DNA from: Paenibacillus sp. FSL H8-0079
GTDB lineage: Bacteria > Bacillota > Bacilli > Paenibacillales > Paenibacillaceae
Length of the DNA stretch: 64,000 bases
Assembly (NCBI RefSeq): GCF_037991315.1
Contig: NZ_CP150300.1
Location: forward strand, 4,960,001 to 5,024,000
Reading direction: 5' to 3'
The notes under the pieces: generated by a model
Database searches by the model: none
What the model saw: the letters and a program-made list of their open reading frames with translations, nothing else
What the model was told of the DNA's origin: nothing
Program-made: the position numbers and the translations under genes
Part shown: one piece after another, positions 1 through 64,000 of the stretch
How the letters are laid out: every line of letters starts with the position of its first letter
How positions within the stretch are numbered: position 1 is the stretch's first letter

Positions 1-938
1 ATCAGCTCAGGCATATGCTCCTGCGGAATGTGATGATTCAGACAGCCTTGTACCAGGCCATCCCGCATAGCCGAGTCCATCGTATCACCTGTAACCACAA
101 TCGTGGCCGGGTTAATGATCGCGATGATGGATACAAGCGTTTGTACGACGAGTTCCTGCAAACCCTCTGTCGTTTTCAACATTCGCAACTGCTCTTCCCG
201 CGACACCCCAAAAGGTAAGAAGGACACCTCGCCCCCAAATTGCGTATTCCCGGTCAGCGGACGACCATCAATGATAAATCCTGCACCCGGAAAATGGTTC
301 TCTGGGAAAGTCACCACCGCAAAGTTCTTCTCTTCCTCAAACTGTTGCTGGTTATACAATCCGTAGACCGTCAGGTTCATGTCGTTACCAATGACCACTT
401 CCACTTCTTCATATTGTTCCTTGAGCCTTGGCCCTAGTGGCTGATACATCAGCTCCGGTACGTCGCAAATGCCAATCACACCGTTGTGTGCCACCCCAGG
501 TATGCCGATACCAATCGCCTGCACATTGTGGTGTTGCTCAATCAGGTTCGCAATTAGATCCTCTACCACCGTTACATTAATCTCATCCAAAAAGAGTGTC
601 TGTTCCTCCGCCATCTCTCCGTTCAGATTGGCATATGTATGTGTGATCGAGTGAACGCCGCCCTCTGTTCGAATAATCAGGCACAGTACGCTGGCGTAGT
701 CCGCATTGAATTGATACCGACTGGCAGGTCTTCCCCCACTCGACTCATCTGGACCCAGATCGATAATCTCACCTGTTTGGAGTAATTCGTTAAGGATAGT
801 GCCGCATGTCGCTACGCTGAGTTTGGTCAGGTTCGCAATGGAAGCTTTTGTGCCTACGCCCATGGATCGGAGCGTGTTCTTCACCAATTCAACGTTAATG
901 CGCTTCACCTGTTGGGTGTTGTGTGATGTGGGTAACAT
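1..938 (-). CDS. ROK-family transcriptional repressor (NagC/XylR type), 3' end outside window
   Basis: Only the N-terminal ~312 residues are present; the gene runs off the left edge. Translation from the ATG at 938-936 gives a winged-helix region (residues about 10-70, with LTKLSVATCGTILNELL as the HTH core) followed by an actin-like ROK sugar-kinase fold with a GIGIPG motif near residue 165 and a later VVTGDT stretch. An N-terminal HTH fused to a ROK domain is characteristic of sugar-responsive repressors rather than kinases. A GGAGG ribosome-binding site lies at about 952-957, 13 bases upstream, which is slightly long. The target is unknown because the neighbouring sugar genes are outside the window. 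Confidence 0.85.
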   Translation of the reverse strand, partial: MLPTSHNTQQVKRINVELVKNTLRSMGVGTKASIANLTKLSVATCGTILNELLQTGEIIDLGPDESSGGRPASRYQFNADYASVLCLIIRTEGGVHSITHTYANLNGEMAEEQTLFLDEINVTVVEDLIANLIEQHHNVQAIGIGIPGVAHNGVIGICDVPELMYQPLGPRLKEQYEEVEVVIGNDMNLTVYGLYNQQQFEEEKNFAVVTFPENHFPGAGFIIDGRPLTGNTQFGGEVSFLPFGVSREEQLRMLKTTEGLQELVVQTLVSIIAIINPATIVVTGDTMDSAMRDGLVQGCLNHHIPQEHMPEL

Positions 939-1083
939 GGTTAGTTGTATGCCTCCTTTCGTTCATTTCGAACCATTCAATGAATGTTTTTAAAAGTATT
1001 TTAATAATTGAAGTTTAGGGGGATTTGTAGGGAAAGTCAATGCTTAATTGGAAGCGAAAAACGTTTGGATGGAACGACAACAA

Positions 1084-1120
1084 GACAGTGCAAGATCATC
1101 TTATATGACCCTGCACTGTC
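1084..1120 (-). terminator. Hairpin after the 1137-1406 gene
   Basis: GACAGTGCA and TGCACTGTC form a perfect 9-bp stem around a 19-base loop, just after the minus-strand gene that ends at 1137. There is no convincing U-tract, so termination is only probable. Confidence 0.45.
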
Positions 1121-1136
1121 CTTAGTTAAGGTAACT

Positions 1137-1406
1137 TTATGTAGACTGGCTCATTTGATTTGCCAAGATGCTCTTCTCCAGCCGTACTTCAAATAACTTT
1201 CGGTTTAGATCCTGTTCCATGGCATGTAGATGATATGCAGCTTGTTTCACCGTGTCCATATGCAGCACCCCTGCCCGCTTGGCGATGATTTCCATGGCGT
1301 CAAGGATGAGTTTATTGCATGTGACGAGTTGATCAACGTAATCGTCTTCTTGTTGGACGAGTTGTGCGTACTGCGAAGCGAGGTCTTCGCTGTTGGTACT
1401 TGTCAT
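1137..1406 (-). CDS. Small helical hypothetical protein (89 aa)
   Basis: I do not recognise this protein. It is short, charged and predicted to be mainly alpha-helical, with no membrane segment, signal peptide or cysteine pair. I chose the ATG at 1406-1404 because AGGGGTGGTGAC lies directly upstream; the longer reading to 1490 has no ribosome-binding site and would cross the palindromic control region. It is divergent from the XRE gene at 1516, and the shared inverted repeats suggest that regulator controls it. A paired regulator/target or toxin-antitoxin-like role is conceivable but unsupported. Confidence 0.6.
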   Translation of the reverse strand: MTSTNSEDLASQYAQLVQQEDDYVDQLVTCNKLILDAMEIIAKRAGVLHMDTVKQAAYHLHAMEQDLNRKLFEVRLEKSILANQMSQST

Positions 1407-1424
1407 GTCACCACCCCTAAAATT

Positions 1425-1466
1425 GGTACGCATAAGAGTACCAGATATACAAAAAGTATATGGTAC
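1425..1466. promoter_or_regulatory. Palindromic operator region between divergent genes
   Basis: Three GGTAC/GTACC half-sites alternate in orientation: GGTAC at 1425-1429, GTACC at 1438-1442 and GGTAC at 1462-1466. The 1438-1466 segment is a longer imperfect palindrome because ATATAC/GTATAT pair inside the outer arms. It sits exactly between the divergent small gene and the XRE regulator, so autoregulation by the XRE protein is the natural reading. This is inference. Confidence 0.55.
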
Positions 1467-1515
1467 GCTCATGCGTAACGTCAAGACCATATGGAAATTT
1501 TAGGAGTGATTTAAC

Positions 1516-1731
1516 ATGGCAAAGAAAGTCGTCGTCAATATTCATAAGCTCACGGAAAAACATAATATCTCGCTACGCGAACTGGCAAGATTGTCTGATA
1601 TCCGACACGCTGCGTTGAGTGAGTTGCAGTCTGGGAAGCGAGAGAATATTAACTTTGCTCACATTGAACGGATCGCAGAAGCTTTGGATATTGATGATAT
1701 AAAGGAAATTATTGAAATTAAAGATATTTAG
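1516..1731 (+). CDS. Small XRE/Cro-type HTH regulator (71 aa)
   Basis: The protein is essentially one helix-turn-helix domain of the lambda Cro/C1 type: a basic N-terminus, then LRELARLSDIRHAALSEL as helices 2-3, and a short acidic tail. Small stand-alone proteins of this kind occur next to mobile or accessory genes. The ATG follows AGGAGTGATTTAAC. It is divergent from the small helical gene and ends 47 bp before the convergent DNA methyltransferase, with no clear terminator between them. It probably binds the GGTAC-containing palindromes at 1425-1466. Whether it also influences the methyltransferase operon is unknown. Confidence 0.85.
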   Translation: MAKKVVVNIHKLTEKHNISLRELARLSDIRHAALSELQSGKRENINFAHIERIAEALDIDDIKEIIEIKDI

Positions 1732-1778
1732 TTGAAAAATACTGTGACTATTTTTAATGTAATCTCAAAAAACTCTGT

Positions 1779-3059
1779 TTATTTCACCTTATCGGCAGTA
1801 TTATATTCCAATCTAATTTTAAACCAATCTGCTAGTCTCTCAGCCATCAAAGGAGGAACTGCATTGCCGATTTGCACAAAATTAGAAGTCCTCGGCCCTT
1901 CAAAAAAATAATCATCTGGAAATGATTGGATTCTAGCTACTTCTCTAACAGTAAGAGAACGATTTTGCGTTATATCTGGGTGAATATAATGATGACCATC
2001 TTTTGATATATGAGCGACTACGGTATGAGAGTACTGTTCATCCCCAGCAACCACCTTAAATCTATCAAGAAATGAAGTAAGATTCTTGTGTGTAATCAAA
2101 TGCTCTGGTAGATCAGGGTATTTTAAACGACTCTTTTCTTTGTTCCACTTCTCTACTACAATATTATAAATATCTAAATCTCTTTGTACATTTGATCTAG
2201 CCTCATGATGTGTAAGAATATCTCTTGGACCTCTAATTTTCATTTCTTCCAACAAGTTATTAGGAGGAGATTTATAACAACTGTCTACAGTTGATTGTCC
2301 AGAAAAAAGTCTAGGAAGATCATTTATTAAGTCATTGACAATATGATTTTGAATTTGATTCTCGATTATTGGAAATTGATATTCAATATCCTTTCTCCAA
2401 CCAACAATAATAATTCTCTTTCTATCTTGAAGTACTCCAAAGTATTTCGCATTTAATTTCCGCGCTTCAATATTATAACCCACTCTTTTCATATAGGATT
2501 GTAAGTTCTTAAACAACGTTCCTTTAAACGCAGTCAAAATACCTGGGACATTTTCAAAGACAAACGCTTTAGGTTGATATCTTGTTAAGAATCTTACATA
2601 TAACTTATACAAGTAATTCCTAGGATCATCTTCCATGCTTTTCTCGTCTCTTGCTCTACCAACTAGTGAATAAGCTTGACAAGGAGGCCCACCAATAATT
2701 AGGTCTACACTATTCTGTTTCATATGAGCTAGTCTGTTATCAATCTTTTGAAATATTAATGGTAAAGTAGCTTCAGAAATTTCAAGATTCATTACAGGCT
2801 CCAACTCATCCTCAGGAACTAGAGATAAAAGTTTGCGCCTTTTTTCTTCCCTCTCACCACTAGTACTATAATAACTTTCTTGGTATTCTCTGTATAATTT
2901 CAAATTATTAGTTTTCTTCATATAATAGTATACTGACCTAGTCTCTAATGTTTTACACGCATAAGCATCTCGCTCAATATGTGCAATTGGTTCAAAACCT
3001 GTTCTTAAAAAACCTTCAGAAAGTCCTCCAGCACCTGAAAATATATCTAAAAAATTCAT
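1779..3059 (-). CDS. DNA (cytosine-5-)-methyltransferase (426 aa)
   Basis: Transfers a methyl group from S-adenosylmethionine to carbon 5 of cytosine in a DNA recognition site. All main motifs are present in order: motif I FSGAGGLSEGF near residue 8; motif IV GGPPCQAYS with catalytic Cys127; motif VI FENVPG; motif VIII QDRKRIIIVGW; motif IX SLTVREVARIQSFP; motif X QIGNAVPP. The stretch between motifs VIII and IX is the likely target-recognition domain; its specificity cannot be read. The ATG follows AAGGGGCGTTGTA. It is the last gene after the GHKL and receiver genes but has its own sigma-A-like promoter at 3097-3125. No restriction endonuclease or Vsr gene is recognisable beside it. Confidence 0.96.
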   Translation of the reverse strand: MNFLDIFSGAGGLSEGFLRTGFEPIAHIERDAYACKTLETRSVYYYMKKTNNLKLYREYQESYYSTSGEREEKRRKLLSLVPEDELEPVMNLEISEATLPLIFQKIDNRLAHMKQNSVDLIIGGPPCQAYSLVGRARDEKSMEDDPRNYLYKLYVRFLTRYQPKAFVFENVPGILTAFKGTLFKNLQSYMKRVGYNIEARKLNAKYFGVLQDRKRIIIVGWRKDIEYQFPIIENQIQNHIVNDLINDLPRLFSGQSTVDSCYKSPPNNLLEEMKIRGPRDILTHHEARSNVQRDLDIYNIVVEKWNKEKSRLKYPDLPEHLITHKNLTSFLDRFKVVAGDEQYSHTVVAHISKDGHHYIHPDITQNRSLTVREVARIQSFPDDYFFEGPRTSNFVQIGNAVPPLMAERLADWFKIRLEYNTADKVK

Positions 3060-3096
3060 TACAACGCCCCTTAGCTAACTCAATCTAAATATAAAA

Positions 3097-3125
3097 ATCA
3101 TACTAGGTTAGCAATGTATTGTAAA
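3097..3125 (-). promoter_or_regulatory. Internal promoter of the methyltransferase gene
   Basis: On the minus strand, TTTACA (3125-3120) and TATGAT (3102-3097) are separated by exactly 17 bases, a near-consensus sigma-A promoter. An inverted repeat GCTAAC/GTTAGC (3107-3112 and 3074-3079) brackets the -10 box and could be an operator or a leader hairpin. Confidence 0.6.
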
Positions 3126-3146
3126 CTATAAGACGAATGAATAAAT

Positions 3147-4670
3147 TCAATCCAACCTTATAATACCTACCCTAGAGATAAAGGTTGATAAGTAGTGTTT
3201 GATATCACTTAGAAATAATTCTCTAAATTCCAATAGAGGTTGAAGCGTAAACTCTCTATTTTGATCATTACTTATATGATGAAAACTAAAAACGATAATA
3301 CAAAGTTCATCATTTATTAATAACTCTGGTGTCGAATACAACGATTCCGGTAAACTTTTGGTACGTTTATTAAACTGATCTACTGGTACTTTGATCCCAA
3401 ATAAAATGCGCTTCCTTTTCAATTTATTTTGGGCGTAGTCGCACGAGGATGAGATATCCAATTTCACCAATCTAATTTGATCATCATTTATATCAACTTT
3501 ATCAAAAGTATGTAATACTATTTCTTCCTTAATCTCTTTATCATCCACTAAAAATAACTTACCTGGTTTCTTATTGTCATTTAGCAGTATTTTTTGGCAA
3601 AGTAGTTTAGAGTTAGAGAATCCTTGTGTACGCAAATATTTATTATGCATCTCCTCTATAATCTCTTTATCTTCATGTATCACAACGTTCTTATCAATGA
3701 TTTTTGAGTATGAAATAAAATCACGACCATTTTTTTTCAATACAAATTTACCTATCTTAGAAATTGAATATTCATTTTGATTGATTAGACAGGTAATACT
3801 AGAGCTAGTCATATGTTGGAATTCTTCATCATCAAAATGTATTAAGTGCATTTGATTCCATAACTCATCTGGAAGCATTTGATTTAAAGAAGCAAACGCA
3901 TTTGATATGTATTCAGCATTAGTAGTACTGGTCCCCAATATTTTTCCTGCATTAGCAATTGCCAATCGCTGAATTATATTCTGTACATTTTTATTCCAAT
4001 TATCTCCTTTGTCCGATAACATCGCTACACTATTGAGCAACATATTAGCGGCTTTCGAAACTGTATTTTCCCATACTAACAAAGAAGATAAAGCATTCAT
4101 TTCTTTTAGTTTTCCGTTCAGTTCAGTTAACAAATTATCGATAGGTACTTCTTCATGTTCACTAAAAGAAGGAACCATATTGAATATATCCATTATTTTT
4201 TCTTCAATAGTAGTATCATTTATACTTGATATAGTTGCTGCTAATTGATCACGAGCCTCATTATGACTATCTCTAATTAAACTTATAAAATCTTTTTTTT
4301 CTAAACTTGTTATTAAATACGGTTGTGGCACTTGCGGATATTCTTTTAGTTCCTCTTTAAATGATGCTAGATATTCATTATTATGTTTACTCCACATACA
4401 CAATATATATGGGCCATTTTCTAAGCTTATTGCACGTTTAAGTAAACTAAATAATGAACGGTTTATTATATGAGAATCAGTTACAGTGGAGAATCTCATG
4501 TCCAAAATAACAAGTCGCACACCATTCAGGGGTTCCTCTGGTTTATTTTTCAATTGTCCATCCCAAAATAAAGAATAAATTCCTTTAGTAGACAAAGCCT
4601 TCATTATAGGGAGTGCTTCTTCTATTTGATCGTCAATGATAATGACTTTATTAATAGCATTTAATTCCAA
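3147..4670 (-). CDS. Receiver-domain protein of the GHKL-methyltransferase operon (507 aa)
   Basis: Residues 1-130 read as a response-regulator receiver domain: acidic pair Asp13-Asp14, phospho-acceptor Asp57 in LVILDMRF, Ser94 after strand 4 and Lys125/126 after strand 5. The remaining ~375 residues match no output domain I recognise; there is no HTH. They contain SSCDYAQNK around Cys410, an ELCIIVFSFHH strand and a helical C-terminus. The start is TTG at 4670; its GGAGG site is formed by the last codons of the upstream gene, so translation is coupled. Position next to a histidine-kinase-like protein makes it the likely phosphorylation partner. The C-terminus may hold the effector. Function beyond that is unknown. 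Confidence 0.8.
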   Translation of the reverse strand: MELNAINKVIIIDDQIEEALPIMKALSTKGIYSLFWDGQLKNKPEEPLNGVRLVILDMRFSTVTDSHIINRSLFSLLKRAISLENGPYILCMWSKHNNEYLASFKEELKEYPQVPQPYLITSLEKKDFISLIRDSHNEARDQLAATISSINDTTIEEKIMDIFNMVPSFSEHEEVPIDNLLTELNGKLKEMNALSSLLVWENTVSKAANMLLNSVAMLSDKGDNWNKNVQNIIQRLAIANAGKILGTSTTNAEYISNAFASLNQMLPDELWNQMHLIHFDDEEFQHMTSSSITCLINQNEYSISKIGKFVLKKNGRDFISYSKIIDKNVVIHEDKEIIEEMHNKYLRTQGFSNSKLLCQKILLNDNKKPGKLFLVDDKEIKEEIVLHTFDKVDINDDQIRLVKLDISSSCDYAQNKLKRKRILFGIKVPVDQFNKRTKSLPESLYSTPELLINDELCIIVFSFHHISNDQNREFTLQPLLEFRELFLSDIKHYLSTFISRVGIIRLD

Positions 4671-4672
4671 TT

Positions 4673-6757
4673 TTATTCTTCCTCCTTGAATGCTAATGCA
4701 ATAATTGCACCATGCTTATACTCTAATGGTAATTCTAAATCATAATAATCTGGAAATATAATTTGACCACTATGTTGCTTCATAATTTCGCTAGCTAAGT
4801 GAAGTCCTAAACCCATTCCACCTGTTTTGTCAGTAATAAAAGGTTTGGTAATCATTTCTGTTGGTATGGTAAACCCTTTACCATTATCCGCTATAATAAT
4901 ACTTAGATAACCTGATATTTCTCTTGTTATATCAAAATAGATCTTTTTATTAGGGACTTCAACATAACTCAGCCACCAAATTGCGTTATCAATGATATTT
5001 ATTATATTACTTGTAATTAAATTTTCATTACCTTTTACGATAAAATCATCAGTTTTATTAAGATAATTCTCAACAACTTGAATTTCATGTGCTGCCAATC
5101 TGAAATCCACCAAAAATAATGCTTGACTAATTACATCTTTAAAATTGAATTTTTTCAAACGACCAGATTTAACAACTGAAGCATATCCATCTGTAAGACT
5201 CCCAAGTCTTTCCACTAATTTCCTGACATGCTGAGAAGTTTGATTTTCATCAATTACGCGCTCTAGTTCAGAAATAACTTTATCTATTTCATGTAAAACA
5301 ACGCTCATGCTTAAGCCTATGCTTGAACTTTTTTGGTAAACACCTGTAATATGTTGATAATCACGTTCAATGTTATCAAGGCATCCGAATATTTCATTTT
5401 TTAATGAATTGTCTGACACTTTCATTTCGATCTTTTCCCTTAACGAAGCAACCTCTGCAATTAATGGTTCAGATTTAGAGGTGGCACCATAATATTTTCT
5501 TATAAGATACTTATCTAATGCGCGGTCATGTTCAAATTTTTCAACAGCGAAAAGTACAGCATCTCTAAATTTTTCATATGCCAAATCCTCTATAAATCCT
5601 TCACGGTTAGTCTTCTCTTGTAAACCTAAACTTTGGCTACGCTCAATCTTTACACTTCCAAGTACTAGATTGGTACTAATTTTATCAGCTGGACTATTAA
5701 CTCTTTTGGCGTTTAATCCCAACCAATCACTCTCTTCTGAAGAGTAAATTCTAATTTTATCTCGATATACAAAAATACCACCGTTTGTTTTCAAATATTT
5801 CTTTAACCCTGAAGTGTCAGAAACTTCTCCAAATTTAAGTAAACTGGAGTCCAAATCAAACCCCAATAATTCAATCTCAATTGAACCAATATCATATTCA
5901 GATAAATCAATAGGAACAAACATTTTTTTAGTTTTTTTTCTATCATCTTTTAAGTTATCTAATTTTTTCATTTCAATCTCATCAATATGATTGTTTCTAT
6001 AATCCAATTTATCTAAGTTGTTCCAAGGTTTGAACTCATATTCATAGTTAAGAATTTTGTTTTTATCCAACGTCATCTTTACCTTAAATAATGCATAATC
6101 CTTAATATCATCATAACTTATTAAACCCTTTAACCATTCAGGATTGCTCACTTTCAAGTTCACTTTAAACGCATCTAATGCTTCAAATGGGGAGTTTAGT
6201 GAGGTTATTGCACGTTGTAAATCTCTCACTTTTCCTCTCGTCCACGGAGTTTTTAAATTTTCTATAATTATACGAGTGCCTTTGGGACTACCATTAGTAA
6301 ACAACTGAGTTGGGGGACGCTCAATGATATCAATAGACACATCTGATAAGTATTTATTAGAATCGAATATCGACCAATCAATACTTAAAAAAACCTCTTG
6401 TTCATTTTCGGAACGAGTTATCAATGTAACCTTATGTCCTAATTTATGAACCCCAAAACGTCCAATTCCCTTTTCACCCATAGGCAATCTGTTAAGTGAA
6501 CTTTTTATGTTTTCTTGTATCATTTTCTTTAATTTTTTCTCTTTATTATCTGTACCGGGTTCCATCCAGTAGTTTTTAACAATGTCGAGCGTCATTCCAT
6601 CTCCATCATCTTCGATAATTATCGTAGCAGATTGTAGATCGTCTGTATCTCTCATTATTACTTCAACATTTCTTGCATCAGCATCATAAGCGTTTTTAAT
6701 AAGTTCTAAGACTGCAATTGTCTCATCTTTAATTAACTGTTCACCTAATTGAGACAT
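4673..6757 (-). CDS. Double-ATPase GHKL protein: Hsp90/MORC-like N-terminus plus histidine-kinase C-terminus (694 aa)
   Basis: The N-terminal module is a GHKL ATPase of Hsp90/MutL/MORC type: N-box with Asn22 in ELIKNAYDADA, DxGxG at residues 50-54, and a GEKGIGRFG lid at 94-102. The middle is an S5-like transducer. The C-terminal module resembles a sensor kinase: H-box VVLHEIDKV with His489, then a second HATPase with Asn591 in IIDNAIWW, IADNGKGF around Asp624, and GGMGLGLHLA. There is no membrane segment, so it is cytosolic. It is first in an operon with the receiver protein and methyltransferase. The annotated ATG lacks a ribosome-binding site; a CTG at 6796 with AGAGGGG nine bases upstream would add the family-like segment FRPRARL. 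Related families (paraMORC) are known near restriction-modification genes. Confidence 0.85.
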   Translation of the reverse strand: MSQLGEQLIKDETIAVLELIKNAYDADARNVEVIMRDTDDLQSATIIIEDDGDGMTLDIVKNYWMEPGTDNKEKKLKKMIQENIKSSLNRLPMGEKGIGRFGVHKLGHKVTLITRSENEQEVFLSIDWSIFDSNKYLSDVSIDIIERPPTQLFTNGSPKGTRIIIENLKTPWTRGKVRDLQRAITSLNSPFEALDAFKVNLKVSNPEWLKGLISYDDIKDYALFKVKMTLDKNKILNYEYEFKPWNNLDKLDYRNNHIDEIEMKKLDNLKDDRKKTKKMFVPIDLSEYDIGSIEIELLGFDLDSSLLKFGEVSDTSGLKKYLKTNGGIFVYRDKIRIYSSEESDWLGLNAKRVNSPADKISTNLVLGSVKIERSQSLGLQEKTNREGFIEDLAYEKFRDAVLFAVEKFEHDRALDKYLIRKYYGATSKSEPLIAEVASLREKIEMKVSDNSLKNEIFGCLDNIERDYQHITGVYQKSSSIGLSMSVVLHEIDKVISELERVIDENQTSQHVRKLVERLGSLTDGYASVVKSGRLKKFNFKDVISQALFLVDFRLAAHEIQVVENYLNKTDDFIVKGNENLITSNIINIIDNAIWWLSYVEVPNKKIYFDITREISGYLSIIIADNGKGFTIPTEMITKPFITDKTGGMGLGLHLASEIMKQHSGQIIFPDYYDLELPLEYKHGAIIALAFKEEE

Positions 6758-6923
6758 TAATCTTGCTCTAGGCCTAAATACAGCTTGATTAGTCAGGTTA
6801 ATGCACCCCTCTCATTTTTATTAAGTATCAAAGATCTCAAATTTAAATATATTAATCGCCGATGTTCATCCAATCCTCTTTCCTCTCATAAACCGTTTTG
6901 TTATATCTTATGGCGCTAGGTAT

Positions 6924-6929
6924 ATTCTA
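6924..6929 (-). promoter_or_regulatory. Candidate extended -10 promoter of the GHKL operon
   Basis: The 330-base gap 6797-7127 has no gene. On the minus strand it contains TGGTAGAAT, an extended -10 box at 6924-6929, giving a leader of roughly 120 bases. No clear -35 box precedes it. The rest of the gap is A+T-rich sequence without recognisable features. Confidence 0.4.
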
Positions 6930-7203
6930 CCATACAAAATAAATTCGCTGCATTTTTTCTAAGTGAAAATAGATATTTATGTTTGCCTGATTTACGAGCA
7001 AATAGTATCACTAAAAAAATAGTAAATTGGATACTGAGAAGGGCCACAATTTATCTAGAAAGCATGTATCAATTATTAGAAATATATTTCTAGGGTTTTA
7101 TTAAAAAGAACAGCTACTTGGTATTATCCTCTTTTAATAGACAAGAAAAAAAAAGACATCTGTTAAGATGGACTTAATCTTGCCTACTGGAGGGGATTTT
7201 TTT

Positions 7204-7501
7204 ATGGCTAAAAAAGGACAAGCTTTCTGACGGTACTCCTCAGAATTAAAATTGGAGGCGGCCGGCTGGTCAACGAAGAGCATATGAGCATACGTGAAGT
7301 CGCGAAACGTTTGGGTATTCAAAATAAATCTCAGGTAAAGTATGGGCTGCGAAAATGAAACACGGAGTGAGTTTTGAACCTGCCACATCTAAACGAGGAC
7401 GTTCTAAAACGAAGTTTTCCAGTATGGAAGAAGAAATGGCTTACTTGCGAGCGGAGATTGAATATTTAAAAAAGCATTATCCAAATCTACACAAGGAGTG
7501 A
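7204..7501 (+). pseudogene. IS3 orfA remnant (HTH transposase subunit)
   Basis: Starts ATGGCTAAAAAAGGACAAGC after a GGAGGGG site, then hits a TGA after eight codons. Further fragments in shifting frames read RYSSELKLEA, EEHMSIREVAKRLGIQNK and MEEEMAYLRAEIEYLKKH, the helix-turn-helix and leucine-zipper parts of an IS3 OrfA. At least one nonsense change and one frameshift are needed to restore it. It ends at the TGA overlapping the orfB start. Confidence 0.8.
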
Positions 7502-8359
7502 CGAGTAAAGCTGCCAGATTTCAGATTGTAGAGGACTTGCGAGTACGTCATGATTGGCTTGGCTCGAAGTTTGCTGCGGTTTCCCGTTCGGGCTATTATA
7601 AGTGGAGAAAAAGTAGACAGGCGAAAAGTGAACGTAGACAAAAAGAACATGAATTGGAATCGCATCTGCTTGCCATTCATCGAGTTTATCCCTACTTTGG
7701 TTATCTTCAAATGACAGTGGCTTTACATAGAGAAGAGTTAGGAGTTAATCACACAAAGGTGTATCGAGTAATGAAACAATTAAGGTTTTGTTCTGTTATT
7801 CGAAGAAAGCGTCGATTCTTTGGGAAACAAGCTTCTGTAGTGAATCCAAATCGACTGGAACGCCAGTTTCAAGCAAGTTCACCACGAACTAAACTGGTTA
7901 CAGACATCACCTATATCCGCGCTGGAGAACAGTTTGTGTACCTATCTGTCATTCAGGATTTATATAATAATGAAATTTTGGATGGCCATCTTTCCGAACG
8001 AAATGATCTTGCTTTAGTTCATGAAACGCTGGATAGATTCTGTCAGCACACGGATCTGAGTGGCGTACTCCTGCACTCCAGTCAAGGATTTCAATAAACC
8101 TCTAAACCAGTCAACCGTAAACTGAAACAACTCAGTATGCTAGGAAGTCACTCCAGGCGGGAATTGCCTAGACAATGCCTGTATCAAATCTTTCTTCTCT
8201 CAATTAAAGACCGAAAAAATATACTTGAATGAGGCAGCAAACAAAGAGGAGGTTGAGCAGAAAGTGAGCGAATATATTCTATTCGATACCCACAACCGAT
8301 ACCAAAAAAGACTAAACGACCGTTCCCCGGTGGAATACCGGGAAAAGACCGCGGCTTAA
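7498..8359 (+). pseudogene. IS3 orfB transposase, inactivated
   Basis: The first 199 residues are a recognisable DDE integrase-type transposase N-terminus, with the first catalytic Asp in VTDITYI. The second catalytic site reads HSSQGFQ followed by a stop where HSDQGFQY is expected, so the Asp and the next Tyr codon are both lost. After a further frameshift the C-terminus continues as GNCLDNACIKSFFSQLKTE, where Lys replaces the third catalytic Glu. The original frame would have ended at the TAA at 8357-8359. Several independent hits imply an old insertion. Confidence 0.88.
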
Positions 8360-8421
8360 AATCGTCTTTTTTTACTGTCTACTTGACAGGGTTATGACCA
8401 ACTAGAGCTGTTTTTTTAATA

Positions 8422-9222
8422 TTAGTTCGATTTTACATCTTTAACATTATAATTAAGGTAAAACCGCCACGTTTCACTATCCATATATATCCAAGTTTTC
8501 ATTCTGCCATTTAGTTCATCACCACAATCAGAAAACTTTATATCCTTAATTTTCTGAAAAGTTATAGGCCACTCTTCCCCGTTCCTTTCCAAATTTAATG
8601 AGAAATATTTGTATGCATTTGAAATATCGTAATCAACTAAGCGGTATATATCTCTACCAGTTTCCTTTCCTACACGTCCATTTGTGATACCTATTTGAAT
8701 GCTTCCTTTTTTTGTCGCATCCAGAAGTCGATCTAGAAAATTATAGTAATCTTCAAGAGCCTCCTCCTGTTCCAATTTTCTCAATTCCCTCTGGTGCTCT
8801 TCTTCTAATTTATGATAGTGATTAGATACCAGCCGATTCAATATAAACCTAACTCTACTAGAATCATATCCCGCTTCCTCAAAAAGTTTCTCATACAAAG
8901 GTAGTTTTATTTTCACAGAACGATCTCGCTCATTCCAATTCTTTTTAAAATCGTTAATAACTTCGGCAAGTGGTCCTGACTTTATTGCTTCATCATTCTC
9001 TATATCAAATTCGGAATCTCTTCCATATAGGTAATCCAATGAGACACGATAAAATGTCGCTAGCTTACTAAGCATTTCAGCAGATGGTTCCCTATTTCCT
9101 GCTTCCCAATTGGAGTAAGTGCTATAATTAATATTAAGTTTTTCTACTACCTCTGCTTTTTCAATTTTTTTATTTTCTCTAATTTCCTTAAGACGCATTC
9201 CAATAATAGATTTTTGATCCAT
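8422..9222 (-). CDS. XRE-family HTH protein with long C-terminal domain (266 aa)
   Basis: Residues 7-70 are a Cro/C1 helix-turn-helix (RLKEIRENKK, then NYSTYSNWEAGNREPS and LATFYRVSLDYLYG). Residues ~70-180 are strongly charged with a predicted coiled coil (around HKLEEEHQRELRKLEQEE); the last ~80 residues are of unknown type. Larger than a plain phage repressor, so it may have a sensory or protein-binding part. Its start is ATG at 9222 with a GGGGG stretch upstream. Palindromes at 9235-9251 and 9284-9304 lie in its promoter region and may be its own operators, although a TetR gene lies just beyond. It borders the accessory island and is A+T-rich like it. Confidence 0.8.
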   Translation of the reverse strand: MDQKSIIGMRLKEIRENKKIEKAEVVEKLNINYSTYSNWEAGNREPSAEMLSKLATFYRVSLDYLYGRDSEFDIENDEAIKSGPLAEVINDFKKNWNERDRSVKIKLPLYEKLFEEAGYDSSRVRFILNRLVSNHYHKLEEEHQRELRKLEQEEALEDYYNFLDRLLDATKKGSIQIGITNGRVGKETGRDIYRLVDYDISNAYKYFSLNLERNGEEWPITFQKIKDIKFSDCGDELNGRMKTWIYMDSETWRFYLNYNVKDVKSN

Positions 9223-9234
9223 TTAAGAACCCCC

Positions 9235-9304
9235 ATTCATTCATAATGAATAAAAATTAAACAAATTATATTTTTTTCCCCAAAATGAATTATAAATGAT
9301 TCAT
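9235..9304. promoter_or_regulatory. ATTCAT/ATGAAT palindromes between XRE and TetR genes
   Basis: Two inverted repeats occur: ATTCAT-N5-ATGAAT at 9235-9251 and AATGAAT-N8-ATTCAT at 9284-9304. A matching AATGAAT-N5-ATTCATT occurs at 10388-10406. The whole 9223-9661 gap otherwise holds no gene, only A+T-rich promoter-like sequence. Confidence 0.45.
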
Positions 9305-9661
9305 ATTGAGTTTTCAATCATAAAACCCAAAAAAGCATTTTTCTCTTTATTTCTGCTAAACAACTGAAGTTATTGCATTTATTTCAGGTCAAAAAACCTT
9401 GCTATATATTGTTGAATCATCTAACTCATAAGAAACAGTAGAACTAGCTTAATACATATTTTCTCTATCTAGCTTCTTCAGTTCATCCTTTTAGTACCAC
9501 AAAAAGAATATGTGAATAAAGATAATTCACTATCTTTTCAAAAAAATTCCAACATCATAATGAGCTCAGTGATATTCCCCTATCCCCTTTACATTGACAA
9601 ACTCAAAAAAAACTCTAACCTAATAACGAATCATCCATTCACTAATAAGGAGTCGTTCACG

Positions 9662-10273
9662 ATGGTGCAAGCCAAGAAAGACGAAGTCAGAAAAGAGATT
9701 GAATATGCGGCGCTCAAGGTCTTTTTTGAAAAAGGCTATGTGGATGCCAAGATGAGCGATATCGCGGATGAGATCAATATTTCTGTGGGCAATATCTATA
9801 CTTATTTTAAGAACAAGAAAGAACTATTCTACGCCGTCGTGCCGCCGGATCTGGTGGATTATCTGAAAAATGTGCTAGTGGAGACGATTCACTTTGATAA
9901 CCAGACCTTGTTCGAGGAAACGGATAGCGAGCGAAAGTCGGCGCTGTTGCAGGAACAGGTAGACGTATTACGGAAATATCGGAATCAGATTGTAATTATC
10001 TTCGAAAAGAATAAAGGCACCATCTACACCAACGCCAAGAATGAACTTGTTGAGCTGATGATCGAAACCAAGAAGGCCTATCTGAAGAACCAATATAAAC
10101 GGTATGAGATTGGTACCGAGGAGAACTTGATTTTGCTGAACATCCTCGCACACAATGTGATCGACATGAATCTGGATCTATTGAAGCGAGATATGAGTGA
10201 GGACAGCCGGAAGCAAATATTCGAAGCGTTGTATGTATACAGACTGTACGGTATGAAGAGTCTCAACGAATAA
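9662..10273 (+). CDS. TetR/AcrR-family transcriptional regulator (203 aa)
   Basis: The N-terminal 60 residues form the TetR DNA-binding domain: AALKVFFEKGYVDAKMSDIA, then INISVGNIYTYFKNKKELF as HTH and helix 4. The rest is a helical ligand-binding/dimerisation region. I chose ATG 9662 because AAGGAG lies 10 bases upstream and the HTH starts at the usual distance; the reading frame is open further upstream to 9512 but that part is not protein-like and overlaps the promoter region. The gene precedes an amidohydrolase on the same strand, which it probably represses through the palindrome at 10388-10406. Confidence 0.88.
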   Translation: MVQAKKDEVRKEIEYAALKVFFEKGYVDAKMSDIADEINISVGNIYTYFKNKKELFYAVVPPDLVDYLKNVLVETIHFDNQTLFEETDSERKSALLQEQVDVLRKYRNQIVIIFEKNKGTIYTNAKNELVELMIETKKAYLKNQYKRYEIGTEENLILLNILAHNVIDMNLDLLKRDMSEDSRKQIFEALYVYRLYGMKSLNE

Positions 10274-10387
10274 CGCTCCATCTCATCACTTATGCCGGGC
10301 AGACAAAGCGTGCAGATCAGATCAACTTCACTTGGTTTGCACGCGAAAAAAACTTCATCATAGATCTGCCTATTTTTTTAACCTAAA

Positions 10388-10406
10388 AATGAATTTTATA
10401 TTCATT
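10388..10406. promoter_or_regulatory. Perfect 7-bp inverted repeat upstream of amidohydrolase
   Basis: AATGAAT-TTTAT-ATTCATT is a perfect palindrome located 66 bases before the amidohydrolase ATG. It fits a TetR-type operator and resembles the palindromes at 9235-9304 on the other side of the TetR gene. Confidence 0.5.
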
Positions 10407-10471
10407 ATTGAAACAGTTATCTTCTTTACCTTAACTACTCGCTTCACCTATATCCAAAGGAGGAACACAAC

Positions 10472-11794
10472 ATGAACACCGATTACGCATTGAAAAACGT
10501 CAATCTGATCCACAGCGACTCAAGCCGCAATCTGCAAAAAAACCTGACGCTTCTCGTCAATGAACAAGGACTTATTCAGAATATTGGACGAGATCATGAT
10601 CTGAATATTCCAAGTCACTACACAACCATCGACCTCTCAGGAAAATACATTATGCCTGGACTGATCAATGCCCACGTACACCTCTTTGCAGATGGAAAAC
10701 CGTTCAGTCTCTCGGTCAGTGAAGGCATGTTGCAGTTTGCCTATGATCGGATATTGAACACCAAGTTTGGCAGAAACGTTTTGAAAAAACGTATGAAACG
10801 CAATGCGCTGACCGCACTCCATGCGGGTGTGACAACGATGCGCAGTGTGGGGGAATTCTTTTACACGGACGTCCAGCTGCGGGATGAGATTAATAACGGC
10901 GACTTTGTCGGCCCTAATCTGCTTGTCTCCGGGTTTTTCCTAAGTGTCACGGGCGGACATGGTGCTCCATTCCTCGCTCTGGTTGGTGACTCTCCGTGGG
11001 AAGGCAGAAAGAATGTGCGTATCAATGTGAAACACGGTGTCGATCTGATCAAAATCTGTGTTACGGGTGGCGTGACGGATGCGAAAATGGTGGGCGAAGC
11101 TGGCCGTTTACAGATGACGGTGGACGAAGTTGCGGCGATCTGCGATGAAGCGCATAAGATTGGCCTGCGGGTGGCAGCTCATGTGGAGAGCACGGAAGGC
11201 GTACGAGTGGCGTTACAAGGTGGCGTTGATACCATTGAGCACGGTTCGGAGATGGACGACGACATCATTCATTTGTACAAAAATAATCCCAATGCCCTGA
11301 ATGGCTACACCGCACTCATCCCCACCCTGCAAGCTGCCTATCCATCCGCTTCACTGAATACCAGCGTAACGAAGGTAAGTGCAACGGTAAAAGAGAATTC
11401 CAGACTCGTCTACGATTCCATGCTCAAAGGCGTCAAGCAAGCGATCGAAAACGACATCACCATCGGTATAGGTACTGATGCCGCTATGCCTTACGTAACT
11501 CACTATGATATGTGGAGAGAGATGGACCACTACATGAGACAGGCCAACCTGAACAACAAACAGGTCATCGACATGGTGACCCGAACCAATGCGAAGATCC
11601 TCGGTGTTGACGATGTTACAGGAACGGTGGATATCGGAAAACATGCCGATCTGATTATCATGGAGCAAAATCCACTGGAACATATCGAGGCCTTGTCAGA
11701 CATCTCTATGGTCATGGTCAAGGGAAATCTAATTCAAACACCATCTGTCACAAGAATCAAAGAAGTTGACGATGTTCTAAACTCAGTTTGGTGA
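10472..11794 (+). CDS. Metal-dependent amidohydrolase, imidazolonepropionase-like (440 aa)
   Basis: Cytosolic hydrolase of the amidohydrolase superfamily (TIM barrel with flanking beta-sandwich). The first metal ligands are in PGLINAHVHLFADG, a Lys-containing strand is DLIKICVTGG, histidine ligands follow in RVAAHVES and TIEHGSE, and the metal Asp is in IGIGTDAAMP. The C-terminus returns to the sandwich (GTVDIGKHADLIIMEQNPLE). Substrate cannot be deduced; members act on cyclic amides, peptides such as Xaa-Pro dipeptides, or organophosphates. AGGAGG lies 8 bases before the ATG. A TetR gene upstream and a palindrome in the gap suggest induction by a small molecule. Confidence 0.88.
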   Translation: MNTDYALKNVNLIHSDSSRNLQKNLTLLVNEQGLIQNIGRDHDLNIPSHYTTIDLSGKYIMPGLINAHVHLFADGKPFSLSVSEGMLQFAYDRILNTKFGRNVLKKRMKRNALTALHAGVTTMRSVGEFFYTDVQLRDEINNGDFVGPNLLVSGFFLSVTGGHGAPFLALVGDSPWEGRKNVRINVKHGVDLIKICVTGGVTDAKMVGEAGRLQMTVDEVAAICDEAHKIGLRVAAHVESTEGVRVALQGGVDTIEHGSEMDDDIIHLYKNNPNALNGYTALIPTLQAAYPSASLNTSVTKVSATVKENSRLVYDSMLKGVKQAIENDITIGIGTDAAMPYVTHYDMWREMDHYMRQANLNNKQVIDMVTRTNAKILGVDDVTGTVDIGKHADLIIMEQNPLEHIEALSDISMVMVKGNLIQTPSVTRIKEVDDVLNSVW

Positions 11795-11820
11795 ATTCAG
11801 ATATGTAAACATAGAATTCA

Positions 11821-12078
11821 TCAATAATACGTAATACTTGCTTCAATTAAATACGCTTTATCTTTAGGGTTCAATAATTGAGGCATTATTCTTTGAGAAG
11901 GCGGAATATCTTCAACAGGTTCTCCATCCAAAAATAATTCTAGTGCTTCTTTCGTCATCAATAATGCTTCTTCAACTGAATCCCCACAGGTGATACATCC
12001 AGGCAGATCAGGAAATGTAACATTAATTCCATCCTCAGCAAAATTAAAAATTGCGTAGTATTGGTAAGTTCGAATCAT
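11821..12078 (-). CDS. Orphan HicB-like protein (85 aa)
   Basis: Matches the HicB antitoxin N-terminal fold: YYAIFNFAEDGINVTFPDLPGC followed by GDSVEEALLMTKEALELFL and a DIPPSQ segment, with a short strand-rich tail. HicB proteins neutralise the HicA mRNA-cleaving toxin, but no HicA gene (a ~60-80 residue double-stranded-RNA-binding-like protein) is visible on either side. Here it may be a solitary regulator or a remnant. Start chosen at ATG 12078 because AGGAGAG lies nine bases upstream. It ends 26 bases after the convergent amidohydrolase and is close behind the YdeI-like gene. Confidence 0.82.
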   Translation of the reverse strand: MIRTYQYYAIFNFAEDGINVTFPDLPGCITCGDSVEEALLMTKEALELFLDGEPVEDIPPSQRIMPQLLNPKDKAYLIEASITYY

Positions 12079-12100
12079 ATGGGACACTCTCCTGTTAAGA

Positions 12101-12694
12101 CTAATCATTCAATCCTTTGCCCTCCAGGATCGGCTGCATGTACTTCTCGATTCGTGACACTTTTGTTTTGGATTGCTTTGGTTGTGAAAAATAATAGAGA
12201 TATGCCCGCTGCCGTCCGGGTGAGAGTGCTTCAAATGCATCTCGGAAAGCAGGATTCTCATCGAACTGCTGTTGAAGTTCCTCGGGAACGCTATATTCGG
12301 CAGTCTTTTTCATCTCCACTTGCAATCCGGCTTGTTCCACTTCAATCGCTTGCTGGATATAGGCTTTGATCATAGCCTCCTGCTCCACAATCTGCTCCAG
12401 ACTGGTGAAGCGAAGCTGGCGTTCTGCCTGTACATTCTCCGTTTGCTGGATTAAGAGGCCGTGTGTATCCTTAAGCAGAGCACCTTTGAAAAATAGAATG
12501 GCTACGTACTCTTTGAATCCATGGATTAAAACGATGTTTTTCCCATCCAGCATGTAACAAGGATGCATCCACTTCATATCCTCTGTCAGTTCAAAATCCC
12601 GAATAATCTCTCTCAGCTTCGTGGACTCTTCCTTCCACGTTTTGAGTTTCTTCAAATAACCGTCAACTTTGCGATTCCCACTTGTATCCGTCAT
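12101..12694 (-). CDS. YdeI/OmpD-associated family protein (197 aa)
   Basis: An N-terminal DUF1801/YdhG-like domain (residues about 10-125, with MKWMHPCYMLDGKNIVLIHG and AILFFKGALLKD) is followed by the short YdeI C-terminal helical motif (VPEELQQQFDENPAFRDAFEAL then GRQRAYLYYFSQPKQSKTKVSRI). Family members have been linked to antimicrobial peptide or envelope stress in some bacteria, but the biochemical activity is not established. It lies just upstream of the HicB-like gene, with 22 bases between them, so co-transcription is likely. No signal peptide; cytosolic. Confidence 0.85.
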   Translation of the reverse strand: MTDTSGNRKVDGYLKKLKTWKEESTKLREIIRDFELTEDMKWMHPCYMLDGKNIVLIHGFKEYVAILFFKGALLKDTHGLLIQQTENVQAERQLRFTSLEQIVEQEAMIKAYIQQAIEVEQAGLQVEMKKTAEYSVPEELQQQFDENPAFRDAFEALSPGRQRAYLYYFSQPKQSKTKVSRIEKYMQPILEGKGLND

Positions 12695-12955
12695 GGAGAA
12701 CTACCTCTCTTTATCTCATGGTTTTATAGGTTCAATTGTACTGGTTTTCAGTGGATTGTACAGCGTTGCTTACAGAGCTTTTATTGACTTTTCCAAGTGA
12801 ATTTAAACCTTAATAACAACAAAGACCATCCTGTTAGATGGCCTATAATTTAGTCCCATCTCATCTAATAAGTTTCAATCGACAGTTCACCATACCCATA
12901 GTAAAATAATGGAATGTCTATTGCTATAATTCCAACATACGAAAGGAAGATTTAA

Positions 12956-13177
12956 ATGAGAGAGTACACAGTCGTTCCAGGTCCGAAAAATGTTCAAGTA
13001 AACCGAGGTGATACTCAGGCTGCTGTTAATTTATTTGCTGATATCATCAATCACAAAGCACAATCTGGATGGATCTATCAATCCATGGAGTCGCTAGCCG
13101 TCACCGAGAAGCCCGGTTGTCTCCAGCAACCTGTTACAACGCATCATTATATGCTGATTTTCTACAGAGAGATTTAA
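12956..13177 (+). CDS. Small protein, DUF4177-like (73 aa)
   Basis: A compact alpha/beta protein of the type seen in small DUF4177 domains: N-terminal strand REYTVVPGP, helix AAVNLFADIINHKAQSGWIYQSME, and a C-terminal strand HHYMLIFYREI. The resemblance is by pattern only. AAAGGAAGA precedes the ATG by a few bases. It ends 16 bases before the YidD-like gene, so both are probably transcribed together. Role unknown. Confidence 0.7.
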   Translation: MREYTVVPGPKNVQVNRGDTQAAVNLFADIINHKAQSGWIYQSMESLAVTEKPGCLQQPVTTHHYMLIFYREI

Positions 13178-13193
13178 TAATAGTACAACAATC

Positions 13194-13700
13194 ATGAGAA
13201 ACTCAGAATCTGAGGAACTGATATATAATAACATGCCATCCGAAGAAGAACTTATTAGACTCTTACATACACATCATGAAGAAAACGACCCTCGAAGCAG
13301 TTTCTATATAAGAACTCATGTTATTCCAGAAATCGATTGGTTGAAGTCTTTGCTTAACGTTACACTTGCATTATTCGCAGGGCTAATCATCTCTATGATC
13401 TGTTTTTATCTCTTGAATCCATTCATTCCAGTATATGCTTTGCTGAGCGCCCAGATTGTTTTCATAGCAAGTATGTTTTTCATCGTTCTACGACGTGTTA
13501 GAGCAATCCTGATATGGAGTATTAGAATTTATCAACGTTTTGCCCCCATTGAAGTGAGGAACAAATGTCGTTTTGAACCAAGCTGTTCTGTGTATATGAT
13601 TCAAGCTATTGAGAAATACGGGGCGATTAAAGGTATTTCCTTGGGCATCCAGCGTCTTCGCAAATGTAATATCAACGGTGGAGGATATGATTATCCATAA
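13194..13700 (+). CDS. yidD: YidD-like membrane protein insertion factor with N-terminal membrane extension (168 aa)
   Basis: The last ~70 residues carry the YidD signature: RIYQRFAP, then NKCRFEPSCSVYMIQAIEKYG and KGISLGIQRLRKCN ending in GGGYD. YidD assists YidC/Oxa-dependent insertion at the inner membrane. Typical YidD is 70-90 residues; this one has an extra ~100-residue N-terminal part with two hydrophobic segments (about residues 50-75 and 82-100). The annotated ATG has no clear ribosome-binding site, so the start is uncertain; a second in-frame ATG at 13233 is possible. This is not in the rnpA-oxaA locus where the main YidD usually sits, so it may be a second paralogue. Confidence 0.8.
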   Translation: MRNSESEELIYNNMPSEEELIRLLHTHHEENDPRSSFYIRTHVIPEIDWLKSLLNVTLALFAGLIISMICFYLLNPFIPVYALLSAQIVFIASMFFIVLRRVRAILIWSIRIYQRFAPIEVRNKCRFEPSCSVYMIQAIEKYGAIKGISLGIQRLRKCNINGGGYDYP

Positions 13701-13702
13701 AT

Positions 13703-13740
13703 CCAAAAGGTCCATAGTCTGTCTATGGGCCTTTTGGTTT
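13703..13740. terminator. Bidirectional terminator between yidD-like and EVE genes
   Basis: CCAAAAGGTCCATAG pairs with CTATGGGCCTTTTGG (one mismatch) and is followed by T-rich sequence on the plus strand and preceded by A-rich sequence on the other. The flanking genes converge on it. Confidence 0.8.
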
Positions 13741-13742
13741 GG

Positions 13743-14219
13743 TTAACATTTCTGGCTTAAGCTAATATCCAGTAGTGACTGTGTCTCATCTTCCAACATC
13801 GCGGAAGCGATCATCATAAAGTCTTCAGCCCCAATTTCAAAGTGGCCTTTACGAAATGGAAACCCCCAATTACGATTCCCGCGTGTAAAAGTGAGCTGGT
13901 CTAACAACGTAGCGATCTTTACTTCTCGACACGGAAGATAACGGAGATCTCGGCGAAAGGGTACAAAGGATTCCGACATCTGATATTGGTATATCCTGTC
14001 GTCGTTAATTTGACCAATAGCGGTAAAAGCCTGAAGTGGCTTCCCTGTTGATATGTCTGTACGTGGGGAATAGTATATCAGCCAGTCACCCGCGGACATC
14101 TGTCGCAACAGTGCTGACTTGCCATGGCACAACTGCGCAAACCCTCCCTCTACGGCTACATTTACATGAGAAGCAGATACAACACCAATCCAATATCTGC
14201 TGTCCTGATTTGGTTTCAT
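13743..14219 (-). CDS. EVE-domain protein (158 aa)
   Basis: The whole protein is a single EVE/PUA-like domain: YWIGVVSASHV at the N-terminus, AGDWLIYYSPRT in the middle, FTAIGQI, and a PFRRDLRYL segment. EVE domains bind modified bases in DNA or RNA and occur in many genomes next to modification-dependent systems. The ligand here is unknown. Convergent with the YidD-like gene across a shared terminator. It is 26 bases downstream of the DinB gene and so likely in the same transcript. Confidence 0.88.
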   Translation of the reverse strand: MKPNQDSRYWIGVVSASHVNVAVEGGFAQLCHGKSALLRQMSAGDWLIYYSPRTDISTGKPLQAFTAIGQINDDRIYQYQMSESFVPFRRDLRYLPCREVKIATLLDQLTFTRGNRNWGFPFRKGHFEIGAEDFMMIASAMLEDETQSLLDISLSQKC

Positions 14220-14245
14220 GGATACATCTCATTCCCTTCTCTCGT

Positions 14246-14782
14246 TTACATTTCCAGATTCGATATCAATCGATCCAATTGTAAAAAATGATGTCTGTAG
14301 TGCATCTCTATCAACAAAAACCACTCCTGAGCGTTTAGAGCGCCAAGCCTTGGATGACGTATTTTGTTGTTTACCGATGCTTGGTATAAAAGGGGTTCTG
14401 TACTTCTCATCCGTTCCACGACCATGTAAAGCCCGTCGATCAAGGACTCCATGCTCTCAGGTGGTTGCGGGGTGTACTGCGGGGAAGCGGGTACTTTAAC
14501 GGGAACGGGAGGGAATTGTCCTAATTCAAACACTTGCCTACCCAGTTCAGTTTTTTCCTCACCCGAGTTTAACGTCGAATCCTCGCTGCTCAAACACTGC
14601 TCAATATTATGCAGATGCAAGAAAAGCGCTGATTGAATCAAATGTACATACATCTGTCCAATGGACCATTCCTCTTCACTTTGTTTTTTAAGTAAGCTAC
14701 CCATATCCAATTTGTTCAGTTCTGCCAAATATCGTTCTACTGCCGTTTCCAATGATTTCAATACTTCCGTTGTACTTCTCAT
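14246..14782 (-). CDS. DinB-family putative metal-dependent protein (178 aa)
   Basis: Four-helix DinB/YfiT-type fold. Putative metal-ligand histidines occur in YVHLIQSALFLHLHNIE and, near the C-terminus, in IEMHYRHHFLQLDRL. Members act as thiol-dependent transferases or hydrolases, or have unknown activity. A proline-rich internal loop (PPVPVKVPASPQ) is present. It starts at ATG 14782, and a strong terminator for the upstream WYL gene lies at 14829-14858, so it probably has its own promoter in the short gap. Followed by the EVE gene. Confidence 0.82.
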   Translation of the reverse strand: MRSTTEVLKSLETAVERYLAELNKLDMGSLLKKQSEEEWSIGQMYVHLIQSALFLHLHNIEQCLSSEDSTLNSGEEKTELGRQVFELGQFPPVPVKVPASPQYTPQPPESMESLIDGLYMVVERMRSTEPLLYQASVNNKIRHPRLGALNAQEWFLLIEMHYRHHFLQLDRLISNLEM

Positions 14783-14828
14783 CCTTCAATCAACTCCATT
14801 TATCTGTGATATATCAAAGTATAAAAAA

Positions 14829-14858
14829 ACACTACTGACAGGTGTATGTCAGTAGTGT
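14829..14858 (-). terminator. Terminator overlapping the stop of the WYL regulator
   Basis: ACACTACTGACA and TGTCAGTAGTGT form a perfect 12-bp stem with a 6-base loop. On the minus strand it is followed by a run of T. It overlaps the last codons of the 14849-15796 gene. Confidence 0.85.
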
Positions 14859-15796
14859 TTTAAGATGTTTTTGGCTACTTCCTTCATTCGGAAGCGTAAA
14901 GACTCCGGCTCCAAGACCTCGATATCTCCACCCCAGCCAAGTAAATAATGCAAGATTTCCTCCGGATAGCGCACACGAAAATGAAAAATCACAAATTCCT
15001 CTTGCTCCTCAAATGCATCCATATAAAAATGAAGGGCCTCCATAATTTTGTCAGCAATTTCAGGTTTAGCCCTGATTAATACTTGTTCGTTACGGTCGTC
15101 AGGAGGTCGATAACTGTTTAGATCAAAATCCGGTGGCATAAGGTACTGATCCTCCAGCACGGAAAGTTCAGTCATGCGTGACAAACGAAAATGACGAATG
15201 TCTTGTCGCATATCACAACGTGCAATTAACACCCAATTCTCCTGAACCAGTGAGAGTCCATAGGGTGAAACTTCACGCATGTTATACCGATTGCCATCCG
15301 TTCCTGGCATTTTTTTCAGGTACATAAAGCTGATTTTACGTTGATCCAAAATGGCGTTACGAATCTGGTTAAGGTATGTTTTCACCCGCGCTCGGGTTAA
15401 AGGTTCAACCGTATGAAGCAGTCGCATCGTTTCCCGAACACGTATGGATTCGTTACGAACAGAATCAGGTAAAATCGCTTCAATTTTGCGTTGAGCCGAC
15501 TTAGCCTCCATCGCGTATTCTGTATCCAATCTCTGTTCGATAAAATCAGCTCCCATGAGCAGGGATACGGCTTCTTCTGCGGTGAAGCTTACCGGGGGCA
15601 GAAAATATCCTTCCATGAGGGAATACCCATGACCCGGAGCTCCCATGATTGGAACGCCAGCTTCGCTTAATGCCTGAATATCTCGATATATCGTACGTAC
15701 ACTTGTCTCCAATTGAGCAGCTAAATCTTCTGCTCGTAGCATCTTTCTTCGCTGCAATTCAAGCGTAATCGCAAGCTGCCGCTCCGTTTTGTTCAT
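14849..15796 (-). CDS. HTH/WYL-domain transcriptional regulator (YafY type, 315 aa)
   Basis: N-terminal winged helix of HTH_11 type (LEL QRRKMLRAEDLAAQLE, VRTIYRDIQALSEAGVP), a linker, then a WYL domain (about residues 140-220, with ISFMYLKKM and VLIARCDMRQDIRHFRL) and a C-terminal WCX region. WYL domains bind ligands, often nucleotides or nucleic acid, and these proteins control stress or metabolic genes. The target may be the downstream DinB-EVE genes, though a strong terminator separates them. A second WYL regulator lies at 60970. Confidence 0.9.
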   Translation of the reverse strand: MNKTERQLAITLELQRRKMLRAEDLAAQLETSVRTIYRDIQALSEAGVPIMGAPGHGYSLMEGYFLPPVSFTAEEAVSLLMGADFIEQRLDTEYAMEAKSAQRKIEAILPDSVRNESIRVRETMRLLHTVEPLTRARVKTYLNQIRNAILDQRKISFMYLKKMPGTDGNRYNMREVSPYGLSLVQENWVLIARCDMRQDIRHFRLSRMTELSVLEDQYLMPPDFDLNSYRPPDDRNEQVLIRAKPEIADKIMEALHFYMDAFEEQEEFVIFHFRVRYPEEILHYLLGWGGDIEVLEPESLRFRMKEVAKNILKHY

Positions 15797-15982
15797 TTTC
15801 TAATCCCCCACTGTTTCATCACTCAAACCTAACTCATTCTATCACAGTAACTTGCCCTTTCGTTTCGTGAATAGAGCAAGGGAACGTCTTACATATCACC
15901 CAAGATGAGATAGTCTTAATTCCAAAAAAACTGATACCCCAAAATAAAGTGTACCCTTTGTAAAGGACATTTTGAAAAAAAA

Positions 15983-16891
15983 CTAGGCAACTTGTTGAAG
16001 CTGCTGTCTGTATTTTACAGGCGGCAGCTTTTTCAAATTCCATTGCCCTCGATAATGATTATAGTACGTCATATAACTCTTAATTTCTCGTTTTACTTCT
16101 TCTAATGTTTCGCATTCTTTGATATTCGTTTCATCCTTAAAATGCCCAAAGAATGATTCTTGGGGAGCGTTATCCCAACAGTTTCCTCGTCGTGACATGG
16201 ATTGAGTTAACCCCATTTTTTTCACTACGGATTGGAATTGTGGGTTCGTATAATGAAAGCCTTGATCGGAATGGATTAACGCATCTTTTGTGATATGTCG
16301 GTGTTTCTTCAATTGATGAAGCGTGTTCAGCGCAATGTCTATGCGTAACGAAGAAGACACTTCATACGCTAAAATCTCATTCGTCTGTGCGTCTTTCATG
16401 GTTGATAAATAAGCTCGCTGGTTGCCTTTGTACGTTAAATAGGTGATGTCGGTTAATAACACCTTTCCCGCCTCGCCTGGCTTAAAATTGCGCTGTAATT
16501 CGTTTGGACATGTGCGATGTTCTTTCGTTGCTTTTGCCATTCTACGGGCTGGATTAGCCTTTCGAATGGGACAGATGATTTCAAATTTCTTCATGATCCG
16601 ACGAATCCGCTTCAAGTTGTACGTCATCTTGTACTGATTTTCTAATGTCATTTTAATTTGGCGTGCTCCTTTTTTACGTCCACGGAATCGATAGGCCTTT
16701 AAAATCATTTCCTTTACCATCTCATCTGCTTCGGCTTCAGCTATACGCTTTTGCGCTGATTTTTCAGTGAAGTAATTGTAATAACCCGAACGTGATACTT
16801 CCATAATATCGCATAGATAGCTGACCAACCGCTTCAATTTATACGTTCTGATCGTCCGATAAATGAGTTCAAACTTCAGCTCTACAGCCAC
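15983..16891 (-). CDS. IS3-family transposase OrfB, DDE type (302 aa)
   Basis: Catalytic core of the transposase. It has an N-terminal HTH_21-like region, then the integrase core with catalytic Asp in LLTDITYLTY, Asp in ALIHSDQGFHYT and Glu in NAPQESFFGHFK, and a C-terminal segment PVKYRQQLQ. The frame starts at GTG 16891, two bases after the orfA stop, so it is translated by coupling or, as in many IS3 elements, by frameshifting. The A-rich stretch at the orfA end (TTGAAAAAGAAATAAAAG) lacks the classical seven-base slippery heptamer, so reinitiation at GTG is the more likely route. Confidence 0.93.
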   Translation of the reverse strand: MAVELKFELIYRTIRTYKLKRLVSYLCDIMEVSRSGYYNYFTEKSAQKRIAEAEADEMVKEMILKAYRFRGRKKGARQIKMTLENQYKMTYNLKRIRRIMKKFEIICPIRKANPARRMAKATKEHRTCPNELQRNFKPGEAGKVLLTDITYLTYKGNQRAYLSTMKDAQTNEILAYEVSSSLRIDIALNTLHQLKKHRHITKDALIHSDQGFHYTNPQFQSVVKKMGLTQSMSRRGNCWDNAPQESFFGHFKDETNIKECETLEEVKREIKSYMTYYNHYRGQWNLKKLPPVKYRQQLQQVA

Positions 16892-16893
16892 TT

Positions 16894-17313
16894 TTATTTC
16901 TTTTTCAACATCTGCCTTTCGAGTAGATCGAGCTTTTTTAGCAGTTCATTTTCCGCTCGTAACAATTGATTTTTTGCTTCTAATCGTTCAATCTTTTGTT
17001 CTAATGTTAATTCACGTTCCGAAGGGCGACCTGAATTCGTTTTACGTGTATCCTGTAAGCCTTCTACACCCGCTTCACGATACGAAGCACGCCAACGTTT
17101 TCCAGAAGAACGGACACGCTCTAAACCAATACATTCAACATCTAAGCCCGCTTCTTCAAAAATGTCTCGTGGCAGTTTACCCTGTTCATTTTGTGCAATG
17201 AAATGGCGCTTAAATTCATCGGTATACGTAATCGCCTTTTCACTAACAGCGATCACATTTGGATTCCGTTTTAGTTGTTCTTGTTCTTTCTTCGTCAGTA
17301 ATCTTTTCGTCAT
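16894..17313 (-). CDS. IS3-family transposase OrfA, HTH subunit (139 aa)
   Basis: DNA-binding subunit of the element. It has an N-terminal basic region, a helix-turn-helix around TYTDEFKRHFIAQNEQGKLP and RWRASYREAGVEGL, and a C-terminal leucine-zipper (LEAKNQLLRAENELLKKLD). I used the ATG at 17313, which has a GGAG site eight or so bases upstream; the frame is open to 17391 but that part spans the inverted repeat. Partner of the orfB transposase directly downstream. Confidence 0.9.
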   Translation of the reverse strand: MTKRLLTKKEQEQLKRNPNVIAVSEKAITYTDEFKRHFIAQNEQGKLPRDIFEEAGLDVECIGLERVRSSGKRWRASYREAGVEGLQDTRKTNSGRPSERELTLEQKIERLEAKNQLLRAENELLKKLDLLERQMLKKK

Positions 17314-17600
17314 AACATTTCCGCTCCAACATCGTTTTTTTTCATTATAAACAAAGTACCCTATAAGATGGGCTTTTTTCAAAGTGTCCATCTTATAGGG
17401 TACATTTTAAAAGGATATCAGTTTTTTATTTGCATAATAGTAGATTGCAGGTTGGGGCCTGTTAATCAAATAAACGTATGTACAATAAACACATACATAG
17501 ATTACTGAAATTTATAATTTATAAAATATTATCCTGACTTCAATTCTATATCAATATTATTTCCAGAATATGGATGAGACATAACTTAGTTAATTTTTTC

Positions 17601-18029
17601 TTAACTACGACTAATGAGCCCTCGTACACATACATCCTTAAGAACATACCACAAAAACGTAACAAGAAGTTCATTTTCTTCTGACGCATACTCATGGTAA
17701 TGATCGAAACTCACAATCCACTTAGCTCCAGCAGTCCGGAGATTAAACTCATTATCAAGTGATAACATACTAATTAAAGAACCAACTGAAAATAAAGGAA
17801 ATATATCCTTTATTGCTACTCTTCTTCCTCCATTATAAATTATAGTCCAACTATCATATTGTTCTTCGATTGCCTCTACGACATACGTTTCATCATTATA
17901 AGGGGTAATGATGAAAAAATTATCTCCTACTCTGATTGAATATTCAACAGCATTTAGTACACTCCGAACCTCATCACTCTCATATTCAAACACTTCTTCT
18001 ATTGTTAGTATATCGGAATCATATTGCAT
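17601..18029 (-). CDS. Hypothetical protein (142 aa)
   Basis: Not recognised. The protein is acidic, with no signal peptide or clear membrane segment; a C-terminal LLVTFLWYVLKDVCV stretch is moderately hydrophobic. AAAGGAG lies nine bases before the ATG, so the gene is real. It sits alone between the IS3 element and the phosphate operon terminator; the 168-base gap towards the IS shows nothing else. It resembles immunity-protein-like or small phage-type alpha/beta proteins only in size and composition. Confidence 0.65.
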   Translation of the reverse strand: MQYDSDILTIEEVFEYESDEVRSVLNAVEYSIRVGDNFFIITPYNDETYVVEAIEEQYDSWTIIYNGGRRVAIKDIFPLFSVGSLISMLSLDNEFNLRTAGAKWIVSFDHYHEYASEENELLVTFLWYVLKDVCVRGLISRS

Positions 18030-18184
18030 GTGTTAATCACTCCTTTGATGTAGTACTACTTCATTCGACATCTGGTGTAATTTACCTTCTTAATATCATA
18101 ACAACTAAGCTTTAATACATTACATGATAAAGTCTCTTTCGCTACAAGCGCTCGTAGCTTCCCTGGAAACTGTAACATCATAAA

Positions 18185-18211
18185 AGCCTTTCAGATCATC
18201 TCTGAAAGGCT
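18185..18211 (-). terminator. Terminator of the pst operon
   Basis: AGCCTTTCAGA and TCTGAAAGGCT form a perfect 11-bp stem with a 5-base loop, followed on the minus strand by TTTTA. It lies 31 bases after the pstB stop. Confidence 0.85.
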
Positions 18212-18241
18212 CGCATGGTTCCAGGATCAACTCACTTTTTC

Positions 18242-18997
18242 TTAACCAAATCTACCACTAATATAATCCTGCGTACGCACATCAACAGGCTCGGCGAACA
18301 TGCTCTGGGTAGCGGAATATTCCACGACTTCGCCGTTCAGGAAAAACACCGTCTGCTGAGATACGCGAGCGGCTTGCTGCATGTTATGCGTGACCATCAC
18401 AATGGTATAACGTTCCTTCAATTCGTGCGTCAGCTCCTCAATCTTGAAGGTGGAGACGGGATCAAGCGAGGCAGTCGCCTCATCCATCAACAGAATATCC
18501 GGCTCCACTGCCAGCGCACGTGCGATACAGAGGCGTTGTTGCTGACCTCCAGACAGGCTTAACGCGGAGCGCTTCAGATTGTCTTTTACCTCATCCCACA
18601 AGACTGCAGAACGCAGACTCTGCTCCACAATCTCATCCAACTTCTTCTTACCATGGATACCGTGCTGTTTGGGGCCGAAGGCTACATTGTCATAGATGGA
18701 TTTTGGAAAAGGATTCGGTTGCTGAAAGACCATGCCGATCTTCTTGCGAAGGGTTTCCACATGAACTTCACCACTGTAAATGTCGGTTCCCCCTACGGCC
18801 ACTTTACCTTCAATCCGTGTGCCGGGAATCCGGTCATTCATCCGGTTCAGCGTACGCAGCAGGGTCGATTTACCACAACCCGATGGTCCGATAAACGCAG
18901 TGATTGCCCGCTCCGGAATTTCAATGGAAACATCCTTCAGCGCTTGAAACGGACCATAATACAAATTCAATTTGTTGATCTCAATAATAGGTTGCAC
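18242..18997 (-). CDS. pstB: Phosphate ABC transporter ATP-binding protein PstB (251 aa)
   Basis: ATPase that drives phosphate import through PstC-PstA at the cytoplasmic membrane. Walker A is [19 protein letters not shown], the ABC signature is [16 protein letters not shown], Walker B is [13 protein letters not shown], and the switch His is in [10 protein letters not shown]. The long loop after Walker A ([19 protein letters not shown]) is typical of PstB. Length is as usual for the family. Last gene of the operon, 98 bases after pstA and before a strong hairpin terminator. Confidence 0.98.
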
Positions 18998-19095
18998 AAG
19001 GTGCCCTCCCGGGTTGAAATGGAATGATTTGCGGATTCAGCTTAAACAGTTAGCGTTATTCCTAGACGATACAGAGTTAAGGTATCCTCTCTTCA

Positions 19096-20007
19096 TCACG
19101 CTTGATTTTTACGTGCATTCAGCCACAGGGGTACACGGAACAAAACATTAATGAGCAACGCCACAAAGATCAGCACAGCTGTGGTTTTCTGCGCAATTTC
19201 CTCGGCATCCGGCACAATCGCTTCCGATTGAATGTACCAGAGATGTACAGCAAGGGTTCCTCCCGGCGATAGCAAATTAAAGTCCCACATCTCCCCGGAT
19301 GTAGACACCCCAGCGGTTAGAATAATGACAGCACTCTCACCGAATGCCCGGCCTGCCGTCAGGCAAATGCCTGTCATGATCCCGTTGATAGCCACCGGCA
19401 ACAACACTTGGCGGATCGTCTGGAGATGCGTTGAGCCCAGCGCGAATGATCCATTGCGAAGCTCCACCGGAACCGCCCTGACGGATTCCTCTGTTACTCT
19501 GGTAAGCACAGGCAGGTTCAGGAAAGCAAGACTGACGGCTGCTCCCAGAATGGTAAGACCTATTTCGAAAAACTCCACAAACAGGGCAATTCCGAACAAT
19601 CCGAAGATGATGGATGGCACAGAGGACAATCCCTCCACGCAAATACGAACGGTCTCGATCAGCTTATTGTTTGGTGCAAACTCTGCGAGATATATGCCTG
19701 CCGCCATACCAATAGGGATGGAGATGAGCAGGGACAGAATCAACACATAGAACGAGTTGAACAGCGCCGGGCCGATCCCTCCCCCTTCTTCAATCTCACT
19801 AGGAACACCATAGAGAAAATCCCAGCTTAGCAGAGGCAATCCTTTGTTCAGTAGCAAAAATAACAGTCCAACGATAAATAAAATGACGACAATACCGACA
19901 CCCCATACCATGCCTGTAAAGAGTCGATCCATCACCATCGAGGAACTTCTCCGTTTGCCAAAAGAATAAGACGGGACGGCAGCGTTCGCCTGCTTCTTCA
20001 CACTCAT
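19096..20007 (-). CDS. pstA: Phosphate ABC transporter permease PstA (303 aa)
   Basis: Integral membrane permease with about six membrane helices; the first is GIVVILFIVGLLFLLLNKGL. The cytoplasmic EAA-like loop includes ALGSTHLQTIRQVLLPVAING, and AGRAFGESAVIILTAG follows. It forms the channel heterodimer with PstC. Its ATG overlaps the pstC stop by four bases (ATGA), so the two are translationally coupled. The membrane topology and neighbours make the identity secure. Confidence 0.97.
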   Translation of the reverse strand: MSVKKQANAAVPSYSFGKRRSSSMVMDRLFTGMVWGVGIVVILFIVGLLFLLLNKGLPLLSWDFLYGVPSEIEEGGGIGPALFNSFYVLILSLLISIPIGMAAGIYLAEFAPNNKLIETVRICVEGLSSVPSIIFGLFGIALFVEFFEIGLTILGAAVSLAFLNLPVLTRVTEESVRAVPVELRNGSFALGSTHLQTIRQVLLPVAINGIMTGICLTAGRAFGESAVIILTAGVSTSGEMWDFNLLSPGGTLAVHLWYIQSEAIVPDAEEIAQKTTAVLIFVALLINVLFRVPLWLNARKNQA

Positions 20008-20972
20008 ACGTTTCGGTCCCCTCTCTTCTGAAGCAGTCTTACAATAACGATCATCAGGATCGAAATCGCGAGCAGGATAAAGCCCATCATGTACAGAGCA
20101 TGATTCCAGGTGGAGTCGAATTCGACGCTAGAGATCTGCATAACGATATTACTGGTCAGCACGGCTGTTGGGGTGAACAGACTATTCGCGAGCTGCGCGG
20201 TATTACCGATGACCATCACCACCGCCATCGTCTCACCGATCGCACGAGTCATTCCAAGAATGACCGCGTACATGATTCCGCCTTTTGCAGCAGGTAAGAC
20301 GACACGAGTCACGGTCTGGAATCGGTTCGTACCGAGCGCATAGGCAGCATCACGGTATTTGTTCGGCACAGCAGATATGGCATCATCACTGATCCGGCTA
20401 ATCGTGGGAAGTACCATAATGGTCAATACAATCGACGCAGCGAGTAACCCATCAGCCAGATCACGTCCGCTAATATCCCTTAGCCAGGGGATGAGGATCG
20501 TCAGTCCCAGGAAACCGTACACTACAGAGGGAATACCCACCAGCAGATCCAATACGGGCCGCAGAATATGGCGAAGCCACTTGGGCGTCATTTCAGCCAG
20601 AAATACAGCAATGATGACAGAGAGTGGAATGGCAAACAACATGGTGAGACCTGTAAGAGCCAGTGTTCCGAGGATAAAGGTCAGTGCACCATAGTGTTCA
20701 TTTTCCGGGTCCCAGTTGGTGGAGAAAAAGAATTCACGCAGCGACACATCTGCAAAAGTAAGAACGCCCGTACGAAGCATGAGAATTAAGATACATAAGA
20801 GAACCAAACATACAAAGATCGTACTGCCGATGCACACCATACGAAACAGGTTATTGGACCACCTTAGACGCGCCTTACGGTTAAACCGCGTGCCCGAATC
20901 AGCGGCCTTACCAAGGCTCGTGCCAAGTTCACTGGGGGTGGGGCTGTTCGGGGATGGATTCAAATCGATCAT
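20004..20972 (-). CDS. pstC: Phosphate ABC transporter permease PstC (322 aa)
   Basis: Partner permease of PstA. A ~40-residue cytoplasmic lead is followed by a first membrane segment (MVCIGSTIFVCLVLLCILIL), then a periplasm-facing loop with STNWDPENEHYGALTFILGT, typical of PstC. The EAA loop contains ALGTNRFQTVTRVVLPAAKGG, followed by TRAIGETMAVVMVIG. It starts at ATG 20972 with AGGAAGAGC upstream, 105 bases after pstS. Confidence 0.97.
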   Translation of the reverse strand: MIDLNPSPNSPTPSELGTSLGKAADSGTRFNRKARLRWSNNLFRMVCIGSTIFVCLVLLCILILMLRTGVLTFADVSLREFFFSTNWDPENEHYGALTFILGTLALTGLTMLFAIPLSVIIAVFLAEMTPKWLRHILRPVLDLLVGIPSVVYGFLGLTILIPWLRDISGRDLADGLLAASIVLTIMVLPTISRISDDAISAVPNKYRDAAYALGTNRFQTVTRVVLPAAKGGIMYAVILGMTRAIGETMAVVMVIGNTAQLANSLFTPTAVLTSNIVMQISSVEFDSTWNHALYMMGFILLAISILMIVIVRLLQKRGDRNV

Positions 20973-21077
20973 GAAGTGCTCTTCCTTTCACATAGAGAAG
21001 CCAGCTTGCGACCATGCGCAGAAGCTGGCTATCCCTTTTCTTATGAAATGTGAGAATGACGAACGTTTGATGCTCCG

Positions 21078-21941
21078 TTATTTTACAGCCGCAAGCGGAA
21101 TGAATTTCAGCTTTTTCAGGGAACCGTTCTGGAACTTGCTGCTTTGGATGTACTCAATGAACGCTTTGGTTGCACCGGTAGGTTGACCTTTAGTCATGTA
21201 ATATCCGATACCCCAGACTTTGTACGTTTTGTTCAGAACGTTTTTCTCTGTAGGTGCCACGCCATTGATGGATACTGCCTTCATTTTGTTAGTTACATAA
21301 GGAAGGTCAATATAACCGATCGCATTCGGTGTCGTTTCGATGGTAGTTTTCATATCACCGCTGGAGCCAACTTCTTTGTAGTTATCACCTTTGCTCATGA
21401 AATCCTTACCGTCGAGCGCTTTTTGCTGGAAGTTGACCCGTGTACCGGAACCGAACTTACGGTTAACAACAACGATGTTGGCATTAGCACCGCCGACGTC
21501 TTTCCAGTTGGTCACTTTACCAGAGAAGATGTCCTGCAATTGTTTCGTGGTCAGACTGCTTACACCCACATTTGTGTTAACAACAGCCGTGAATACTGTC
21601 ACTGCTACTGGATTAGCAACCATTCCATCGAATTTCTTGAAGCCAGGTACATCCTTGGATGCGTCCCAGTCCACAGCACCGATGTCGGCAATGCCTTTAC
21701 GTACGGATTGAGGACCTGTGATTGAACCTGCGGCGGAAGCCGAGATTTTGACTTTTGGATTATCTTTCTTGAATTCACTTGCAGCCTGAAGAGTCAGTGG
21801 AAGCAATGCCGAGGAACCGTTGATGACAATCTTACCTTTCTCTGTGCTCTTGGCAGCGGATACCGTCGTTGCTCCTCCAAGTCCACCAATTAGGGATACA
21901 GCCATAAGCATTGCCGTGAAGGGTTTGATCCATTTTTTCAT
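21078..21941 (-). CDS. pstS: Phosphate-binding protein PstS, secreted without lipobox (287 aa)
   Basis: Captures phosphate outside the membrane and delivers it to PstCAB. An N-terminal signal peptide (about residues 1-29) ends in TTVSAA, an AxA-type site; there is no cysteine, so no lipid anchor. Phosphate-contact motifs are NGSSALLPLT, AGSITGPQSVRKGIADIG and RKFGSGTRVNFQ. The length is as usual for short PstS proteins. Because a Gram-positive cell has no periplasm, the missing lipobox raises the question of how it is retained; the co-transcribed stalk/propeller protein could be relevant. A GAGGAG site lies upstream. Confidence 0.95.
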   Translation of the reverse strand: MKKWIKPFTAMLMAVSLIGGLGGATTVSAAKSTEKGKIVINGSSALLPLTLQAASEFKKDNPKVKISASAAGSITGPQSVRKGIADIGAVDWDASKDVPGFKKFDGMVANPVAVTVFTAVVNTNVGVSSLTTKQLQDIFSGKVTNWKDVGGANANIVVVNRKFGSGTRVNFQQKALDGKDFMSKGDNYKEVGSSGDMKTTIETTPNAIGYIDLPYVTNKMKAVSINGVAPTEKNVLNKTYKVWGIGYYMTKGQPTGATKAFIEYIQSSKFQNGSLKKLKFIPLAAVK

Positions 21942-22013
21942 TTTTATAAACTCCTCTCGAATTATAAAATAGTTAATTATGATTACGTGCTTATCACTCT
22001 TGGATCAAAAAAA

Positions 22014-23414
22014 TCACTTCGTAACGGCTCTCCAGCTGCCACCCGCTTGTACCAGAACTTGGCCATTCTCAATTACAGCCAATTGTGATCCGGCAACGGT
22101 AATGGAGGATACATCGGAAGATACGGTATACAGTTTGGTTTGTTTTCCTGTCACCGTGTCAACGGAAATAATGACGCTATTGCTGTCATCTTGCGCAGCC
22201 AGTACGTACAAGACGCCACCCGACAGAATCGCTTGCTCTACATCGTGAACGCCATACACCGTTGTTGCCTCCTGGGATGAATCCACAGATTGCAGCGAAG
22301 CATTGCCGTCCTCGGACGGTACACTTACGTAGTAGGCTTTCTGCCCGTCAACGGACCATACAAACACTTTGTCATCAGTTGAAGTCGTTAACTGCGTCGC
22401 TTCAGGTTTTGATATTCCGTTGTTATACGAAAATAATTGCTGTTGATTGGCTGAAAAGTCGATAGACACGTTGTCTTCATCTACATTGGTTGCATCAGAG
22501 GTAACCTTACCCAGTGTCGTTACCGTGTAGATGAATCTTTTGCCGTCCGCAGACACATTCAGGTTTTCTTTGTAATCCACCTTATCTTCAACCAGTTTCT
22601 TAATTGTTCCATCTGCCAGATTCAGACTCGCAATGACCGACCCTTTATCTCCTTGCAGGAAATAAATCGCGCTTCCGTCCGCAGACCATACCAGTTCCGG
22701 TTTGATGCTTGTGTCACTGGTAATCAATTTCGAAGCCTTTGTCTTCAGATCAATAACGTAGACGGCTCCATCCGCATTCGTATACGCCGCTTGATTGCCA
22801 CTCGGGGAAACGATAAGATCCGATCCGCCATCTGTCGTTAACAACAGATCGTATTTACCACTCGTGGTATTCACGAGATAATCGGTTCGGCCACTGTCAT
22901 CACTTTTGGAAACGATCAGCTTGTCTGTTCCGGCAAAACGGGGATTTTCCGCACCTTCGAACAATGCTACCGTGCTAACCTCCAGCGCTCCGCTTCTCTT
23001 GACGATTGTGCCGCCAACACTGGATACCAATGGTCGGAGCGCAACGTAGCTTGTACCTCCAATGATCGTAACCGGTTGATTCAAATTCACTTTGTTGCCA
23101 TCCACCAGAAGTTGTTTCGCATTGTTCTGGAGTGTCACCGTGTGACCATTTAACTTAATCACCGTCGTTCCACGTTGTACTTCCGCTTGCGCGCCAATAG
23201 CCTTGATCACATCACGGAGCGACACAAGGGTCTCACCATTCTTCACGATGGAACGAACGACGACGCTGTTTCCGTTTATTGTAAGCGTGGAGTTTTGCAC
23301 CTGAGCTGTACTAGCTGCAGGTTTCACTGCAGGAGCAGCTGATACTGCACTGACCACAGAAGTTGTTAACACTGTGGCTACCATGGACACTACTAACACC
23401 TTTTTCATTGACAT
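22014..23414 (-). CDS. Secreted stalk-domain (copper amine oxidase N-terminal) protein with beta-propeller-like repeats (466 aa)
   Basis: Signal peptide (residues 1-28, ending SAVSAA), then a copper-amine-oxidase N-terminal domain of the type common in Paenibacillus surface proteins (residues ~43-145, with RSIVKNGETLVSLRDVIKAI and GGTSYVALRPLVSSVGG). The rest (~155-460) has repeats resembling TolB/WD40 propeller blades, e.g. IVSPSGNQAAYTNADGAVYV, ELVWSADGSAIYFL and VFVWSVDGQKAYYV. It is not an amine oxidase; the copper domain is missing. It is the first gene after the Pho box and 72 bases upstream of pstS, so it belongs to the phosphate-starvation operon. Confidence 0.85.
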   Translation of the reverse strand: MSMKKVLVVSMVATVLTTSVVSAVSAAPAVKPAASTAQVQNSTLTINGNSVVVRSIVKNGETLVSLRDVIKAIGAQAEVQRGTTVIKLNGHTVTLQNNAKQLLVDGNKVNLNQPVTIIGGTSYVALRPLVSSVGGTIVKRSGALEVSTVALFEGAENPRFAGTDKLIVSKSDDSGRTDYLVNTTSGKYDLLLTTDGGSDLIVSPSGNQAAYTNADGAVYVIDLKTKASKLITSDTSIKPELVWSADGSAIYFLQGDKGSVIASLNLADGTIKKLVEDKVDYKENLNVSADGKRFIYTVTTLGKVTSDATNVDEDNVSIDFSANQQQLFSYNNGISKPEATQLTTSTDDKVFVWSVDGQKAYYVSVPSEDGNASLQSVDSSQEATTVYGVHDVEQAILSGGVLYVLAAQDDSNSVIISVDTVTGKQTKLYTVSSDVSSITVAGSQLAVIENGQVLVQAGGSWRAVTK

Positions 23415-23567
23415 TGGCTTTGGTCACCCTTCTTTTCTCCATATAATTTGCCTTGTATGCCGTGCCCTGTTGTCTGGTATTTTGCATGTATCATCAATAT
23501 GAGAGCTTGTCCGCCTCATCCCCCTTAGCTTCCACGTTCATAGTAAAAATGACCTATCACGTTTGTA

Positions 23568-23621
23568 ATTATAGGAGCGAATTGTAAACGGGAAATCTTG
23601 GATTTGTTAACGAATTGTCAA
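23568..23621 (-). promoter_or_regulatory. PhoP (Pho) box and -10 of the pst operon
   Basis: On the minus strand four hexamers occur with exact 11-base period: TTGACA (23621-23616), TTAACA (23610-23605), AAGATT (23599-23594, weak) and TTTACA (23588-23583). This is the TT(A/T/C)ACA direct-repeat arrangement bound by Bacillus PhoP. A TATAAT -10 box follows at 23573-23568, ten bases on, as in known PhoP-activated promoters. The transcript would enter the stalk/propeller gene and continue into pstSCAB. Confidence 0.85.
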
Positions 23622-23666
23622 TGTTTTCATATCAACACATTCATATGATTAAACACAACAAAATGA

Positions 23667-23685
23667 CCCATACACAATGTATGGG
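23667..23685 (-). terminator. Terminator of the isomerase-like gene
   Basis: CCCATACA and TGTATGGG form an 8-bp stem with a 3-base loop, followed on the minus strand by TCATTTTGTTG. It separates the 23717-24544 gene from the pst promoter. Confidence 0.7.
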
Positions 23686-23716
23686 CCTTTGCGGTCATTA
23701 TATGTTTTCTCACACA

Positions 23717-24544
23717 TTATACTGTGGCAAACACCTGATCAAACCCAGCCTTCGACTTGGAAAATAGTTCATTCGTACCAAGATTAGATGCCGGGGCCAG
23801 TACTTCCTGAGCCACCACACCATTGTAGCCAATCGCCTGCAGATTTCTCAGAAATCCACCCAGATCAATAACCCCTTCGCCGGGATACAAACGCTCATAA
23901 TCCAATAATTCTTCCACCGGCAGGTCATAGGCATCATTGATATGAACATGAACAATCTGCTCTTTCTTCAGCTTCAACAGATCCTCCATCGGTAGACCAT
24001 TCGTATGCCAGTGATAGGAATCTACGAGCAGGCCAACATTGGGCGCATGGATCGTTTCTATCCAGTCCAGGGTATCCTCCACACGCCAGATAAACGGATT
24101 CTTCCATTGCGTCCGCAAGTGATGGCAGCCAACAAACTCCAGCCCTAGCTTAATTCCGTAAGCGTCCAAGATATCTGCGCAGAGTCTCAAGCGTTTCGTA
24201 GCCGCTGCCATAAATTGCGCTGCCTGTTGATCCGTTGAGGGTAAAATATACGTGCAGCAGCTGTAACAGTCCAGCGAAGCAGAAGCTTCTGCCATAGCGA
24301 CCAACGATTGCAATCCCTCACGAAATTGTTCATCTGTCGTCCGCCACTCCACCGTCAGACCCGATGAACCGATGATCACCTGATTACTCTCTAGCAGATG
24401 TTGTGCCTGTTCCTTGCCATACGTTTGAATCAATGAGAGCGGATTCAAATCTACAGATCCGAATCCGTGCTTGGCCGCATCTGTGATATATTGTGCATCT
24501 GACTCGATGTTTCCCAATCCCGCATTTGTTAACCCTCTAATCAT
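23717..24544 (-). CDS. Sugar phosphate isomerase/epimerase-like TIM-barrel protein (275 aa)
   Basis: AP-endonuclease-2 superfamily TIM barrel. Metal ligands of this family are visible: Glu in LGLEFVGCHH, Asp and His in LLVDSYHWH, His-Asp near IVHVHINDAYD, and a late Glu in VVAQEVL. Members isomerise or epimerise sugars or inosose-like compounds; the substrate is not evident here. Cytosolic. The ATG at 24544 follows AGGAGGAGATTGGG. It is transcribed as a single gene with terminators at both ends; no sugar transporter is adjacent. Confidence 0.88.
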   Translation of the reverse strand: MIRGLTNAGLGNIESDAQYITDAAKHGFGSVDLNPLSLIQTYGKEQAQHLLESNQVIIGSSGLTVEWRTTDEQFREGLQSLVAMAEASASLDCYSCCTYILPSTDQQAAQFMAAATKRLRLCADILDAYGIKLGLEFVGCHHLRTQWKNPFIWRVEDTLDWIETIHAPNVGLLVDSYHWHTNGLPMEDLLKLKKEQIVHVHINDAYDLPVEELLDYERLYPGEGVIDLGGFLRNLQAIGYNGVVAQEVLAPASNLGTNELFSKSKAGFDQVFATV

Positions 24545-24644
24545 CCCAATCTCCTCCTGTGACTCGTCTGGAATTGCAGATTGTTTATCGTATTCTTTAT
24601 CATTTTATAATAACAGTACTCTCCGAAAAAGAAACCATAAAAAA

Positions 24645-24683
24645 AGAGTGGCAACAACGTTAATTTAACGTCATTACCACTCT
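24645..24683 (-). terminator. Terminator of the monooxygenase gene
   Basis: AGAGTGG and CCACTCT close a long imperfect hairpin whose centre AACGTTAATTTAACGT is itself palindromic. On the minus strand it is followed by seven T. Confidence 0.85.
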
Positions 24684-24690
24684 AACTTCT

Positions 24691-26013
24691 CTATCTCACA
24701 CGCTCTAACGTATATTGATTACGCGGAATCTCAAGACCCAGATTCTCCCTTAGCGTCTCATGTTCATACTCCGTACGGAACAGCCCTCGTTCTTGCAGAA
24801 CTGGAACAACTAGCTCCACGAAATCTTCCAAGCCATTGGGCACCACGGTACGAACATTGAATCCGTCTGCCGCTTCGCCTTCAAACCATTCCTGAATCTG
24901 ATCTGCGATCTGATCCGGTGTACCAATGAACGATGTGCGTGGGGTAGATGCCAGCAATGCCACTTGGCGCAGGGTCAGCCCCTGTTCTCGTGCCTGCTGC
25001 TTGATCTTGTCTGTTGTACTACGGAAGCTGTTGCTGCCGATCTCCCCAATCTCGGGGAAAGGTTCGTCCAGCGGGAACTGGGAGAAGTCGTAATGGTCGA
25101 AGTAACGTCCCAGATAATTCAGTGCGTGATCAATACTCACCAGTTCGGCAATTTCCTGATATTTCTGCTCAGCCTCTTCCGCTGTTCTACCCACAATGGG
25201 ACCGATGCCAGGGAAGATCAGGATATCCGCTGCCTGACGTCCATACGCCACCGCTCTTGTCTTCACATCCCGGTAGAACTCCCTTGCTTCCTCCAGCGTC
25301 TCATGTCCTGTGTATACGGCATCCGCCGATCGGGCAGCCAGATCTTTCCCAGATTCGGATGAGCCCGCCTGGAAAATCACCGGATGACCCTGCTTCGAAC
25401 GCCCCACATTAAGTGGACCCTGTACCGAGAAGTGCGTTCCCTTGTGATTCAGCGTATGTAGCTTGGCAGGATCGAAGAATACGCCCTGCTCCTTGTCTCC
25501 GACAAAGGCATCGTCCTCCCAGGAATCCCACAGGCCTTTGACCACATTCAGATGTTCTTCCGCAATTTCGTAGCGCAGCGCATGGTTGGGATGTTCGCCT
25601 TTGCCAAAGTTCAGTGCCGATCCTTCCAGAGGTGAAGTGACCACATTCCATCCGGCTCTCCCATCGCTTAATTGATCCAGTGAGGCAAACTGCCGCGCAA
25701 CCGTGAAGGGTTCACTATAGGAAGTAGACAATGTAGCAACCAACCCAATGTGGGAAGTTGCCCCAGCGAGTGCGGATAGAAGCGTCAGAGGTTCGAAACG
25801 ATTGAGAAAATGAGGATTGGACTTCTCGTTGATAAAGAGACCATCTGCAATAAAGAGCAGATCGAATTTCCCTTTTTCCGCGATACGTACCTGCTTCTTG
25901 TAGAATTCCAGACTAACGCTCGCGTTAATGGGAATATCCGGGTGACGCCAAAAGGAAATGCTGTTCCCCACTCCGTTCAGATTAGCTCCCAATTTCAATT
26001 GTCGTTGCGACAT
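24691..26013 (-). CDS. LLM-class flavin-dependent monooxygenase, NtaA/SnaA/DszA family (440 aa)
   Basis: Bacterial-luciferase-like FMN-dependent oxygenase. Family features include the N-terminal LGANLNGVG and [49 protein letters not shown] and the late [19 protein letters not shown]. Members oxidise chelators such as nitrilotriacetate, thiophenes, sulfonates or pristinamycin precursors, with FMNH2 from a separate reductase. No reductase is visible nearby. The length is typical. A GGGAGG site precedes the ATG. The next upstream gene is an MFS transporter on the same strand, 71 bases away, so transport and oxidation of one compound is plausible. Confidence 0.93.
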
Positions 26014-26084
26014 ATATATTCCTCCCTATGTTGTGATAATGACCATTCAATTCGAGTATCCTTTTATCTCTGAGAGTCGTTCCA

Positions 26085-27332
26085 TCATTTCTTTATGCTG
26101 TTTCCGCCAGCTTCTGCTGCTGCCATGCCTAATCCAGGTTTACCCGCCTGTTTCACATCACTAACCCTGACTGCCCAAGCCGCTCCAAGCAATACAATCC
26201 CTGTAAATAGAAAAATAAAGGGAATGCCGATCCATCCACCGAGAAAACCACCGATTAACGGCCCAAGCACGATACCGAACTGACTCGCCGTCTGACTCAG
26301 ACTGACAGCCCTCCCCCGAAAGTCGTGATCAGCATATTTGATGATGAGCGCATTAAGCGCCGGATAGACCGCGGCAAAGAACAGACCATAGACAAATCGC
26401 AGGCTACCAAAATAAATCAGATTATTTGCTGTCATTTGCAGCAGACTACCAATTCCGCCGCCGAGAAGACCGATAAACAATGTTTTCTCGTACCCGATCC
26501 TCCCACCAATCTTGCCCCAGCGCGGCCCCATAATGACGGTTGCCACACCAATCGCCGAGAAGACAATACCTGCACTAAGTGTTGCACTGCCGATATCTCC
26601 GCCAATCTGGACCACATAGAGCGTCAGCACCGGCTCGATGATAAGTACGGAGGTCGAGACTAGCAGAATCAAACCGTAGATTCGCAACAAGCCGGGCGTG
26701 GAAGCCGCTCTTTTCAAATCCCCTATGATCTTCGTTGGAACGATCGTACGAGCTTGTCGTGACTCCTTAACACCGAGGACCATCAGAGCCGCGAGTAATG
26801 TAATCACAGCCGATGCAATGAAACATCCCCGCAGTCCGATCCAGTGACTCAGCACACCACCGGCAAGAGGGCCAAGAATCCCACCCGCAGCGCTGGCCGT
26901 GGAGATCACGCCAAGTGCATAACCCACATGTTTCTCCGGTGTATTGGTGCCAATCAGTGTAATTGAGGCGGGATGAAAACCAGCCATGAGTCCCTGAAAG
27001 ACCCTCACCGCGATAAACGTATACGGATCGTAAACAAAGAAGTTAGCCAGATGTGCAATGCCTAGCCCAACTCCTGAACGGACCAACATCAGTTTACTGC
27101 CATATTTATCAGCCAGTGATCCCCAGAAGGGTGCACATAATCCACTGATCAGAAAGCTAATCGAGATCGAAATCCCGGACCAAGCTTCCAGGCCACTCTG
27201 GATACCGAGATCATTTTGCAGGAATATAGGAAAGAACGGAACGGACAGCGAGTACGCCATATGATTGAAAAACAGACCGAACCACAGAATATACAGATTT
27301 CGTTTCCATTGTGGCATCTTGGCATTCTCCAT
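26085..27332 (-). CDS. MFS drug/metabolite transporter (415 aa)
   Basis: Integral membrane protein with about twelve helices. MFS motif A is in GSLADKYGSKLMLV between helices 2 and 3, and a motif-C-like stretch is ALGVISTASAAGGILGPLAGG in helix 5. It resembles the multidrug-resistance group of MFS exporters. The ATG at 27332 follows TAGGAATT. It lies directly upstream of the flavin monooxygenase; the two may act on the same substrate. Confidence 0.92.
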   Translation of the reverse strand: MENAKMPQWKRNLYILWFGLFFNHMAYSLSVPFFPIFLQNDLGIQSGLEAWSGISISISFLISGLCAPFWGSLADKYGSKLMLVRSGVGLGIAHLANFFVYDPYTFIAVRVFQGLMAGFHPASITLIGTNTPEKHVGYALGVISTASAAGGILGPLAGGVLSHWIGLRGCFIASAVITLLAALMVLGVKESRQARTIVPTKIIGDLKRAASTPGLLRIYGLILLVSTSVLIIEPVLTLYVVQIGGDIGSATLSAGIVFSAIGVATVIMGPRWGKIGGRIGYEKTLFIGLLGGGIGSLLQMTANNLIYFGSLRFVYGLFFAAVYPALNALIIKYADHDFRGRAVSLSQTASQFGIVLGPLIGGFLGGWIGIPFIFLFTGIVLLGAAWAVRVSDVKQAGKPGLGMAAAEAGGNSIKK

Positions 27333-27412
27333 ACTATATAATTCCTATATAAAAAGTAGGTTATTATCCATATTAGGGTACGACCAACGGAAAGTATAAT
27401 AGAAAAGTTCAA

Positions 27413-27445
27413 TAGACCCATTCAAGAATTAAATGAATGGGTCTA
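27413..27445 (-). terminator. Terminator of the GNAT gene
   Basis: TAGACCCATTCA and TGAATGGGTCTA form a perfect 12-bp stem with a 9-base loop, followed on the minus strand by TTGAACTTTTC. It isolates the GNAT gene from the MFS gene. Confidence 0.8.
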
Positions 27446-27463
27446 CTACGTATGGTAATCATA

Positions 27464-27907
27464 CTATTCCGGCACTTGGACCGACATAAACACATCGACC
27501 TCGTCTTCACTATCCAACACAAATCCAAATCGTTCATACAATCGCCGAGCGGGACTTCCCTGCAAAACATTTAAAATAACCTGTTTCCCCTGAACTTCAT
27601 CCTGTTCCAGCAGCATGTTCAGTACCTGAGTTCCTATTCTCTGGCCCTGATAATCGGGATGTATGTAGAAATGTTCCAATAGATATGCCTCAGACTTGGG
27701 CTTCAACGCTACACAACCTACCATTGAACCCTCCACTTCAATAATACGTGTGTGAGCAGGATCGAATGTATTGCGGAAACGTTCACGCACTTTCACATCA
27801 TCGTACCTTCCCAGCCTGGTTAAATCATCGTATAGTACCAACGCTCGCAAATCAGCCAGTTGCTCTTGGTCTGCCTGTACAGCTTGACGCATTGTTATTG
27901 GGTTCAT
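27464..27907 (-). CDS. GNAT-family N-acetyltransferase (147 aa)
   Basis: Acetyl-CoA-dependent N-acetyltransferase fold. The N-terminal beta strand and helix (ITMRQAVQADQEQLADLRAL) and the acetyl-CoA pyrophosphate loop (HPDYQGQRIGTQVLNMLLEQ) are clear, with a C-terminal ARRLYERFGFVLDSEDE. Substrate unknown. It is a single gene with its own terminator. Cytosolic. Confidence 0.9.
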   Translation of the reverse strand: MNPITMRQAVQADQEQLADLRALVLYDDLTRLGRYDDVKVRERFRNTFDPAHTRIIEVEGSMVGCVALKPKSEAYLLEHFYIHPDYQGQRIGTQVLNMLLEQDEVQGKQVILNVLQGSPARRLYERFGFVLDSEDEVDVFMSVQVPE

Positions 27908-28069
27908 TCGTTGAATTCCTTTCCATTGGAGACACGTTAAATTTTGAATTCCTTATCGCACGGTAGGGATAGACACTAAAAATCATACCTTTGGCAGCTC
28001 ACTTGAGCAACATCGGATTTTAGAACGCACTATATTTTTCAAACATAATTAACTCCTCAAAGAAATAAA

Positions 28070-28139
28070 AAATCCCAAAAAGGACAGTACAGTCAAGCTT
28101 AACTAAATAAGCGAACCGCAACCGTCCCTTCTGGGATTT
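28070..28139 (-). terminator. Terminator of the sucrose/fructan operon
   Basis: AAATCCCA and TGGGATTT, extended by AAGGAC/GTCCCTT, form a long stem just after the fructokinase stop. On the minus strand it is followed by TTTTTTATTTC. Confidence 0.8.
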
Positions 28140-28155
28140 AGATTATTTCAGACAA

Positions 28156-29055
28156 CTACGAAGCATGTGAAGCTTGTGCAGCATGCTGCAATGCTTCCAG
28201 ACCCAATGCTAGCGCACCACACAAGCCTGCATGCTGGCCCAATCCGGGCTTCACAATGTACTGGTCGATATGTTGCGTGATCGGAGCTGCATTCACATAA
28301 CCATTGAGATTCCGCACTACCTGCTTCCGGATCATAGGAAACAGATGATCTTGCTGCATCACACCACCGCCCAAGATGATCTTCTGTGGCGAATGAAGCA
28401 AGATAGTAGTTGTAATTGACTCCGCAATGTAAAAGGATTCGATCTCCCACGCAGGATGATCTGCCGGCAGTTCACTGCCAGGGATTTGCCAACGTGCTTC
28501 AACAGCTGGTCCTGCAGCCATCCCCTCCAGGCAATCGCCATGATACGGACATAACCCGGCAAAGTGGTCGTCTGGATGGCGTCTTGTGCGAATATGTCCA
28601 CCCTCGGGATGTAACAAGCCGTGTACTCTTTGGCCCCCTGCCACGAGTCCAACACCAACGCCTGTGCCAATCGTGTAATATACACAGTTCTCCAGTCCTT
28701 GCGCCGCTCCCCACGTCACTTCACCGAGCGCGGCAGCATTCACATCCGTATCCCATCCAATAGGAACCGGAAATTCATGCTTCAAAGTTCCAACCACATC
28801 ACAGTTTCCCCACCCAGGCTTAGGTGTGGTTGTAATATAGCCATAGGTGGGACTATCCGGTTGCAGATCAATCGGACCAAAGGAGCCGATACCCATCGCT
28901 TCCACATCTTTATCCCTGAAATAGTCGATCACCTTGGCAAGCGTTGTCTCCGGATGTTCTGTTGAAAAGCTGATCCGATCTTCAATCTGTCCATGCTCAT
29001 TCCCTACACCACATACAAACTTCGTTCCGCCTGCTTCTATGGCTCCAATACGCAT
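28156..29055 (-). CDS. ROK-family fructokinase-like sugar kinase (299 aa)
   Basis: Phosphorylates a hexose, most likely fructose, using ATP in the cytosol. The N-terminal ATP site is GAIEAGGTKFVCGVGN; IGSFGPIDL and GWDTDVNAAALGEVTWGAA follow; the ROK zinc motif appears in HPDDHFAGLCPYHGDCLEG (His and three Cys); the C-terminal nucleotide loop is KIILGGGVMQQ. The zinc motif and the neighbourhood with a GH32 sucrase favour fructokinase. The start is ATG 29055 with GGAG upstream; the frame is open to 29157 but that part overlaps the GH32 3' end. Last gene of the operon. Confidence 0.92.
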   Translation of the reverse strand: MRIGAIEAGGTKFVCGVGNEHGQIEDRISFSTEHPETTLAKVIDYFRDKDVEAMGIGSFGPIDLQPDSPTYGYITTTPKPGWGNCDVVGTLKHEFPVPIGWDTDVNAAALGEVTWGAAQGLENCVYYTIGTGVGVGLVAGGQRVHGLLHPEGGHIRTRRHPDDHFAGLCPYHGDCLEGMAAGPAVEARWQIPGSELPADHPAWEIESFYIAESITTTILLHSPQKIILGGGVMQQDHLFPMIRKQVVRNLNGYVNAAPITQHIDQYIVKPGLGQHAGLCGALALGLEALQHAAQASHAS

Positions 29056-29077
29056 CGTTCTGCACTCCTTCCCTTCA

Positions 29078-30556
29078 TTACAATTGACCTGTAGCTTTGG
29101 TCGGCGATATCTCATAGATATGAAGTGAAGAGAATGAAAGATCGCTATTTTCAGCATGAACAGAGATGCCTATGGAATCCACATCCGGATAGATCAGATC
29201 CGTAATAACGGCCTGACCATCATTTGCAAATACCTCCACAGATGAATGATCTACAAAGATACGCAAACTTTGATTTCCATTCACCTCTTTTAACTCAGCT
29301 GTATGGCGGCCCAGGAAATGTTCATGAAAATCGATGATGCCCGATCTACTACGATCGATATACACTTCTCCTCGGTTGGCGTCTACGCCAACGACCGTTT
29401 CCTGATCTGCACCGCTTCTTAGTGCAAAATGGAACGACTGATTCGGAGTCCACTCTGCATGGATCTCATAGTTCACTAGTTGCAAAGCGTTCAACTGCTC
29501 GCTCACTTGCTGAATCGATGCATCCTGTAGGGACAATATCGGCGTACGGCCTTGCTCAAGTTCACGCGCAGGACGTTGAATCAGTACAACTTCTCCGGCT
29601 CTTGTCTCCAGTGTTAACTCTCGTGCAATGGTCATTGCTCCACGGTAATTATTGGTTGGCGTCTGGTTGGCATACATCCAGTTGCTCATCCAGCCGATAA
29701 TGAGGCGTCTTCCATCTTCCTCAGGAACGTCAGACCAACTAACGCCCGCATAGTTATCCCGACCATAATCAATCCAGCGAACCGTATGGGATGCCTCGTC
29801 TGGGACAAATGTAGTTCCATCAAAATCTCCGGTAAAATATTGTGTTCTGGAGCCTTCAATAAAAGCAGGATCTGCACCGATGCTAACGAGCATCACCCAT
29901 TTCTCCTGCCCTGAATCTCCATCCACTGCAAGTGGGAACAGGTCGGGGCATTCCCACACGCCATCGTGTGAACCAATCCCGGCGCCGAATTCACTACCTA
30001 GCGTCCAATCCTTCAGATTGGGAGAATGATACAGACATACCGTTTGACCACAAGCGATAACCATAACCCATTCCTTGGTCTGCTCATGCCAGAACACTTT
30101 CGGATCACGGAAATCGACAAAGGAATCATGCTTTAATACCGGATTACCCTCGTATTTAGTCCAAGTTCTGCCGTTGTCTTTGCTATACGCGAGACTCTGG
30201 GTTTGTATGGCATCCTGGTCTTTAACTTCAAGATGGTGGGTGAAAATAGCAACCAATCCTGGCTCATCCTCAAAGAATCCGGTCGTATTATTCCAATCCA
30301 CTATGGCGCTTCCGGAGAATATAGTGCCATTCTCATCGGGGAGTAAAGCTATCGGAAGCTCCTCCCAGGAGATCAGGTCCCTGCTCACTGCATGGCCCCA
30401 ATGCATAGGCCCCCATGTGGTTCCATGTGGGTGATGCTGATAGAACAAGTGATACTCACCTTTGAAAAATACCATGCCATTTGGATCGTTGATCCAATTT
30501 TCTTTTGGTGTAAAATGATAGACGCCTCTGTGATCCTGATTAAGTATGGTTGACAT
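29078..30556 (-). CDS. GH32 sucrose-6-phosphate hydrolase/beta-fructofuranosidase (492 aa)
   Basis: Hydrolyses beta-fructofuranosyl bonds in sucrose, sucrose-6-phosphate or short fructans. The N-terminal five-bladed propeller has the nucleophile Asp in NWINDPNGMVFF, RDP in DFRDPKVFW and the acid/base Glu in WECPDLFPL; a C-terminal beta-sandwich follows (about 345-490, with SVEVFANDGQAVITD). There is no signal peptide, so it is intracellular and acts on transported substrate. I chose ATG 30556 because GAGGGAGAG lies upstream. It lies between the solute-binding protein and the fructokinase genes. Because import is by ABC rather than PTS, unphosphorylated sucrose or fructo-oligosaccharide is the likely substrate. 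Confidence 0.95.
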   Translation of the reverse strand: MSTILNQDHRGVYHFTPKENWINDPNGMVFFKGEYHLFYQHHPHGTTWGPMHWGHAVSRDLISWEELPIALLPDENGTIFSGSAIVDWNNTTGFFEDEPGLVAIFTHHLEVKDQDAIQTQSLAYSKDNGRTWTKYEGNPVLKHDSFVDFRDPKVFWHEQTKEWVMVIACGQTVCLYHSPNLKDWTLGSEFGAGIGSHDGVWECPDLFPLAVDGDSGQEKWVMLVSIGADPAFIEGSRTQYFTGDFDGTTFVPDEASHTVRWIDYGRDNYAGVSWSDVPEEDGRRLIIGWMSNWMYANQTPTNNYRGAMTIARELTLETRAGEVVLIQRPARELEQGRTPILSLQDASIQQVSEQLNALQLVNYEIHAEWTPNQSFHFALRSGADQETVVGVDANRGEVYIDRSRSGIIDFHEHFLGRHTAELKEVNGNQSLRIFVDHSSVEVFANDGQAVITDLIYPDVDSIGISVHAENSDLSFSSLHIYEISPTKATGQL

Positions 30557-30578
30557 GATGTTCTCTCCCTCATTTATC

Positions 30579-32186
30579 TTATTTAGTATTACGGTCATAT
30601 CCCGCTTGTTTAATCTGAAGCCATTCTTGCAACCCAAGACGATCCAGCTCTTTCAGATAAGCATCCCATTCCTGATCGACTTTCCCGTTCTGATACCATT
30701 CCGTACGCAGACGCAGCACGTAGGCGAATAGATCCGTCTCAATCGTGGACAATCGATCCAGTTCATCAATAGAGAAGAACACACTTGGATACACGTTCTT
30801 CGCTTTCATATGCGGAACCATAACCTTATCAAGAAGTTCCATGCGCCAAGCTGCATCTTCCGGTTTGGTTGTGTATTTATCATAGTAACTGTCGAGAATG
30901 GCCAGCGGTCCCGCGATACTGGTCTTTTGTCTAAGTTCCACAGGTGCAGAGCCTTCCAGTGGAAGATGCTTCAGCATCCCTTTGGCTTCATCGAATTCAA
31001 AAATATTTTGCTGACTCTCATCTCCATAGGTACCCCAGTTGTTCTGTACAGATTGGAGTGGATCGTACAATTGGTCAACCCACTTCGCTGTGGATTCCAG
31101 GTTTTTATTGCTGCTGGTAATGACCATGCGACCACGATCAAGACCGATGCCATTCGTTCTTGTGACATTGACCTCTCCGCTAGGTCCAGCAACCGGAGGA
31201 AGAACATCATACGTATCATTCATGCCTGTAATGTTGGCCTTATCCCAAGTGAAGTACATGCCGTACTTGTTATCCTTGCCTTTCGCAAGATACGTGTTCC
31301 AATCCTGTTGATACGATTCCACATCCACGAGACCTTCCTGAACCAGTTCATGAATGTATTTAACCGCTTCCTTGTAACCCGTATCGGCTGCTGTAAAGAC
31401 CACTTTTCCTTCATCCGTTACCACGGTATGATCCCAGTTCTCCCCGAGTCCAAATGCCGCAAAGAGAAATGTCAGATCTTCTCCGCCCGGTTTGTTAATG
31501 AAAGAAAGCGGAATTTCGTCGGCCTTGCCATTACCGTTCGGGTCTTGGGTTTTGAACGCGATCAGCACTTCTTTTAATTCCTCGGTTGTCTTCGGCATCT
31601 CCAGTCCGAGCTTGTTCAGCCATTCCACATTAATCCAGGGCAAGTTATCCACCGACTGAATGCGTTGTTTGCCACTGCCGAGTTCTTCAATCCACGGGAA
31701 GGAATAGATATGTCCGTCTGGAGCCGTGATCATACTCTTGTATTCGGGAGCCTCCTCCAGCACCTTTTGCAGATTGGGCATGTACTGTTCAATCATGTCT
31801 TCGAGTGGAATGATCGCCCCATCCTTCGCCAGTTTCAGGAGATCATAATCCCCATAACCTGAATCAAAAATGGCATCCGGCAAATCACCGCTGGCTACCG
31901 CCAGATTTCTTTTTTCCGCAAACACATCACTCGTATAGTTCTTCCAGTTGATATGCACATTGGTTTTCTCTTCGAGTCGCTTGTTAATGAGCTTGTCGTT
32001 CGGATCAGCGGGAGCCAGCGGAGAGCTCTGTGTTATAAAATTCAATGTCACTTTGCCATCTGGTGATTGCGCCTCACTTGCTGCGCCGCCTCCACCCCCG
32101 CCGCAGGCGGTTAGAAAGAGCATCGCAGATAACATGGAAATGGACGCCGTTGTAACGGCTTTTCTGGACTTCTTCACTTTTTTCAT
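30579..32186 (-). CDS. Carbohydrate ABC transporter solute-binding lipoprotein (535 aa)
   Basis: Extracellular type-1 solute-binding protein of the large LplA-like class found in Paenibacillus. The signal peptide ends in a lipobox LTACGGGG, so it is lipid-anchored. The body has LINKRLEEKTNVHINW, a GDLPDAIFDSGYGDYDLLKLA strand and a long helical C-terminal domain, all typical. I chose ATG 32186, eight bases after GGAGG; the ATG six bases upstream is too close to it. It probably binds sucrose or fructo-oligosaccharides, inferred from the GH32 and fructokinase genes downstream. Confidence 0.92.
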   Translation of the reverse strand: MKKVKKSRKAVTTASISMLSAMLFLTACGGGGGGAASEAQSPDGKVTLNFITQSSPLAPADPNDKLINKRLEEKTNVHINWKNYTSDVFAEKRNLAVASGDLPDAIFDSGYGDYDLLKLAKDGAIIPLEDMIEQYMPNLQKVLEEAPEYKSMITAPDGHIYSFPWIEELGSGKQRIQSVDNLPWINVEWLNKLGLEMPKTTEELKEVLIAFKTQDPNGNGKADEIPLSFINKPGGEDLTFLFAAFGLGENWDHTVVTDEGKVVFTAADTGYKEAVKYIHELVQEGLVDVESYQQDWNTYLAKGKDNKYGMYFTWDKANITGMNDTYDVLPPVAGPSGEVNVTRTNGIGLDRGRMVITSSNKNLESTAKWVDQLYDPLQSVQNNWGTYGDESQQNIFEFDEAKGMLKHLPLEGSAPVELRQKTSIAGPLAILDSYYDKYTTKPEDAAWRMELLDKVMVPHMKAKNVYPSVFFSIDELDRLSTIETDLFAYVLRLRTEWYQNGKVDQEWDAYLKELDRLGLQEWLQIKQAGYDRNTK

Positions 32187-32242
32187 AATCATGACCTCCA
32201 TGAGTTGGATTGGAACGAACTTACTGTATTGCAGGCTGTTCA

Positions 32243-33124
32243 CTATTTGAGGGAACCAACCATGACACCTTTTTCGAAATACTTCTGGAAGAACGGGTAC
32301 ATAATGATGAGTGGCAGACTCGAAATGACAATCGCTGAGTATTTAATCATCTCGGAGAGCCGTTTCAGTTCTGCCATGGCAAGCTGATCACTGATCATGC
32401 CCGGAGCAGCCTGATTCTGAATCAAAATCGAACGCAGAACGAGCTGTAACGGATGTAGTTTCGGATTATCCAGATAGATCATTGCATCAAAATAGGAATT
32501 CCATTGCCCAACGAACGCATACAGGGCGAGTACAAAAATAATGGGCTTCGACAACGGAATGACAATCTGGAAGAAAATCTTCATCTCGGAGGCGCCATCC
32601 ACATTCGCGGCTTCTTTCAGTTCCCGAGGGACTCCTTTGAAAAAGGTTCTGGAAAGAATAATGTTCCAGACGTTGACGGCTCCAGGAATGATGATCGCCC
32701 ACACCGTATCGAGCATGCCGAGATTACGTATGAGTAGATACGTAGGGATTAATCCCCCGCCGAAGAACATCGTAATGATAAAGATAATCATGAAAAATCC
32801 GCGCCCCGCAAGCCTATCATCTGACAATGCATAGCCTGCAAATATGGAAACGGTCACAGTAATCAGTGCAAAGGAAACCGAGTACAATACCGCATTCGCA
32901 AACCCTCGGATCATGGCTGGATTGGATAATATCATCTGATAACCATCTAGACTCCAGTCGGATACATTGAAGGATAGTCCACGGTTCAATAGCACTGTGG
33001 GGTCCATGAATGAAGCGATAACAATGTAAATCAAGGGAACAACGACAACCAGTACAGCACAGGTGAGAAAGATGGCATTGAGTGTGAGAATCAATCGATC
33101 CATTCCCGTATGTTTAACAACCAT
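32243..33124 (-). CDS. Carbohydrate ABC transporter permease, MalG/YtcP type (293 aa)
   Basis: Six-helix permease of the CUT1 class. The first helix is LNAIFLTCAVLVVVVPLIYIV, and the EAA loop is FKGVPRELKEAANVDGASEM, which contacts an ATPase not encoded here; such systems use a shared MsmX-type ATPase. Start chosen at ATG 33124, eight bases after AAGGAG; the frame is open to 33163 but that overlaps the preceding gene. It pairs with the permease at 33141-34109. Confidence 0.93.
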   Translation of the reverse strand: MVVKHTGMDRLILTLNAIFLTCAVLVVVVPLIYIVIASFMDPTVLLNRGLSFNVSDWSLDGYQMILSNPAMIRGFANAVLYSVSFALITVTVSIFAGYALSDDRLAGRGFFMIIFIITMFFGGGLIPTYLLIRNLGMLDTVWAIIIPGAVNVWNIILSRTFFKGVPRELKEAANVDGASEMKIFFQIVIPLSKPIIFVLALYAFVGQWNSYFDAMIYLDNPKLHPLQLVLRSILIQNQAAPGMISDQLAMAELKRLSEMIKYSAIVISSLPLIIMYPFFQKYFEKGVMVGSLK

Positions 33125-33140
33125 GGATACTACTCCTTTC

Positions 33141-34109
33141 CTAGTAGAGGCCTTCGCCTTCATTCAATTTCTTCACGATCAGATTCACCGTCACCAGCAG
33201 AATCACATTGATAACCGAGTTGAACAATCCCACAGCCGCTGAATAAGCGTAATCTCCCGATTGCAGTCCCACCTTGTAGACATACGTGGCAATGATCTCA
33301 GAGGAAGGCAGGTTCATGGACGTCTGCATCAGATAGGCCTTCTCAAATCCAATGGACATAATGCCACCAGCTGCCAAGATAAAGACGATAGCCATAATCG
33401 GTCGAATGGTTGGAAGGTCGATGTGCCGAATACGTTGAAGGAGGTTGGCTCCATCCAGATTGGCCGCATTGTGAAGCTCTGGATCAACATTGGCCAACGC
33501 CGCGACGTATATGATGGAAGCCCAGCCCGCTCCGGTCCAGATATCAGACAAAATGTAGATCCAGCGGAAATATTCAGGTTCAGACATGAACATAATTGGC
33601 TGACCTGTAATCCAAGTGGCTAATTGATTAATTGGCCCTGTCGGTGAGAGAAAGATAAACAGCATTCCCACAACGACAACAACGGATATGAAATTGGGTG
33701 CGTACAGGAACAATTGAATATTTTTCTTCACGCCAGCTTTGCGTACCTGATTCAGCATGAGTGCCAGCAAAATGGGCACCGGGAAACTGAATATCAATCC
33801 CCAAAAGCTGAGTTTAAGCGTATTCATTAAAATGATATCGAAATTGGGTGAAGCTATAAATTTCTCGAAATGCTTCAGTCCTACCCAATCACTGCCCATG
33901 ATGCCTTTGATCGGACTGAAATCCTTAAACGCAATGATGGCTCCGTACATTGGGATGTACTTGAAGATCAGAGTCAAGATTAAGGCTGGTGCAAGCAACA
34001 TATATAAAAAGTAATTTTTTTTGAGTTGCTGCAACTTATGACCGCTGGTCGTCCTCACTTTTAGTACCCTTCCTCTGCCCTTTTTGCTGTCTGCTATGTT
34101 ATCCAACAT
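33141..34109 (-). CDS. Carbohydrate ABC transporter permease, LplB type (322 aa)
   Basis: First gene of the sugar operon. It has six membrane helices, the first being NYFLYMLLAPALILTLIFKY, and an EAA-like loop around DPELHNAANLDGANLLQRI. The lead of ~30 residues is basic, as in LplB-type permeases. It forms the channel with the MalG-type partner 16 bases downstream. The ATG at 34109 follows GGGGGTAGC. The promoter lies in the 431-base gap shared with the divergent LacI gene. Confidence 0.93.
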   Translation of the reverse strand: MLDNIADSKKGRGRVLKVRTTSGHKLQQLKKNYFLYMLLAPALILTLIFKYIPMYGAIIAFKDFSPIKGIMGSDWVGLKHFEKFIASPNFDIILMNTLKLSFWGLIFSFPVPILLALMLNQVRKAGVKKNIQLFLYAPNFISVVVVVGMLFIFLSPTGPINQLATWITGQPIMFMSEPEYFRWIYILSDIWTGAGWASIIYVAALANVDPELHNAANLDGANLLQRIRHIDLPTIRPIMAIVFILAAGGIMSIGFEKAYLMQTSMNLPSSEIIATYVYKVGLQSGDYAYSAAVGLFNSVINVILLVTVNLIVKKLNEGEGLY

Positions 34110-34133
34110 GCTACCCCCGTTTCATTCTTGAAG

Positions 34134-34196
34134 TTGACAATTGTTTTCAGTAAGGGCTTTCAATATTTACAATTGCCTATTTAATAATTTACAATT
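34134..34196. promoter_or_regulatory. Repeated T(T/T)TACAATT elements in the LacI/transporter gap
   Basis: The 431-base gap 34110-34540 has no gene. TTGACAATT (34134), TTTACAATT (34166) and TTTACAATT (34188) occur in the same orientation, spaced 32 and 22 bases apart, about three and two helical turns. A related TTGTAAA occurs near 34446. They may be binding sites of the LacI protein or promoter elements; no perfect palindrome typical of LacI operators was found. Confidence 0.35.
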
Positions 34197-34540
34197 TATC
34201 AGGTTTCAACAGATTTAGTCAATACATTTTGTAAAAAAAATTTTGTGCATTTGATCATTTTATCTTTGCATTAACGTAACTAAAGAGGATTAAATTTGCA
34301 TATATACAGCACTGAATCGTTAATACTCGTATAGATATTCTATATCATTACTGTAATAGATATCATTGTTACACTAATTAACAAAACTTCTGGAACAATT
34401 ATGAAAATAGAATTCGACTATCTAAATGTAAATGTAATTGTTCATTTGTAAAACAGAGATTGCTATTTGTCCCGTTCTATTATACATTTGACTTAGAGAA
34501 GAATATGGATAACTATTGATGATTAGAGGTGAAGCATTAG

Positions 34541-35614
34541 ATGGCAAAGGAAAAAGTCACGATACAAGACATCGCTGATGCTTTGGGGATCTCCAGGAAT
34601 ACGGCTTCCAAAGCATTGAACGATAGTGGAAATATCCCGGATGAGACCCGAAATCGTGTAATTAAAAAAGCAATTGAACTTAAATATAAACAGTTTGCCT
34701 ATATGGAAAATGAGCATGTTCTAACCAAAACCCCAGGCAATATCGCCCTGTTAACTGAAAACCTGCCTAATACATCTCACTTTGGTTCGTTGTTAATCAG
34801 CGGATTGGAGAAAAGAATTAGTGCGGAGGGATACAATCTCTCGATTCACATCGTGCGTGAAGACGATCAAGATGCGCTTACACTTCCCAACAATTTTGAT
34901 ATTGCCAAGGTAGACGGAATCATTTGCATTGAATTATTTGATCTGGAATACACACAGCTGATTACCGATCTGGGCATCCCCACGATCTTTATCGATTGCG
35001 CTTCCAACATATGTTATCCCGAATTCCAAGCAGATTTGCTCCTTATGGAGAATGAACATAGCATCTATCAGATAACCAAAAAATTAATTGGGAGCGGCTA
35101 CACAAGTATCGGATTCGTCGGAGATTACAATCACTGCAAGAGTTTTAATGAACGATGGACTGGATATCACCGTGCTATGCTGGAAGCGGGCTTGCAGATC
35201 GACCTCTCCCATTGCATCCTAGATAATGATCGCCTGTGTTTTTCCAAGCCAGGATGGTTGAACCAACGAGTGGCAGAGCTGGCATCTATACCTTCCGCTT
35301 ACGTATGTGCCAATGATTTTATTGCGGTCGATCTGATGCGGGCTTTAAAAGCCAGAAATGTCGCTGTTCCACAGGATGTAGCCATATGCGGATTCGATAA
35401 CGCACCCCAATCCCGAATTATTGAACCTCCGCTAACGACGGTTCATATTTACAGCAACGAAATGGGCATTAAGGCTGCAGAGATGCTATTATCTCGAATT
35501 AAAAACCCGACACAACCGTATCAGGTCTCGCATATTGTGACCAAACCCATCATCAGGGAGTCCACGCCAGCAATCATGGATGATCATTCTCAGATGGTTC
35601 ATTTAGTTCCGTAA
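34541..35614 (+). CDS. LacI-family transcriptional regulator (357 aa)
   Basis: N-terminal LacI helix-turn-helix: VTIQDIADALGISRNTASKA followed by the hinge LNDSGNIPDETRNRVIKKA. The C-terminal periplasmic-binding-like effector domain has IGFVGDY, a YVCANDFIAVDLMRALKA helix and VAICGFDNAP. Divergent from the sugar transporter-GH32-fructokinase operon, which it most likely represses in the absence of the sugar. AGAGGTGA precedes the ATG. The effector domain is ~40 residues longer than a minimal LacI because of a longer linker. It ends before a strong terminator. Confidence 0.93.
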   Translation: MAKEKVTIQDIADALGISRNTASKALNDSGNIPDETRNRVIKKAIELKYKQFAYMENEHVLTKTPGNIALLTENLPNTSHFGSLLISGLEKRISAEGYNLSIHIVREDDQDALTLPNNFDIAKVDGIICIELFDLEYTQLITDLGIPTIFIDCASNICYPEFQADLLLMENEHSIYQITKKLIGSGYTSIGFVGDYNHCKSFNERWTGYHRAMLEAGLQIDLSHCILDNDRLCFSKPGWLNQRVAELASIPSAYVCANDFIAVDLMRALKARNVAVPQDVAICGFDNAPQSRIIEPPLTTVHIYSNEMGIKAAEMLLSRIKNPTQPYQVSHIVTKPIIRESTPAIMDDHSQMVHLVP

Positions 35615-35622
35615 AATAAAAC

Positions 35623-35664
35623 AACCGTATGTCTCACGAGTAACAGCTCGTGAAGCATACGGTT
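35623..35664 (+). terminator. Terminator of the LacI gene
   Basis: AACCGTATG...CACGAG pairs with CTCGTG..GCATACGGTT to form a long hairpin, followed by ATTTC. It is close to symmetrical, so it could also stop the convergent 35697-36620 gene. Confidence 0.8.
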
Positions 35665-35696
35665 ATTTCAGGTTTCGACTCGATTGCATGGAAATT

Positions 35697-36620
35697 CTAT
35701 ACTTCTCGTTTCTCCTCAGGAGCATATAGGATTCGTTGATAATCCGCATCTTTGGTGTCCATGTCACCCAGATACATACGTTGGTGTTCAGGCACGCTTT
35801 CGTAAGTTTCCTTCAGTCTCGCTCGATTGAACTCACTCGGGTCCTCCAGATACATATGATAGGCATGTCGGCATTCCTCTGAAGTAGATCGTTCTCCCTT
35901 AAGTTTCCTGTGCAGATCCAGTAGCTCCAAATACTTATCTTCGGCCTTTTCCGCGTAGATTTCTTCCGAGAACGTAACTTCCCCCAAATCAAGTATCGAG
36001 ATCACGGTTGGCTGCTCTATGGTTGTGAACAAGATTCCTTCCCTGAACCAAATTACAAGTTCATCCATTGAGGCCTCTACGAGACTCGGCAAATTATAGA
36101 TGGCTACCCTGCCATCCTCATATACAACCATGTTAACCAGATAATTCCGCCCTTCGTATTTCATGAAAATGGAGAATCCGTCTCCTGTAATCGTTTGATA
36201 AAACAATTCTTGTACGACTGCAAAATCAGTCGCTTTGGGCGAGTGTGACACTCTTCTTGCATCCATCAGTTGCTGCTGACGTGGTGTGATTTCATATATA
36301 TTATGAAATTCCGGATTGAGCACCCTGATCTTATGCTGAATATTTCCATAATAGCTGTTATTGTTATATGTCCAGTTCGCCTGCTCCACTCGGTAGGCAC
36401 CCAGTCCATGAATGGAAAGATTCTCGCCGTTTGGTACATCAGGGCCTAGCCACTGATCCTCAATCTTCTGCTTCAATCCCTTCAGATCCACCAGCTCCCA
36501 GCAATTGACCATCCCGTCTTCATAGATCTGTACCGAAATGAGAAAATGCTGTCCGCCGTTATGTATAATGCCAGGGGTAGTCGTGCCCTCAATTTCTCTC
36601 GTTCTTCTAATCTTTTGCAT
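35697..36620 (-). CDS. Hypothetical protein with an internal duplicated domain (307 aa)
   Basis: Not recognised with certainty. Two segments resemble each other: residues ~20-60 (FLISVQIYEDGMVNCWELVD) and residues ~160-200 (YLVNMVVYEDGRVAIYNLPS), each with a strand pair around YEDG and a following acidic helix. Between them is a Tyr/Asn-rich linker, and the C-terminal ~80 residues are helical and charged. There is no signal peptide or membrane segment. Start at ATG 36620 because GAGG lies eight bases upstream; a GTG at 36629 is possible. Small cytosolic proteins of this type often accompany toxin-immunity loci, but nothing near supports that. Confidence 0.7.
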   Translation of the reverse strand: MQKIRRTREIEGTTTPGIIHNGGQHFLISVQIYEDGMVNCWELVDLKGLKQKIEDQWLGPDVPNGENLSIHGLGAYRVEQANWTYNNNSYYGNIQHKIRVLNPEFHNIYEITPRQQQLMDARRVSHSPKATDFAVVQELFYQTITGDGFSIFMKYEGRNYLVNMVVYEDGRVAIYNLPSLVEASMDELVIWFREGILFTTIEQPTVISILDLGEVTFSEEIYAEKAEDKYLELLDLHRKLKGERSTSEECRHAYHMYLEDPSEFNRARLKETYESVPEHQRMYLGDMDTKDADYQRILYAPEEKREV

Positions 36621-36776
36621 CCATAACACCTCACTTTTTTCCCATCATTCATACGTTTATACATTTATGCACTCATACGATCATGTCTCTCAACTGTACG
36701 ATATCAGAGATAGGAAATACAAGGGAGCGCATAACTATCTTATCTTGTTAAGTCCATCATTTTGCCAAAACAAAAA

Positions 36777-36812
36777 GCACTGCCGAACGGATGAACTCCG
36801 CATAGACAGTGC
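36777..36812 (-). terminator. Terminator of the purine nucleoside phosphorylase gene
   Basis: GCACTG...GCGGA pairs with TCCG...CAGTGC on the minus strand, followed by TTTTTGTTTT. It is 21 bases after the stop. Confidence 0.85.
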
Positions 36813-36832
36813 CCCTTGCAATAATCTCGTGA

Positions 36833-37651
36833 TTAGATCTCTTTCAAGATACCTTTCACAAGTCCGATAAAGGTTGTTTTCACTTGCGCAGCCACTTCAA
36901 TGACTTCGTCATGACTTAACGGCTGATCGAGAATACCACAGGCCATGTTGGTCAAACAGGAGATGCCCAGTACCTTCATACCGCCATGGATGGCAACAAT
37001 GGCTTCAGGTACCGTGGACATACCCACTGCATCCGCACCCATCGTACGAATCATGCGAATCTCGGCTGGTGTCTCATATGCCGGACCACTCCACCATGCA
37101 TAGACACCTTGCTGCAGGCCAACATTCTGCTCTTCTGCAACCTTCAGGGCAATGCTGCGCAGTTCGCGATTGTATACCTGTGATACGTCTGGAAAACGCA
37201 CACCCAGTTCGGCGTTATTCGGTCCCATTAACGGGTTATTACCAACCAGGTTAATATGATCTGTAATGAGCATCAGTTGGCCCGGCTCAAAGCTTGTGTT
37301 GATCGCTCCGCAGGCATTGGTGATTAGTAATTGTTCAACACCCAGTGCCTTCATCATACGAACCGGGAAAGTCACTTCATCCAGTGTGAAACCTTCATAA
37401 TAGTGAAGGCGTCCCTTCATGGCTACAACCGTCTTGCCCATCAGTTCACCAATAACCAGTTCATTAGCATGGCCAATGGCCTCCGATTGGGCGAAATGTG
37501 GAATATCTGTATACGGAATAACGGTCGCATTTTCAATCTCATCCGCGAGCGCTCCCAGTCCCGAACCCAGAATCATGCCTACAGCAGGCTTGGTCTTGAT
37601 TCGGTTTAATATGTAATCTCTTGCTTCCTGAATATGTGCGGATTGATGCAT
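36833..37651 (-). CDS. Purine nucleoside phosphorylase, trimeric class (272 aa)
   Basis: Splits inosine, guanosine or xanthosine with phosphate in purine salvage. Family motifs: VGMILGSGLGALADEI at the phosphate site, HYYEGFTLDEVTFPVRMMKALG, LLITNACGAINTSFEPGQLM, WWSGPAYETPAEIR and GADAVGMSTVPEAIVA, with Asn in TNMACGI for base binding. Length matches PunA/PupG. It has its own terminator. It is cytosolic. The neighbouring gene at 37802 is small and unrelated. Unlike in deo operons, no phosphopentomutase is adjacent. Confidence 0.96.
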   Translation of the reverse strand: MHQSAHIQEARDYILNRIKTKPAVGMILGSGLGALADEIENATVIPYTDIPHFAQSEAIGHANELVIGELMGKTVVAMKGRLHYYEGFTLDEVTFPVRMMKALGVEQLLITNACGAINTSFEPGQLMLITDHINLVGNNPLMGPNNAELGVRFPDVSQVYNRELRSIALKVAEEQNVGLQQGVYAWWSGPAYETPAEIRMIRTMGADAVGMSTVPEAIVAIHGGMKVLGISCLTNMACGILDQPLSHDEVIEVAAQVKTTFIGLVKGILKEI

Positions 37652-37801
37652 AATGATATCCTCCTGAAAATCTGAATTGAGTTAACGAGTTACTACTAAT
37701 CCAGTGTAATGAACAATGGTCATGATGTAAATGGAAGCTGTTCTATATACAATAAAAAAACGACCCTGTGCTCCAGAATCGCTATAAACCATGGACATAC
37801 C

Positions 37802-37972
37802 CTATTCCAATGTATATTTGTTTCTACTTTTCATGTAATCAATTGTCATGATCAGTAACAGCATGAATGTAGCAAACATCAGCGGTTTGGCAAAAGTACC
37901 CTCTTCAAAGATATAATAGGCAGCGACCAAGTTTCCTGCAAATATCAACAGGTAATTGCGGGTGCGATCCAT
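37802..37972 (-). CDS. Small two-helix membrane protein (56 aa)
   Basis: Two hydrophobic segments (YLLIFAGNLVAAYYI and PLMFATFMLLLIMTIDYM) with a basic tail SRNK. Not recognised. The start is uncertain: an ATG at 37972 has a weak TAGGTAAG upstream; a TTG at 37993 would add seven residues. It lies between the xylanase terminator and the phosphorylase gene. Confidence 0.5.
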   Translation of the reverse strand: MDRTRNYLLIFAGNLVAAYYIFEEGTFAKPLMFATFMLLLIMTIDYMKSRNKYTLE

Positions 37973-38050
37973 CTTACCTACAATGTGTTTCAACCAGGCA
38001 CAAGATAGCCGTACTGTAGAAATTAATATGAGTACAATAACAGCAAAAAA

Positions 38051-38070
38051 TCGGCCACATTGTGACCGAT
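38051..38070 (-). terminator. Terminator of the GH10 xylanase gene
   Basis: ATCGGTCACA and TGTGGCCGAT (with one wobble) form a stem followed on the minus strand by TTTTTTG. It is 21 bases after the stop. Confidence 0.8.
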
Positions 38071-38090
38071 GCTCTTTCCTTACCTAATGT

Positions 38091-39092
38091 TCAGGACATA
38101 GGGTTAAATATGCGCCAAAATGATTCCTTTGGCTGCAACTGCTGATCAAAAACAAAGGGCCAATTTTTGCGCCCACGAACCGGGAAATGGTCCAGCCAAG
38201 TATAATTGTCAGCTACTCCCCAGAATGTCACAGAGGTAAGGGATGCTTTGTATTCACGGAACAAATTGAAGATTTCTTCATATCGACGCTCCTGTAGCTC
38301 AGCCATCTCCGAAGTGGGCGCGGTGAGATCCGTTCGACGATCCTCATAACGAAACACGGACATATCCAGTTCCGTAACATGCAACTGCACATCCAGTGAA
38401 GCATAACGCTCAATAGCCATTCGGATATCCTCAATCGAAGGACCATGAATATTCCAATGCCCCTGCAACCCAATCCCGTGTACAGGCGCTCCTTTGTCCA
38501 GCAAAGACCGAACCAGATTGTAGATCTTCTCCCGTTTGACCGGATCCGTCTCATTGTAGTCATTATAGAAAAGAAGTGCATTTGGATCAGCTTCATGAGC
38601 CATACTGAACGCTTGCAGCAAATAATCTTCCCCCACCAGCTCTAACCACTTCGTGTCCCTCATGAACAGGTCAGTCTTATCTTCAATAGCTTCATTGACG
38701 ACATCCCACGCATATATTTGCCCCTTATACCGACCTACTACCGTATCAATATGTTGCTTCAATCGAGATAATAACAGCTCTCTGGAAGCGGGAGCACCTG
38801 AGGTATCCTCAAAGACCCATTTCGATGTTTGATTATGCCAGACCAAAGTATGTCCGCGAACCCCAATCCCTTGGGCAACAGCAAAATCAACAATTTGATC
38901 CGCTGCCTCAAATGTATACCGATCCTCTTCCGGGTGAATCTCTTCGAATTTCATCTGATTTTCAGCCGTGATACTATTGAAGTGTTTGGCGATGAAATCC
39001 CCTTCGGACTGAAACATTCTGGTATGTACAGCAGCACCTATTTTGAACGTGTTGGCGTAAGCAGCATGTAGTGATGGAATTTCCGTTGACAT
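38091..39092 (-). CDS. Intracellular GH10 endo-1,4-beta-xylanase (333 aa)
   Basis: Hydrolyses beta-1,4-xylosidic bonds. The (beta/alpha)8 barrel has the acid/base Glu in WDVVNEAIED and the nucleophile Glu in LHVTELDMS, plus GHTLVWHNQ and FWGVADNYTWL. There is no signal peptide, so it acts on imported xylo-oligosaccharides. The start is ATG 39092, eight bases after GGAGG. It is a single gene followed by a terminator. A GH43 enzyme at 44280 could complete breakdown to xylose or arabinose. The gap upstream has a sequence resembling a catabolite-response element but with one extra base, so this is not claimed. Confidence 0.95.
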   Translation of the reverse strand: MSTEIPSLHAAYANTFKIGAAVHTRMFQSEGDFIAKHFNSITAENQMKFEEIHPEEDRYTFEAADQIVDFAVAQGIGVRGHTLVWHNQTSKWVFEDTSGAPASRELLLSRLKQHIDTVVGRYKGQIYAWDVVNEAIEDKTDLFMRDTKWLELVGEDYLLQAFSMAHEADPNALLFYNDYNETDPVKREKIYNLVRSLLDKGAPVHGIGLQGHWNIHGPSIEDIRMAIERYASLDVQLHVTELDMSVFRYEDRRTDLTAPTSEMAELQERRYEEIFNLFREYKASLTSVTFWGVADNYTWLDHFPVRGRKNWPFVFDQQLQPKESFWRIFNPMS

Positions 39093-39184
39093 ATACAATT
39101 CCTCCCTGCCGGTTTTTATCCATCATATCGCTTGTTGAATGCGCTTACCATGAACAAATTATACTTCTTTCCCCTCATATTTAA

Positions 39185-39376
39185 CTATTTTTGATCCTTA
39201 ACCTGTTTACAAACCAAAAACACCTCCACGTTCGTTCCAATGCTTATGGCAACAGAACATTTCTCGCAAGGTGTTTTGTGATCGTGATGTTCATTTAAAT
39301 ACAACTCATGTAAAAAGAGGGTATGAATCGTTACAGCTTGTCTACCTGTAACAAGGTCACCTGTTTCACTGTGCAT
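39185..39376 (-). CDS. Doubtful small Cys-rich protein (63 aa)
   Basis: An open frame with TPCEKCSVAISIG and HHDH motifs that could bind metal. It overlaps the end of the 39331-39678 gene by 46 bases and has no ribosome-binding site at its ATG. It may be a real short gene or chance. Confidence 0.25.
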   Translation of the reverse strand: MHSETGDLVTGRQAVTIHTLFLHELYLNEHHDHKTPCEKCSVAISIGTNVEVFLVCKQVKDQK

Positions 39377-39678
39377 GCCGGGTTAATCTGCTCCTCGGAC
39401 AGAATGTTCAGCTTGATGAGGCTTTTCAGCTTATGGCTGTCTACCTTGGACAACAATCGCCAGATGTCCGGGTCTGGAAGAGAAGCATACAGCTTCTGAT
39501 CATCGTATTCCTTCCGGTTCTGAAGCACTGTTTTTACGGTGTAACCACCAACCTGCGTCTCATAGACCCCTTGTTCTGCACAATACGCCACAATTTCATC
39601 TCGTAGTACAGACAACTGCTGCTCAATATCTTTTTGCTGCTGCTTCAGTTCAAAGTAAGTTTGCACTTTCTGCTCCAT
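39331..39678 (-). CDS. Coiled-coil hypothetical protein (115 aa)
   Basis: Not recognised. Residues 1-40 form a helix/coiled coil (YFELKQQQKDIEQQLSVLRD); the remainder is alpha/beta with YTVKTVLQNRKEYDD and DIWRLLSKVDSHKLKSLI. AGGAG lies ten bases before the ATG at 39678 (a GTG nine bases upstream is also possible). It resembles small phage-type or host-nuclease-inhibitor-like proteins only in architecture. No neighbour indicates a role. Confidence 0.6.
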   Translation of the reverse strand: MEQKVQTYFELKQQQKDIEQQLSVLRDEIVAYCAEQGVYETQVGGYTVKTVLQNRKEYDDQKLYASLPDPDIWRLLSKVDSHKLKSLIKLNILSEEQINPACTVKQVTLLQVDKL

Positions 39679-39807
39679 ATCGATCACGCTCCTCTATTAT
39701 CATAGGTATGCGAGGATCGCTAGTTTAGGACTGGCTGTTTATTTTATTTGAAACATGTGGTCTTTCTATTACTTAATCGTATACTGTCGTCATTGTGTAT
39801 CCCCGTA

Positions 39808-40689
39808 TTACGATTTCAGCAGATTTTCATTCAAATATGGATTGTGGACAGCCATGCTGTGAACCCTTTCCATTACATCTGGCCCCATGGGTACATCCCC
39901 AACACGCCTTAACAGAATCCAGCGCAGACAAGCTATTGCTCCAAAAATCTGTTCCTCTTCCAGCGTGTACGCATAACTTGCAGAACGTGCAAATTGAGCG
40001 TAATAAATCTCACCGTAACTTTCCCCATTATAGATGGTGATCAGAAACACAGACCATGCCATATCGTACCTTGGATCACCATACTGCCCATTAGTCCAAT
40101 CGATGATGGTGTAATGGTCATGCATCTCAAGAATGTTTCCCAGATTATAATCGCCATGAATCAAACAGTCCTGTCTGATCTGGACCTGCTGGATCAAGTT
40201 TGCCAGAAGATCATTTATATCGTCATGTAACTCAATTTGAGGAAAAAAGTATTGAACAAAATCGTACCTGAATATGTATTCTTCATCTTCTTCTCTAGTA
40301 CCCACTTCATTCACCGGATAACGATGGACCTCCATTAACCGTTCAGCCAAATATGTCAGTTTGGTTTGTGTCAATTGGGTAACCGGTTCACCATCATATC
40401 TTGTTAACAGCACTTGATTCTGTTGGTCGTCTAATCCCCAACCGTAGGGCTTAGAAACACGAATTCCACTTTGATGAAGCTTAGACAATAATCGATATTG
40501 TTTGGCGATATCCGGTTTTGAATCCTTGTCCCAGACCTTCAATACGTACCGCTGATCACCCATTTCGATTCTCATCACAGTCGCTTCCAGTCCAGGTGAC
40601 AAGGGAATGATCTGATGCTCCTGTTCAATCACCTGTTGGACACGTTCATCCAGTTGTATCCAATCTATCTGGCTAAGTTGAATCGTCAT
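39808..40689 (-). CDS. Aminoglycoside-phosphotransferase-family (APH) kinase-like protein (293 aa)
   Basis: Small-molecule kinase fold. The ATP-binding Lys is in RYVLKVWDK, the catalytic loop is CLIHGDYNLGNIL and the metal Asp is in YTIIDWTNGQYGD. Members phosphorylate antibiotics, choline, homoserine or other small alcohols; this one is not assignable to a resistance enzyme and is more likely metabolic. I used ATG 40689, which follows GGAGGAGAACG; the frame is open to 40836 across the neighbouring gene end. Two tryptophans near the C-terminus and a long loop make it distinct from classical APH(3'). Confidence 0.88.
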   Translation of the reverse strand: MTIQLSQIDWIQLDERVQQVIEQEHQIIPLSPGLEATVMRIEMGDQRYVLKVWDKDSKPDIAKQYRLLSKLHQSGIRVSKPYGWGLDDQQNQVLLTRYDGEPVTQLTQTKLTYLAERLMEVHRYPVNEVGTREEDEEYIFRYDFVQYFFPQIELHDDINDLLANLIQQVQIRQDCLIHGDYNLGNILEMHDHYTIIDWTNGQYGDPRYDMAWSVFLITIYNGESYGEIYYAQFARSASYAYTLEEEQIFGAIACLRWILLRRVGDVPMGPDVMERVHSMAVHNPYLNENLLKS

Positions 40690-40723
40690 CGTTCTCCTCC
40701 TTCCATGATACACAAGATTAGAT

Positions 40724-41153
40724 TTATAGTCGTTTATCAAATACCTTCTGCCATTTCTTCTCTTCATATCCGATAGCAATATAAAACCGATGTGCAGATT
40801 CCCTTTTTCCGTTACAACGTACCCGAATGTTATCAAATCCGTTAACCCGAGCCCATTCCTCGCATTCGCTCATGATTGTCTTACCAATCCCCATCCCTTG
40901 ATGATTCCCATCCACAACTAGTCCACCAATCTCGGCAAAAGATGGACTCTCAATGGAATGTCTTCCCCTGTACATGGCCCCAGCCTACGACCCTCGAATC
41001 AATCTCAGCCACACATACATAATGGTCTGGTAAGGAAGAAAGACGAGTTAGTCTCTCCTTGATTTCTTCAGTTGTGCTGACATAACCCAGTTGATGGGAT
41101 AATTGGTTCATCACTTCGCCATCCTGAATCGTAGCTCTCCTGCAATGAATCAT
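40724..41153 (-). pseudogene. GNAT acetyltransferase, frameshifted
   Basis: The N-terminal part (to ...SRVVGWGHV) and the C-terminal part (from GRHSIESPSFAEIGGLVVD, with the acetyl-CoA loop HQGMGIGKTIM) are in different frames. Removing one base from the run of four C at 40965-40968 restores a continuous ~140-residue GNAT protein reading VQGRHSIES. The start is ATG 41153 after GGAGAACTA. Either a recent inactivating slip or a sequencing error. Confidence 0.85.
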
Positions 41154-41195
41154 TAGTTCTCCTCCGTTCATTCATGTCACGCCGCTCTCTCCCTG

Positions 41196-41675
41196 TTAGT
41201 CAGATATAATCAGGCCTTTGCCAATGACATTGGCGGATACTGGCTGTTTGCCCAATTCTCTGGCCCATACCGAGAGCTGTCCCATATGGTGAATCTCATG
41301 GGCGATCACATGTCGCATAACTTCTCCCCATGAATCTGTACTGGCCTTGCCAGCTGAGCGATGATCGATATAAGCTCTTTTTTCCATACGCGAATCCCAT
41401 GCTGTAACAAATGCCTCCACATCAGGACGTAACTTGCGATCGAATCGCCTTACCGCCTCAAGGTTCGAGTAGTTTGCAAAATCTTCCGCATCATCCGGTT
41501 TGCCCTGAAGCAACTGAAGCCAGCTCCACTCTACATCAATGATATGAAACAACGTTTGTAATATGTTGCCTACTCCGCCCGTACGAGGCCGAAGCAACTC
41601 TTCAAGCGGCACATCTTCACACCACGCATACCATTGCTCACGTACCATCCAGTTATAACGAAAGAAGGTTTCCAT
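41196..41675 (-). CDS. DinB-family protein (159 aa)
   Basis: Four-helix DinB fold with three putative metal histidines: TLFHIIDVEWSWLQLL, HVIAHEIHHMGQLS. Starts METFFRYNWMVREQWYAW. Members use mycothiol or bacillithiol-like cofactors or have unknown roles. The start is ATG 41675; about 100 bases upstream is one copy of a structured repeat (41775-41923) that could be part of its leader. A second DinB gene is at 14246. Confidence 0.88.
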   Translation of the reverse strand: METFFRYNWMVREQWYAWCEDVPLEELLRPRTGGVGNILQTLFHIIDVEWSWLQLLQGKPDDAEDFANYSNLEAVRRFDRKLRPDVEAFVTAWDSRMEKRAYIDHRSAGKASTDSWGEVMRHVIAHEIHHMGQLSVWARELGKQPVSANVIGKGLIISD

Positions 41676-41774
41676 TGGTATATTCCCCTTTATCGACTAT
41701 GTTTTCCAGAGAGATTTGATCAATTCTGTATTGGCAAAAGTATCATCCGAATGTTTACACTGGCCACTACGATG

Positions 41775-41923
41775 ACAGAACAACCTTCCGATCGCTGTTA
41801 TCCCCAGATTTTTTTGATTCATTTTATAATGGGAAACTCCGGGGATAAGCCTATGCTTCCGATGCAGCTTTCTTTCAGAAAGCTTTTAGGCGAACACTTC
41901 GCTTCTTCAGTTTTTTTCTGTCC
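41775..41923. repeat. Structured dispersed repeat, copy A
   Basis: A ~135-base core (about 41788-41911) matches the sequence at 60709-60832 in the same orientation. Shared blocks include GATCGCTGTTATCC, GCTTCCGA, AGCTTTCTT.CAGAAAGCTTT and CGAACACTTCG.TTCTTCAG. Helices: TTATCCCC pairs with GGGGATAA; AGCTTTCT pairs with AGAAAGCT; GCGAA pairs with TTCGC; an outer GACAGAA...TTCTGTC closes the element in this copy. It lies in the gap between a membrane-protein gene and DinB. Confidence 0.75.
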
Positions 41924-41953
41924 TCTCCGTTTCGTGTAAATTTTCAGTTCAAT

Positions 41954-42232
41954 TTATTTAGTTAATCTCTTTTTTATATATAAGATTACATGAATACCTG
42001 CATAAATAAACAGGACATTGAACAAATATAGAAGTACGTTTAAATGGATGCCAGATATAAACCAGATTGTTCCCTCAGAATTAGCATAATGATAATCCGT
42101 AAAGAATCGGAGCGGGAAACCATACTCTGTTCGGAGCGGTCCATCTTCAGTATGTAAAGTTCCAGGAATACAGATGATGGCTAATACCACAAGCCAGGCT
42201 GATAGATTCATTATTCTTTTGTTAATCGTCAA
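41954..42232 (-). CDS. Small membrane protein (92 aa)
   Basis: Two hydrophobic segments, LSAWLVVLAIICIPGTL and NVLLYLFNVLFIYAGIHVILY, flank an ~30-residue charged loop rich in aromatic residues; the tail is basic (KKRLTK). Not recognised. The ATG at 42232 has an AGGGGGAGATG-like site upstream. It is in line with the short gene at 42245, with 12 bases between, so the two likely share a transcript. Confidence 0.6.
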   Translation of the reverse strand: MTINKRIMNLSAWLVVLAIICIPGTLHTEDGPLRTEYGFPLRFFTDYHYANSEGTIWFISGIHLNVLLYLFNVLFIYAGIHVILYIKKRLTK

Positions 42233-42244
42233 TACATCTCCCCC

Positions 42245-42427
42245 TTATTCAACACTAACGGTATCTTCACCAAAATACGTCCCTTCCAACTTTTGATCCA
42301 TAAAGTCTCTTAAGTCCTTTTGATCAACTATATATCTCGAACTTCTATTAAATCTGCTTTTTCTAGTTACAATAATCTGTTTCCGATTGTATTGAATCGT
42401 AACTTTAGCGCTATGCTTTAATTTCAA
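42245..42427 (-). CDS. Small basic protein (60 aa)
   Basis: Not recognised. A basic beta-rich peptide with SAKVTIQYNRKQIIVTRKSR and an acidic end. The start is a TTG at 42427 with AGGAATTGC upstream. It lies 12 bases before the small membrane-protein gene, so they may be translated from one message. Confidence 0.5.
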   Translation of the reverse strand: MKLKHSAKVTIQYNRKQIIVTRKSRFNRSSRYIVDQKDLRDFMDQKLEGTYFGEDTVSVE

Positions 42428-42506
42428 AGCAATTCCTGCACTAATGCTTCCTGTGATATGATTGCCGCACCTACGAAAAGCAAGAATCGCCTACGTTTTC
42501 CTAGCA

Positions 42507-43028
42507 TTACAGCGCATTCTCCGTATCCACCACATTGGCGAATAGCCTCAGTACCGTATTGTGATGTTCTATAATCTGATCCGCTTGAAGCGTCTTTGAG
42601 TTCCATGTGCTGTGCGCATCTTGAACCAGATTGACTGTGTATCCCAGGCTGTACGCTCTGCGGCAAGTCGTGTCTACACATAACTCGGTCTGCATACCTG
42701 TAAGAATCAACTCCGTCACGCCATCTTCTTGCAATTTCAGATGCAGATTGGTTTCGTGAAACGAATCCGGTGTCTCTTTTTCAATAACGAGGTCACCAGC
42801 AATCGGTGTGATGGACGGATGAATGGCCCACCCCGGAGTTCCTCGTTCCAGTGGACTGCCTGCCCCTTCGCTGTGCTGGATATATATGATGGAATGCCCT
42901 GCTTCACGGGCCTTGTCCATTAGCATCTGGATCTTCTGAAGCAACTGTTCCCCCTGATATACAGGATCTGCTTCATCAAACATTGCTACCTGTACGTCAA
43001 TAATTAGAAGTGCACAATGATTTTTCAT
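42507..43028 (-). CDS. Isochorismatase-family cysteine hydrolase (173 aa)
   Basis: Alpha/beta hydrolase of the nicotinamidase/isochorismatase superfamily. The catalytic triad is visible: Asp in LLIIDVQVAMFD, Lys in DLVIEKETPDSFHE and Cys in GMQTELCVDTTCRRAY. The cis-peptide region TGMQTELC is typical. Substrate unknown; members cleave nicotinamide, isochorismate or carbamoylated compounds. AGGAGG lies eight bases before ATG 43028. The upstream membrane-protein gene is 30 bases away and probably co-transcribed. Confidence 0.9.
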   Translation of the reverse strand: MKNHCALLIIDVQVAMFDEADPVYQGEQLLQKIQMLMDKAREAGHSIIYIQHSEGAGSPLERGTPGWAIHPSITPIAGDLVIEKETPDSFHETNLHLKLQEDGVTELILTGMQTELCVDTTCRRAYSLGYTVNLVQDAHSTWNSKTLQADQIIEHHNTVLRLFANVVDTENAL

Positions 43029-43058
43029 CTTGCTTTCCTCCTGACAAATCAATTTAAT

Positions 43059-43481
43059 TCAACTCTTTTTTCTTTGCTTTTTTAACAAAACTTCCAATCC
43101 CATATCAATCAATACAAATAGAATAGCAGCAAGAACGCCAAATAAGGTCAGAACTAACGTCTCTTTGAAATCCAAGATTGCTTCTCCTGCGCCCATGACC
43201 ACATAATAAATATACATACCTAAAATTCCAGCACATGCATAGCTCAGTATCCTCGTACTTAGATAAAACACATGAGTGACGAATTGAATTCGGCTGAGCA
43301 GATAGTCCAGCAATATCGATAAAGGCAGCCCGATCAATAGGATCAGGGGAGTGGCGTACACCAGATAAATAACAATGTAAAAATCAAAACTGTAGGATTC
43401 ATTCATCGATATGAGACTTGCAGCCAAAGTAAAACAAATGATGGTTAGAACGGTTGTCATCAGCTTTCTTCCCATGTTCAT
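43059..43481 (-). CDS. Four-helix membrane protein (140 aa)
   Basis: Four hydrophobic helices: LMTTVLTIICFTLAASLIS, FDFYIVIYLVYATPLILLIG, YLSTRILSYACAGILGMYIY and VLTLFGVLAAILFVLIDMG, with a basic C-terminus KKQRKKS. Not recognised. It lies between GrpB-like and isochorismatase-like genes on the same strand, with 40- and 30-base gaps, so it is probably part of one operon. Confidence 0.6.
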   Translation of the reverse strand: MNMGRKLMTTVLTIICFTLAASLISMNESYSFDFYIVIYLVYATPLILLIGLPLSILLDYLLSRIQFVTHVFYLSTRILSYACAGILGMYIYYVVMGAGEAILDFKETLVLTLFGVLAAILFVLIDMGLEVLLKKQRKKS

Positions 43482-43521
43482 CTCATCACTCCAATACAGT
43501 TATCTCTATCATTGGATGTGC

Positions 43522-44067
43522 TCATGCGTCCGATTTTGCCGGTTGCCATCCGATTTCTTGAGACCAACTATGTGCTCTCTGTAATATGCTCCACACCATT
43601 GGCCCTTTTCCTTCAACATATTTGGAACGCTGATCCTTATACAATGACATGAGTCTGTGCTTTTCTTCTGCATATCTCATACAGTCTTCTGGATGTCCTC
43701 TCAAATAGTCTCTGAACAGCAAGGTCATCTGCTCGGAGAAACTGCCTACCTGTCTAACGTGTATATGTATCCTTCTGCTTCCGGGTTCTTCACGAAAGTA
43801 ACGTTTAGTCTTATCTGGATTTTCTGCTCTGAATACAAATCCGACTGTTTCGATCTCACGTTTGTAGTCCAACAAATTTTCATACTGGGAAACAGATATT
43901 TGTATATCTATGATGGGTTTGGCATCTATTCCAACAATTGAAGTGGACCCAACATGGTCAATCCGCACGGCCTTTTTTCCTAACGCTTCTCTTAATTTCG
44001 AACCCGTTTCGAGAAACAAATCACGCCATGCCGGATCATACTTTGCAATTCTCCATTGATCCTCCAT
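43522..44067 (-). CDS. GrpB-family nucleotidyltransferase-like protein (181 aa)
   Basis: UPF0157/GrpB domain with nucleotidyltransferase fold: YDPAWRDLFLETGSKLREAL, IDHVGSTSIVGIDAKPIIDI (Gly-Ser and the acidic pair of the polymerase-beta-like site), YFREEPGSRRIHIHV and LLFRDYLRGHPEDCMRYAE. Biochemical role not established. The ATG at 44067 has AGGAGGAG upstream. It heads the small minus-strand cluster; the 212-base gap beyond it (44068-44279) holds only A+T-rich sequence and a weak hairpin after the GH43 gene. Confidence 0.9.
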   Translation of the reverse strand: MEDQWRIAKYDPAWRDLFLETGSKLREALGKKAVRIDHVGSTSIVGIDAKPIIDIQISVSQYENLLDYKREIETVGFVFRAENPDKTKRYFREEPGSRRIHIHVRQVGSFSEQMTLLFRDYLRGHPEDCMRYAEEKHRLMSLYKDQRSKYVEGKGPMVWSILQRAHSWSQEIGWQPAKSDA

Positions 44068-44279
44068 ACAACTCCTCCTTGGTTATTCAATGAAGCTATA
44101 TACTTAATAACAAGTTCATTTAACCTTTTGTTACATTTAGATTATTTAATGACCCAATAAAAATAACAGGAGCTTCTTCCAAGTTTAAATGCCTCTCTTC
44201 TATTAGCATGTATTAATATATCTATATTTTTAACAAATTCAAAAAAAGAGAAGGACCCTTAGGCCCTCCACTTCACTTC

Positions 44280-45770
44280 TTAATGATATTCACATTTGAA
44301 ATTTGTATACTCAGCTACAGCATCTTCACCCGTCGCGTATAGACCAATGAGTACGCCTGTAAAACCTCCAGCCACTTCCGATGACAGGTATCTCGTCTGT
44401 GCAGAGCCTAGCAAAATCTCTTCACCATCTGCTTGAAGCAAGAAGCTGTAACGTTCCTGACTTGAGCGGATGACCAGCGTTGCATGCTGTTGATTTCCCA
44501 GATCCACTTCTTGTTCAATCGATTTGATATCACCGATATTCAGGCGCTCGATCACCTTATAGCCGTCCTGCTCCCGACGAATTGCCACTTCATAATGATG
44601 ATTCTCATCCATATAGATCGTGACACCAGCTTCTCCGTTCGTTAGACTGACATCGACAGAGATCGTAGCATTAAAGTCTTTTTGACGTAACCCAATGAAC
44701 GTCGGGGATGCTGGAACGTCCAGCGTTACATCGGTGCCTGTTAGCGTAAGCTTGTCTAATTCAAGCTGATAATGCTCTGTATTGGGATGACGAAGATAAC
44801 ACCAGTCGAGGTTCCAGTCTGTATTTTCAAACGTATAATGCTTCTTGTCCTTCTGGATCACCGTGTCCGGGATACGATTAGTCTCAAAACTCGTCAGCGT
44901 TGTGCCTTCATGCCCGGCTGTAAACCATCCGTCTTCACCAAACGTAATCGGAGTCAGGAACACTTCCCGGCCCAGATGATGGAACGTAGCCCATCTACCA
45001 ATCTGTCGGAATCCCAGGTGAAAGAGCCACCAGTTTCCCAGATCATCCTCAACCAGGTCACCGTGACCCACACCCTGCAACTCATAACCTCCCAGATTAC
45101 GATTGGTCAGAACTGGATTGTGCGCATAGGCTTCGAACGGTCCTGAAGAAGAAGTTCCCCGAGCATACGTAACCATGTGACCATACTCCGTGCCGCCCTC
45201 AGCTGCAAGCAGGTAGTAGTATCCGTTTATTTTATACAGATGCGGGCTTTCCAGATATCTTCCGCCAGTACCATTCCATATCGAACGACTCGGGGTAAGT
45301 TTGCGACCAGTTTCAATATCAATCTCACACTGGACAATTCCGCCAACGCCTTCATCATCTACCCCATTACTCATAAACAAGGTCTTGCCATCTTCAAAAT
45401 ACAAATCCGGATCAATCCCGCCTTGATCCACGTAGATAGGCTCAGACCATTCTCCGTAGATATCGTCCGTCCATACATAGAAATTCTGATGTGTCGTATC
45501 ATTCGTTGTCACCATGTAGAAACGCCCGTTATTGTGTCTGATCGTCGGGGCAAATACGCCCCCGGAACTGCTCACGGTCTCCAGCTGAATCTGACTTTTA
45601 CGAGTGAGGCAGTGACCAATCTGCTTCCAATTCACCAGATCCTTGCTTTCAAAGAGCGGTACGCCCGGAAAGTATTGAAAAGAACTGCACACCATATAGT
45701 ACGTATCGTTGACTTTGATCACACTTGGGTCTGGATAGAAACCTTTAACGACAGGATTATTGTATTTCAC
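44280..45770 (-). CDS. GH43 beta-xylosidase/alpha-L-arabinofuranosidase (496 aa)
   Basis: Five-bladed propeller glycosidase. General base Asp is in GFYPDPSVIKV, the pKa modulator Asp in GGIDPDLYF, and the acid Glu in GRYLESPHLYK. A C-terminal beta-sandwich domain follows (about 320-496, with TFIGLRQKDFNATISVD and the metal-contact YMDENHHYEV). No signal peptide, so it processes imported xylo- or arabino-oligosaccharides. Divergent from the ArsR-type regulator at 45948 that probably controls it. Together with the GH10 gene it suggests hemicellulose oligosaccharide use. Confidence 0.95.
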   Translation of the reverse strand: MKYNNPVVKGFYPDPSVIKVNDTYYMVCSSFQYFPGVPLFESKDLVNWKQIGHCLTRKSQIQLETVSSSGGVFAPTIRHNNGRFYMVTTNDTTHQNFYVWTDDIYGEWSEPIYVDQGGIDPDLYFEDGKTLFMSNGVDDEGVGGIVQCEIDIETGRKLTPSRSIWNGTGGRYLESPHLYKINGYYYLLAAEGGTEYGHMVTYARGTSSSGPFEAYAHNPVLTNRNLGGYELQGVGHGDLVEDDLGNWWLFHLGFRQIGRWATFHHLGREVFLTPITFGEDGWFTAGHEGTTLTSFETNRIPDTVIQKDKKHYTFENTDWNLDWCYLRHPNTEHYQLELDKLTLTGTDVTLDVPASPTFIGLRQKDFNATISVDVSLTNGEAGVTIYMDENHHYEVAIRREQDGYKVIERLNIGDIKSIEQEVDLGNQQHATLVIRSSQERYSFLLQADGEEILLGSAQTRYLSSEVAGGFTGVLIGLYATGEDAVAEYTNFKCEYH

Positions 45771-45947
45771 TATACTCCACCTCTTATGCTAAAATTCATA
45801 GATATAAGAATCCAACTTCGTAGCAACTAAAAAAATTAAACACCATTGGCTATCAACTTGCAATGAATCTGGATTGTATCTTGGAACAAATTTTATTGAA
45901 TTAATATATATGTGATTTTAGAAGATTGAGGGTAAGGAGTTGTGCAG

Positions 45948-46850
45948 ATGATCAAAGCAAATGGGGAGTCCCAGTTCCTTCCTTTATATGAGGCGCTGGC
46001 AAGCGAGGTCAGATGGAGAATCATGGACATGATTGCAGATCGCGAAAAAAATGTGAAGGATATTGCGGCAGCATTAGAGCTCAGCCCCTCCATTGTCACG
46101 ATGCATATTCGCAAACTAGAGGATGCGGGTTTAATCGGGAGTAAAAGAGTTCGGATTAACGGAGGAACACACAAATTATGTTACCTCAAGCAAAATCAGA
46201 TTGAGATCGAGCTGCCGTCCGCAAGCCGAACTTTACGAACCAAAGAGCAGAGGATATCCGTCGGGCACTACACTGCTTTTGATATCCACCCTACCTGTGG
46301 GCTAGGAACACTTGAGAAAGAAATCGGCGTATGGGACGATCCGCGTTACTTCCTTGATCCTGAGCGAGTACACGCTGCTATCCTGTGGTTTGGGAAAGGC
46401 TATGTTGAATATAAAACACCTAACTTTGTACTTCCCGATCAGACAACTGATGCTATTGAGATTTCGATGGAACTGGCTTCTGAAGCTCCGGGATTGCGGG
46501 ATCATTGGCCTTCGGATATTCGCTTCACTTTCAATGGTGTTTCTCTCGGAACATGGACAAGCCCTGCCGACTTTGGCAGAGCAGCGCGTGGCAAATATAC
46601 ACCAGAATGGTGGCATCGCAATGTGAATCAGTATGGTTTATTGAAGACCATCCGCATTGATGCCTCTGGTACCTATATGGATGGTGAGTGGATGTCGGAC
46701 ATCACACTCGCGGATATCAAGCTTAGCGAACCCTTCTGGACGCTTCGCTTCACGGTTGACGAGGAAAGCCCCAATGTTGGCGGTTTAACGATCTATGGTG
46801 CCGGTTTCGGTAACCATGATCAGGATATTGTTATTCGTGTACTAGGGTAA
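45948..46850 (+). CDS. ArsR-type winged-helix regulator with large C-terminal domain (300 aa)
   Basis: N-terminal ~80 residues are an ArsR winged helix (LYEALASEVRWRIMDMIADR, VKDIAAALELSPSIVTMHI, RKLEDAGLI). The remaining ~220 residues are beta-rich and of unknown type (GHYTAFDIHPTCGLG, DDPRYFLDPERVHAAILWF, PEWWHRNVNQYGLL); such long ArsR proteins occur next to plant-polysaccharide genes in Paenibacillus. The second domain may sense a sugar. I used ATG 45948 with AAGGAG eight bases upstream. Divergent from GH43. Confidence 0.88.
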   Translation: MIKANGESQFLPLYEALASEVRWRIMDMIADREKNVKDIAAALELSPSIVTMHIRKLEDAGLIGSKRVRINGGTHKLCYLKQNQIEIELPSASRTLRTKEQRISVGHYTAFDIHPTCGLGTLEKEIGVWDDPRYFLDPERVHAAILWFGKGYVEYKTPNFVLPDQTTDAIEISMELASEAPGLRDHWPSDIRFTFNGVSLGTWTSPADFGRAARGKYTPEWWHRNVNQYGLLKTIRIDASGTYMDGEWMSDITLADIKLSEPFWTLRFTVDEESPNVGGLTIYGAGFGNHDQDIVIRVLG

Positions 46851-46867
46851 TTTGGCTCGCTGTACAG

Positions 46868-46903
46868 GAATCCTCCCTTTCCTGACATAAAGGAGAGGGA
46901 TTC
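46868..46903 (+). terminator. Hairpin after the ArsR-type gene
   Basis: AATCCTCCCTTTCCT pairs with AGGAGAGGGATT, with small bulges, 18 bases after the stop. No long T-run follows. Confidence 0.5.
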
Positions 46904-46957
46904 ATCGGAAAATGCTGCTCCTCAGCTACTTTTTTGAAGCACATACCTAATCAATCT

Positions 46958-47064
46958 TCATCTTTGCTCTTTCAATAGCTCCTTAATTTCCCTTAACTCT
47001 GATAATATTTCATTGGTGTGAGGAACAGATACACCACCAACATAATGATCATTCCCGTGTACAT
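46958..47064 (-). pseudogene. Broken small membrane-peptide gene
   Basis: AAAGGAGAG precedes ATG 47064, which opens MYTGMIIMLV in one frame. A one-base shift around GTTGGTGGTG continues as GVSVPHTNEILSELREIKELLKEQR with a stop at 46958. The hydrophobic start plus amphipathic C-terminus forms a plausible ~36-residue protein in the shifted combination. Frame 1 alone gives 23 hydrophobic residues ending at 46993. Confidence 0.4.
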
Positions 47065-47097
47065 CTCTCCTTTACCAAGAAACGTTGCTACGAACGT

Positions 47098-47771
47098 TTA
47101 CTCCTCCCCGTACTCTCTCTCCAACTGATTCCCATGGAATGCCTTCAAAATAAAAGTCCGATCCGGAACGTTCAACCGTTCATACGATTGCAGATACTCC
47201 CTGTTGTCATATGGAACGCCAATGAATTTCACATCAATGTTCCCCTCTTGGAGATCCACGATCCCATATCTGGCAATGGCAAGATCGTTACAGCCTAGAG
47301 CGCCCGGATTCATATATACTCTTTGATCTGTCTTATAATAATAAAGAATGTGATGATGACCAAAACAAACCAAATCATGGGCCGTCCCCTGATACTTCGC
47401 GTCCAATTTGGTCCCGGATGATTCTTTATCGATAACATCCAGCTTGTCGTTGTTCATATGATAGTGAGTCAAAAGGAACCGACGTCCTTCTACCTCTTTT
47501 TCAACGAATTTCGGTAGAGCTTGTATTCTCTTGATCGACTCTGCACTCAAATGTTGACCAATCCATTCATGATGCTCGGCCATGCCTTTATGCCCTTCTA
47601 ATGGTCTCTTATTTTGGAGCAAACTCAATACGGCCTCTTCGTGATTGCCTGAAGTCGCTATCATATTTTTACGACTGTACAACATCTCAATCACTTCATT
47701 GGAGTACAGGCCAATACCGCTTGAAGAGCAGGGAAATTCCCATGAATATCGGTTAAGATGGCAACTTTCAT
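47098..47771 (-). pseudogene. Metallophosphoesterase with internal deletion and frameshift
   Basis: ATG 47771 opens MKVAILTDIHGNFPALQAVL, the standard calcineurin-type phosphoesterase start with the first metal motif. The frame then breaks; the rest (GIGLYSNEVIEMLY..., ATSGNHEEAVL, LLTHYHMN, VCFGHHHILYYY, YMNPGALG) is in another frame. The expected GDxxG segment in between (about 20-25 residues) is missing. Both sides meet at GGTATTGG, which fits a deletion between short direct repeats. The gene overlaps the GNAT stop by one base and was presumably co-translated. Loss of the bridging Asp makes it inactive. Confidence 0.85.
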
Positions 47772-48712
47772 TATGATTCCTCCTCAGGAATATACATCGT
47801 CTGAATCTCCTGCACACCCGGAATAAAGCCCAGATTCAGATACACGGACTCCGCATCATTTCCTTGCATCACATACAATCGTAGAACGGGATACTTACCC
47901 TTAAGTTCATTTAATGCTCTCTGTAACATCAGTGTAGCCAGACCTCTGCCTCTATAGGCGGGGAGCACTCCGATACTGTATACAGCCGCCTGATTATCTT
48001 GCAAGCATAAGCGACAATTGGCAACAAGCTGTCCCGTTTCCTTGTCATATACAAGCGTGGACGCTTGGGTCAGAATTTCATTGGTATAATTAGGGTCATC
48101 ACTTGGTATAAAATCTGCAAGAGTGGTATGTTTTCTTCGTGTAGCTTCAAGACTTCCCGCAAAGCTCTCCAGGTCACATTGAGCAATTTCATCTTCATTC
48201 ACATATTTTTTGGTGCCGGTTTCACTTTCAATAATCTCTGGACTCTTCACGGTTACCCTGCTGTCCCACTCGATCTCAAAATGATCTGTAGGCCGCTGCA
48301 TCCAGCGACATCTGAACTCCACTGGCCAGAATCCAGCTCTTGCGTATAGATCGACTTGGTCTGGAAGAATCTCAAAGGTCAGAATACGTTTGGTGCGATC
48401 CGACCACTGTAATAATTTATACTTCAGAAGCTTCAATACCTCAAAGTACTGCTGGAATGGCGGGATAAAAAACAAATGATACATCTGGTTAGGCTCCATT
48501 CTCACGCCACCTATTTTGCTTTCCCCCTTGTAAATCCAGTAGGCACTGATCTTGGAAGAACTAAACTCTTCTTCTCTGAAAAATCCGACATAACGCATAT
48601 CATAATAAACCGTGCAATATAATCCCCATTCGGCAAAATCAGCTTTGCGAATCGAATATTCATCCGACAGATCATATTGAAGAATATCTGTAGACCATTC
48701 CGTTAAACTCAT
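47771..48712 (-). CDS. GNAT-family N-acetyltransferase, two-domain (313 aa)
   Basis: The C-terminal half has a full GNAT core: ANCRLCLQDNQAAVYSIGVL then the acetyl-CoA loop PAYRGRGLATLMLQRALNEL and YLNLGFIP. The N-terminal half (about 1-150) resembles a second, degenerate acetyltransferase fold with GGVRMEPNQMYHLFF. Substrate unknown. The stop overlaps the start of the broken metallophosphoesterase gene. Start ATG 48712. Confidence 0.85.
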   Translation of the reverse strand: MSLTEWSTDILQYDLSDEYSIRKADFAEWGLYCTVYYDMRYVGFFREEEFSSSKISAYWIYKGESKIGGVRMEPNQMYHLFFIPPFQQYFEVLKLLKYKLLQWSDRTKRILTFEILPDQVDLYARAGFWPVEFRCRWMQRPTDHFEIEWDSRVTVKSPEIIESETGTKKYVNEDEIAQCDLESFAGSLEATRRKHTTLADFIPSDDPNYTNEILTQASTLVYDKETGQLVANCRLCLQDNQAAVYSIGVLPAYRGRGLATLMLQRALNELKGKYPVLRLYVMQGNDAESVYLNLGFIPGVQEIQTMYIPEEES

Positions 48713-48750
48713 ACGTCATTCCTCCTCAATTCCAATTAAATGTACAGCAA

Positions 48751-49212
48751 TTAAAGAAGCTTTCTATATTCCACCCCGTGAACATGAATTAACACATGCT
48801 GTGCCTCCATACGTTCGAAGAAATCCAACATGTCCTTAAACGGATTCTCGAAATACGAAGTCAGATATGCAAGCTCTGGCGTTGTTTTTATAAAATTGTA
48901 AAAAAAGTAGGGGTCCATGTTGCCCACATCCTTTGGACTACCGAGGGAAACCTCTAATGTCTGCCCTGTTTCTGTATTCTGAAACAAACAGTGCTCGCCA
49001 TGAACATCAAAAAACCAGTTTTCCGTTAATTCTTCTTCTCCATTGATTACATCCGCATTGGACAGCAAATGGTACGCACCTTCGAGAATTTCCGCCCGAT
49101 CAGGCTGATCCGTTTCCATTATCAATTTCTCGATCAATTGTTGTGCAATTCTTTGGTACATATCCATTACAGCCAACAATTCTTCCGTAATTCCCTGCGT
49201 TATCGCCTTCAT
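48751..49212 (-). CDS. Hypothetical protein (153 aa)
   Basis: Not recognised with certainty; it resembles small DUF6896-like or immunity-type alpha/beta proteins. Helical N-terminus (TEELLAVMDMYQRIAQQLIEKL), a strand-rich middle (ENWFFDVHGEHCLFQNTETG) and an end IHVHGVEYRK. The middle His-Gly-Glu-His is worth noting. Its ATG overlaps the stop of the 49209-49838 gene by four bases, so the two are co-translated. No signal peptide. Confidence 0.65.
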   Translation of the reverse strand: MKAITQGITEELLAVMDMYQRIAQQLIEKLIMETDQPDRAEILEGAYHLLSNADVINGEEELTENWFFDVHGEHCLFQNTETGQTLEVSLGSPKDVGNMDPYFFYNFIKTTPELAYLTSYFENPFKDMLDFFERMEAQHVLIHVHGVEYRKLL

Positions 49213-49838
49213 ACATTCAGATCCTTATCCGGGTATCCAATTTCTGCAATTTCACCTTCGATATCACTTAATTTCAGTTCATCATTTAATTGCTGTAGTA
49301 AGTCCTCATTGATCGGCTTCATATCAAATACCTGTTCAACCAGTTTGATATCCAACGCTATCTCGTAGTAATCCTGTGCCCAAGCATGATAATATTTCGC
49401 GCCGCCTACCAAAATCTCTAACAGTTCGTATTCATGATCCCCAAGCACCGTGCCCGCAGACCACCCTTCCTGATCCGCCACACTCCAGATACAGAACGTC
49501 GTCTGATCCATTACAAATGCCGGTTCTGCCAAAAATGTATTAAATGCTTCTGGAACACGCTTTACCACATCACTCCGGTCAACCTTATGCTGAAGTTCAT
49601 ACTCTTTATCAAAGCCTTTAATAATCAGCCCATTCGGACTGAATATTGCAAAATAATGATCTCCTTGCCCATCTCTCATGGATGCCATTTGCTCATTCGT
49701 GTCCCACTGGGAATTATACGAGTAATACCTGTACTCCCATTCCGGCATCAAAATGGCATCCAGCATAGCTGCTGCCTTTAGAATCTGTTTGCATTCACTA
49801 ATGTGAGGAAGTTTATCGATAAAATTAAGATTACCCAT
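49209..49838 (-). CDS. Hypothetical protein (209 aa)
   Basis: Not recognised. Cytosolic alpha/beta protein with WEYRYYSYNSQWDTNEQMAS, YFAIFSPNGLIIKGFDKEYEL, WSAGTVLGDHEYELLEILVG and YYHAWAQDYYEIAL. It is co-translated with the downstream gene by ATGA overlap. Paired small cytosolic proteins of this kind often act as immunity proteins or belong to decayed polymorphic toxin loci, but no toxin is visible nearby. Confidence 0.7.
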   Translation of the reverse strand: MGNLNFIDKLPHISECKQILKAAAMLDAILMPEWEYRYYSYNSQWDTNEQMASMRDGQGDHYFAIFSPNGLIIKGFDKEYELQHKVDRSDVVKRVPEAFNTFLAEPAFVMDQTTFCIWSVADQEGWSAGTVLGDHEYELLEILVGGAKYYHAWAQDYYEIALDIKLVEQVFDMKPINEDLLQQLNDELKLSDIEGEIAEIGYPDKDLNV

Positions 49839-49877
49839 CGTGTGATATTGCCTCCTTTACCCTTTCAAATGGAATAA

Positions 49878-50579
49878 TTAGTTGCCCGACTTTGCGGTTA
49901 GCAAAGATAAAATAACATAGCCAAAAAGTTGAACCGTAAATACAATGGCGACAAACTCAACCATCATGCTGTTCGCTGCATTGAAATCGTTCACAAGATC
50001 CACGAAGATCTTCCCAGGCCTCGACAACACATCCCACGAATTCCACCGATTAAATCTACCAATGTAGACCCCTATACTGCTCAATAGCAAAATAACACCG
50101 ACAACCATCATACTAATGTACTTATTGACTAATTTGTTTAACATGCCATGGATTTGAATGATCGAACAAGTCGAGAGCAGCAATCCGATAATCGCTACGG
50201 CAAACGTCAGGGTGAGACTATACCAAAAATCAATATTAACCCAAAATCTAACTTCCCCTTGAGCATCAAAATATCTGAATGAGTGCAGGATCTCTGTAAA
50301 AAGATAGGCCGAATTCGGCAAAAAAAAGAGCCAAATAGCACACATTAGCCCCATACATATCATGCTCGTTGTGGTTAATTTCTTATTGAATATGTATCCA
50401 ATGCCGGATGAGATGATGAAGGGTACCCATGCCAAGAACATATCCCAGCTCAAAAAGCGATACATGTTCGTATCTGTTTGAGCACGTAAATACATCACAA
50501 CACCTAGACAACAAAGAGTAGCCACGAGCAATGTACCAATAAGTCGGAGATCTTGAACCGGATGTTTGTTATCTTTCAT
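49878..50579 (-). CDS. DUF1361-type membrane protein (233 aa)
   Basis: About seven membrane helices. The family motif RFLSWDMFLAWVPF is followed by AIWLFFLPNSAYLFTEILH and VNIDFWYSL; later IGRFNRWNSWDVL matches the conserved RFNSWD region. Function is unknown, but the protein is widespread in Firmicutes and Cyanobacteria. It lies between a GNAT gene and the hypothetical pair on the same strand. Confidence 0.85.
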   Translation of the reverse strand: MKDNKHPVQDLRLIGTLLVATLCCLGVVMYLRAQTDTNMYRFLSWDMFLAWVPFIISSGIGYIFNKKLTTTSMICMGLMCAIWLFFLPNSAYLFTEILHSFRYFDAQGEVRFWVNIDFWYSLTLTFAVAIIGLLLSTCSIIQIHGMLNKLVNKYISMMVVGVILLLSSIGVYIGRFNRWNSWDVLSRPGKIFVDLVNDFNAANSMMVEFVAIVFTVQLFGYVILSLLTAKSGN

Positions 50580-50620
50580 ATCTTTGCTTCTACTTCCTTT
50601 TCCTTGATGAATGTTATAAG

Positions 50621-51049
50621 TTATAAATACTTTTTAAATGCCTTGCTGGATTCTCCGTTGTACCCCAATTTCCTATAAAAGTGATGTGCTTCGTTTCTGG
50701 ATGATCCGCTCGTAAGAAACACCTTCACACAATTTTTCTGCTCACATACATGCTCTATATGTTTCATCAATTCAGATCCATATCCCTTGCTCTGCACATG
50801 TTCCGTAATGATAACCCGCTCAACTACGCCAAAGGGTCTATTCTCTACCAAAGCATCCAGACAAATATGTAAATGAGCAGTTCCGATCACCTGATCACCC
50901 ATTTCATACACAAACAAGAAACTGTTTGGATTATTCCGAACTTCTTCAATACGCTCTGCAAGCACCTTCGTGTTTAAGTTGTTCGGCAATAATTCTGTAT
51001 ACAGCCTTTCAATCCCTGCTGCATCTCTAGATTCCGCCTCTCTTATCAT
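50621..51049 (-). CDS. GNAT-family N-acetyltransferase (142 aa)
   Basis: Compact GNAT: IREAESRDAAGIERLYTELL, VIGTAHLHICLDAL, the acetyl-CoA loop ITEHVQSKGYGSELMKHIEH and AHHFYRKLGYNGES. AAGGGGGGAGC lies upstream of ATG 51049. Substrate unknown. The next gene upstream is another GNAT, 26 bases away. Confidence 0.9.
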   Translation of the reverse strand: MIREAESRDAAGIERLYTELLPNNLNTKVLAERIEEVRNNPNSFLFVYEMGDQVIGTAHLHICLDALVENRPFGVVERVIITEHVQSKGYGSELMKHIEHVCEQKNCVKVFLTSGSSRNEAHHFYRKLGYNGESSKAFKKYL

Positions 51050-51075
51050 CAAGCTCCCCCCTTGCAGCTTATTCA

Positions 51076-51480
51076 CTAGATTTTCTTGATCAAAATAATC
51101 TCCAAAGGCTGCACATCCAGCAACAGAGCCCCTGCATCAACATAACCCAGCTTTCGATAGAAATGTTGGGCATGTTCGTCTGATTGCGTTGAAGTCATCA
51201 CCGTATCGAAGCCTTGTTGCTTCATTAGACTTTCCCAGTGATGCACGACTTTTTTGCCAAATCCGCCGTTTCGATAGGGTTCATCAATCCAGATCATATT
51301 CATAAAGGGAATGTTGTCCCAAAAGTACCCGTATCTCATCCATCCAATTCTTGATCCCTCGTCCCATAGGATGAATACTTCTTTCTCACTAATCTTTGTT
51401 TTCACAAGTGGCTGATGGATATGCCGATCTCTCTCCATGATATATTCGTAGTCGTCTTCCGTTGCATATTCAATCCTCAT
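51076..51480 (-). CDS. GNAT-family N-acetyltransferase (134 aa)
   Basis: GNAT domain: EYATEDDYEYIMERDRHIHQ at the N-terminus, IGWMRYGYFWDNIPFMNMIW, the acetyl-CoA loop YRNGGFGKKVVHHWESLMK and AQHFYRKLGYVDAGAL. The start ATG 51480 follows GGAGGGAGCC. With the GNAT gene at 50621 it forms a tandem pair; the two are only moderately alike, so the pair is probably an old association, not a recent duplication. Confidence 0.9.
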   Translation of the reverse strand: MRIEYATEDDYEYIMERDRHIHQPLVKTKISEKEVFILWDEGSRIGWMRYGYFWDNIPFMNMIWIDEPYRNGGFGKKVVHHWESLMKQQGFDTVMTSTQSDEHAQHFYRKLGYVDAGALLLDVQPLEIILIKKI

Positions 51481-51570
51481 TCGTCTGGCTCCCTCCATTA
51501 ACTACGTCCATCATAACCCAAAATGTGGTAGTTGCGAACAGTTCCTTCCTCTTTTTCTCCCATGCTAAAA

Positions 51571-51590
51571 AGCCATGGTTTCCCATGGCT
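51571..51590 (-). terminator. Terminator of the amidohydrolase gene
   Basis: AGCCATGG and CCATGGCT form a perfect 8-bp stem with a four-base loop, followed on the minus strand by TTTTTAG. Confidence 0.8.
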
Positions 51591-51608
51591 CTAGACGCTC
51601 TATTTTCC

Positions 51609-52838
51609 TCAATCCGATGTCGATCCGCTCACCAATTTCCCATTGTACCATACCGACTGCCGCGCAGATCGCCGAGCAACGGCTTCCGCCGAACAACTCG
51701 CATGGACTAGTACAAAACTCGCTGCATCTCCCACCTTCGGCCATACCTGTTCCCCTTGTGAATCCAGCGGTGTGATACCTCCTGTTACGAATGCCAAAGA
51801 TTGAGACAAGGATAACTCATCGCTATATCCGTACAGTTCTGCGAAGCGTCCCGCTTTCGCAAGCAGATCCCCATTGCCAAAAGGAGACCAATGATCCGTC
51901 AGGCTATCTGTTGCCAGCTTCACGTTCACGCCCATACGGTGGAGCATGGGAAGAGGCATCATCGTTCTGCCAATGGGCACCGTGGAAGCAATGCTCATCC
52001 CAAGCGAAGCCATTCGCTGCGCCATATCTTCTGCTTCCTGTTGTTCTGCGTGGGCGAACCAGAACGCATGACTCACGGTAACTTTGCCCTGAAGCCCTGC
52101 TGCTTCGGTCAGATTCGCGAGTTCCAGCAGCGTTTGTTTGCCAGCCTGCCCGCTATCATGCAGATGTATGTCTATGCCCACATGGTGCTGAACAGCCAGT
52201 TCAACCATGGCGTTCAGTGATCTCTCGATCTGTTCATCCACCGTATGAGGATCAAGACCGCCCACATGCGTTGCACCTTCCTTCATCGCTTGGCCCATAA
52301 GCTCCACTGAATTGGAGCGAAGTAGCCCATGCTGTGGAAAAGCTACGATCTCTGAAGAGATTTTGCCCGAAAATGATTCCAGAGCCTGCCGCGTCGCTTC
52401 CAGTCTTTTCAAGCCACTGACGGGTTCAATATTGCAATGACTACGCACATGAGTGGAGCCATACCCCTGGATCAAGGTCAGAATACTCTCCGCTTGACGC
52501 TTCGCATCTGGTAACAGCTTGGGCAAAAGAACCTTCTCTTCTTCAATACGATCAAAAATGCTGGAGATACGCTTAACCGCTTTCCATGGCCCGTCGTAGT
52601 ACGTTTTGTCCAGATGAATATGTGCCTCCTCGAACGAAGGCAGCAGTAAAAGTCCCTTGCCATCTACTTGAGGTAGATCGCTAGACAGCGGGCCGTTTCC
52701 TTCCACAATCTCCGCGATCACTCCATCTTCAATCCGCAGATGAGCGGGGCTTGTCCGTGTCCCCGTCACCTGTTCTTCTTCTCGAACATAACTCTGCTCC
52801 AAAGTCACATTGGTTAACCAGTAGGCCTGCTTCATCAT
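51609..52838 (-). CDS. Amidohydrolase, cytosine-deaminase-like (409 aa)
   Basis: Metal-dependent hydrolase or deaminase. Ligands are visible: His-x-His in EEAHIHLDKTYYDG, histidine in HLHDSGQAGK, in VTVSHAFWFA, and Asp in ATDSLTDHWSPFG. Motif order matches the cytosine deaminase/atrazine chlorohydrolase clan. Substrate unknown; cytosine or a ring-containing amine is plausible. There is no signal peptide. The start ATG at 52838 could also be the next codon. It has its own terminator and is not linked to other pyrimidine genes here. Confidence 0.88.
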   Translation of the reverse strand: MMKQAYWLTNVTLEQSYVREEEQVTGTRTSPAHLRIEDGVIAEIVEGNGPLSSDLPQVDGKGLLLLPSFEEAHIHLDKTYYDGPWKAVKRISSIFDRIEEEKVLLPKLLPDAKRQAESILTLIQGYGSTHVRSHCNIEPVSGLKRLEATRQALESFSGKISSEIVAFPQHGLLRSNSVELMGQAMKEGATHVGGLDPHTVDEQIERSLNAMVELAVQHHVGIDIHLHDSGQAGKQTLLELANLTEAAGLQGKVTVSHAFWFAHAEQQEAEDMAQRMASLGMSIASTVPIGRTMMPLPMLHRMGVNVKLATDSLTDHWSPFGNGDLLAKAGRFAELYGYSDELSLSQSLAFVTGGITPLDSQGEQVWPKVGDAASFVLVHASCSAEAVARRSARQSVWYNGKLVSGSTSD

Positions 52839-52991
52839 GTCATCCCTCTTTTCTCACCCGGCATTACGTCCCCAGATACCGATTGTTCTATGATCCATGG
52901 TACCATACGGTTTCACCGGGCAAAAATATGTAAAACGTTGGTTTTCCATACGCGGAACGTTTGCATGCCTTCCTTAATACATGCAAAAAAA

Positions 52992-53011
52992 CAGGCACAA
53001 TAACGTGCCTG
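52992..53011 (-). terminator. Terminator of the AlkD-Ogt operon
   Basis: CAGGCAC and GTGCCTG form a 7-bp stem with a 6-base loop, followed on the minus strand by seven T. Confidence 0.85.
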
Positions 53012-53053
53012 CCCTGTCCATATCACCTTAATCTGCTTGATTCCGCTCTTCCA

Positions 53054-53608
53054 TTAAAAATGAAACCGCGCATGTCCTCCATCGGTCACGCCTTCAATCT
53101 GTTCGATATCCAGCAGTCTGCGCTTCATCTCCAGGCCTCCACGGAATCCGGTCAGCTTGCGATTGGCCCCGATAATACGGTGGCAGGGTAACAGAACCGG
53201 AATTGGGTTAGCTCCATTCGCAGCCCCAACCGCTCTCACAGCCGAAGGTCTTCCAATCGCAGTGGCGATGTCACCATAGGTCCGAATTTCACCATAAGGC
53301 ACACGCCCTAGCTCTCTCCATACCTCCTGTTGAAAGTTAGTTCCGATCAAGTCTAGTGGGATTGCATCCGTATAAGCCATGGGCTCCCCTGCAAAATAGG
53401 ACTGCAGCCAGTCCATCATACCTGTTTGTTTCAGCGCATGCTCGTTCTCTTCCAGTTTTACGCCTGGTGCAACTTTCTGTATCCAGCCCTTCCAGTCCTC
53501 CAGTGTTTCATTAGGCATGACCACTCGGCACAACCCTTGTTCCGTAGCGAGCAGCACCCATGGACGACCGTCCAACTGCATCGTGGCGTACATCAACTTT
53601 TTTCTCAT
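53054..53608 (-). CDS. ogt: Methylated-DNA-protein-cysteine methyltransferase Ogt (184 aa)
   Basis: Removes alkyl groups from O6-alkylguanine by irreversible transfer to its own cysteine. The acceptor is in VLLPCHRIIGANRKL; helix-turn-helix residues are in VPYGEIRTYGDIATAIG and SAVRAVGAANGANPIP. Length is typical. It starts 36 bases after the AlkD gene, on the same strand, so they form an alkylation-repair operon. An AraC-type Ada regulator is absent. Confidence 0.96.
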   Translation of the reverse strand: MRKKLMYATMQLDGRPWVLLATEQGLCRVVMPNETLEDWKGWIQKVAPGVKLEENEHALKQTGMMDWLQSYFAGEPMAYTDAIPLDLIGTNFQQEVWRELGRVPYGEIRTYGDIATAIGRPSAVRAVGAANGANPIPVLLPCHRIIGANRKLTGFRGGLEMKRRLLDIEQIEGVTDGGHARFHF

Positions 53609-53644
53609 CCGTTTATCACCCTCTCCCCGGTGGAATGCTTAATG

Positions 53645-54349
53645 CTAGGACGTAGCCTGCTTCTTCACCTTACGTTTCATACTGCGGATCATCTGCTTGG
53701 TCTCCGGATCAACGCGATAAGATTCCGTGATTTTCTGAAGTGCCTTATTATACGTAAAATCGTCCAGGGTATTATGCTTCAGATAACGCATAGTCACTTC
53801 AGGTTGTTTCACATAGGCCATCGAGATGGCCCAGGCGACTGCCATTTTCACATAATACGCCTCGTGCCTGATCTGATCCAATGCGTTTAGAACCTGATCA
53901 ATATATCTCTCATCCAGATAAAAATTCAACAGCATCACCACGCCAAACCGAATTTCATATTCCTGCTCTGATCTCAGATAGGGCTGCAAGAATGTCCACA
54001 TTGGCTCCGAATGCACTTTCGTATATTTCAGTCCCGCACAGAAGCTGTCGCACACTGACCAGTTGTCGATCTTTGGTACAAATGCTTCAATGGCCTTCAG
54101 CAGCTCGTCCAGATCAGCCTGTACATGTCCAATCACCATCGCTTGCAGCATCACTTCTTCAAAGTATTCATCGTCTGCCGTCTGCAGATACGTGCGCCAG
54201 TCCCCGACAGCAATCTGTTTGGCAATCTTTCGTAAGACTGGCAATCTCACACCTAGTACATTGGTGATGTTAGGAATGAGCGCAGCTGAGAATTTCTGAT
54301 ACTCCGGCTCAGCCAGGCTGAGCAATTGTGTTCTGATATCTGCTTCCAC
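53645..54349 (-). CDS. DNA alkylation repair glycosylase AlkD-like (234 aa)
   Basis: HEAT-like repeat DNA glycosylase that removes cationic alkylated bases such as 3-methyladenine and 7-methylguanine. Typical features: LGVRLPVLRKIAKQI, FEEVMLQAMVIGHVQADLDE, NWSVCDSFCAGLKYTKV (WS-CD motif), FGVVMLLNFYLDE and AVAWAISMAYVKQPE. I chose GTG 54349, ten bases after AGGAGG; GTG 54355 is also possible. The open frame extends to 54493 but that N-terminus is not family-like. Operon partner of Ogt. Confidence 0.9.
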   Translation of the reverse strand: MEADIRTQLLSLAEPEYQKFSAALIPNITNVLGVRLPVLRKIAKQIAVGDWRTYLQTADDEYFEEVMLQAMVIGHVQADLDELLKAIEAFVPKIDNWSVCDSFCAGLKYTKVHSEPMWTFLQPYLRSEQEYEIRFGVVMLLNFYLDERYIDQVLNALDQIRHEAYYVKMAVAWAISMAYVKQPEVTMRYLKHNTLDDFTYNKALQKITESYRVDPETKQMIRSMKRKVKKQATS

Positions 54350-54538
54350 TCGCACATGTCCTCCTCGTTTGTTGCTGTACAACAAGTATATCCTTGCAGC
54401 GACTTTTTGTAAGCCCATATCGAATGTTTGAGCAAGATTACAATATCGTTTTGGGTACTCTCTTTTTCTCCATTTGTTTAACCTCCAACCCATTTCGTTT
54501 AAAAATATGAAGCTGATCGTTTAGAAAGGAGTGTCGAT

Positions 54539-55909
54539 ATGAAAGAATCTAATTCCAAGAAAGATTTCTCTGTTGAAGAAATCACCGAACAACTCGTGCA
54601 ACATGTGCAATCGCGGAACCTGTCCGATTTCTATAAATTGGTGAAAGAACTGCATCCCTACGACCTCTCACTCGTATACAAAAAGTTCCCTGAAGAAGAA
54701 ACCAATCGGTTTCTGCTCCTCTTCAAACCCGATGCCCTAGCCGATCTCGCCGAGACCCTGAAGCTGCACGAACAGATTCAGCTGTTTGAACGACTCGGCC
54801 CGGAACGAACGCTTGAAGTCATGCAGCAGATGGACAAAAGTGATCTGATCCGGTTCATGCACGATTTGCCTGCCAAACGCAGAGAAGAATTGCTGTCCAA
54901 CATGAACCTGGACCACTCGGCCATTATCCGGTCCGTGCTTAATTATCCGCCGGAGACGGCAGGACGCATCATGACGGATCAATATCGGACTCTGCTCGCC
55001 CATGAGACAGCCAAGGAAGCCTTACGACAATCGCAAGGTACCATGCATATCTCCGCCTCCAGTTATCTCTATGTGACCGATAATGAAGGCAAACTGGTCG
55101 GTGTCGTGAGTTATCGATCCCTCGCCTTGTCTGACGACAAGACCCCAGTCGAAGAACTGATGACCCGGCGAGTAATTCATGCAACGGTGGATATGGACCA
55201 GGAAGAAGCCGCACAGCTTTTGCAGCGTTATGAGTTTATGGCGCTTCCGGTGGTAGATGAGAATCACAGGCTATGCGGTGTCATCCAGATGGATGATGTC
55301 ATTGATATTATTATGGATGAAGCAAGTGAAGATTTGGCCAAGATGGGTGGTGGCAGCAAGGATATCGATTTTGATACCAAACCGCTGGTCGCCGTCAGAC
55401 GCAGGCTTCCCTGGCTCATATTGCTTCTGTTGATTGGATTGATCTCGGGAAGTATCGTGGATTTCTTCGAGGATACACTGAATCAGGTTGTCGCACTGGC
55501 GTTCTTCATGCCAATGATCGCGGGTATGACAGGTAATACAGGAACGCAATCTCTGGCTGTTGTGGTACGCGGATTGATCGGACGCAAACTCGACAAAGCC
55601 ACCGTACTGGCACTGATTGGTCGGGAGATCAAAGTTGGCACGATGATAGGCTTGGTATGTGGCTTACTGATCACCGTCATTGCTTATTTCTGGCAAGGGG
55701 ATTGGCTGTTAGGCGCCATTATTGGGGTGTCTTTGTTCCTCACTCTCGTCATTGGCACACTGACCGGTACCTGTATCCCGCTTCTACTTAGTCGTTTTAA
55801 AGTCGACCCTGCTGTCGCTTCTGGCCCATTAATCACCACATTGAATGATATCTTGTCCCTGTTTATCTATTTTGGAATCGCTACACGTTTTCTCGATGCC
55901 TTGATGTAG
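54539..55909 (+). CDS. mgtE: Magnesium transporter MgtE (456 aa)
   Basis: Mg2+ channel of the inner membrane. N-terminal superhelical domain (FERLGPERTLEVMQQMDKSD, LLSNMNLDHSAIIRSVLNYP), two CBS domains (AGRIMTDQYRTLLAHETAKEA; TPVEELMTRRVIHATVDMDQ), a plug helix, and five membrane helices with the family pore region FFMPMIAGMTGNTGTQSLAVV. Length is usual. The ATG follows AAAGGAGTG. No M-box Mg riboswitch was recognisable in the 189-base gap to the AlkD gene; control by CBS Mg sensing is known for the family. Confidence 0.96.
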   Translation: MKESNSKKDFSVEEITEQLVQHVQSRNLSDFYKLVKELHPYDLSLVYKKFPEEETNRFLLLFKPDALADLAETLKLHEQIQLFERLGPERTLEVMQQMDKSDLIRFMHDLPAKRREELLSNMNLDHSAIIRSVLNYPPETAGRIMTDQYRTLLAHETAKEALRQSQGTMHISASSYLYVTDNEGKLVGVVSYRSLALSDDKTPVEELMTRRVIHATVDMDQEEAAQLLQRYEFMALPVVDENHRLCGVIQMDDVIDIIMDEASEDLAKMGGGSKDIDFDTKPLVAVRRRLPWLILLLLIGLISGSIVDFFEDTLNQVVALAFFMPMIAGMTGNTGTQSLAVVVRGLIGRKLDKATVLALIGREIKVGTMIGLVCGLLITVIAYFWQGDWLLGAIIGVSLFLTLVIGTLTGTCIPLLLSRFKVDPAVASGPLITTLNDILSLFIYFGIATRFLDALM

Positions 55910-55953
55910 CAGCGTGATCAGGCCGCCTTCTATGAAGCGGTTGGGTTACGCTG
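55910..55953 (+). terminator. Terminator after mgtE
   Basis: CAGCGTGA and TTACGCTG close a hairpin with an inner CCGC/GCGG stem directly after the stop, followed by TTTTCCTTTTC. Confidence 0.75.
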
Positions 55954-56063
55954 TTTTCCTTTTCTACATATGCAGAGTCGCATGCTGCAATAATGTACTA
56001 TATAGTTTTCCCCTCTGGACGTATGATCATGGAACTAGACTACAACCAGAGGAGAGCATCATC

Positions 56064-56645
56064 ATGAATCTTGCATCTTTTTTAATCTACTGCATCGTCG
56101 TTACGTTCACCCCAGGTCCCAGTAATATCGTGATTCTTTCTTCCGTGCAACAGGTTGGGGCGCGTCAAACGATGCGATATGTGTGGGGAGCTACGCTGGC
56201 ATTTGGTCTGTTGCTTACCGCTTCAGCTTTTCTGAATCATCTTCTTGCGGGAGTCTTACCCGGAATTCTGAAGGTGATGCAGATTGTCGGCGGCCTGTAT
56301 ATGGTGTATCTGGCTTACCAGATCTACAAGATGGGTACCACCGAGGATGCACCGAAACAAGTTACCGGATTCTGGAACGGTTTCATCATGCAATTTGTGA
56401 ATCCAAAGGTGGTCTTGTTTACCTTCACTGTCATTCCAAGTTATGTATTGCCCTTCTATCAAAGTTCTTTCTCATCGTTTTTGTTCGTGATGCTTATTAC
56501 CTTTATAGGTTTTCTCGCCTATTCCAGTTGGGTTGTGTTCGGTAAGGTTTTCAAGACGTTACTGAATCGCCACCAAAAATTACTTAGTATTCTCATGGCC
56601 CTTTTTTTGTTATACTCAGCCATTATAGTATCCGGATTGATTTAA
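56064..56645 (+). CDS. LysE/RhtB-family amino-acid exporter (193 aa)
   Basis: Membrane transporter with about six helices. The LysE motif is TFTPGPSNIVILSSV near the N-terminus, and KVVLFTFTVIPSYVLP is the typical fourth-region motif. Exports amino acids such as homoserine, threonine or lysine, or related compounds. I used ATG 56064 with AGAGGAGAGC upstream; the frame is open to 55914 but overlaps the terminator. Followed after 19 bases by an AraC-type regulator, so both are in one operon. Confidence 0.92.
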   Translation: MNLASFLIYCIVVTFTPGPSNIVILSSVQQVGARQTMRYVWGATLAFGLLLTASAFLNHLLAGVLPGILKVMQIVGGLYMVYLAYQIYKMGTTEDAPKQVTGFWNGFIMQFVNPKVVLFTFTVIPSYVLPFYQSSFSSFLFVMLITFIGFLAYSSWVVFGKVFKTLLNRHQKLLSILMALFLLYSAIIVSGLI

Positions 56646-56664
56646 AGTTTGGGAGGTGTGCTGC

Positions 56665-57441
56665 ATGGAACGCTTTAACTATAAAAAGTCGCAAGACGTG
56701 CTGGCACTATCCGCCAGCTTTACTGATTTCACCTATAAAAAGCATTGCCACGAAGAGTACGCGGTTGGCGTAACGCTGCGTGGCATTCAACAATACAACC
56801 TGGACGGACAATATCAAGCTTCTCACCAAAATGGTGTCATGCTGTTCAACCGTGAACAGTCCCATGATGGAAGCTCCTATGATAAAGCTGGCATTGACTA
56901 TGTGATGCTGTATTTAAAGCCGGATTTGGTAGAGGAGATTATAGGTAAAAAGGAATTGCGTTTCGCAACTCCCATCGTCTATGAACCCGAACTTGCACGT
57001 AGCATTCTGATGCTGAACGATGCCGTTCAACTCAGACAGGACGAAGCCGAGTGCAGCGAACGGGTCTTCGATCTGGTTCATCTTCTGGCACAGAAGGAAA
57101 TGGACACCAAGCTCTGGTTACCTCAGGACAACCTGGTCCGCAAAGCCAAGGAAATCATGTTTTGCAGTACCGAAGATGTGCTCAAGCTGGACAACCTAAG
57201 CTCCGAATTTGGCATGTCCAAGTTTCAGTTTATCCGTGAATTCAAATCACATGCTGGCATCTCACCCTACCAGTTTTTCTTGAATTGCAAGGTTGAGCGT
57301 GCCCGTCAGTCCATCGAAACACACAAGGACATCTATGCTGCTGTTGCCGATTGTGGATTCGTCGATCTGACCCATCTGAACCGACATTTCAAACGGGTAT
57401 TTGGTGTCACCGCTTATGAATACATGTTGCAGTTAAACTAG
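56665..57441 (+). CDS. AraC-family transcriptional regulator (258 aa)
   Basis: N-terminal cupin-like sensor (about 10-140, with YKKHCHEEYAVGVTLRG and GVMLFNREQSHDG) and C-terminal double HTH (DVLKLDNLSSEFGMSKFQF; YAAVADCGFVDLTHLNRHF ending VFGVTAYEYML). AraC regulators with this layout often control an adjacent LysE exporter. I used ATG 56665 with GGGAGGTG upstream. It ends before a long hairpin. Confidence 0.9.
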   Translation: MERFNYKKSQDVLALSASFTDFTYKKHCHEEYAVGVTLRGIQQYNLDGQYQASHQNGVMLFNREQSHDGSSYDKAGIDYVMLYLKPDLVEEIIGKKELRFATPIVYEPELARSILMLNDAVQLRQDEAECSERVFDLVHLLAQKEMDTKLWLPQDNLVRKAKEIMFCSTEDVLKLDNLSSEFGMSKFQFIREFKSHAGISPYQFFLNCKVERARQSIETHKDIYAAVADCGFVDLTHLNRHFKRVFGVTAYEYMLQLN

Positions 57442-57500
57442 TTCCATCGGATCGGTAATCTCGACTCCAAATGGATAGTATTTTGACGCCACTCCTGAAA

Positions 57501-57546
57501 ATCCCCATATAGAACGTCAATGTTTCTTAACGCTCTGTACGGGGAT
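57501..57546 (+). terminator. Terminator of the LysE-AraC operon
   Basis: ATCCCCATATAGAACGT pairs with ACGCTCTGTACGGGGAT with few mismatches, followed by TTTCTTTTTC. Confidence 0.75.
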
Positions 57547-57615
57547 CAGTTTCTTTTTCCGTCATACAAACCTTATGTTATACAATCCAGCTTTCAATTT
57601 TCATCAGACCTGCAA

Positions 57616-58185
57616 TCAAATTCTTTTCTTTCGTTTCCATATCCACACGATTGCCAACGCTGCCAATAAAATGACTCCACCGTATAAGATAAGTAGGTAA
57701 TATTCACTTCGTCCATTATTGGTTTCTCCAAAATCTTCTTTATTTACAATCTTGCCCGCGCCCAGCAATTTCAGATCATCTCCGGCTTGTTCAATAGGAA
57801 CATTGCCACTGCAAAGATTCGTATGCAGCTTATGATCCAATACATTTTGATAAGCAAAGATCAGATAGGACTGATTCTTCTCAAATTGAATGCCACAGGA
57901 AGCAGACCCTCCGTCACTCCCCATGATCTTTATTTTTTTGGCACTGACTCCCTTCCATGCAGAATCTACATCAAAGGTATACTCTCTCACTCCATTATAC
58001 CGGTATATCTGCGATCCGCCCTTCCTCACCACTTCTCCCGTAAATACCGTTGTATAGGTCTTCAATCTCTCTTGGGCATCACTACCGGCACAACTGCAAG
58101 CATACACTTTCTCTCCGGGAAATAGAGCTAACCCAGACGTAACCAACAGTAAGACCAACATGCACATCACCAACCGTCGTTTCAT
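57616..58185 (-). CDS. TIMP/NTR-like secreted membrane-anchored protein (189 aa)
   Basis: Signal peptide (VMCMLVLLLVTSGLALF...), mature start around ACSCAGSDAQERL, which matches the Cys-x-Cys N-terminus of TIMP/netrin-like domains, then VFTGEVVRKG, YTFDVDSAWKGV and a Cys in GSASCGIQF and NLCSGNVP. A C-terminal membrane helix (YLLILYGGVILLAALAIVWIW) plus KRKKRI anchors it with the domain outside. The natural function in bacteria is not known. I used ATG 58185, which has GAGGGGGAGGGGC upstream. Confidence 0.85.
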   Translation of the reverse strand: MKRRLVMCMLVLLLVTSGLALFPGEKVYACSCAGSDAQERLKTYTTVFTGEVVRKGGSQIYRYNGVREYTFDVDSAWKGVSAKKIKIMGSDGGSASCGIQFEKNQSYLIFAYQNVLDHKLHTNLCSGNVPIEQAGDDLKLLGAGKIVNKEDFGETNNGRSEYYLLILYGGVILLAALAIVWIWKRKKRI

Positions 58186-58357
58186 TCCGCCCCTCCCCCT
58201 CCTAGATTCTCTGCTTGAATAACCGTTGTTAAGGTTACATATTTTTATTGCTGCTATATTTATTGTAAAATTATAGCACAATACGAATATCGTTATGTCC
58301 GACATACGCAAGGACACAACATACGAAATCAAACATCACGGAGGAACTCAACATTTG

Positions 58358-59023
58358 ATGCACAACTGGAAAAGGAACATCTCATTCCCGCTGCTCGTTG
58401 CAGCGTTATGCATGATCGCTTTTGTAAGCATCGCCCTGTCCATCAGCGACAACCAGATTCATCGATTTGATGATACGCTAATTGGCTGGATTCAGGGATT
58501 GGAATCCCCCGGCATGACGCAATTCATGCAGCTGTTCACCTGGATTGGTGGCGAAATGCCTGTGGTCATCATTACAATCATTTCAATGATTGTGTTATAC
58601 GTTTGCCTGCGCCACAAACGCGAACTACTCTTCCTGGCTTGTGTGCTTGCAGGTTCAACCCTGTTAAATGCTCTACTTAAGCTGGTATTCCAGCGTGCCA
58701 GGCCTACCATTAATCGAATTATTGAAGTAAGTGGTTACAGCTTCCCTAGCGGCCATTCCATGGCTGCATTTAGTCTGTATGGCGGACTGGCCTTTCTGAT
58801 CTGGAAACATGTGCCTACCACCACCGGACGTGTTTTCATGATTATTGCCAGCGCTGTCTTTATACTGACTATTGGCATAAGTCGTATCTACTTAGGTGTA
58901 CATTATCCAAGTGATATCGTTGGCGGATACTTTTTAAGTGGATGTTGGCTCTCCACCTGCATATGGTTTTACCGGCGTCATTTGGAGCGCATGTCTCAAC
59001 TGCAGTCCAGAAGACTGGCATAG
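58358..59023 (+). CDS. PAP2-family phosphatase (221 aa)
   Basis: Membrane lipid or undecaprenyl-type phosphatase. The three catalytic motifs are present: KLVFQRARP, FPSGHSM and SRIYLGVHYPSD. About six membrane helices. The start is uncertain: ATG 58358 or the TTG three bases earlier, both with GGAGG upstream at 10-13 bases. It is divergent from the TIMP-like gene. It may recycle undecaprenyl pyrophosphate or phosphatidyl compounds. Confidence 0.93.
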   Translation: MHNWKRNISFPLLVAALCMIAFVSIALSISDNQIHRFDDTLIGWIQGLESPGMTQFMQLFTWIGGEMPVVIITIISMIVLYVCLRHKRELLFLACVLAGSTLLNALLKLVFQRARPTINRIIEVSGYSFPSGHSMAAFSLYGGLAFLIWKHVPTTTGRVFMIIASAVFILTIGISRIYLGVHYPSDIVGGYFLSGCWLSTCIWFYRRHLERMSQLQSRRLA

Positions 59024-59043
59024 CCACCAGCGCGTGTACATAG

Positions 59044-59084
59044 AAATACCCGGCTTTCCTTAACTGAAGGATCGCCGGGTATTT
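59044..59084 (+). terminator. Terminator of the PAP2 gene
   Basis: AAATACCCGGC pairs with GCCGGGTATTT, enclosing a small inner hairpin (CTT..AAG), and is followed by TTTTT. Confidence 0.85.
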
Positions 59085-59137
59085 TTTATATTCATATATA
59101 GTAGTCCTGAACTCTTCATCTTCAGGACCATATGAAC

Positions 59138-59166
59138 CCGCCTGTCCCATTTAAGGGAACAGGCGG
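59138..59166 (+). terminator. Second hairpin before the GH1 gene end
   Basis: CCGCCTGT and ACAGGCGG form an 8-bp stem with a further CCC/GGG pair, followed on the plus strand by ATCTGGTTTTTTTT. The T-run favours plus-strand termination, but it also lies after the minus-strand GH1 stop. A weaker stem TCCTGAA/TTCAGGA precedes it at 59105-59127. Confidence 0.65.
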
Positions 59167-59189
59167 ATCTGGTTTTTTTTCACGCCAAA

Positions 59190-60653
<1,464 letters not shown>

Positions 60654-60705
60654 TCAATATAAAGTGCTTGATATTATGCGAGTAGCCGTTCCGGTCACGA
60701 ATCGT

Positions 60706-60851
60706 TCTTCTGATCGCTGTTATCCTCGGATTTCTTTTATTCCCATTTTTAAATGGAAAAATCCGATGATAGCGTTTGCTTCCGAAGTAGCTTTCTTACA
60801 GAAAGCTTTTAGCGAACACTTCGTTTCTTCAGAATCGATATCGTCCCCTTC
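60706..60851. repeat. Structured dispersed repeat, copy B
   Basis: Second copy of the element at 41775-41923. The stems are conserved with changed bases: TCGGATTT pairs with AAATCCGA; TATC pairs with GATA next to it; AGCTTTCT pairs with AGAAAGCT; AGCGAA pairs with TTCGTT; outer TTCTGA pairs with TCAGAA. An inner CCATTT/AAATGG loop is unique to this copy. It is in the 346-base gap between the GH1 gene and the WYL regulator, which contains no other gene. Confidence 0.75.
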
Positions 60852-60938
60852 ACTACCCCGCAATAAATGAAGAACAAATTATAAGACTGAGTCAAAATGT
60901 CTTTGGTAAGACTTTTACACAAGTGTACCACCCATACC

Positions 60939-60963
60939 CTGACACCTATTGTCATGGTATAAT
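60939..60963 (+). promoter_or_regulatory. Extended -10 promoter and TGACA-N5-TGTCA operator of the WYL gene
   Basis: TGGTATAAT (extended -10, 60955-60963) lies only six bases before ATG 60970, so the transcript probably starts at or next to the start codon. The palindrome TGACA-CCTAT-TGTCA (60940-60954) directly overlaps the spacer, fitting autoregulation. Confidence 0.6.
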
Positions 60964-60969
60964 TAAGGC

Positions 60970-61911
60970 ATGGAAAATAACCGACTATTTCGAATGTTGC
61001 TTTTGTTATTGGAGAAAAAGAAAGCCACTGCACCCGAACTCGCCCGTTTGTTCGAGATTTCTGTACGCACGGTGTACCGTGATATCGATCGGCTGAGCGC
61101 TGCCGGCATTCCCGTCTATACGACGACCGGCAAGCATGGCGGCATTCATCTCATGGACAACTATGTCATGGACAAGTCGCTGCTGTCAGAAGAAGACCAG
61201 AACGAAATTTTGATGGGACTCTATAGTGTCAGTGCGATCCCCCATCTTAACAGTGCCCATATGCTGCAACGGTTAACCGCCCTGTTTGATCACAAACTGG
61301 ATTGGATTGAATTCAATTTCTCACCATGGGGCAGCATCCCTCTGCAGGAGAGAGAACTGTTCAATCAGGTGAAGCAGGCTATATTAACGAATCAACTAAT
61401 TACGTTTCACTACATTAATTCGGATGGTGAGAAGAGTATTCCGACCGTGGAGCCACAGAAACTTATATTCAAAAACAGTACGTGGTACTTCAAAGGATAT
61501 ATCCATAATGACCCTGATCGGAGAGAATTCGAGACATTCAAGATGAAACGGATCACCCAGTTGACTTTTCTGACTAGAAAACACGATCACTCTGTTACTG
61601 CCGGATCAAACGACCCTGAATTAGAGTCAGCCATCACCTTGACCTCTCTGACACTTTTGTTCTCCAGCACCATTGCATACCGTGTACATGATTTTTTCGA
61701 ACCGTCCCTCATTAAAAAAGAGTCTGATGGCAGACTCCGTGTGTCTCTGGAACTGAATGTAGGGGAATGGCTCTACTCCTTCCTGCTGTCGTTTGGTTCC
61801 GAGCTGACCGTCATCGAGCCTGCTCATGTTGGACAGGAATTGCTCAGGCGTCATATCAAAGCTGTTGAACATTTGCAGAACGTCATGAACAAACAACCCG
61901 ACAATGAATGA
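60970..61911 (+). CDS. HTH/WYL-domain transcriptional regulator (313 aa)
   Basis: N-terminal winged helix (NRLFRMLLLLLEKKKATAPE, LARLFEISVRTVYRDIDRLS), WYL domain (about 140-210, with LITFHYINSDGEKS and WYFKGYIHNDPDRREFETF) and C-terminal WCX region. No ribosome-binding site is visible apart from TTAAGGC; the -10 box is six bases before the ATG. It is divergent from the GH1 gene and followed by a methyltransferase. A related regulator lies at 14849. Confidence 0.9.
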   Translation: MENNRLFRMLLLLLEKKKATAPELARLFEISVRTVYRDIDRLSAAGIPVYTTTGKHGGIHLMDNYVMDKSLLSEEDQNEILMGLYSVSAIPHLNSAHMLQRLTALFDHKLDWIEFNFSPWGSIPLQERELFNQVKQAILTNQLITFHYINSDGEKSIPTVEPQKLIFKNSTWYFKGYIHNDPDRREFETFKMKRITQLTFLTRKHDHSVTAGSNDPELESAITLTSLTLLFSSTIAYRVHDFFEPSLIKKESDGRLRVSLELNVGEWLYSFLLSFGSELTVIEPAHVGQELLRRHIKAVEHLQNVMNKQPDNE

Positions 61912-61984
61912 TATAATATAGGCCTATACAACTTTTGAGTACAGCTGACTCTCTGTCATCCATCTGACCGAAGGAGGTTTATCC

Positions 61985-62800
61985 ATGCAAGACATTAGAC
62001 GCAACAATGTGGAACGTTTCAAAGGTTTCGGTACGTTATACGATGAGAATCGACCAGCTGCTCCCACTGAAGTGGTGGATATTCTAACGACATATCTTGG
62101 CAGCACACCGCGTATGGTCGCAGATGTTGGCTGTGGCACCGGTTTATCCTCGTGGATCTGGCTTAATGAGGCAGAACGCATCATTGGCTTTGAACCCAGC
62201 GATGACATGAGGTCTGTCGCGGAATCCAAGTGGGAATCTGCCGGGAAACCGGATAACCTCCGGTTCGTGTCCGGCTTGTCTCATGACCTCGGGCTCCCGG
62301 ATGGTAGTGTGGATGTGTTGACCTGTTCACAATCATTTCACTGGATGGAGCCGCAACCCACGCTGCGCGAGTTTGCACGTGTACTTCGTACAGGAGGCAT
62401 ATTTGCTGCCTACGACTGCGACTGGCCGCCAATGCTGGACTGGCAGTTGGAACAGGCCTATCTGCAGCTGAATACGGAGGCAGATCATCGAGCAGACAGT
62501 CTGGCTCCCCAGGATAGTCAGGCACACAAATGGAGCAAGGATGGGCATTTGCAGCAGATTCAGCAGTCCGGGCTATTCCGATACGTTCGGGAAATTGTGT
62601 TTCATCACCACGAGACCTTTGATGCAGACCGATACGTGAACCTGGCCCTGAGTCAAGGCGGCTTGCAAACGGCGTTGAAGCTTGGAGCGGATGATCTATT
62701 AACAGCTGCTGACGAGTTCAGAGCGCTGGCTAATCGTGTATTTGACGGAGAATCAAGAAAAGTACTATTCTCGTATCGCATGCGCCTTGGTATTGTCTGA
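61985..62800 (+). CDS. Class I SAM-dependent methyltransferase (271 aa)
   Basis: Rossmann-fold methyltransferase: motif I MVADVGCGTGLSSWIW, motif II IIGFEPSDDM, and QSFHWMEPQPTLREFARVLR as the conserved post-II/III region (UbiE/Methyltransf_11 type). The C-terminal part is not typical of a known substrate class. AAGGAGG lies seven bases before the ATG. It is 73 bases after the WYL gene and probably in the same transcript. Substrate unknown. Confidence 0.9.
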   Translation: MQDIRRNNVERFKGFGTLYDENRPAAPTEVVDILTTYLGSTPRMVADVGCGTGLSSWIWLNEAERIIGFEPSDDMRSVAESKWESAGKPDNLRFVSGLSHDLGLPDGSVDVLTCSQSFHWMEPQPTLREFARVLRTGGIFAAYDCDWPPMLDWQLEQAYLQLNTEADHRADSLAPQDSQAHKWSKDGHLQQIQQSGLFRYVREIVFHHHETFDADRYVNLALSQGGLQTALKLGADDLLTAADEFRALANRVFDGESRKVLFSYRMRLGIV

Positions 62801-62843
62801 AAGTAGTACGTTACTTGCACCTTTTGTACATACCAAATGAAAT

Positions 62844-62889
62844 AAGGAGGTCCTACACGTCATAAACTTGACCTTTAGGATCTCCTTTT
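62844..62889. terminator. Bidirectional terminator between methyltransferase and membrane-protein genes
   Basis: AAGGAGGTCCTA pairs with TAGGATCTCCTT (one mismatch) with a 20-base loop and is followed by TTTG. The neighbouring genes converge on it. Confidence 0.75.
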
Positions 62890-62899
62890 GTCTACATCA

Positions 62900-63694
62900 T
62901 CAGGAGGAGAACAAGTCACTTAATTGTCCTTCCTGTACATTCAATGCAAGTACCAACTTTGTTGGGTCGTGCCTTGAATAAATAACGTTAATGATATGAC
63001 CTTGCTGCACCTGCGGCAGCGCAGACGATAAAATCTCTTTTTGCGTCGTCACATTAAAGGTTTCGCCATTCGTCTTCGTTATGCTGAGTTTAAGCTGAAG
63101 CTTGATCTTGTTGCTACCTTCACTCCCCAGTGGAGTGACATCAAGAATTTTGGCCATCGCTTTTTCACCTATTCTCGCAATATCCATCATTTCAGGTGAT
63201 ACCCCTTGCTGTACCATCTTTTCATCCAACAATTGCTGCATATCCTCCTGTGATAATTGCCCCTTCAGATCAAGCCCTACCTTGCGCTCATCCTTTACAG
63301 AAACGACTAACGGAATGAAACTGCCCGGTTGGAACTGTGCCAGGGAGATCAATGGAATGACTGTTTTCATCTCCGTATCGTATTTCTCTCGCCCCTTACG
63401 CGACACCGTCAGACCCAATCGAACCTCCGGCTGTTCATTAATATACGTCCCCGTCTGTTGTATAGTCTTAATGACCCCAACTGCTGGTAAACCTGTCTTC
63501 ACTCGACCTACGCCAAATATATTGCTCAAAATCGCAGGAACAAAAATCAGTGCGAACCCGGCAAAGATCGCCGGAGTGTACCACCATGCCTGCATAATCA
63601 TAAACGGATCATTCCACAACTGCTGTGCCAGAAATGGGGAGAACCCCACTCCAAACACCGTTAATACGCCAATGAATCTCAGGAAACCAACCAT
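62900..63694 (-). CDS. Membrane protein with two N-terminal helices and cytosolic/extracellular beta domain (264 aa)
   Basis: Two N-terminal membrane helices (GFLRFIGVLTVFGVGFSPFL and TPAIFAGFALIFVPAIL) are followed by ~200 soluble residues with repeated pattern: GVIKTIQQTGTYINEQPEVR and AKILDVTPLGSEGSNKIKLQ each introduce a strand-rich unit, and the C-terminus is IINVIYSRHDPTKLVLALNV. The helical link QEDMQQLLDEKMVQQGVSPE resembles a SHOCT-like segment. Function unknown. I used ATG 63694, nine bases after GAGAGG. The adjacent partial gene appears related. Confidence 0.7.
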   Translation of the reverse strand: MVGFLRFIGVLTVFGVGFSPFLAQQLWNDPFMIMQAWWYTPAIFAGFALIFVPAILSNIFGVGRVKTGLPAVGVIKTIQQTGTYINEQPEVRLGLTVSRKGREKYDTEMKTVIPLISLAQFQPGSFIPLVVSVKDERKVGLDLKGQLSQEDMQQLLDEKMVQQGVSPEMMDIARIGEKAMAKILDVTPLGSEGSNKIKLQLKLSITKTNGETFNVTTQKEILSSALPQVQQGHIINVIYSRHDPTKLVLALNVQEGQLSDLFSS

Positions 63695-63793
63695 ATGATC
63701 CACCCTCTCTTCATCCTTCTTTTAACATCTCTTTTTATCGTTGTTATACGCATTATATAAATAAAATATCACTGTCTTATAACCAAATACCTT

Positions 63794-64000
63794 CTAGATA
63801 GACAATAGCCCCATGTAAATCAACTCAGACGGATTTGCTGGATTCTGGCCCAATCCCACCCGATCATCAACTCGCGGAATCTTCATCTTCAATACCAGTG
63901 TCTCCAATGTACGCTGATACTGGTTACCATTCGTTTCTGTCACATCCAATACAAGCACAACAATCGGATCAAAGTTGATCAGTTTGCCTGTATCGGTGAT
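63794..64000 (-). CDS. Partial gene, C-terminal 68 residues of a protein related to its neighbour
   Basis: The open frame enters from the right edge and stops at the TAG at 63796-63794. It reads FDPIVVLVLDVTETNGNQYQ... and LVLKMKIPRVDDRVGLGQNP, ending MGLLSI. The TETNGNQYQ segment and following strands resemble the C-terminal unit of the 62900-63694 protein. The gap between the two genes is 99 bases. No start or N-terminus is visible. Confidence 0.65.
   Translation of the reverse strand: MTDTGKLINFDPIVVLVLDVTETNGNQYQRTLETLVLKMKIPRVDDRVGLGQNPANPSELIYMGLLSI

Follow-up and report, generated by a model that had tools for sequence, protein, structure and literature searches.

A methyltransferase-linked kinase/receiver cassette with a predicted toxin-fold output in Paenibacillus: a candidate mobile anti-phage system

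What does a kinase/receiver pair do when it is encoded next to a DNA methyltransferase? For two-component-like pairs linked to restriction-modification, described computationally by Bellieny-Rabelo, Pretorius and Moleleki in 2021 (PMC8011034), the available text of that study assigns no tested function and leaves the question open. A comparable pair is found in Paenibacillus sp. FSL H8-0079, in a stretch of 64,000 nucleotides referred to here as the window (NZ_CP150300.1, positions 4,960,001 to 5,024,000), where the genes for a GHKL kinase-like protein, a receiver protein and a C5-cytosine DNA methyltransferase follow one another on the minus strand (Table 1). The cassette is a confirmed, real observation. 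The evidence gathered on it points, short of proof, to a mobile anti-phage system in which the bacterium's own DNA would be marked and growth would halt upon triggering.

Table 1. Features of the cassette and its slot (window positions; genes in their order along the minus strand).
Feature	Position	Strand	Remarks
Variable chromosomal slot with cassette	1731..9590		approximate bounds
GHKL kinase-like protein	4673..6796	-	707 aa from CTG 6796; 694 aa from first ATG 6757
N-terminal HATPase_c_3 (MORC/Hsp90-like) ATPase domain, residues 27-159	6320..6718	-	Pfam E 9e-19
Predicted phospho-accepting His502	5291..5293	-	invariant 16/16; then Glu in 15/16
C-terminal HATPase_c kinase domain, residues 591-681	4754..5026	-	Pfam E 2.6e-15
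Receiver protein, 507 aa, TTG start	3147..4670	-	starts 2 nt past kinase stop
Receiver domain, about residues 1-130 (Asp13, Asp14, Asp57, Ser94, Lys125)	4281..4670	-	
Predicted phospho-accepting Asp57	4500..4502	-	invariant 18/18
Predicted CcdB/MazF toxin-fold domain, residues 360-507	3150..3593	-	structure prediction
Promoter-like site TTTACA-17-TATGAT ahead of methyltransferase	3097..3125	-	10/12 matches; weak
C5-cytosine DNA methyltransferase, 426 aa, ATG	1779..3059	-	DNA_methylase (Pfam) E 4.4e-60

A sequence-only reading of this DNA had proposed a phosphorelay-like pair, whose kinase would join an N-terminal MORC/Hsp90-type ATPase to a C-terminal histidine-kinase module, and Pfam recognises both modules. 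Conservation was taken from two alignments that include the window sequence and the nearly identical L023 and L026 sequences, namely A4 (kinase, n=16) and A6 (receiver, n=18). In A4, Glu31, Asn35, Asp63, Gly65, Gly67 and the GxKGxGR residues of the N-terminal ATPase are each present in 16/16 sequences. The same holds for the C-terminal kinase domain with its N, G1 and G2 residues, and both ATPase modules therefore look intact. The predicted phospho-accepting His502, counted in the 707-residue CTG reading, corresponds to the formerly numbered His489. Loss of this residue or of Asp57 among homologues had been named beforehand as a refutation of the proposed system; both are invariant. The CTG start itself is plausible but unproven, because the 13 extra residues that it provides include Pro9 and Arg12, both conserved in at least 90% of the 16 aligned sequences, and because the counterparts of these 13 residues in L005, L006 and L007 come after an ATG.

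The N-terminus of the kinase also resembles restriction proteins. Residues 16-212 match the BbrUII/HgiDII restriction family of NCBIfam with 77.4 bits, and residues 16-182 match the generic type II restriction model of PADLOC (E 3.7e-9); a match to PADLOC TmtA is weak (E 0.0014). Together with the occurrence of MORC-like proteins in restriction-modification operons, as given in the available text of Iyer et al. 2008 (PMC2292703), these likenesses would suit a two-subunit ATP-dependent restriction enzyme, in which DNA looped by the MORC-like ATPase would be cut by the receiver protein, with self DNA protected by methylation. However, the BbrUII match is limited to the ATPase part and stays far below the family cut-off of 550 bits, family scans (Pfam, NCBIfam, PADLOC) detect a nuclease domain in neither protein, and none appears among the receiver fold matches listed, which makes such an enzyme very improbable. 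Likewise, at Pfam E ≤1 no DUF4263 nuclease domain, a feature of paraMORC3/Shedu, lies behind the GHKL domain of the kinase.

The receiver gene appears coupled to the kinase gene, as an AAGGAGG precedes its TTG start, 2 nt behind the kinase stop. At E ≤1, its product has no match in Pfam, NCBIfam or PADLOC, and in Pfam none even at E ≤10. In A6, Asp13, Asp57 and Lys125 are found in 18/18 sequences, position 94 is Ser or Thr in 18/18, and Asp14 is present in 15/18 with Asn in the other three. The receiver residues named earlier are thus borne out with the exception of Lys126, which is not conserved among these 18 sequences, and with variation at Asp14.

Greater interest attaches to the C-terminal part of this protein, for which an effector had been postulated. 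A hidden nuclease or NADase was rejected, as there is no family match and no such fold among the fold matches listed, whereas an effector-like domain is supported by structure prediction: the C-terminal domain is predicted to fold like the bacterial toxins CcdB and MazF. Gly370, Cys410-Asp411, Gln414, Arg483, Arg500 and Gly502 are conserved there; the stretch before Cys410 is out of register in A6 between Paenibacillus and the other sequences, and a further alignment, A7, holds the domain recut from hand-chosen starts. Proof of the toxin fold at the sequence level was sought and not obtained, since toxin-family profiles match 0/18 members, a PDB profile search gives no link from the domain to MazF or CcdB, and hhalign against eight closely related MazF sequences returns a probability of 0.1%. 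Foldseek with the domain finds nothing at E ≤0.001 in either of two libraries, and no antitoxin gene is seen beside the receiver gene in the ORF list. A toxin-like activity may nevertheless be inferred, fold likeness alone being no proof of activity.

The third gene encodes a complete C5 methyltransferase, as the first reading had it, with the catalytic motifs PPCQA, ENV and QIGNAVPP and a match to the PADLOC model PDLC02649 (DISARM DrmMII) at E 1.5e-167. Within the 87 nt that separate it from the receiver gene, the weak promoter-like site could allow a separate transcript, with the promoter scan finding 27 sites in the region against a shuffle mean of 29.3, i.e. no excess over shuffles. The edges of the surrounding slot were derived from three relatives (left flank end at 1408-1730, right flank restart at 9583-9594), and defence-type genes occupy the same slot in relatives.

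Conceivably, the kinase/receiver pair serves ordinary restriction-modification as a regulatory accessory. After sensing a cue, it would tune the methyltransferase and a separate nuclease in their expression or activity, and the C-terminal domain would bind DNA or protein partners and not act as a toxin. This is rather unlikely, as the ORF lists reveal no nuclease gene beside the three genes in the window, in L005 and L007 or in the prophage loci L023 and L026, and as some receiver-only versions carry an HNH or metallo-beta-lactamase gene of their own, which follows separately. From gene position we infer that these separate genes, like the fused outputs, are effectors (CHAT-like genes were called by eye). 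The annotated restriction genes that adjoin L014, L015 and L018, on the other hand, fit a restriction role and speak against a defence function of the kind favoured below.

The association with methyltransferases is conserved among the relatives. Once L044 and L070, whose kinase ORFs are short, are excluded from the 53 loci, 46 of the 51 full-length kinase ORFs on virus contigs have a methyltransferase within 3 kb and a coupled downstream ORF, 18 of these 46 by way of non-C5 methyltransferase profiles built from the same loci and the other 28 of the 51 by a C5 profile, two of whose ten seeds (L023, L024) lie on contigs within the count. Apart from virus contigs, relatives reside on plasmids, many of them predicted to be conjugative. 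Such carriers, the toxin-like predicted fold and the frequency of a nearby methyltransferase could also be accommodated by an addiction module of mobile elements, with the methyltransferase as antidote, loss of methylation as the trigger of a receiver-borne toxin and phage defence as a side effect. Yet the copy in the window occupies a chromosomal slot in which relatives have defence-type genes, and no plasmid or phage backbone is recognised there, so that we regard an addiction module as quite unlikely. For the window receiver protein itself, no sequence homologues were found on plasmids, on phages or, with a single-protein query, on virus contigs; receiver homologues were reached only by way of the kinase and by alignments. 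A scan of genome contigs with two N-terminal patterns yielded three Paenibacillus loci, which is no measure of spread, and among 392 genomes of the window's own order the receiver gene is present in four, its own genome counted. A weak match (G081; 67 residues, E 5e-4) was discarded.

Taken together, the favoured reading, to which we give about an even chance, is a defence linked to methylation, run by a phosphorelay and equipped with a toxin-like effector. Here, the methyltransferase would modify the host's own DNA, while the kinase protein, with its MORC-like ATPase clamp as a sensor, would monitor DNA or another infection cue. Upon triggering, the kinase may phosphorylate itself at His502 and pass the phosphate on to Asp57 of the receiver, as the conserved residues suggest. 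Phosphorylation could then free or dimerise the computed toxin-fold domain, which might arrest the infected cell by attacking gyrase as CcdB does, by MazF-like RNA cutting or via another target. This output predicts that the freed C-terminal domain stops growth and that a block at His502 or Asp57 prevents triggering. If the favoured reading is true, epigenetic self-marking would be joined to abortive infection via a classical His-Asp relay, and MORC-like ATPases would gain a testable sensor role.

Constant sensor parts combined with varying methyltransferases and outputs form a pattern familiar from established immune families. Somewhat more tentatively, the cassette may belong to a modular defence superfamily, so far unrecognised, that would consist of a methyltransferase, a methylation-reading MORC-clamp histidine kinase, a receiver and a swappable killer, the latter being a fused CcdB/MazF-like domain, a HEPN-like domain or a separate HNH, metallo-beta-lactamase or CHAT-like gene. 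Restriction-modification would then shift from direct DNA cutting to phosphorelay-triggered cell arrest, and a response regulator would carry a CcdB/MazF-fold output. In a literature search with most subscription journals and preprints outside its scope, neither a MazF or CcdB output joined to a receiver nor a published test of any family member was found.

Among known systems, PADLOC names none for the cassette, returning methyltransferase models, the type II restriction model and the weak TmtA match, and nothing for the receiver protein. The C-terminal domain shares its predicted fold with CcdB/MazF (PemK-like) toxins and differs from them by the missing sequence-level match, the fusion to a receiver and the lack of an antitoxin gene seen adjacent. 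In contrast to BbrUII/HgiDII restriction enzymes, there is no full-length NCBIfam match over the cut-off. In DISARM, a helicase and partner genes accompany the methyltransferase. The window methyltransferase resembles DrmMII of this system, but its slot lacks a helicase partner, because the ORF list shows no ORF of at least 300 aa there besides the three cassette genes. In Detocs, a kinase-to-receiver relay has been proposed to fire an effector. According to the available text of PMC11249213, the Detocs systems form a family with three genes each, and the best-described of them has an ATP-cleaving PNP effector. The window likewise has adjacent kinase and receiver genes within one operon, which does not imply a defence role, but differs in having a methyltransferase and no PNP family (Pfam, NCBIfam, PADLOC). 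With the paraMORC GHKL ATPases, which bear C-terminal nuclease or TIR additions, the kinase shares an N-terminal GHKL ATPase and a restriction-modification neighbourhood, as far as the available text of PMC2292703 goes, in which the terms 'receiver' and 'two-component' are absent.

The closest counterparts are the HEF_HK/Response_reg_2 pairs of PMC8011034. As in these, one protein combines a His-bearing helix region with HATPase_c_3 and HATPase_c, an adjacent receiver-like gene encodes an Asp pair, Asp, Ser/Thr (Thr in the published pairs) and Lys, and a C5 methyltransferase is close by, to judge from the available text. Hence, the gene pairing is not new, its kind having been described, uncharacterised, in 2021, and the view of the system as undescribed is not supported. 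The available text gives the receiver-like proteins no further known domain, contains no toxin fold or swappable effector, treats toxin-antitoxin domains as neighbours only and lacks the words 'prophage' and 'HEPN'. Unlike these pairs, the window proteins match neither PF19191 nor PF19192, and PF19192 has no match anywhere in their genome. Among 36 records behind relative loci, PF19192 at E ≤10 matches four, of which the receiver gene of L056 exceeds the cut-off with 27.1 bits, those of L049 and L067 stay under it and one is a stray match on the L020 plasmid; a scan of 398 Bacillota genomes gave 0 matches, with 14 controls also silent, so that absence is not shown. Since its proteins miss both families, yet hhalign (Prob 97) connects the receiver group of the window with that of L047/L049, the window pair is probably best viewed as a divergent relative of the HEF_HK/Response_reg_2 pairs and not filed as a member.

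In the window, which comes from a complete genome of 6.7 Mb, the cassette comprises three intact genes (table below), and both the relay residues and the link with a methyltransferase are conserved among the related loci (referred to by L-numbers). The genes for the GHKL kinase-like protein and the receiver protein are spaced by 2 nt, with an AAGGAGG sequence ahead, while the methyltransferase gene is preceded by an 87-nt gap and a promoter-like site. Judged from the sequence, this arrangement would allow production of the methyltransferase without the relay; promoter-like sites near this gene are no more frequent than in shuffled sequence. The G+C content is about 0.31 in bases 2001–6000, compared with 0.40–0.50 across most of the window.

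Genes of the cassette (window positions) and ATPase modules of the kinase-like protein (residues)
Feature	Position	Strand	Remark
GHKL kinase-like protein	6796–4673	minus	first of three successive genes
Receiver protein	4670–3147	minus	second gene, after kinase
C5 methyltransferase	3059–1779	minus	third gene, after receiver
HATPase_c_3	kinase residues 27–159		Pfam
HATPase_c	kinase residues 591–681		Pfam

The kinase-like protein was aligned with its relatives, giving 16 sequences with that of the window included, which derive from Paenibacillus, from proteobacterial, Hymenobacter and Campylobacter plasmids, and from virus records. The examined ATPase residues of both modules are conserved in all 16, as is His502, the predicted phospho-accepting histidine, and Glu503 is found in 15 of them. 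A plausible course of events is that the kinase passes a phosphoryl group on to the receiver protein, and the system may do so upon sensing the state of DNA. The N-terminus of the 1137 aa kinase protein of one related locus (L055, gene at 5825–9238) shows a weak match to EcoRII-N (E 3.3e-4, below the cut-off), a hint that a DNA-reading domain could be fused to some of these kinases. On a virus contig (L070, 6989–10972), a kinase-family gene is interrupted by an opposite-strand ORF of 494 aa, which is probably an insertion.

The outputs connected to the relay vary among the related loci. In the window, the C-terminal domain of the receiver protein is computationally predicted to adopt a CcdB/MazF toxin fold, and the protein may act as a toxin. 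Grouping of the receiver proteins over 53 loci, with profiles built from those same loci, assigned 16 of the 53 to the group of the window and a further six and five to a pair of related fused groups, in which L056 and L058 are only weakly placed; 21 fit none of the three profile groups. Five of the 53 loci are without a downstream ORF. Where the receiver occurs in a receiver-only form, the next gene encodes an HNH protein in L062 and L063 (Pfam) as well as L060 (PADLOC PtuA/PtuB models), a metallo-beta-lactamase in L053 (Pfam) and L054 (PADLOC), or, as judged by eye, a CHAT/caspase-like protein in L020, L065 and L069. For these CHAT/caspase-like genes, nothing decisive was obtained by Pfam and PADLOC (L020, L065) or by PADLOC (L069), and the second genes of the receiver-only loci L066, L078 and L080 are of no recognised type. 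L077 carries a fused DUF4145/HepT-like stretch that scores below the cut-off. When ten receiver-position proteins of such loci were scanned with PF00072, matches were found in L053, L060, L065, L069, L072 and L075, above the cut-off in L065 alone, and none in L062, L066, L073 and L077.

Two arrangements among these loci are worth describing separately. On a Stenotrophomonas plasmid (L020, 11770–13101), the methyltransferase, kinase, receiver and CHAT/caspase-like genes are followed by an opposite-strand SIR2-like gene, the last two being identified by eye alone. L066, L073, L074, L076 and L080 share a set of an Eco57I-like methyltransferase (called by Pfam for L076, by similarity for L066, L073 and L080, and by profile for L074), a kinase, a receiver-position protein of 360–372 aa and a second gene product of 242–262 aa. 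Pfam gave no match for the receiver-position protein of L066 and L073 or for the second gene of L066 and L080.

The location of the cassette is mobile. Three same-genus genomes keep both flanks of the variable chromosomal slot in which it resides, with different cargo inside: an AAA_21 gene (L090), genes for TIR_2 and a ThsB-like TIR protein (ThsB_TIR; L091, 1792–6925), or a weak nSTAND3 match (L092). In a genome of the same species (G294), the left flank is shared up to base 1730 and similarity returns at 12096, with other ORFs filling the interval. Elsewhere, a cassette immediately follows the P2 GpU and GPD tail genes (L023). The system probably serves in phage defence. A remnant of an IS3-type transposase lies at 7134–8400 of the window (HTH_21 and rve matches at 7498–8097; IS3 label by eye), with the cassette on one side of it and an HTH gene (8422–9222) on the other. 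In the Escherichia phage PhiR44_1, a gene annotated as ParaMORC3 adjoins one annotated as Dcm (L028, 7968–11016).

Proteins of HATPase_c_3/HEF_HK/HATPase_c architecture have been described from hundreds of genomes, with Response_reg_2 proteins and C5 methyltransferases as neighbours (Bellieny-Rabelo et al. 2021, PMC8011034). PF19192, one of two Pfam models from these pairs, matched none of 26 receiver proteins, including that of the window, at E ≤ 1 in a Pfam scan; the receiver gene of L056 does match it above the cut-off, and the receiver genes of L049 and L067 match it at scores under that limit. With hhalign, the window's receiver group is linked to the L047/L049 group (Prob 97, over the receiver and helical part) and scores only 2.6 against the L056/L058 group. 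Comparing the remaining fused groups by their C-terminal domains gave links among them in two cases out of three (96, 96 and 16), and the C-terminal domain of the window matches theirs weakly (53 and 68). Based on these scan results and hhalign links, the cassette is placed as a divergent relative of the HEF_HK/Response_reg_2 pairs. The words 'prophage' and 'HEPN' are absent from the text of PMC8011034. An output with a predicted toxin fold, putative effectors that can be exchanged, and cassettes in prophages, all seen among the present loci, do not feature in the consulted parts of that article.
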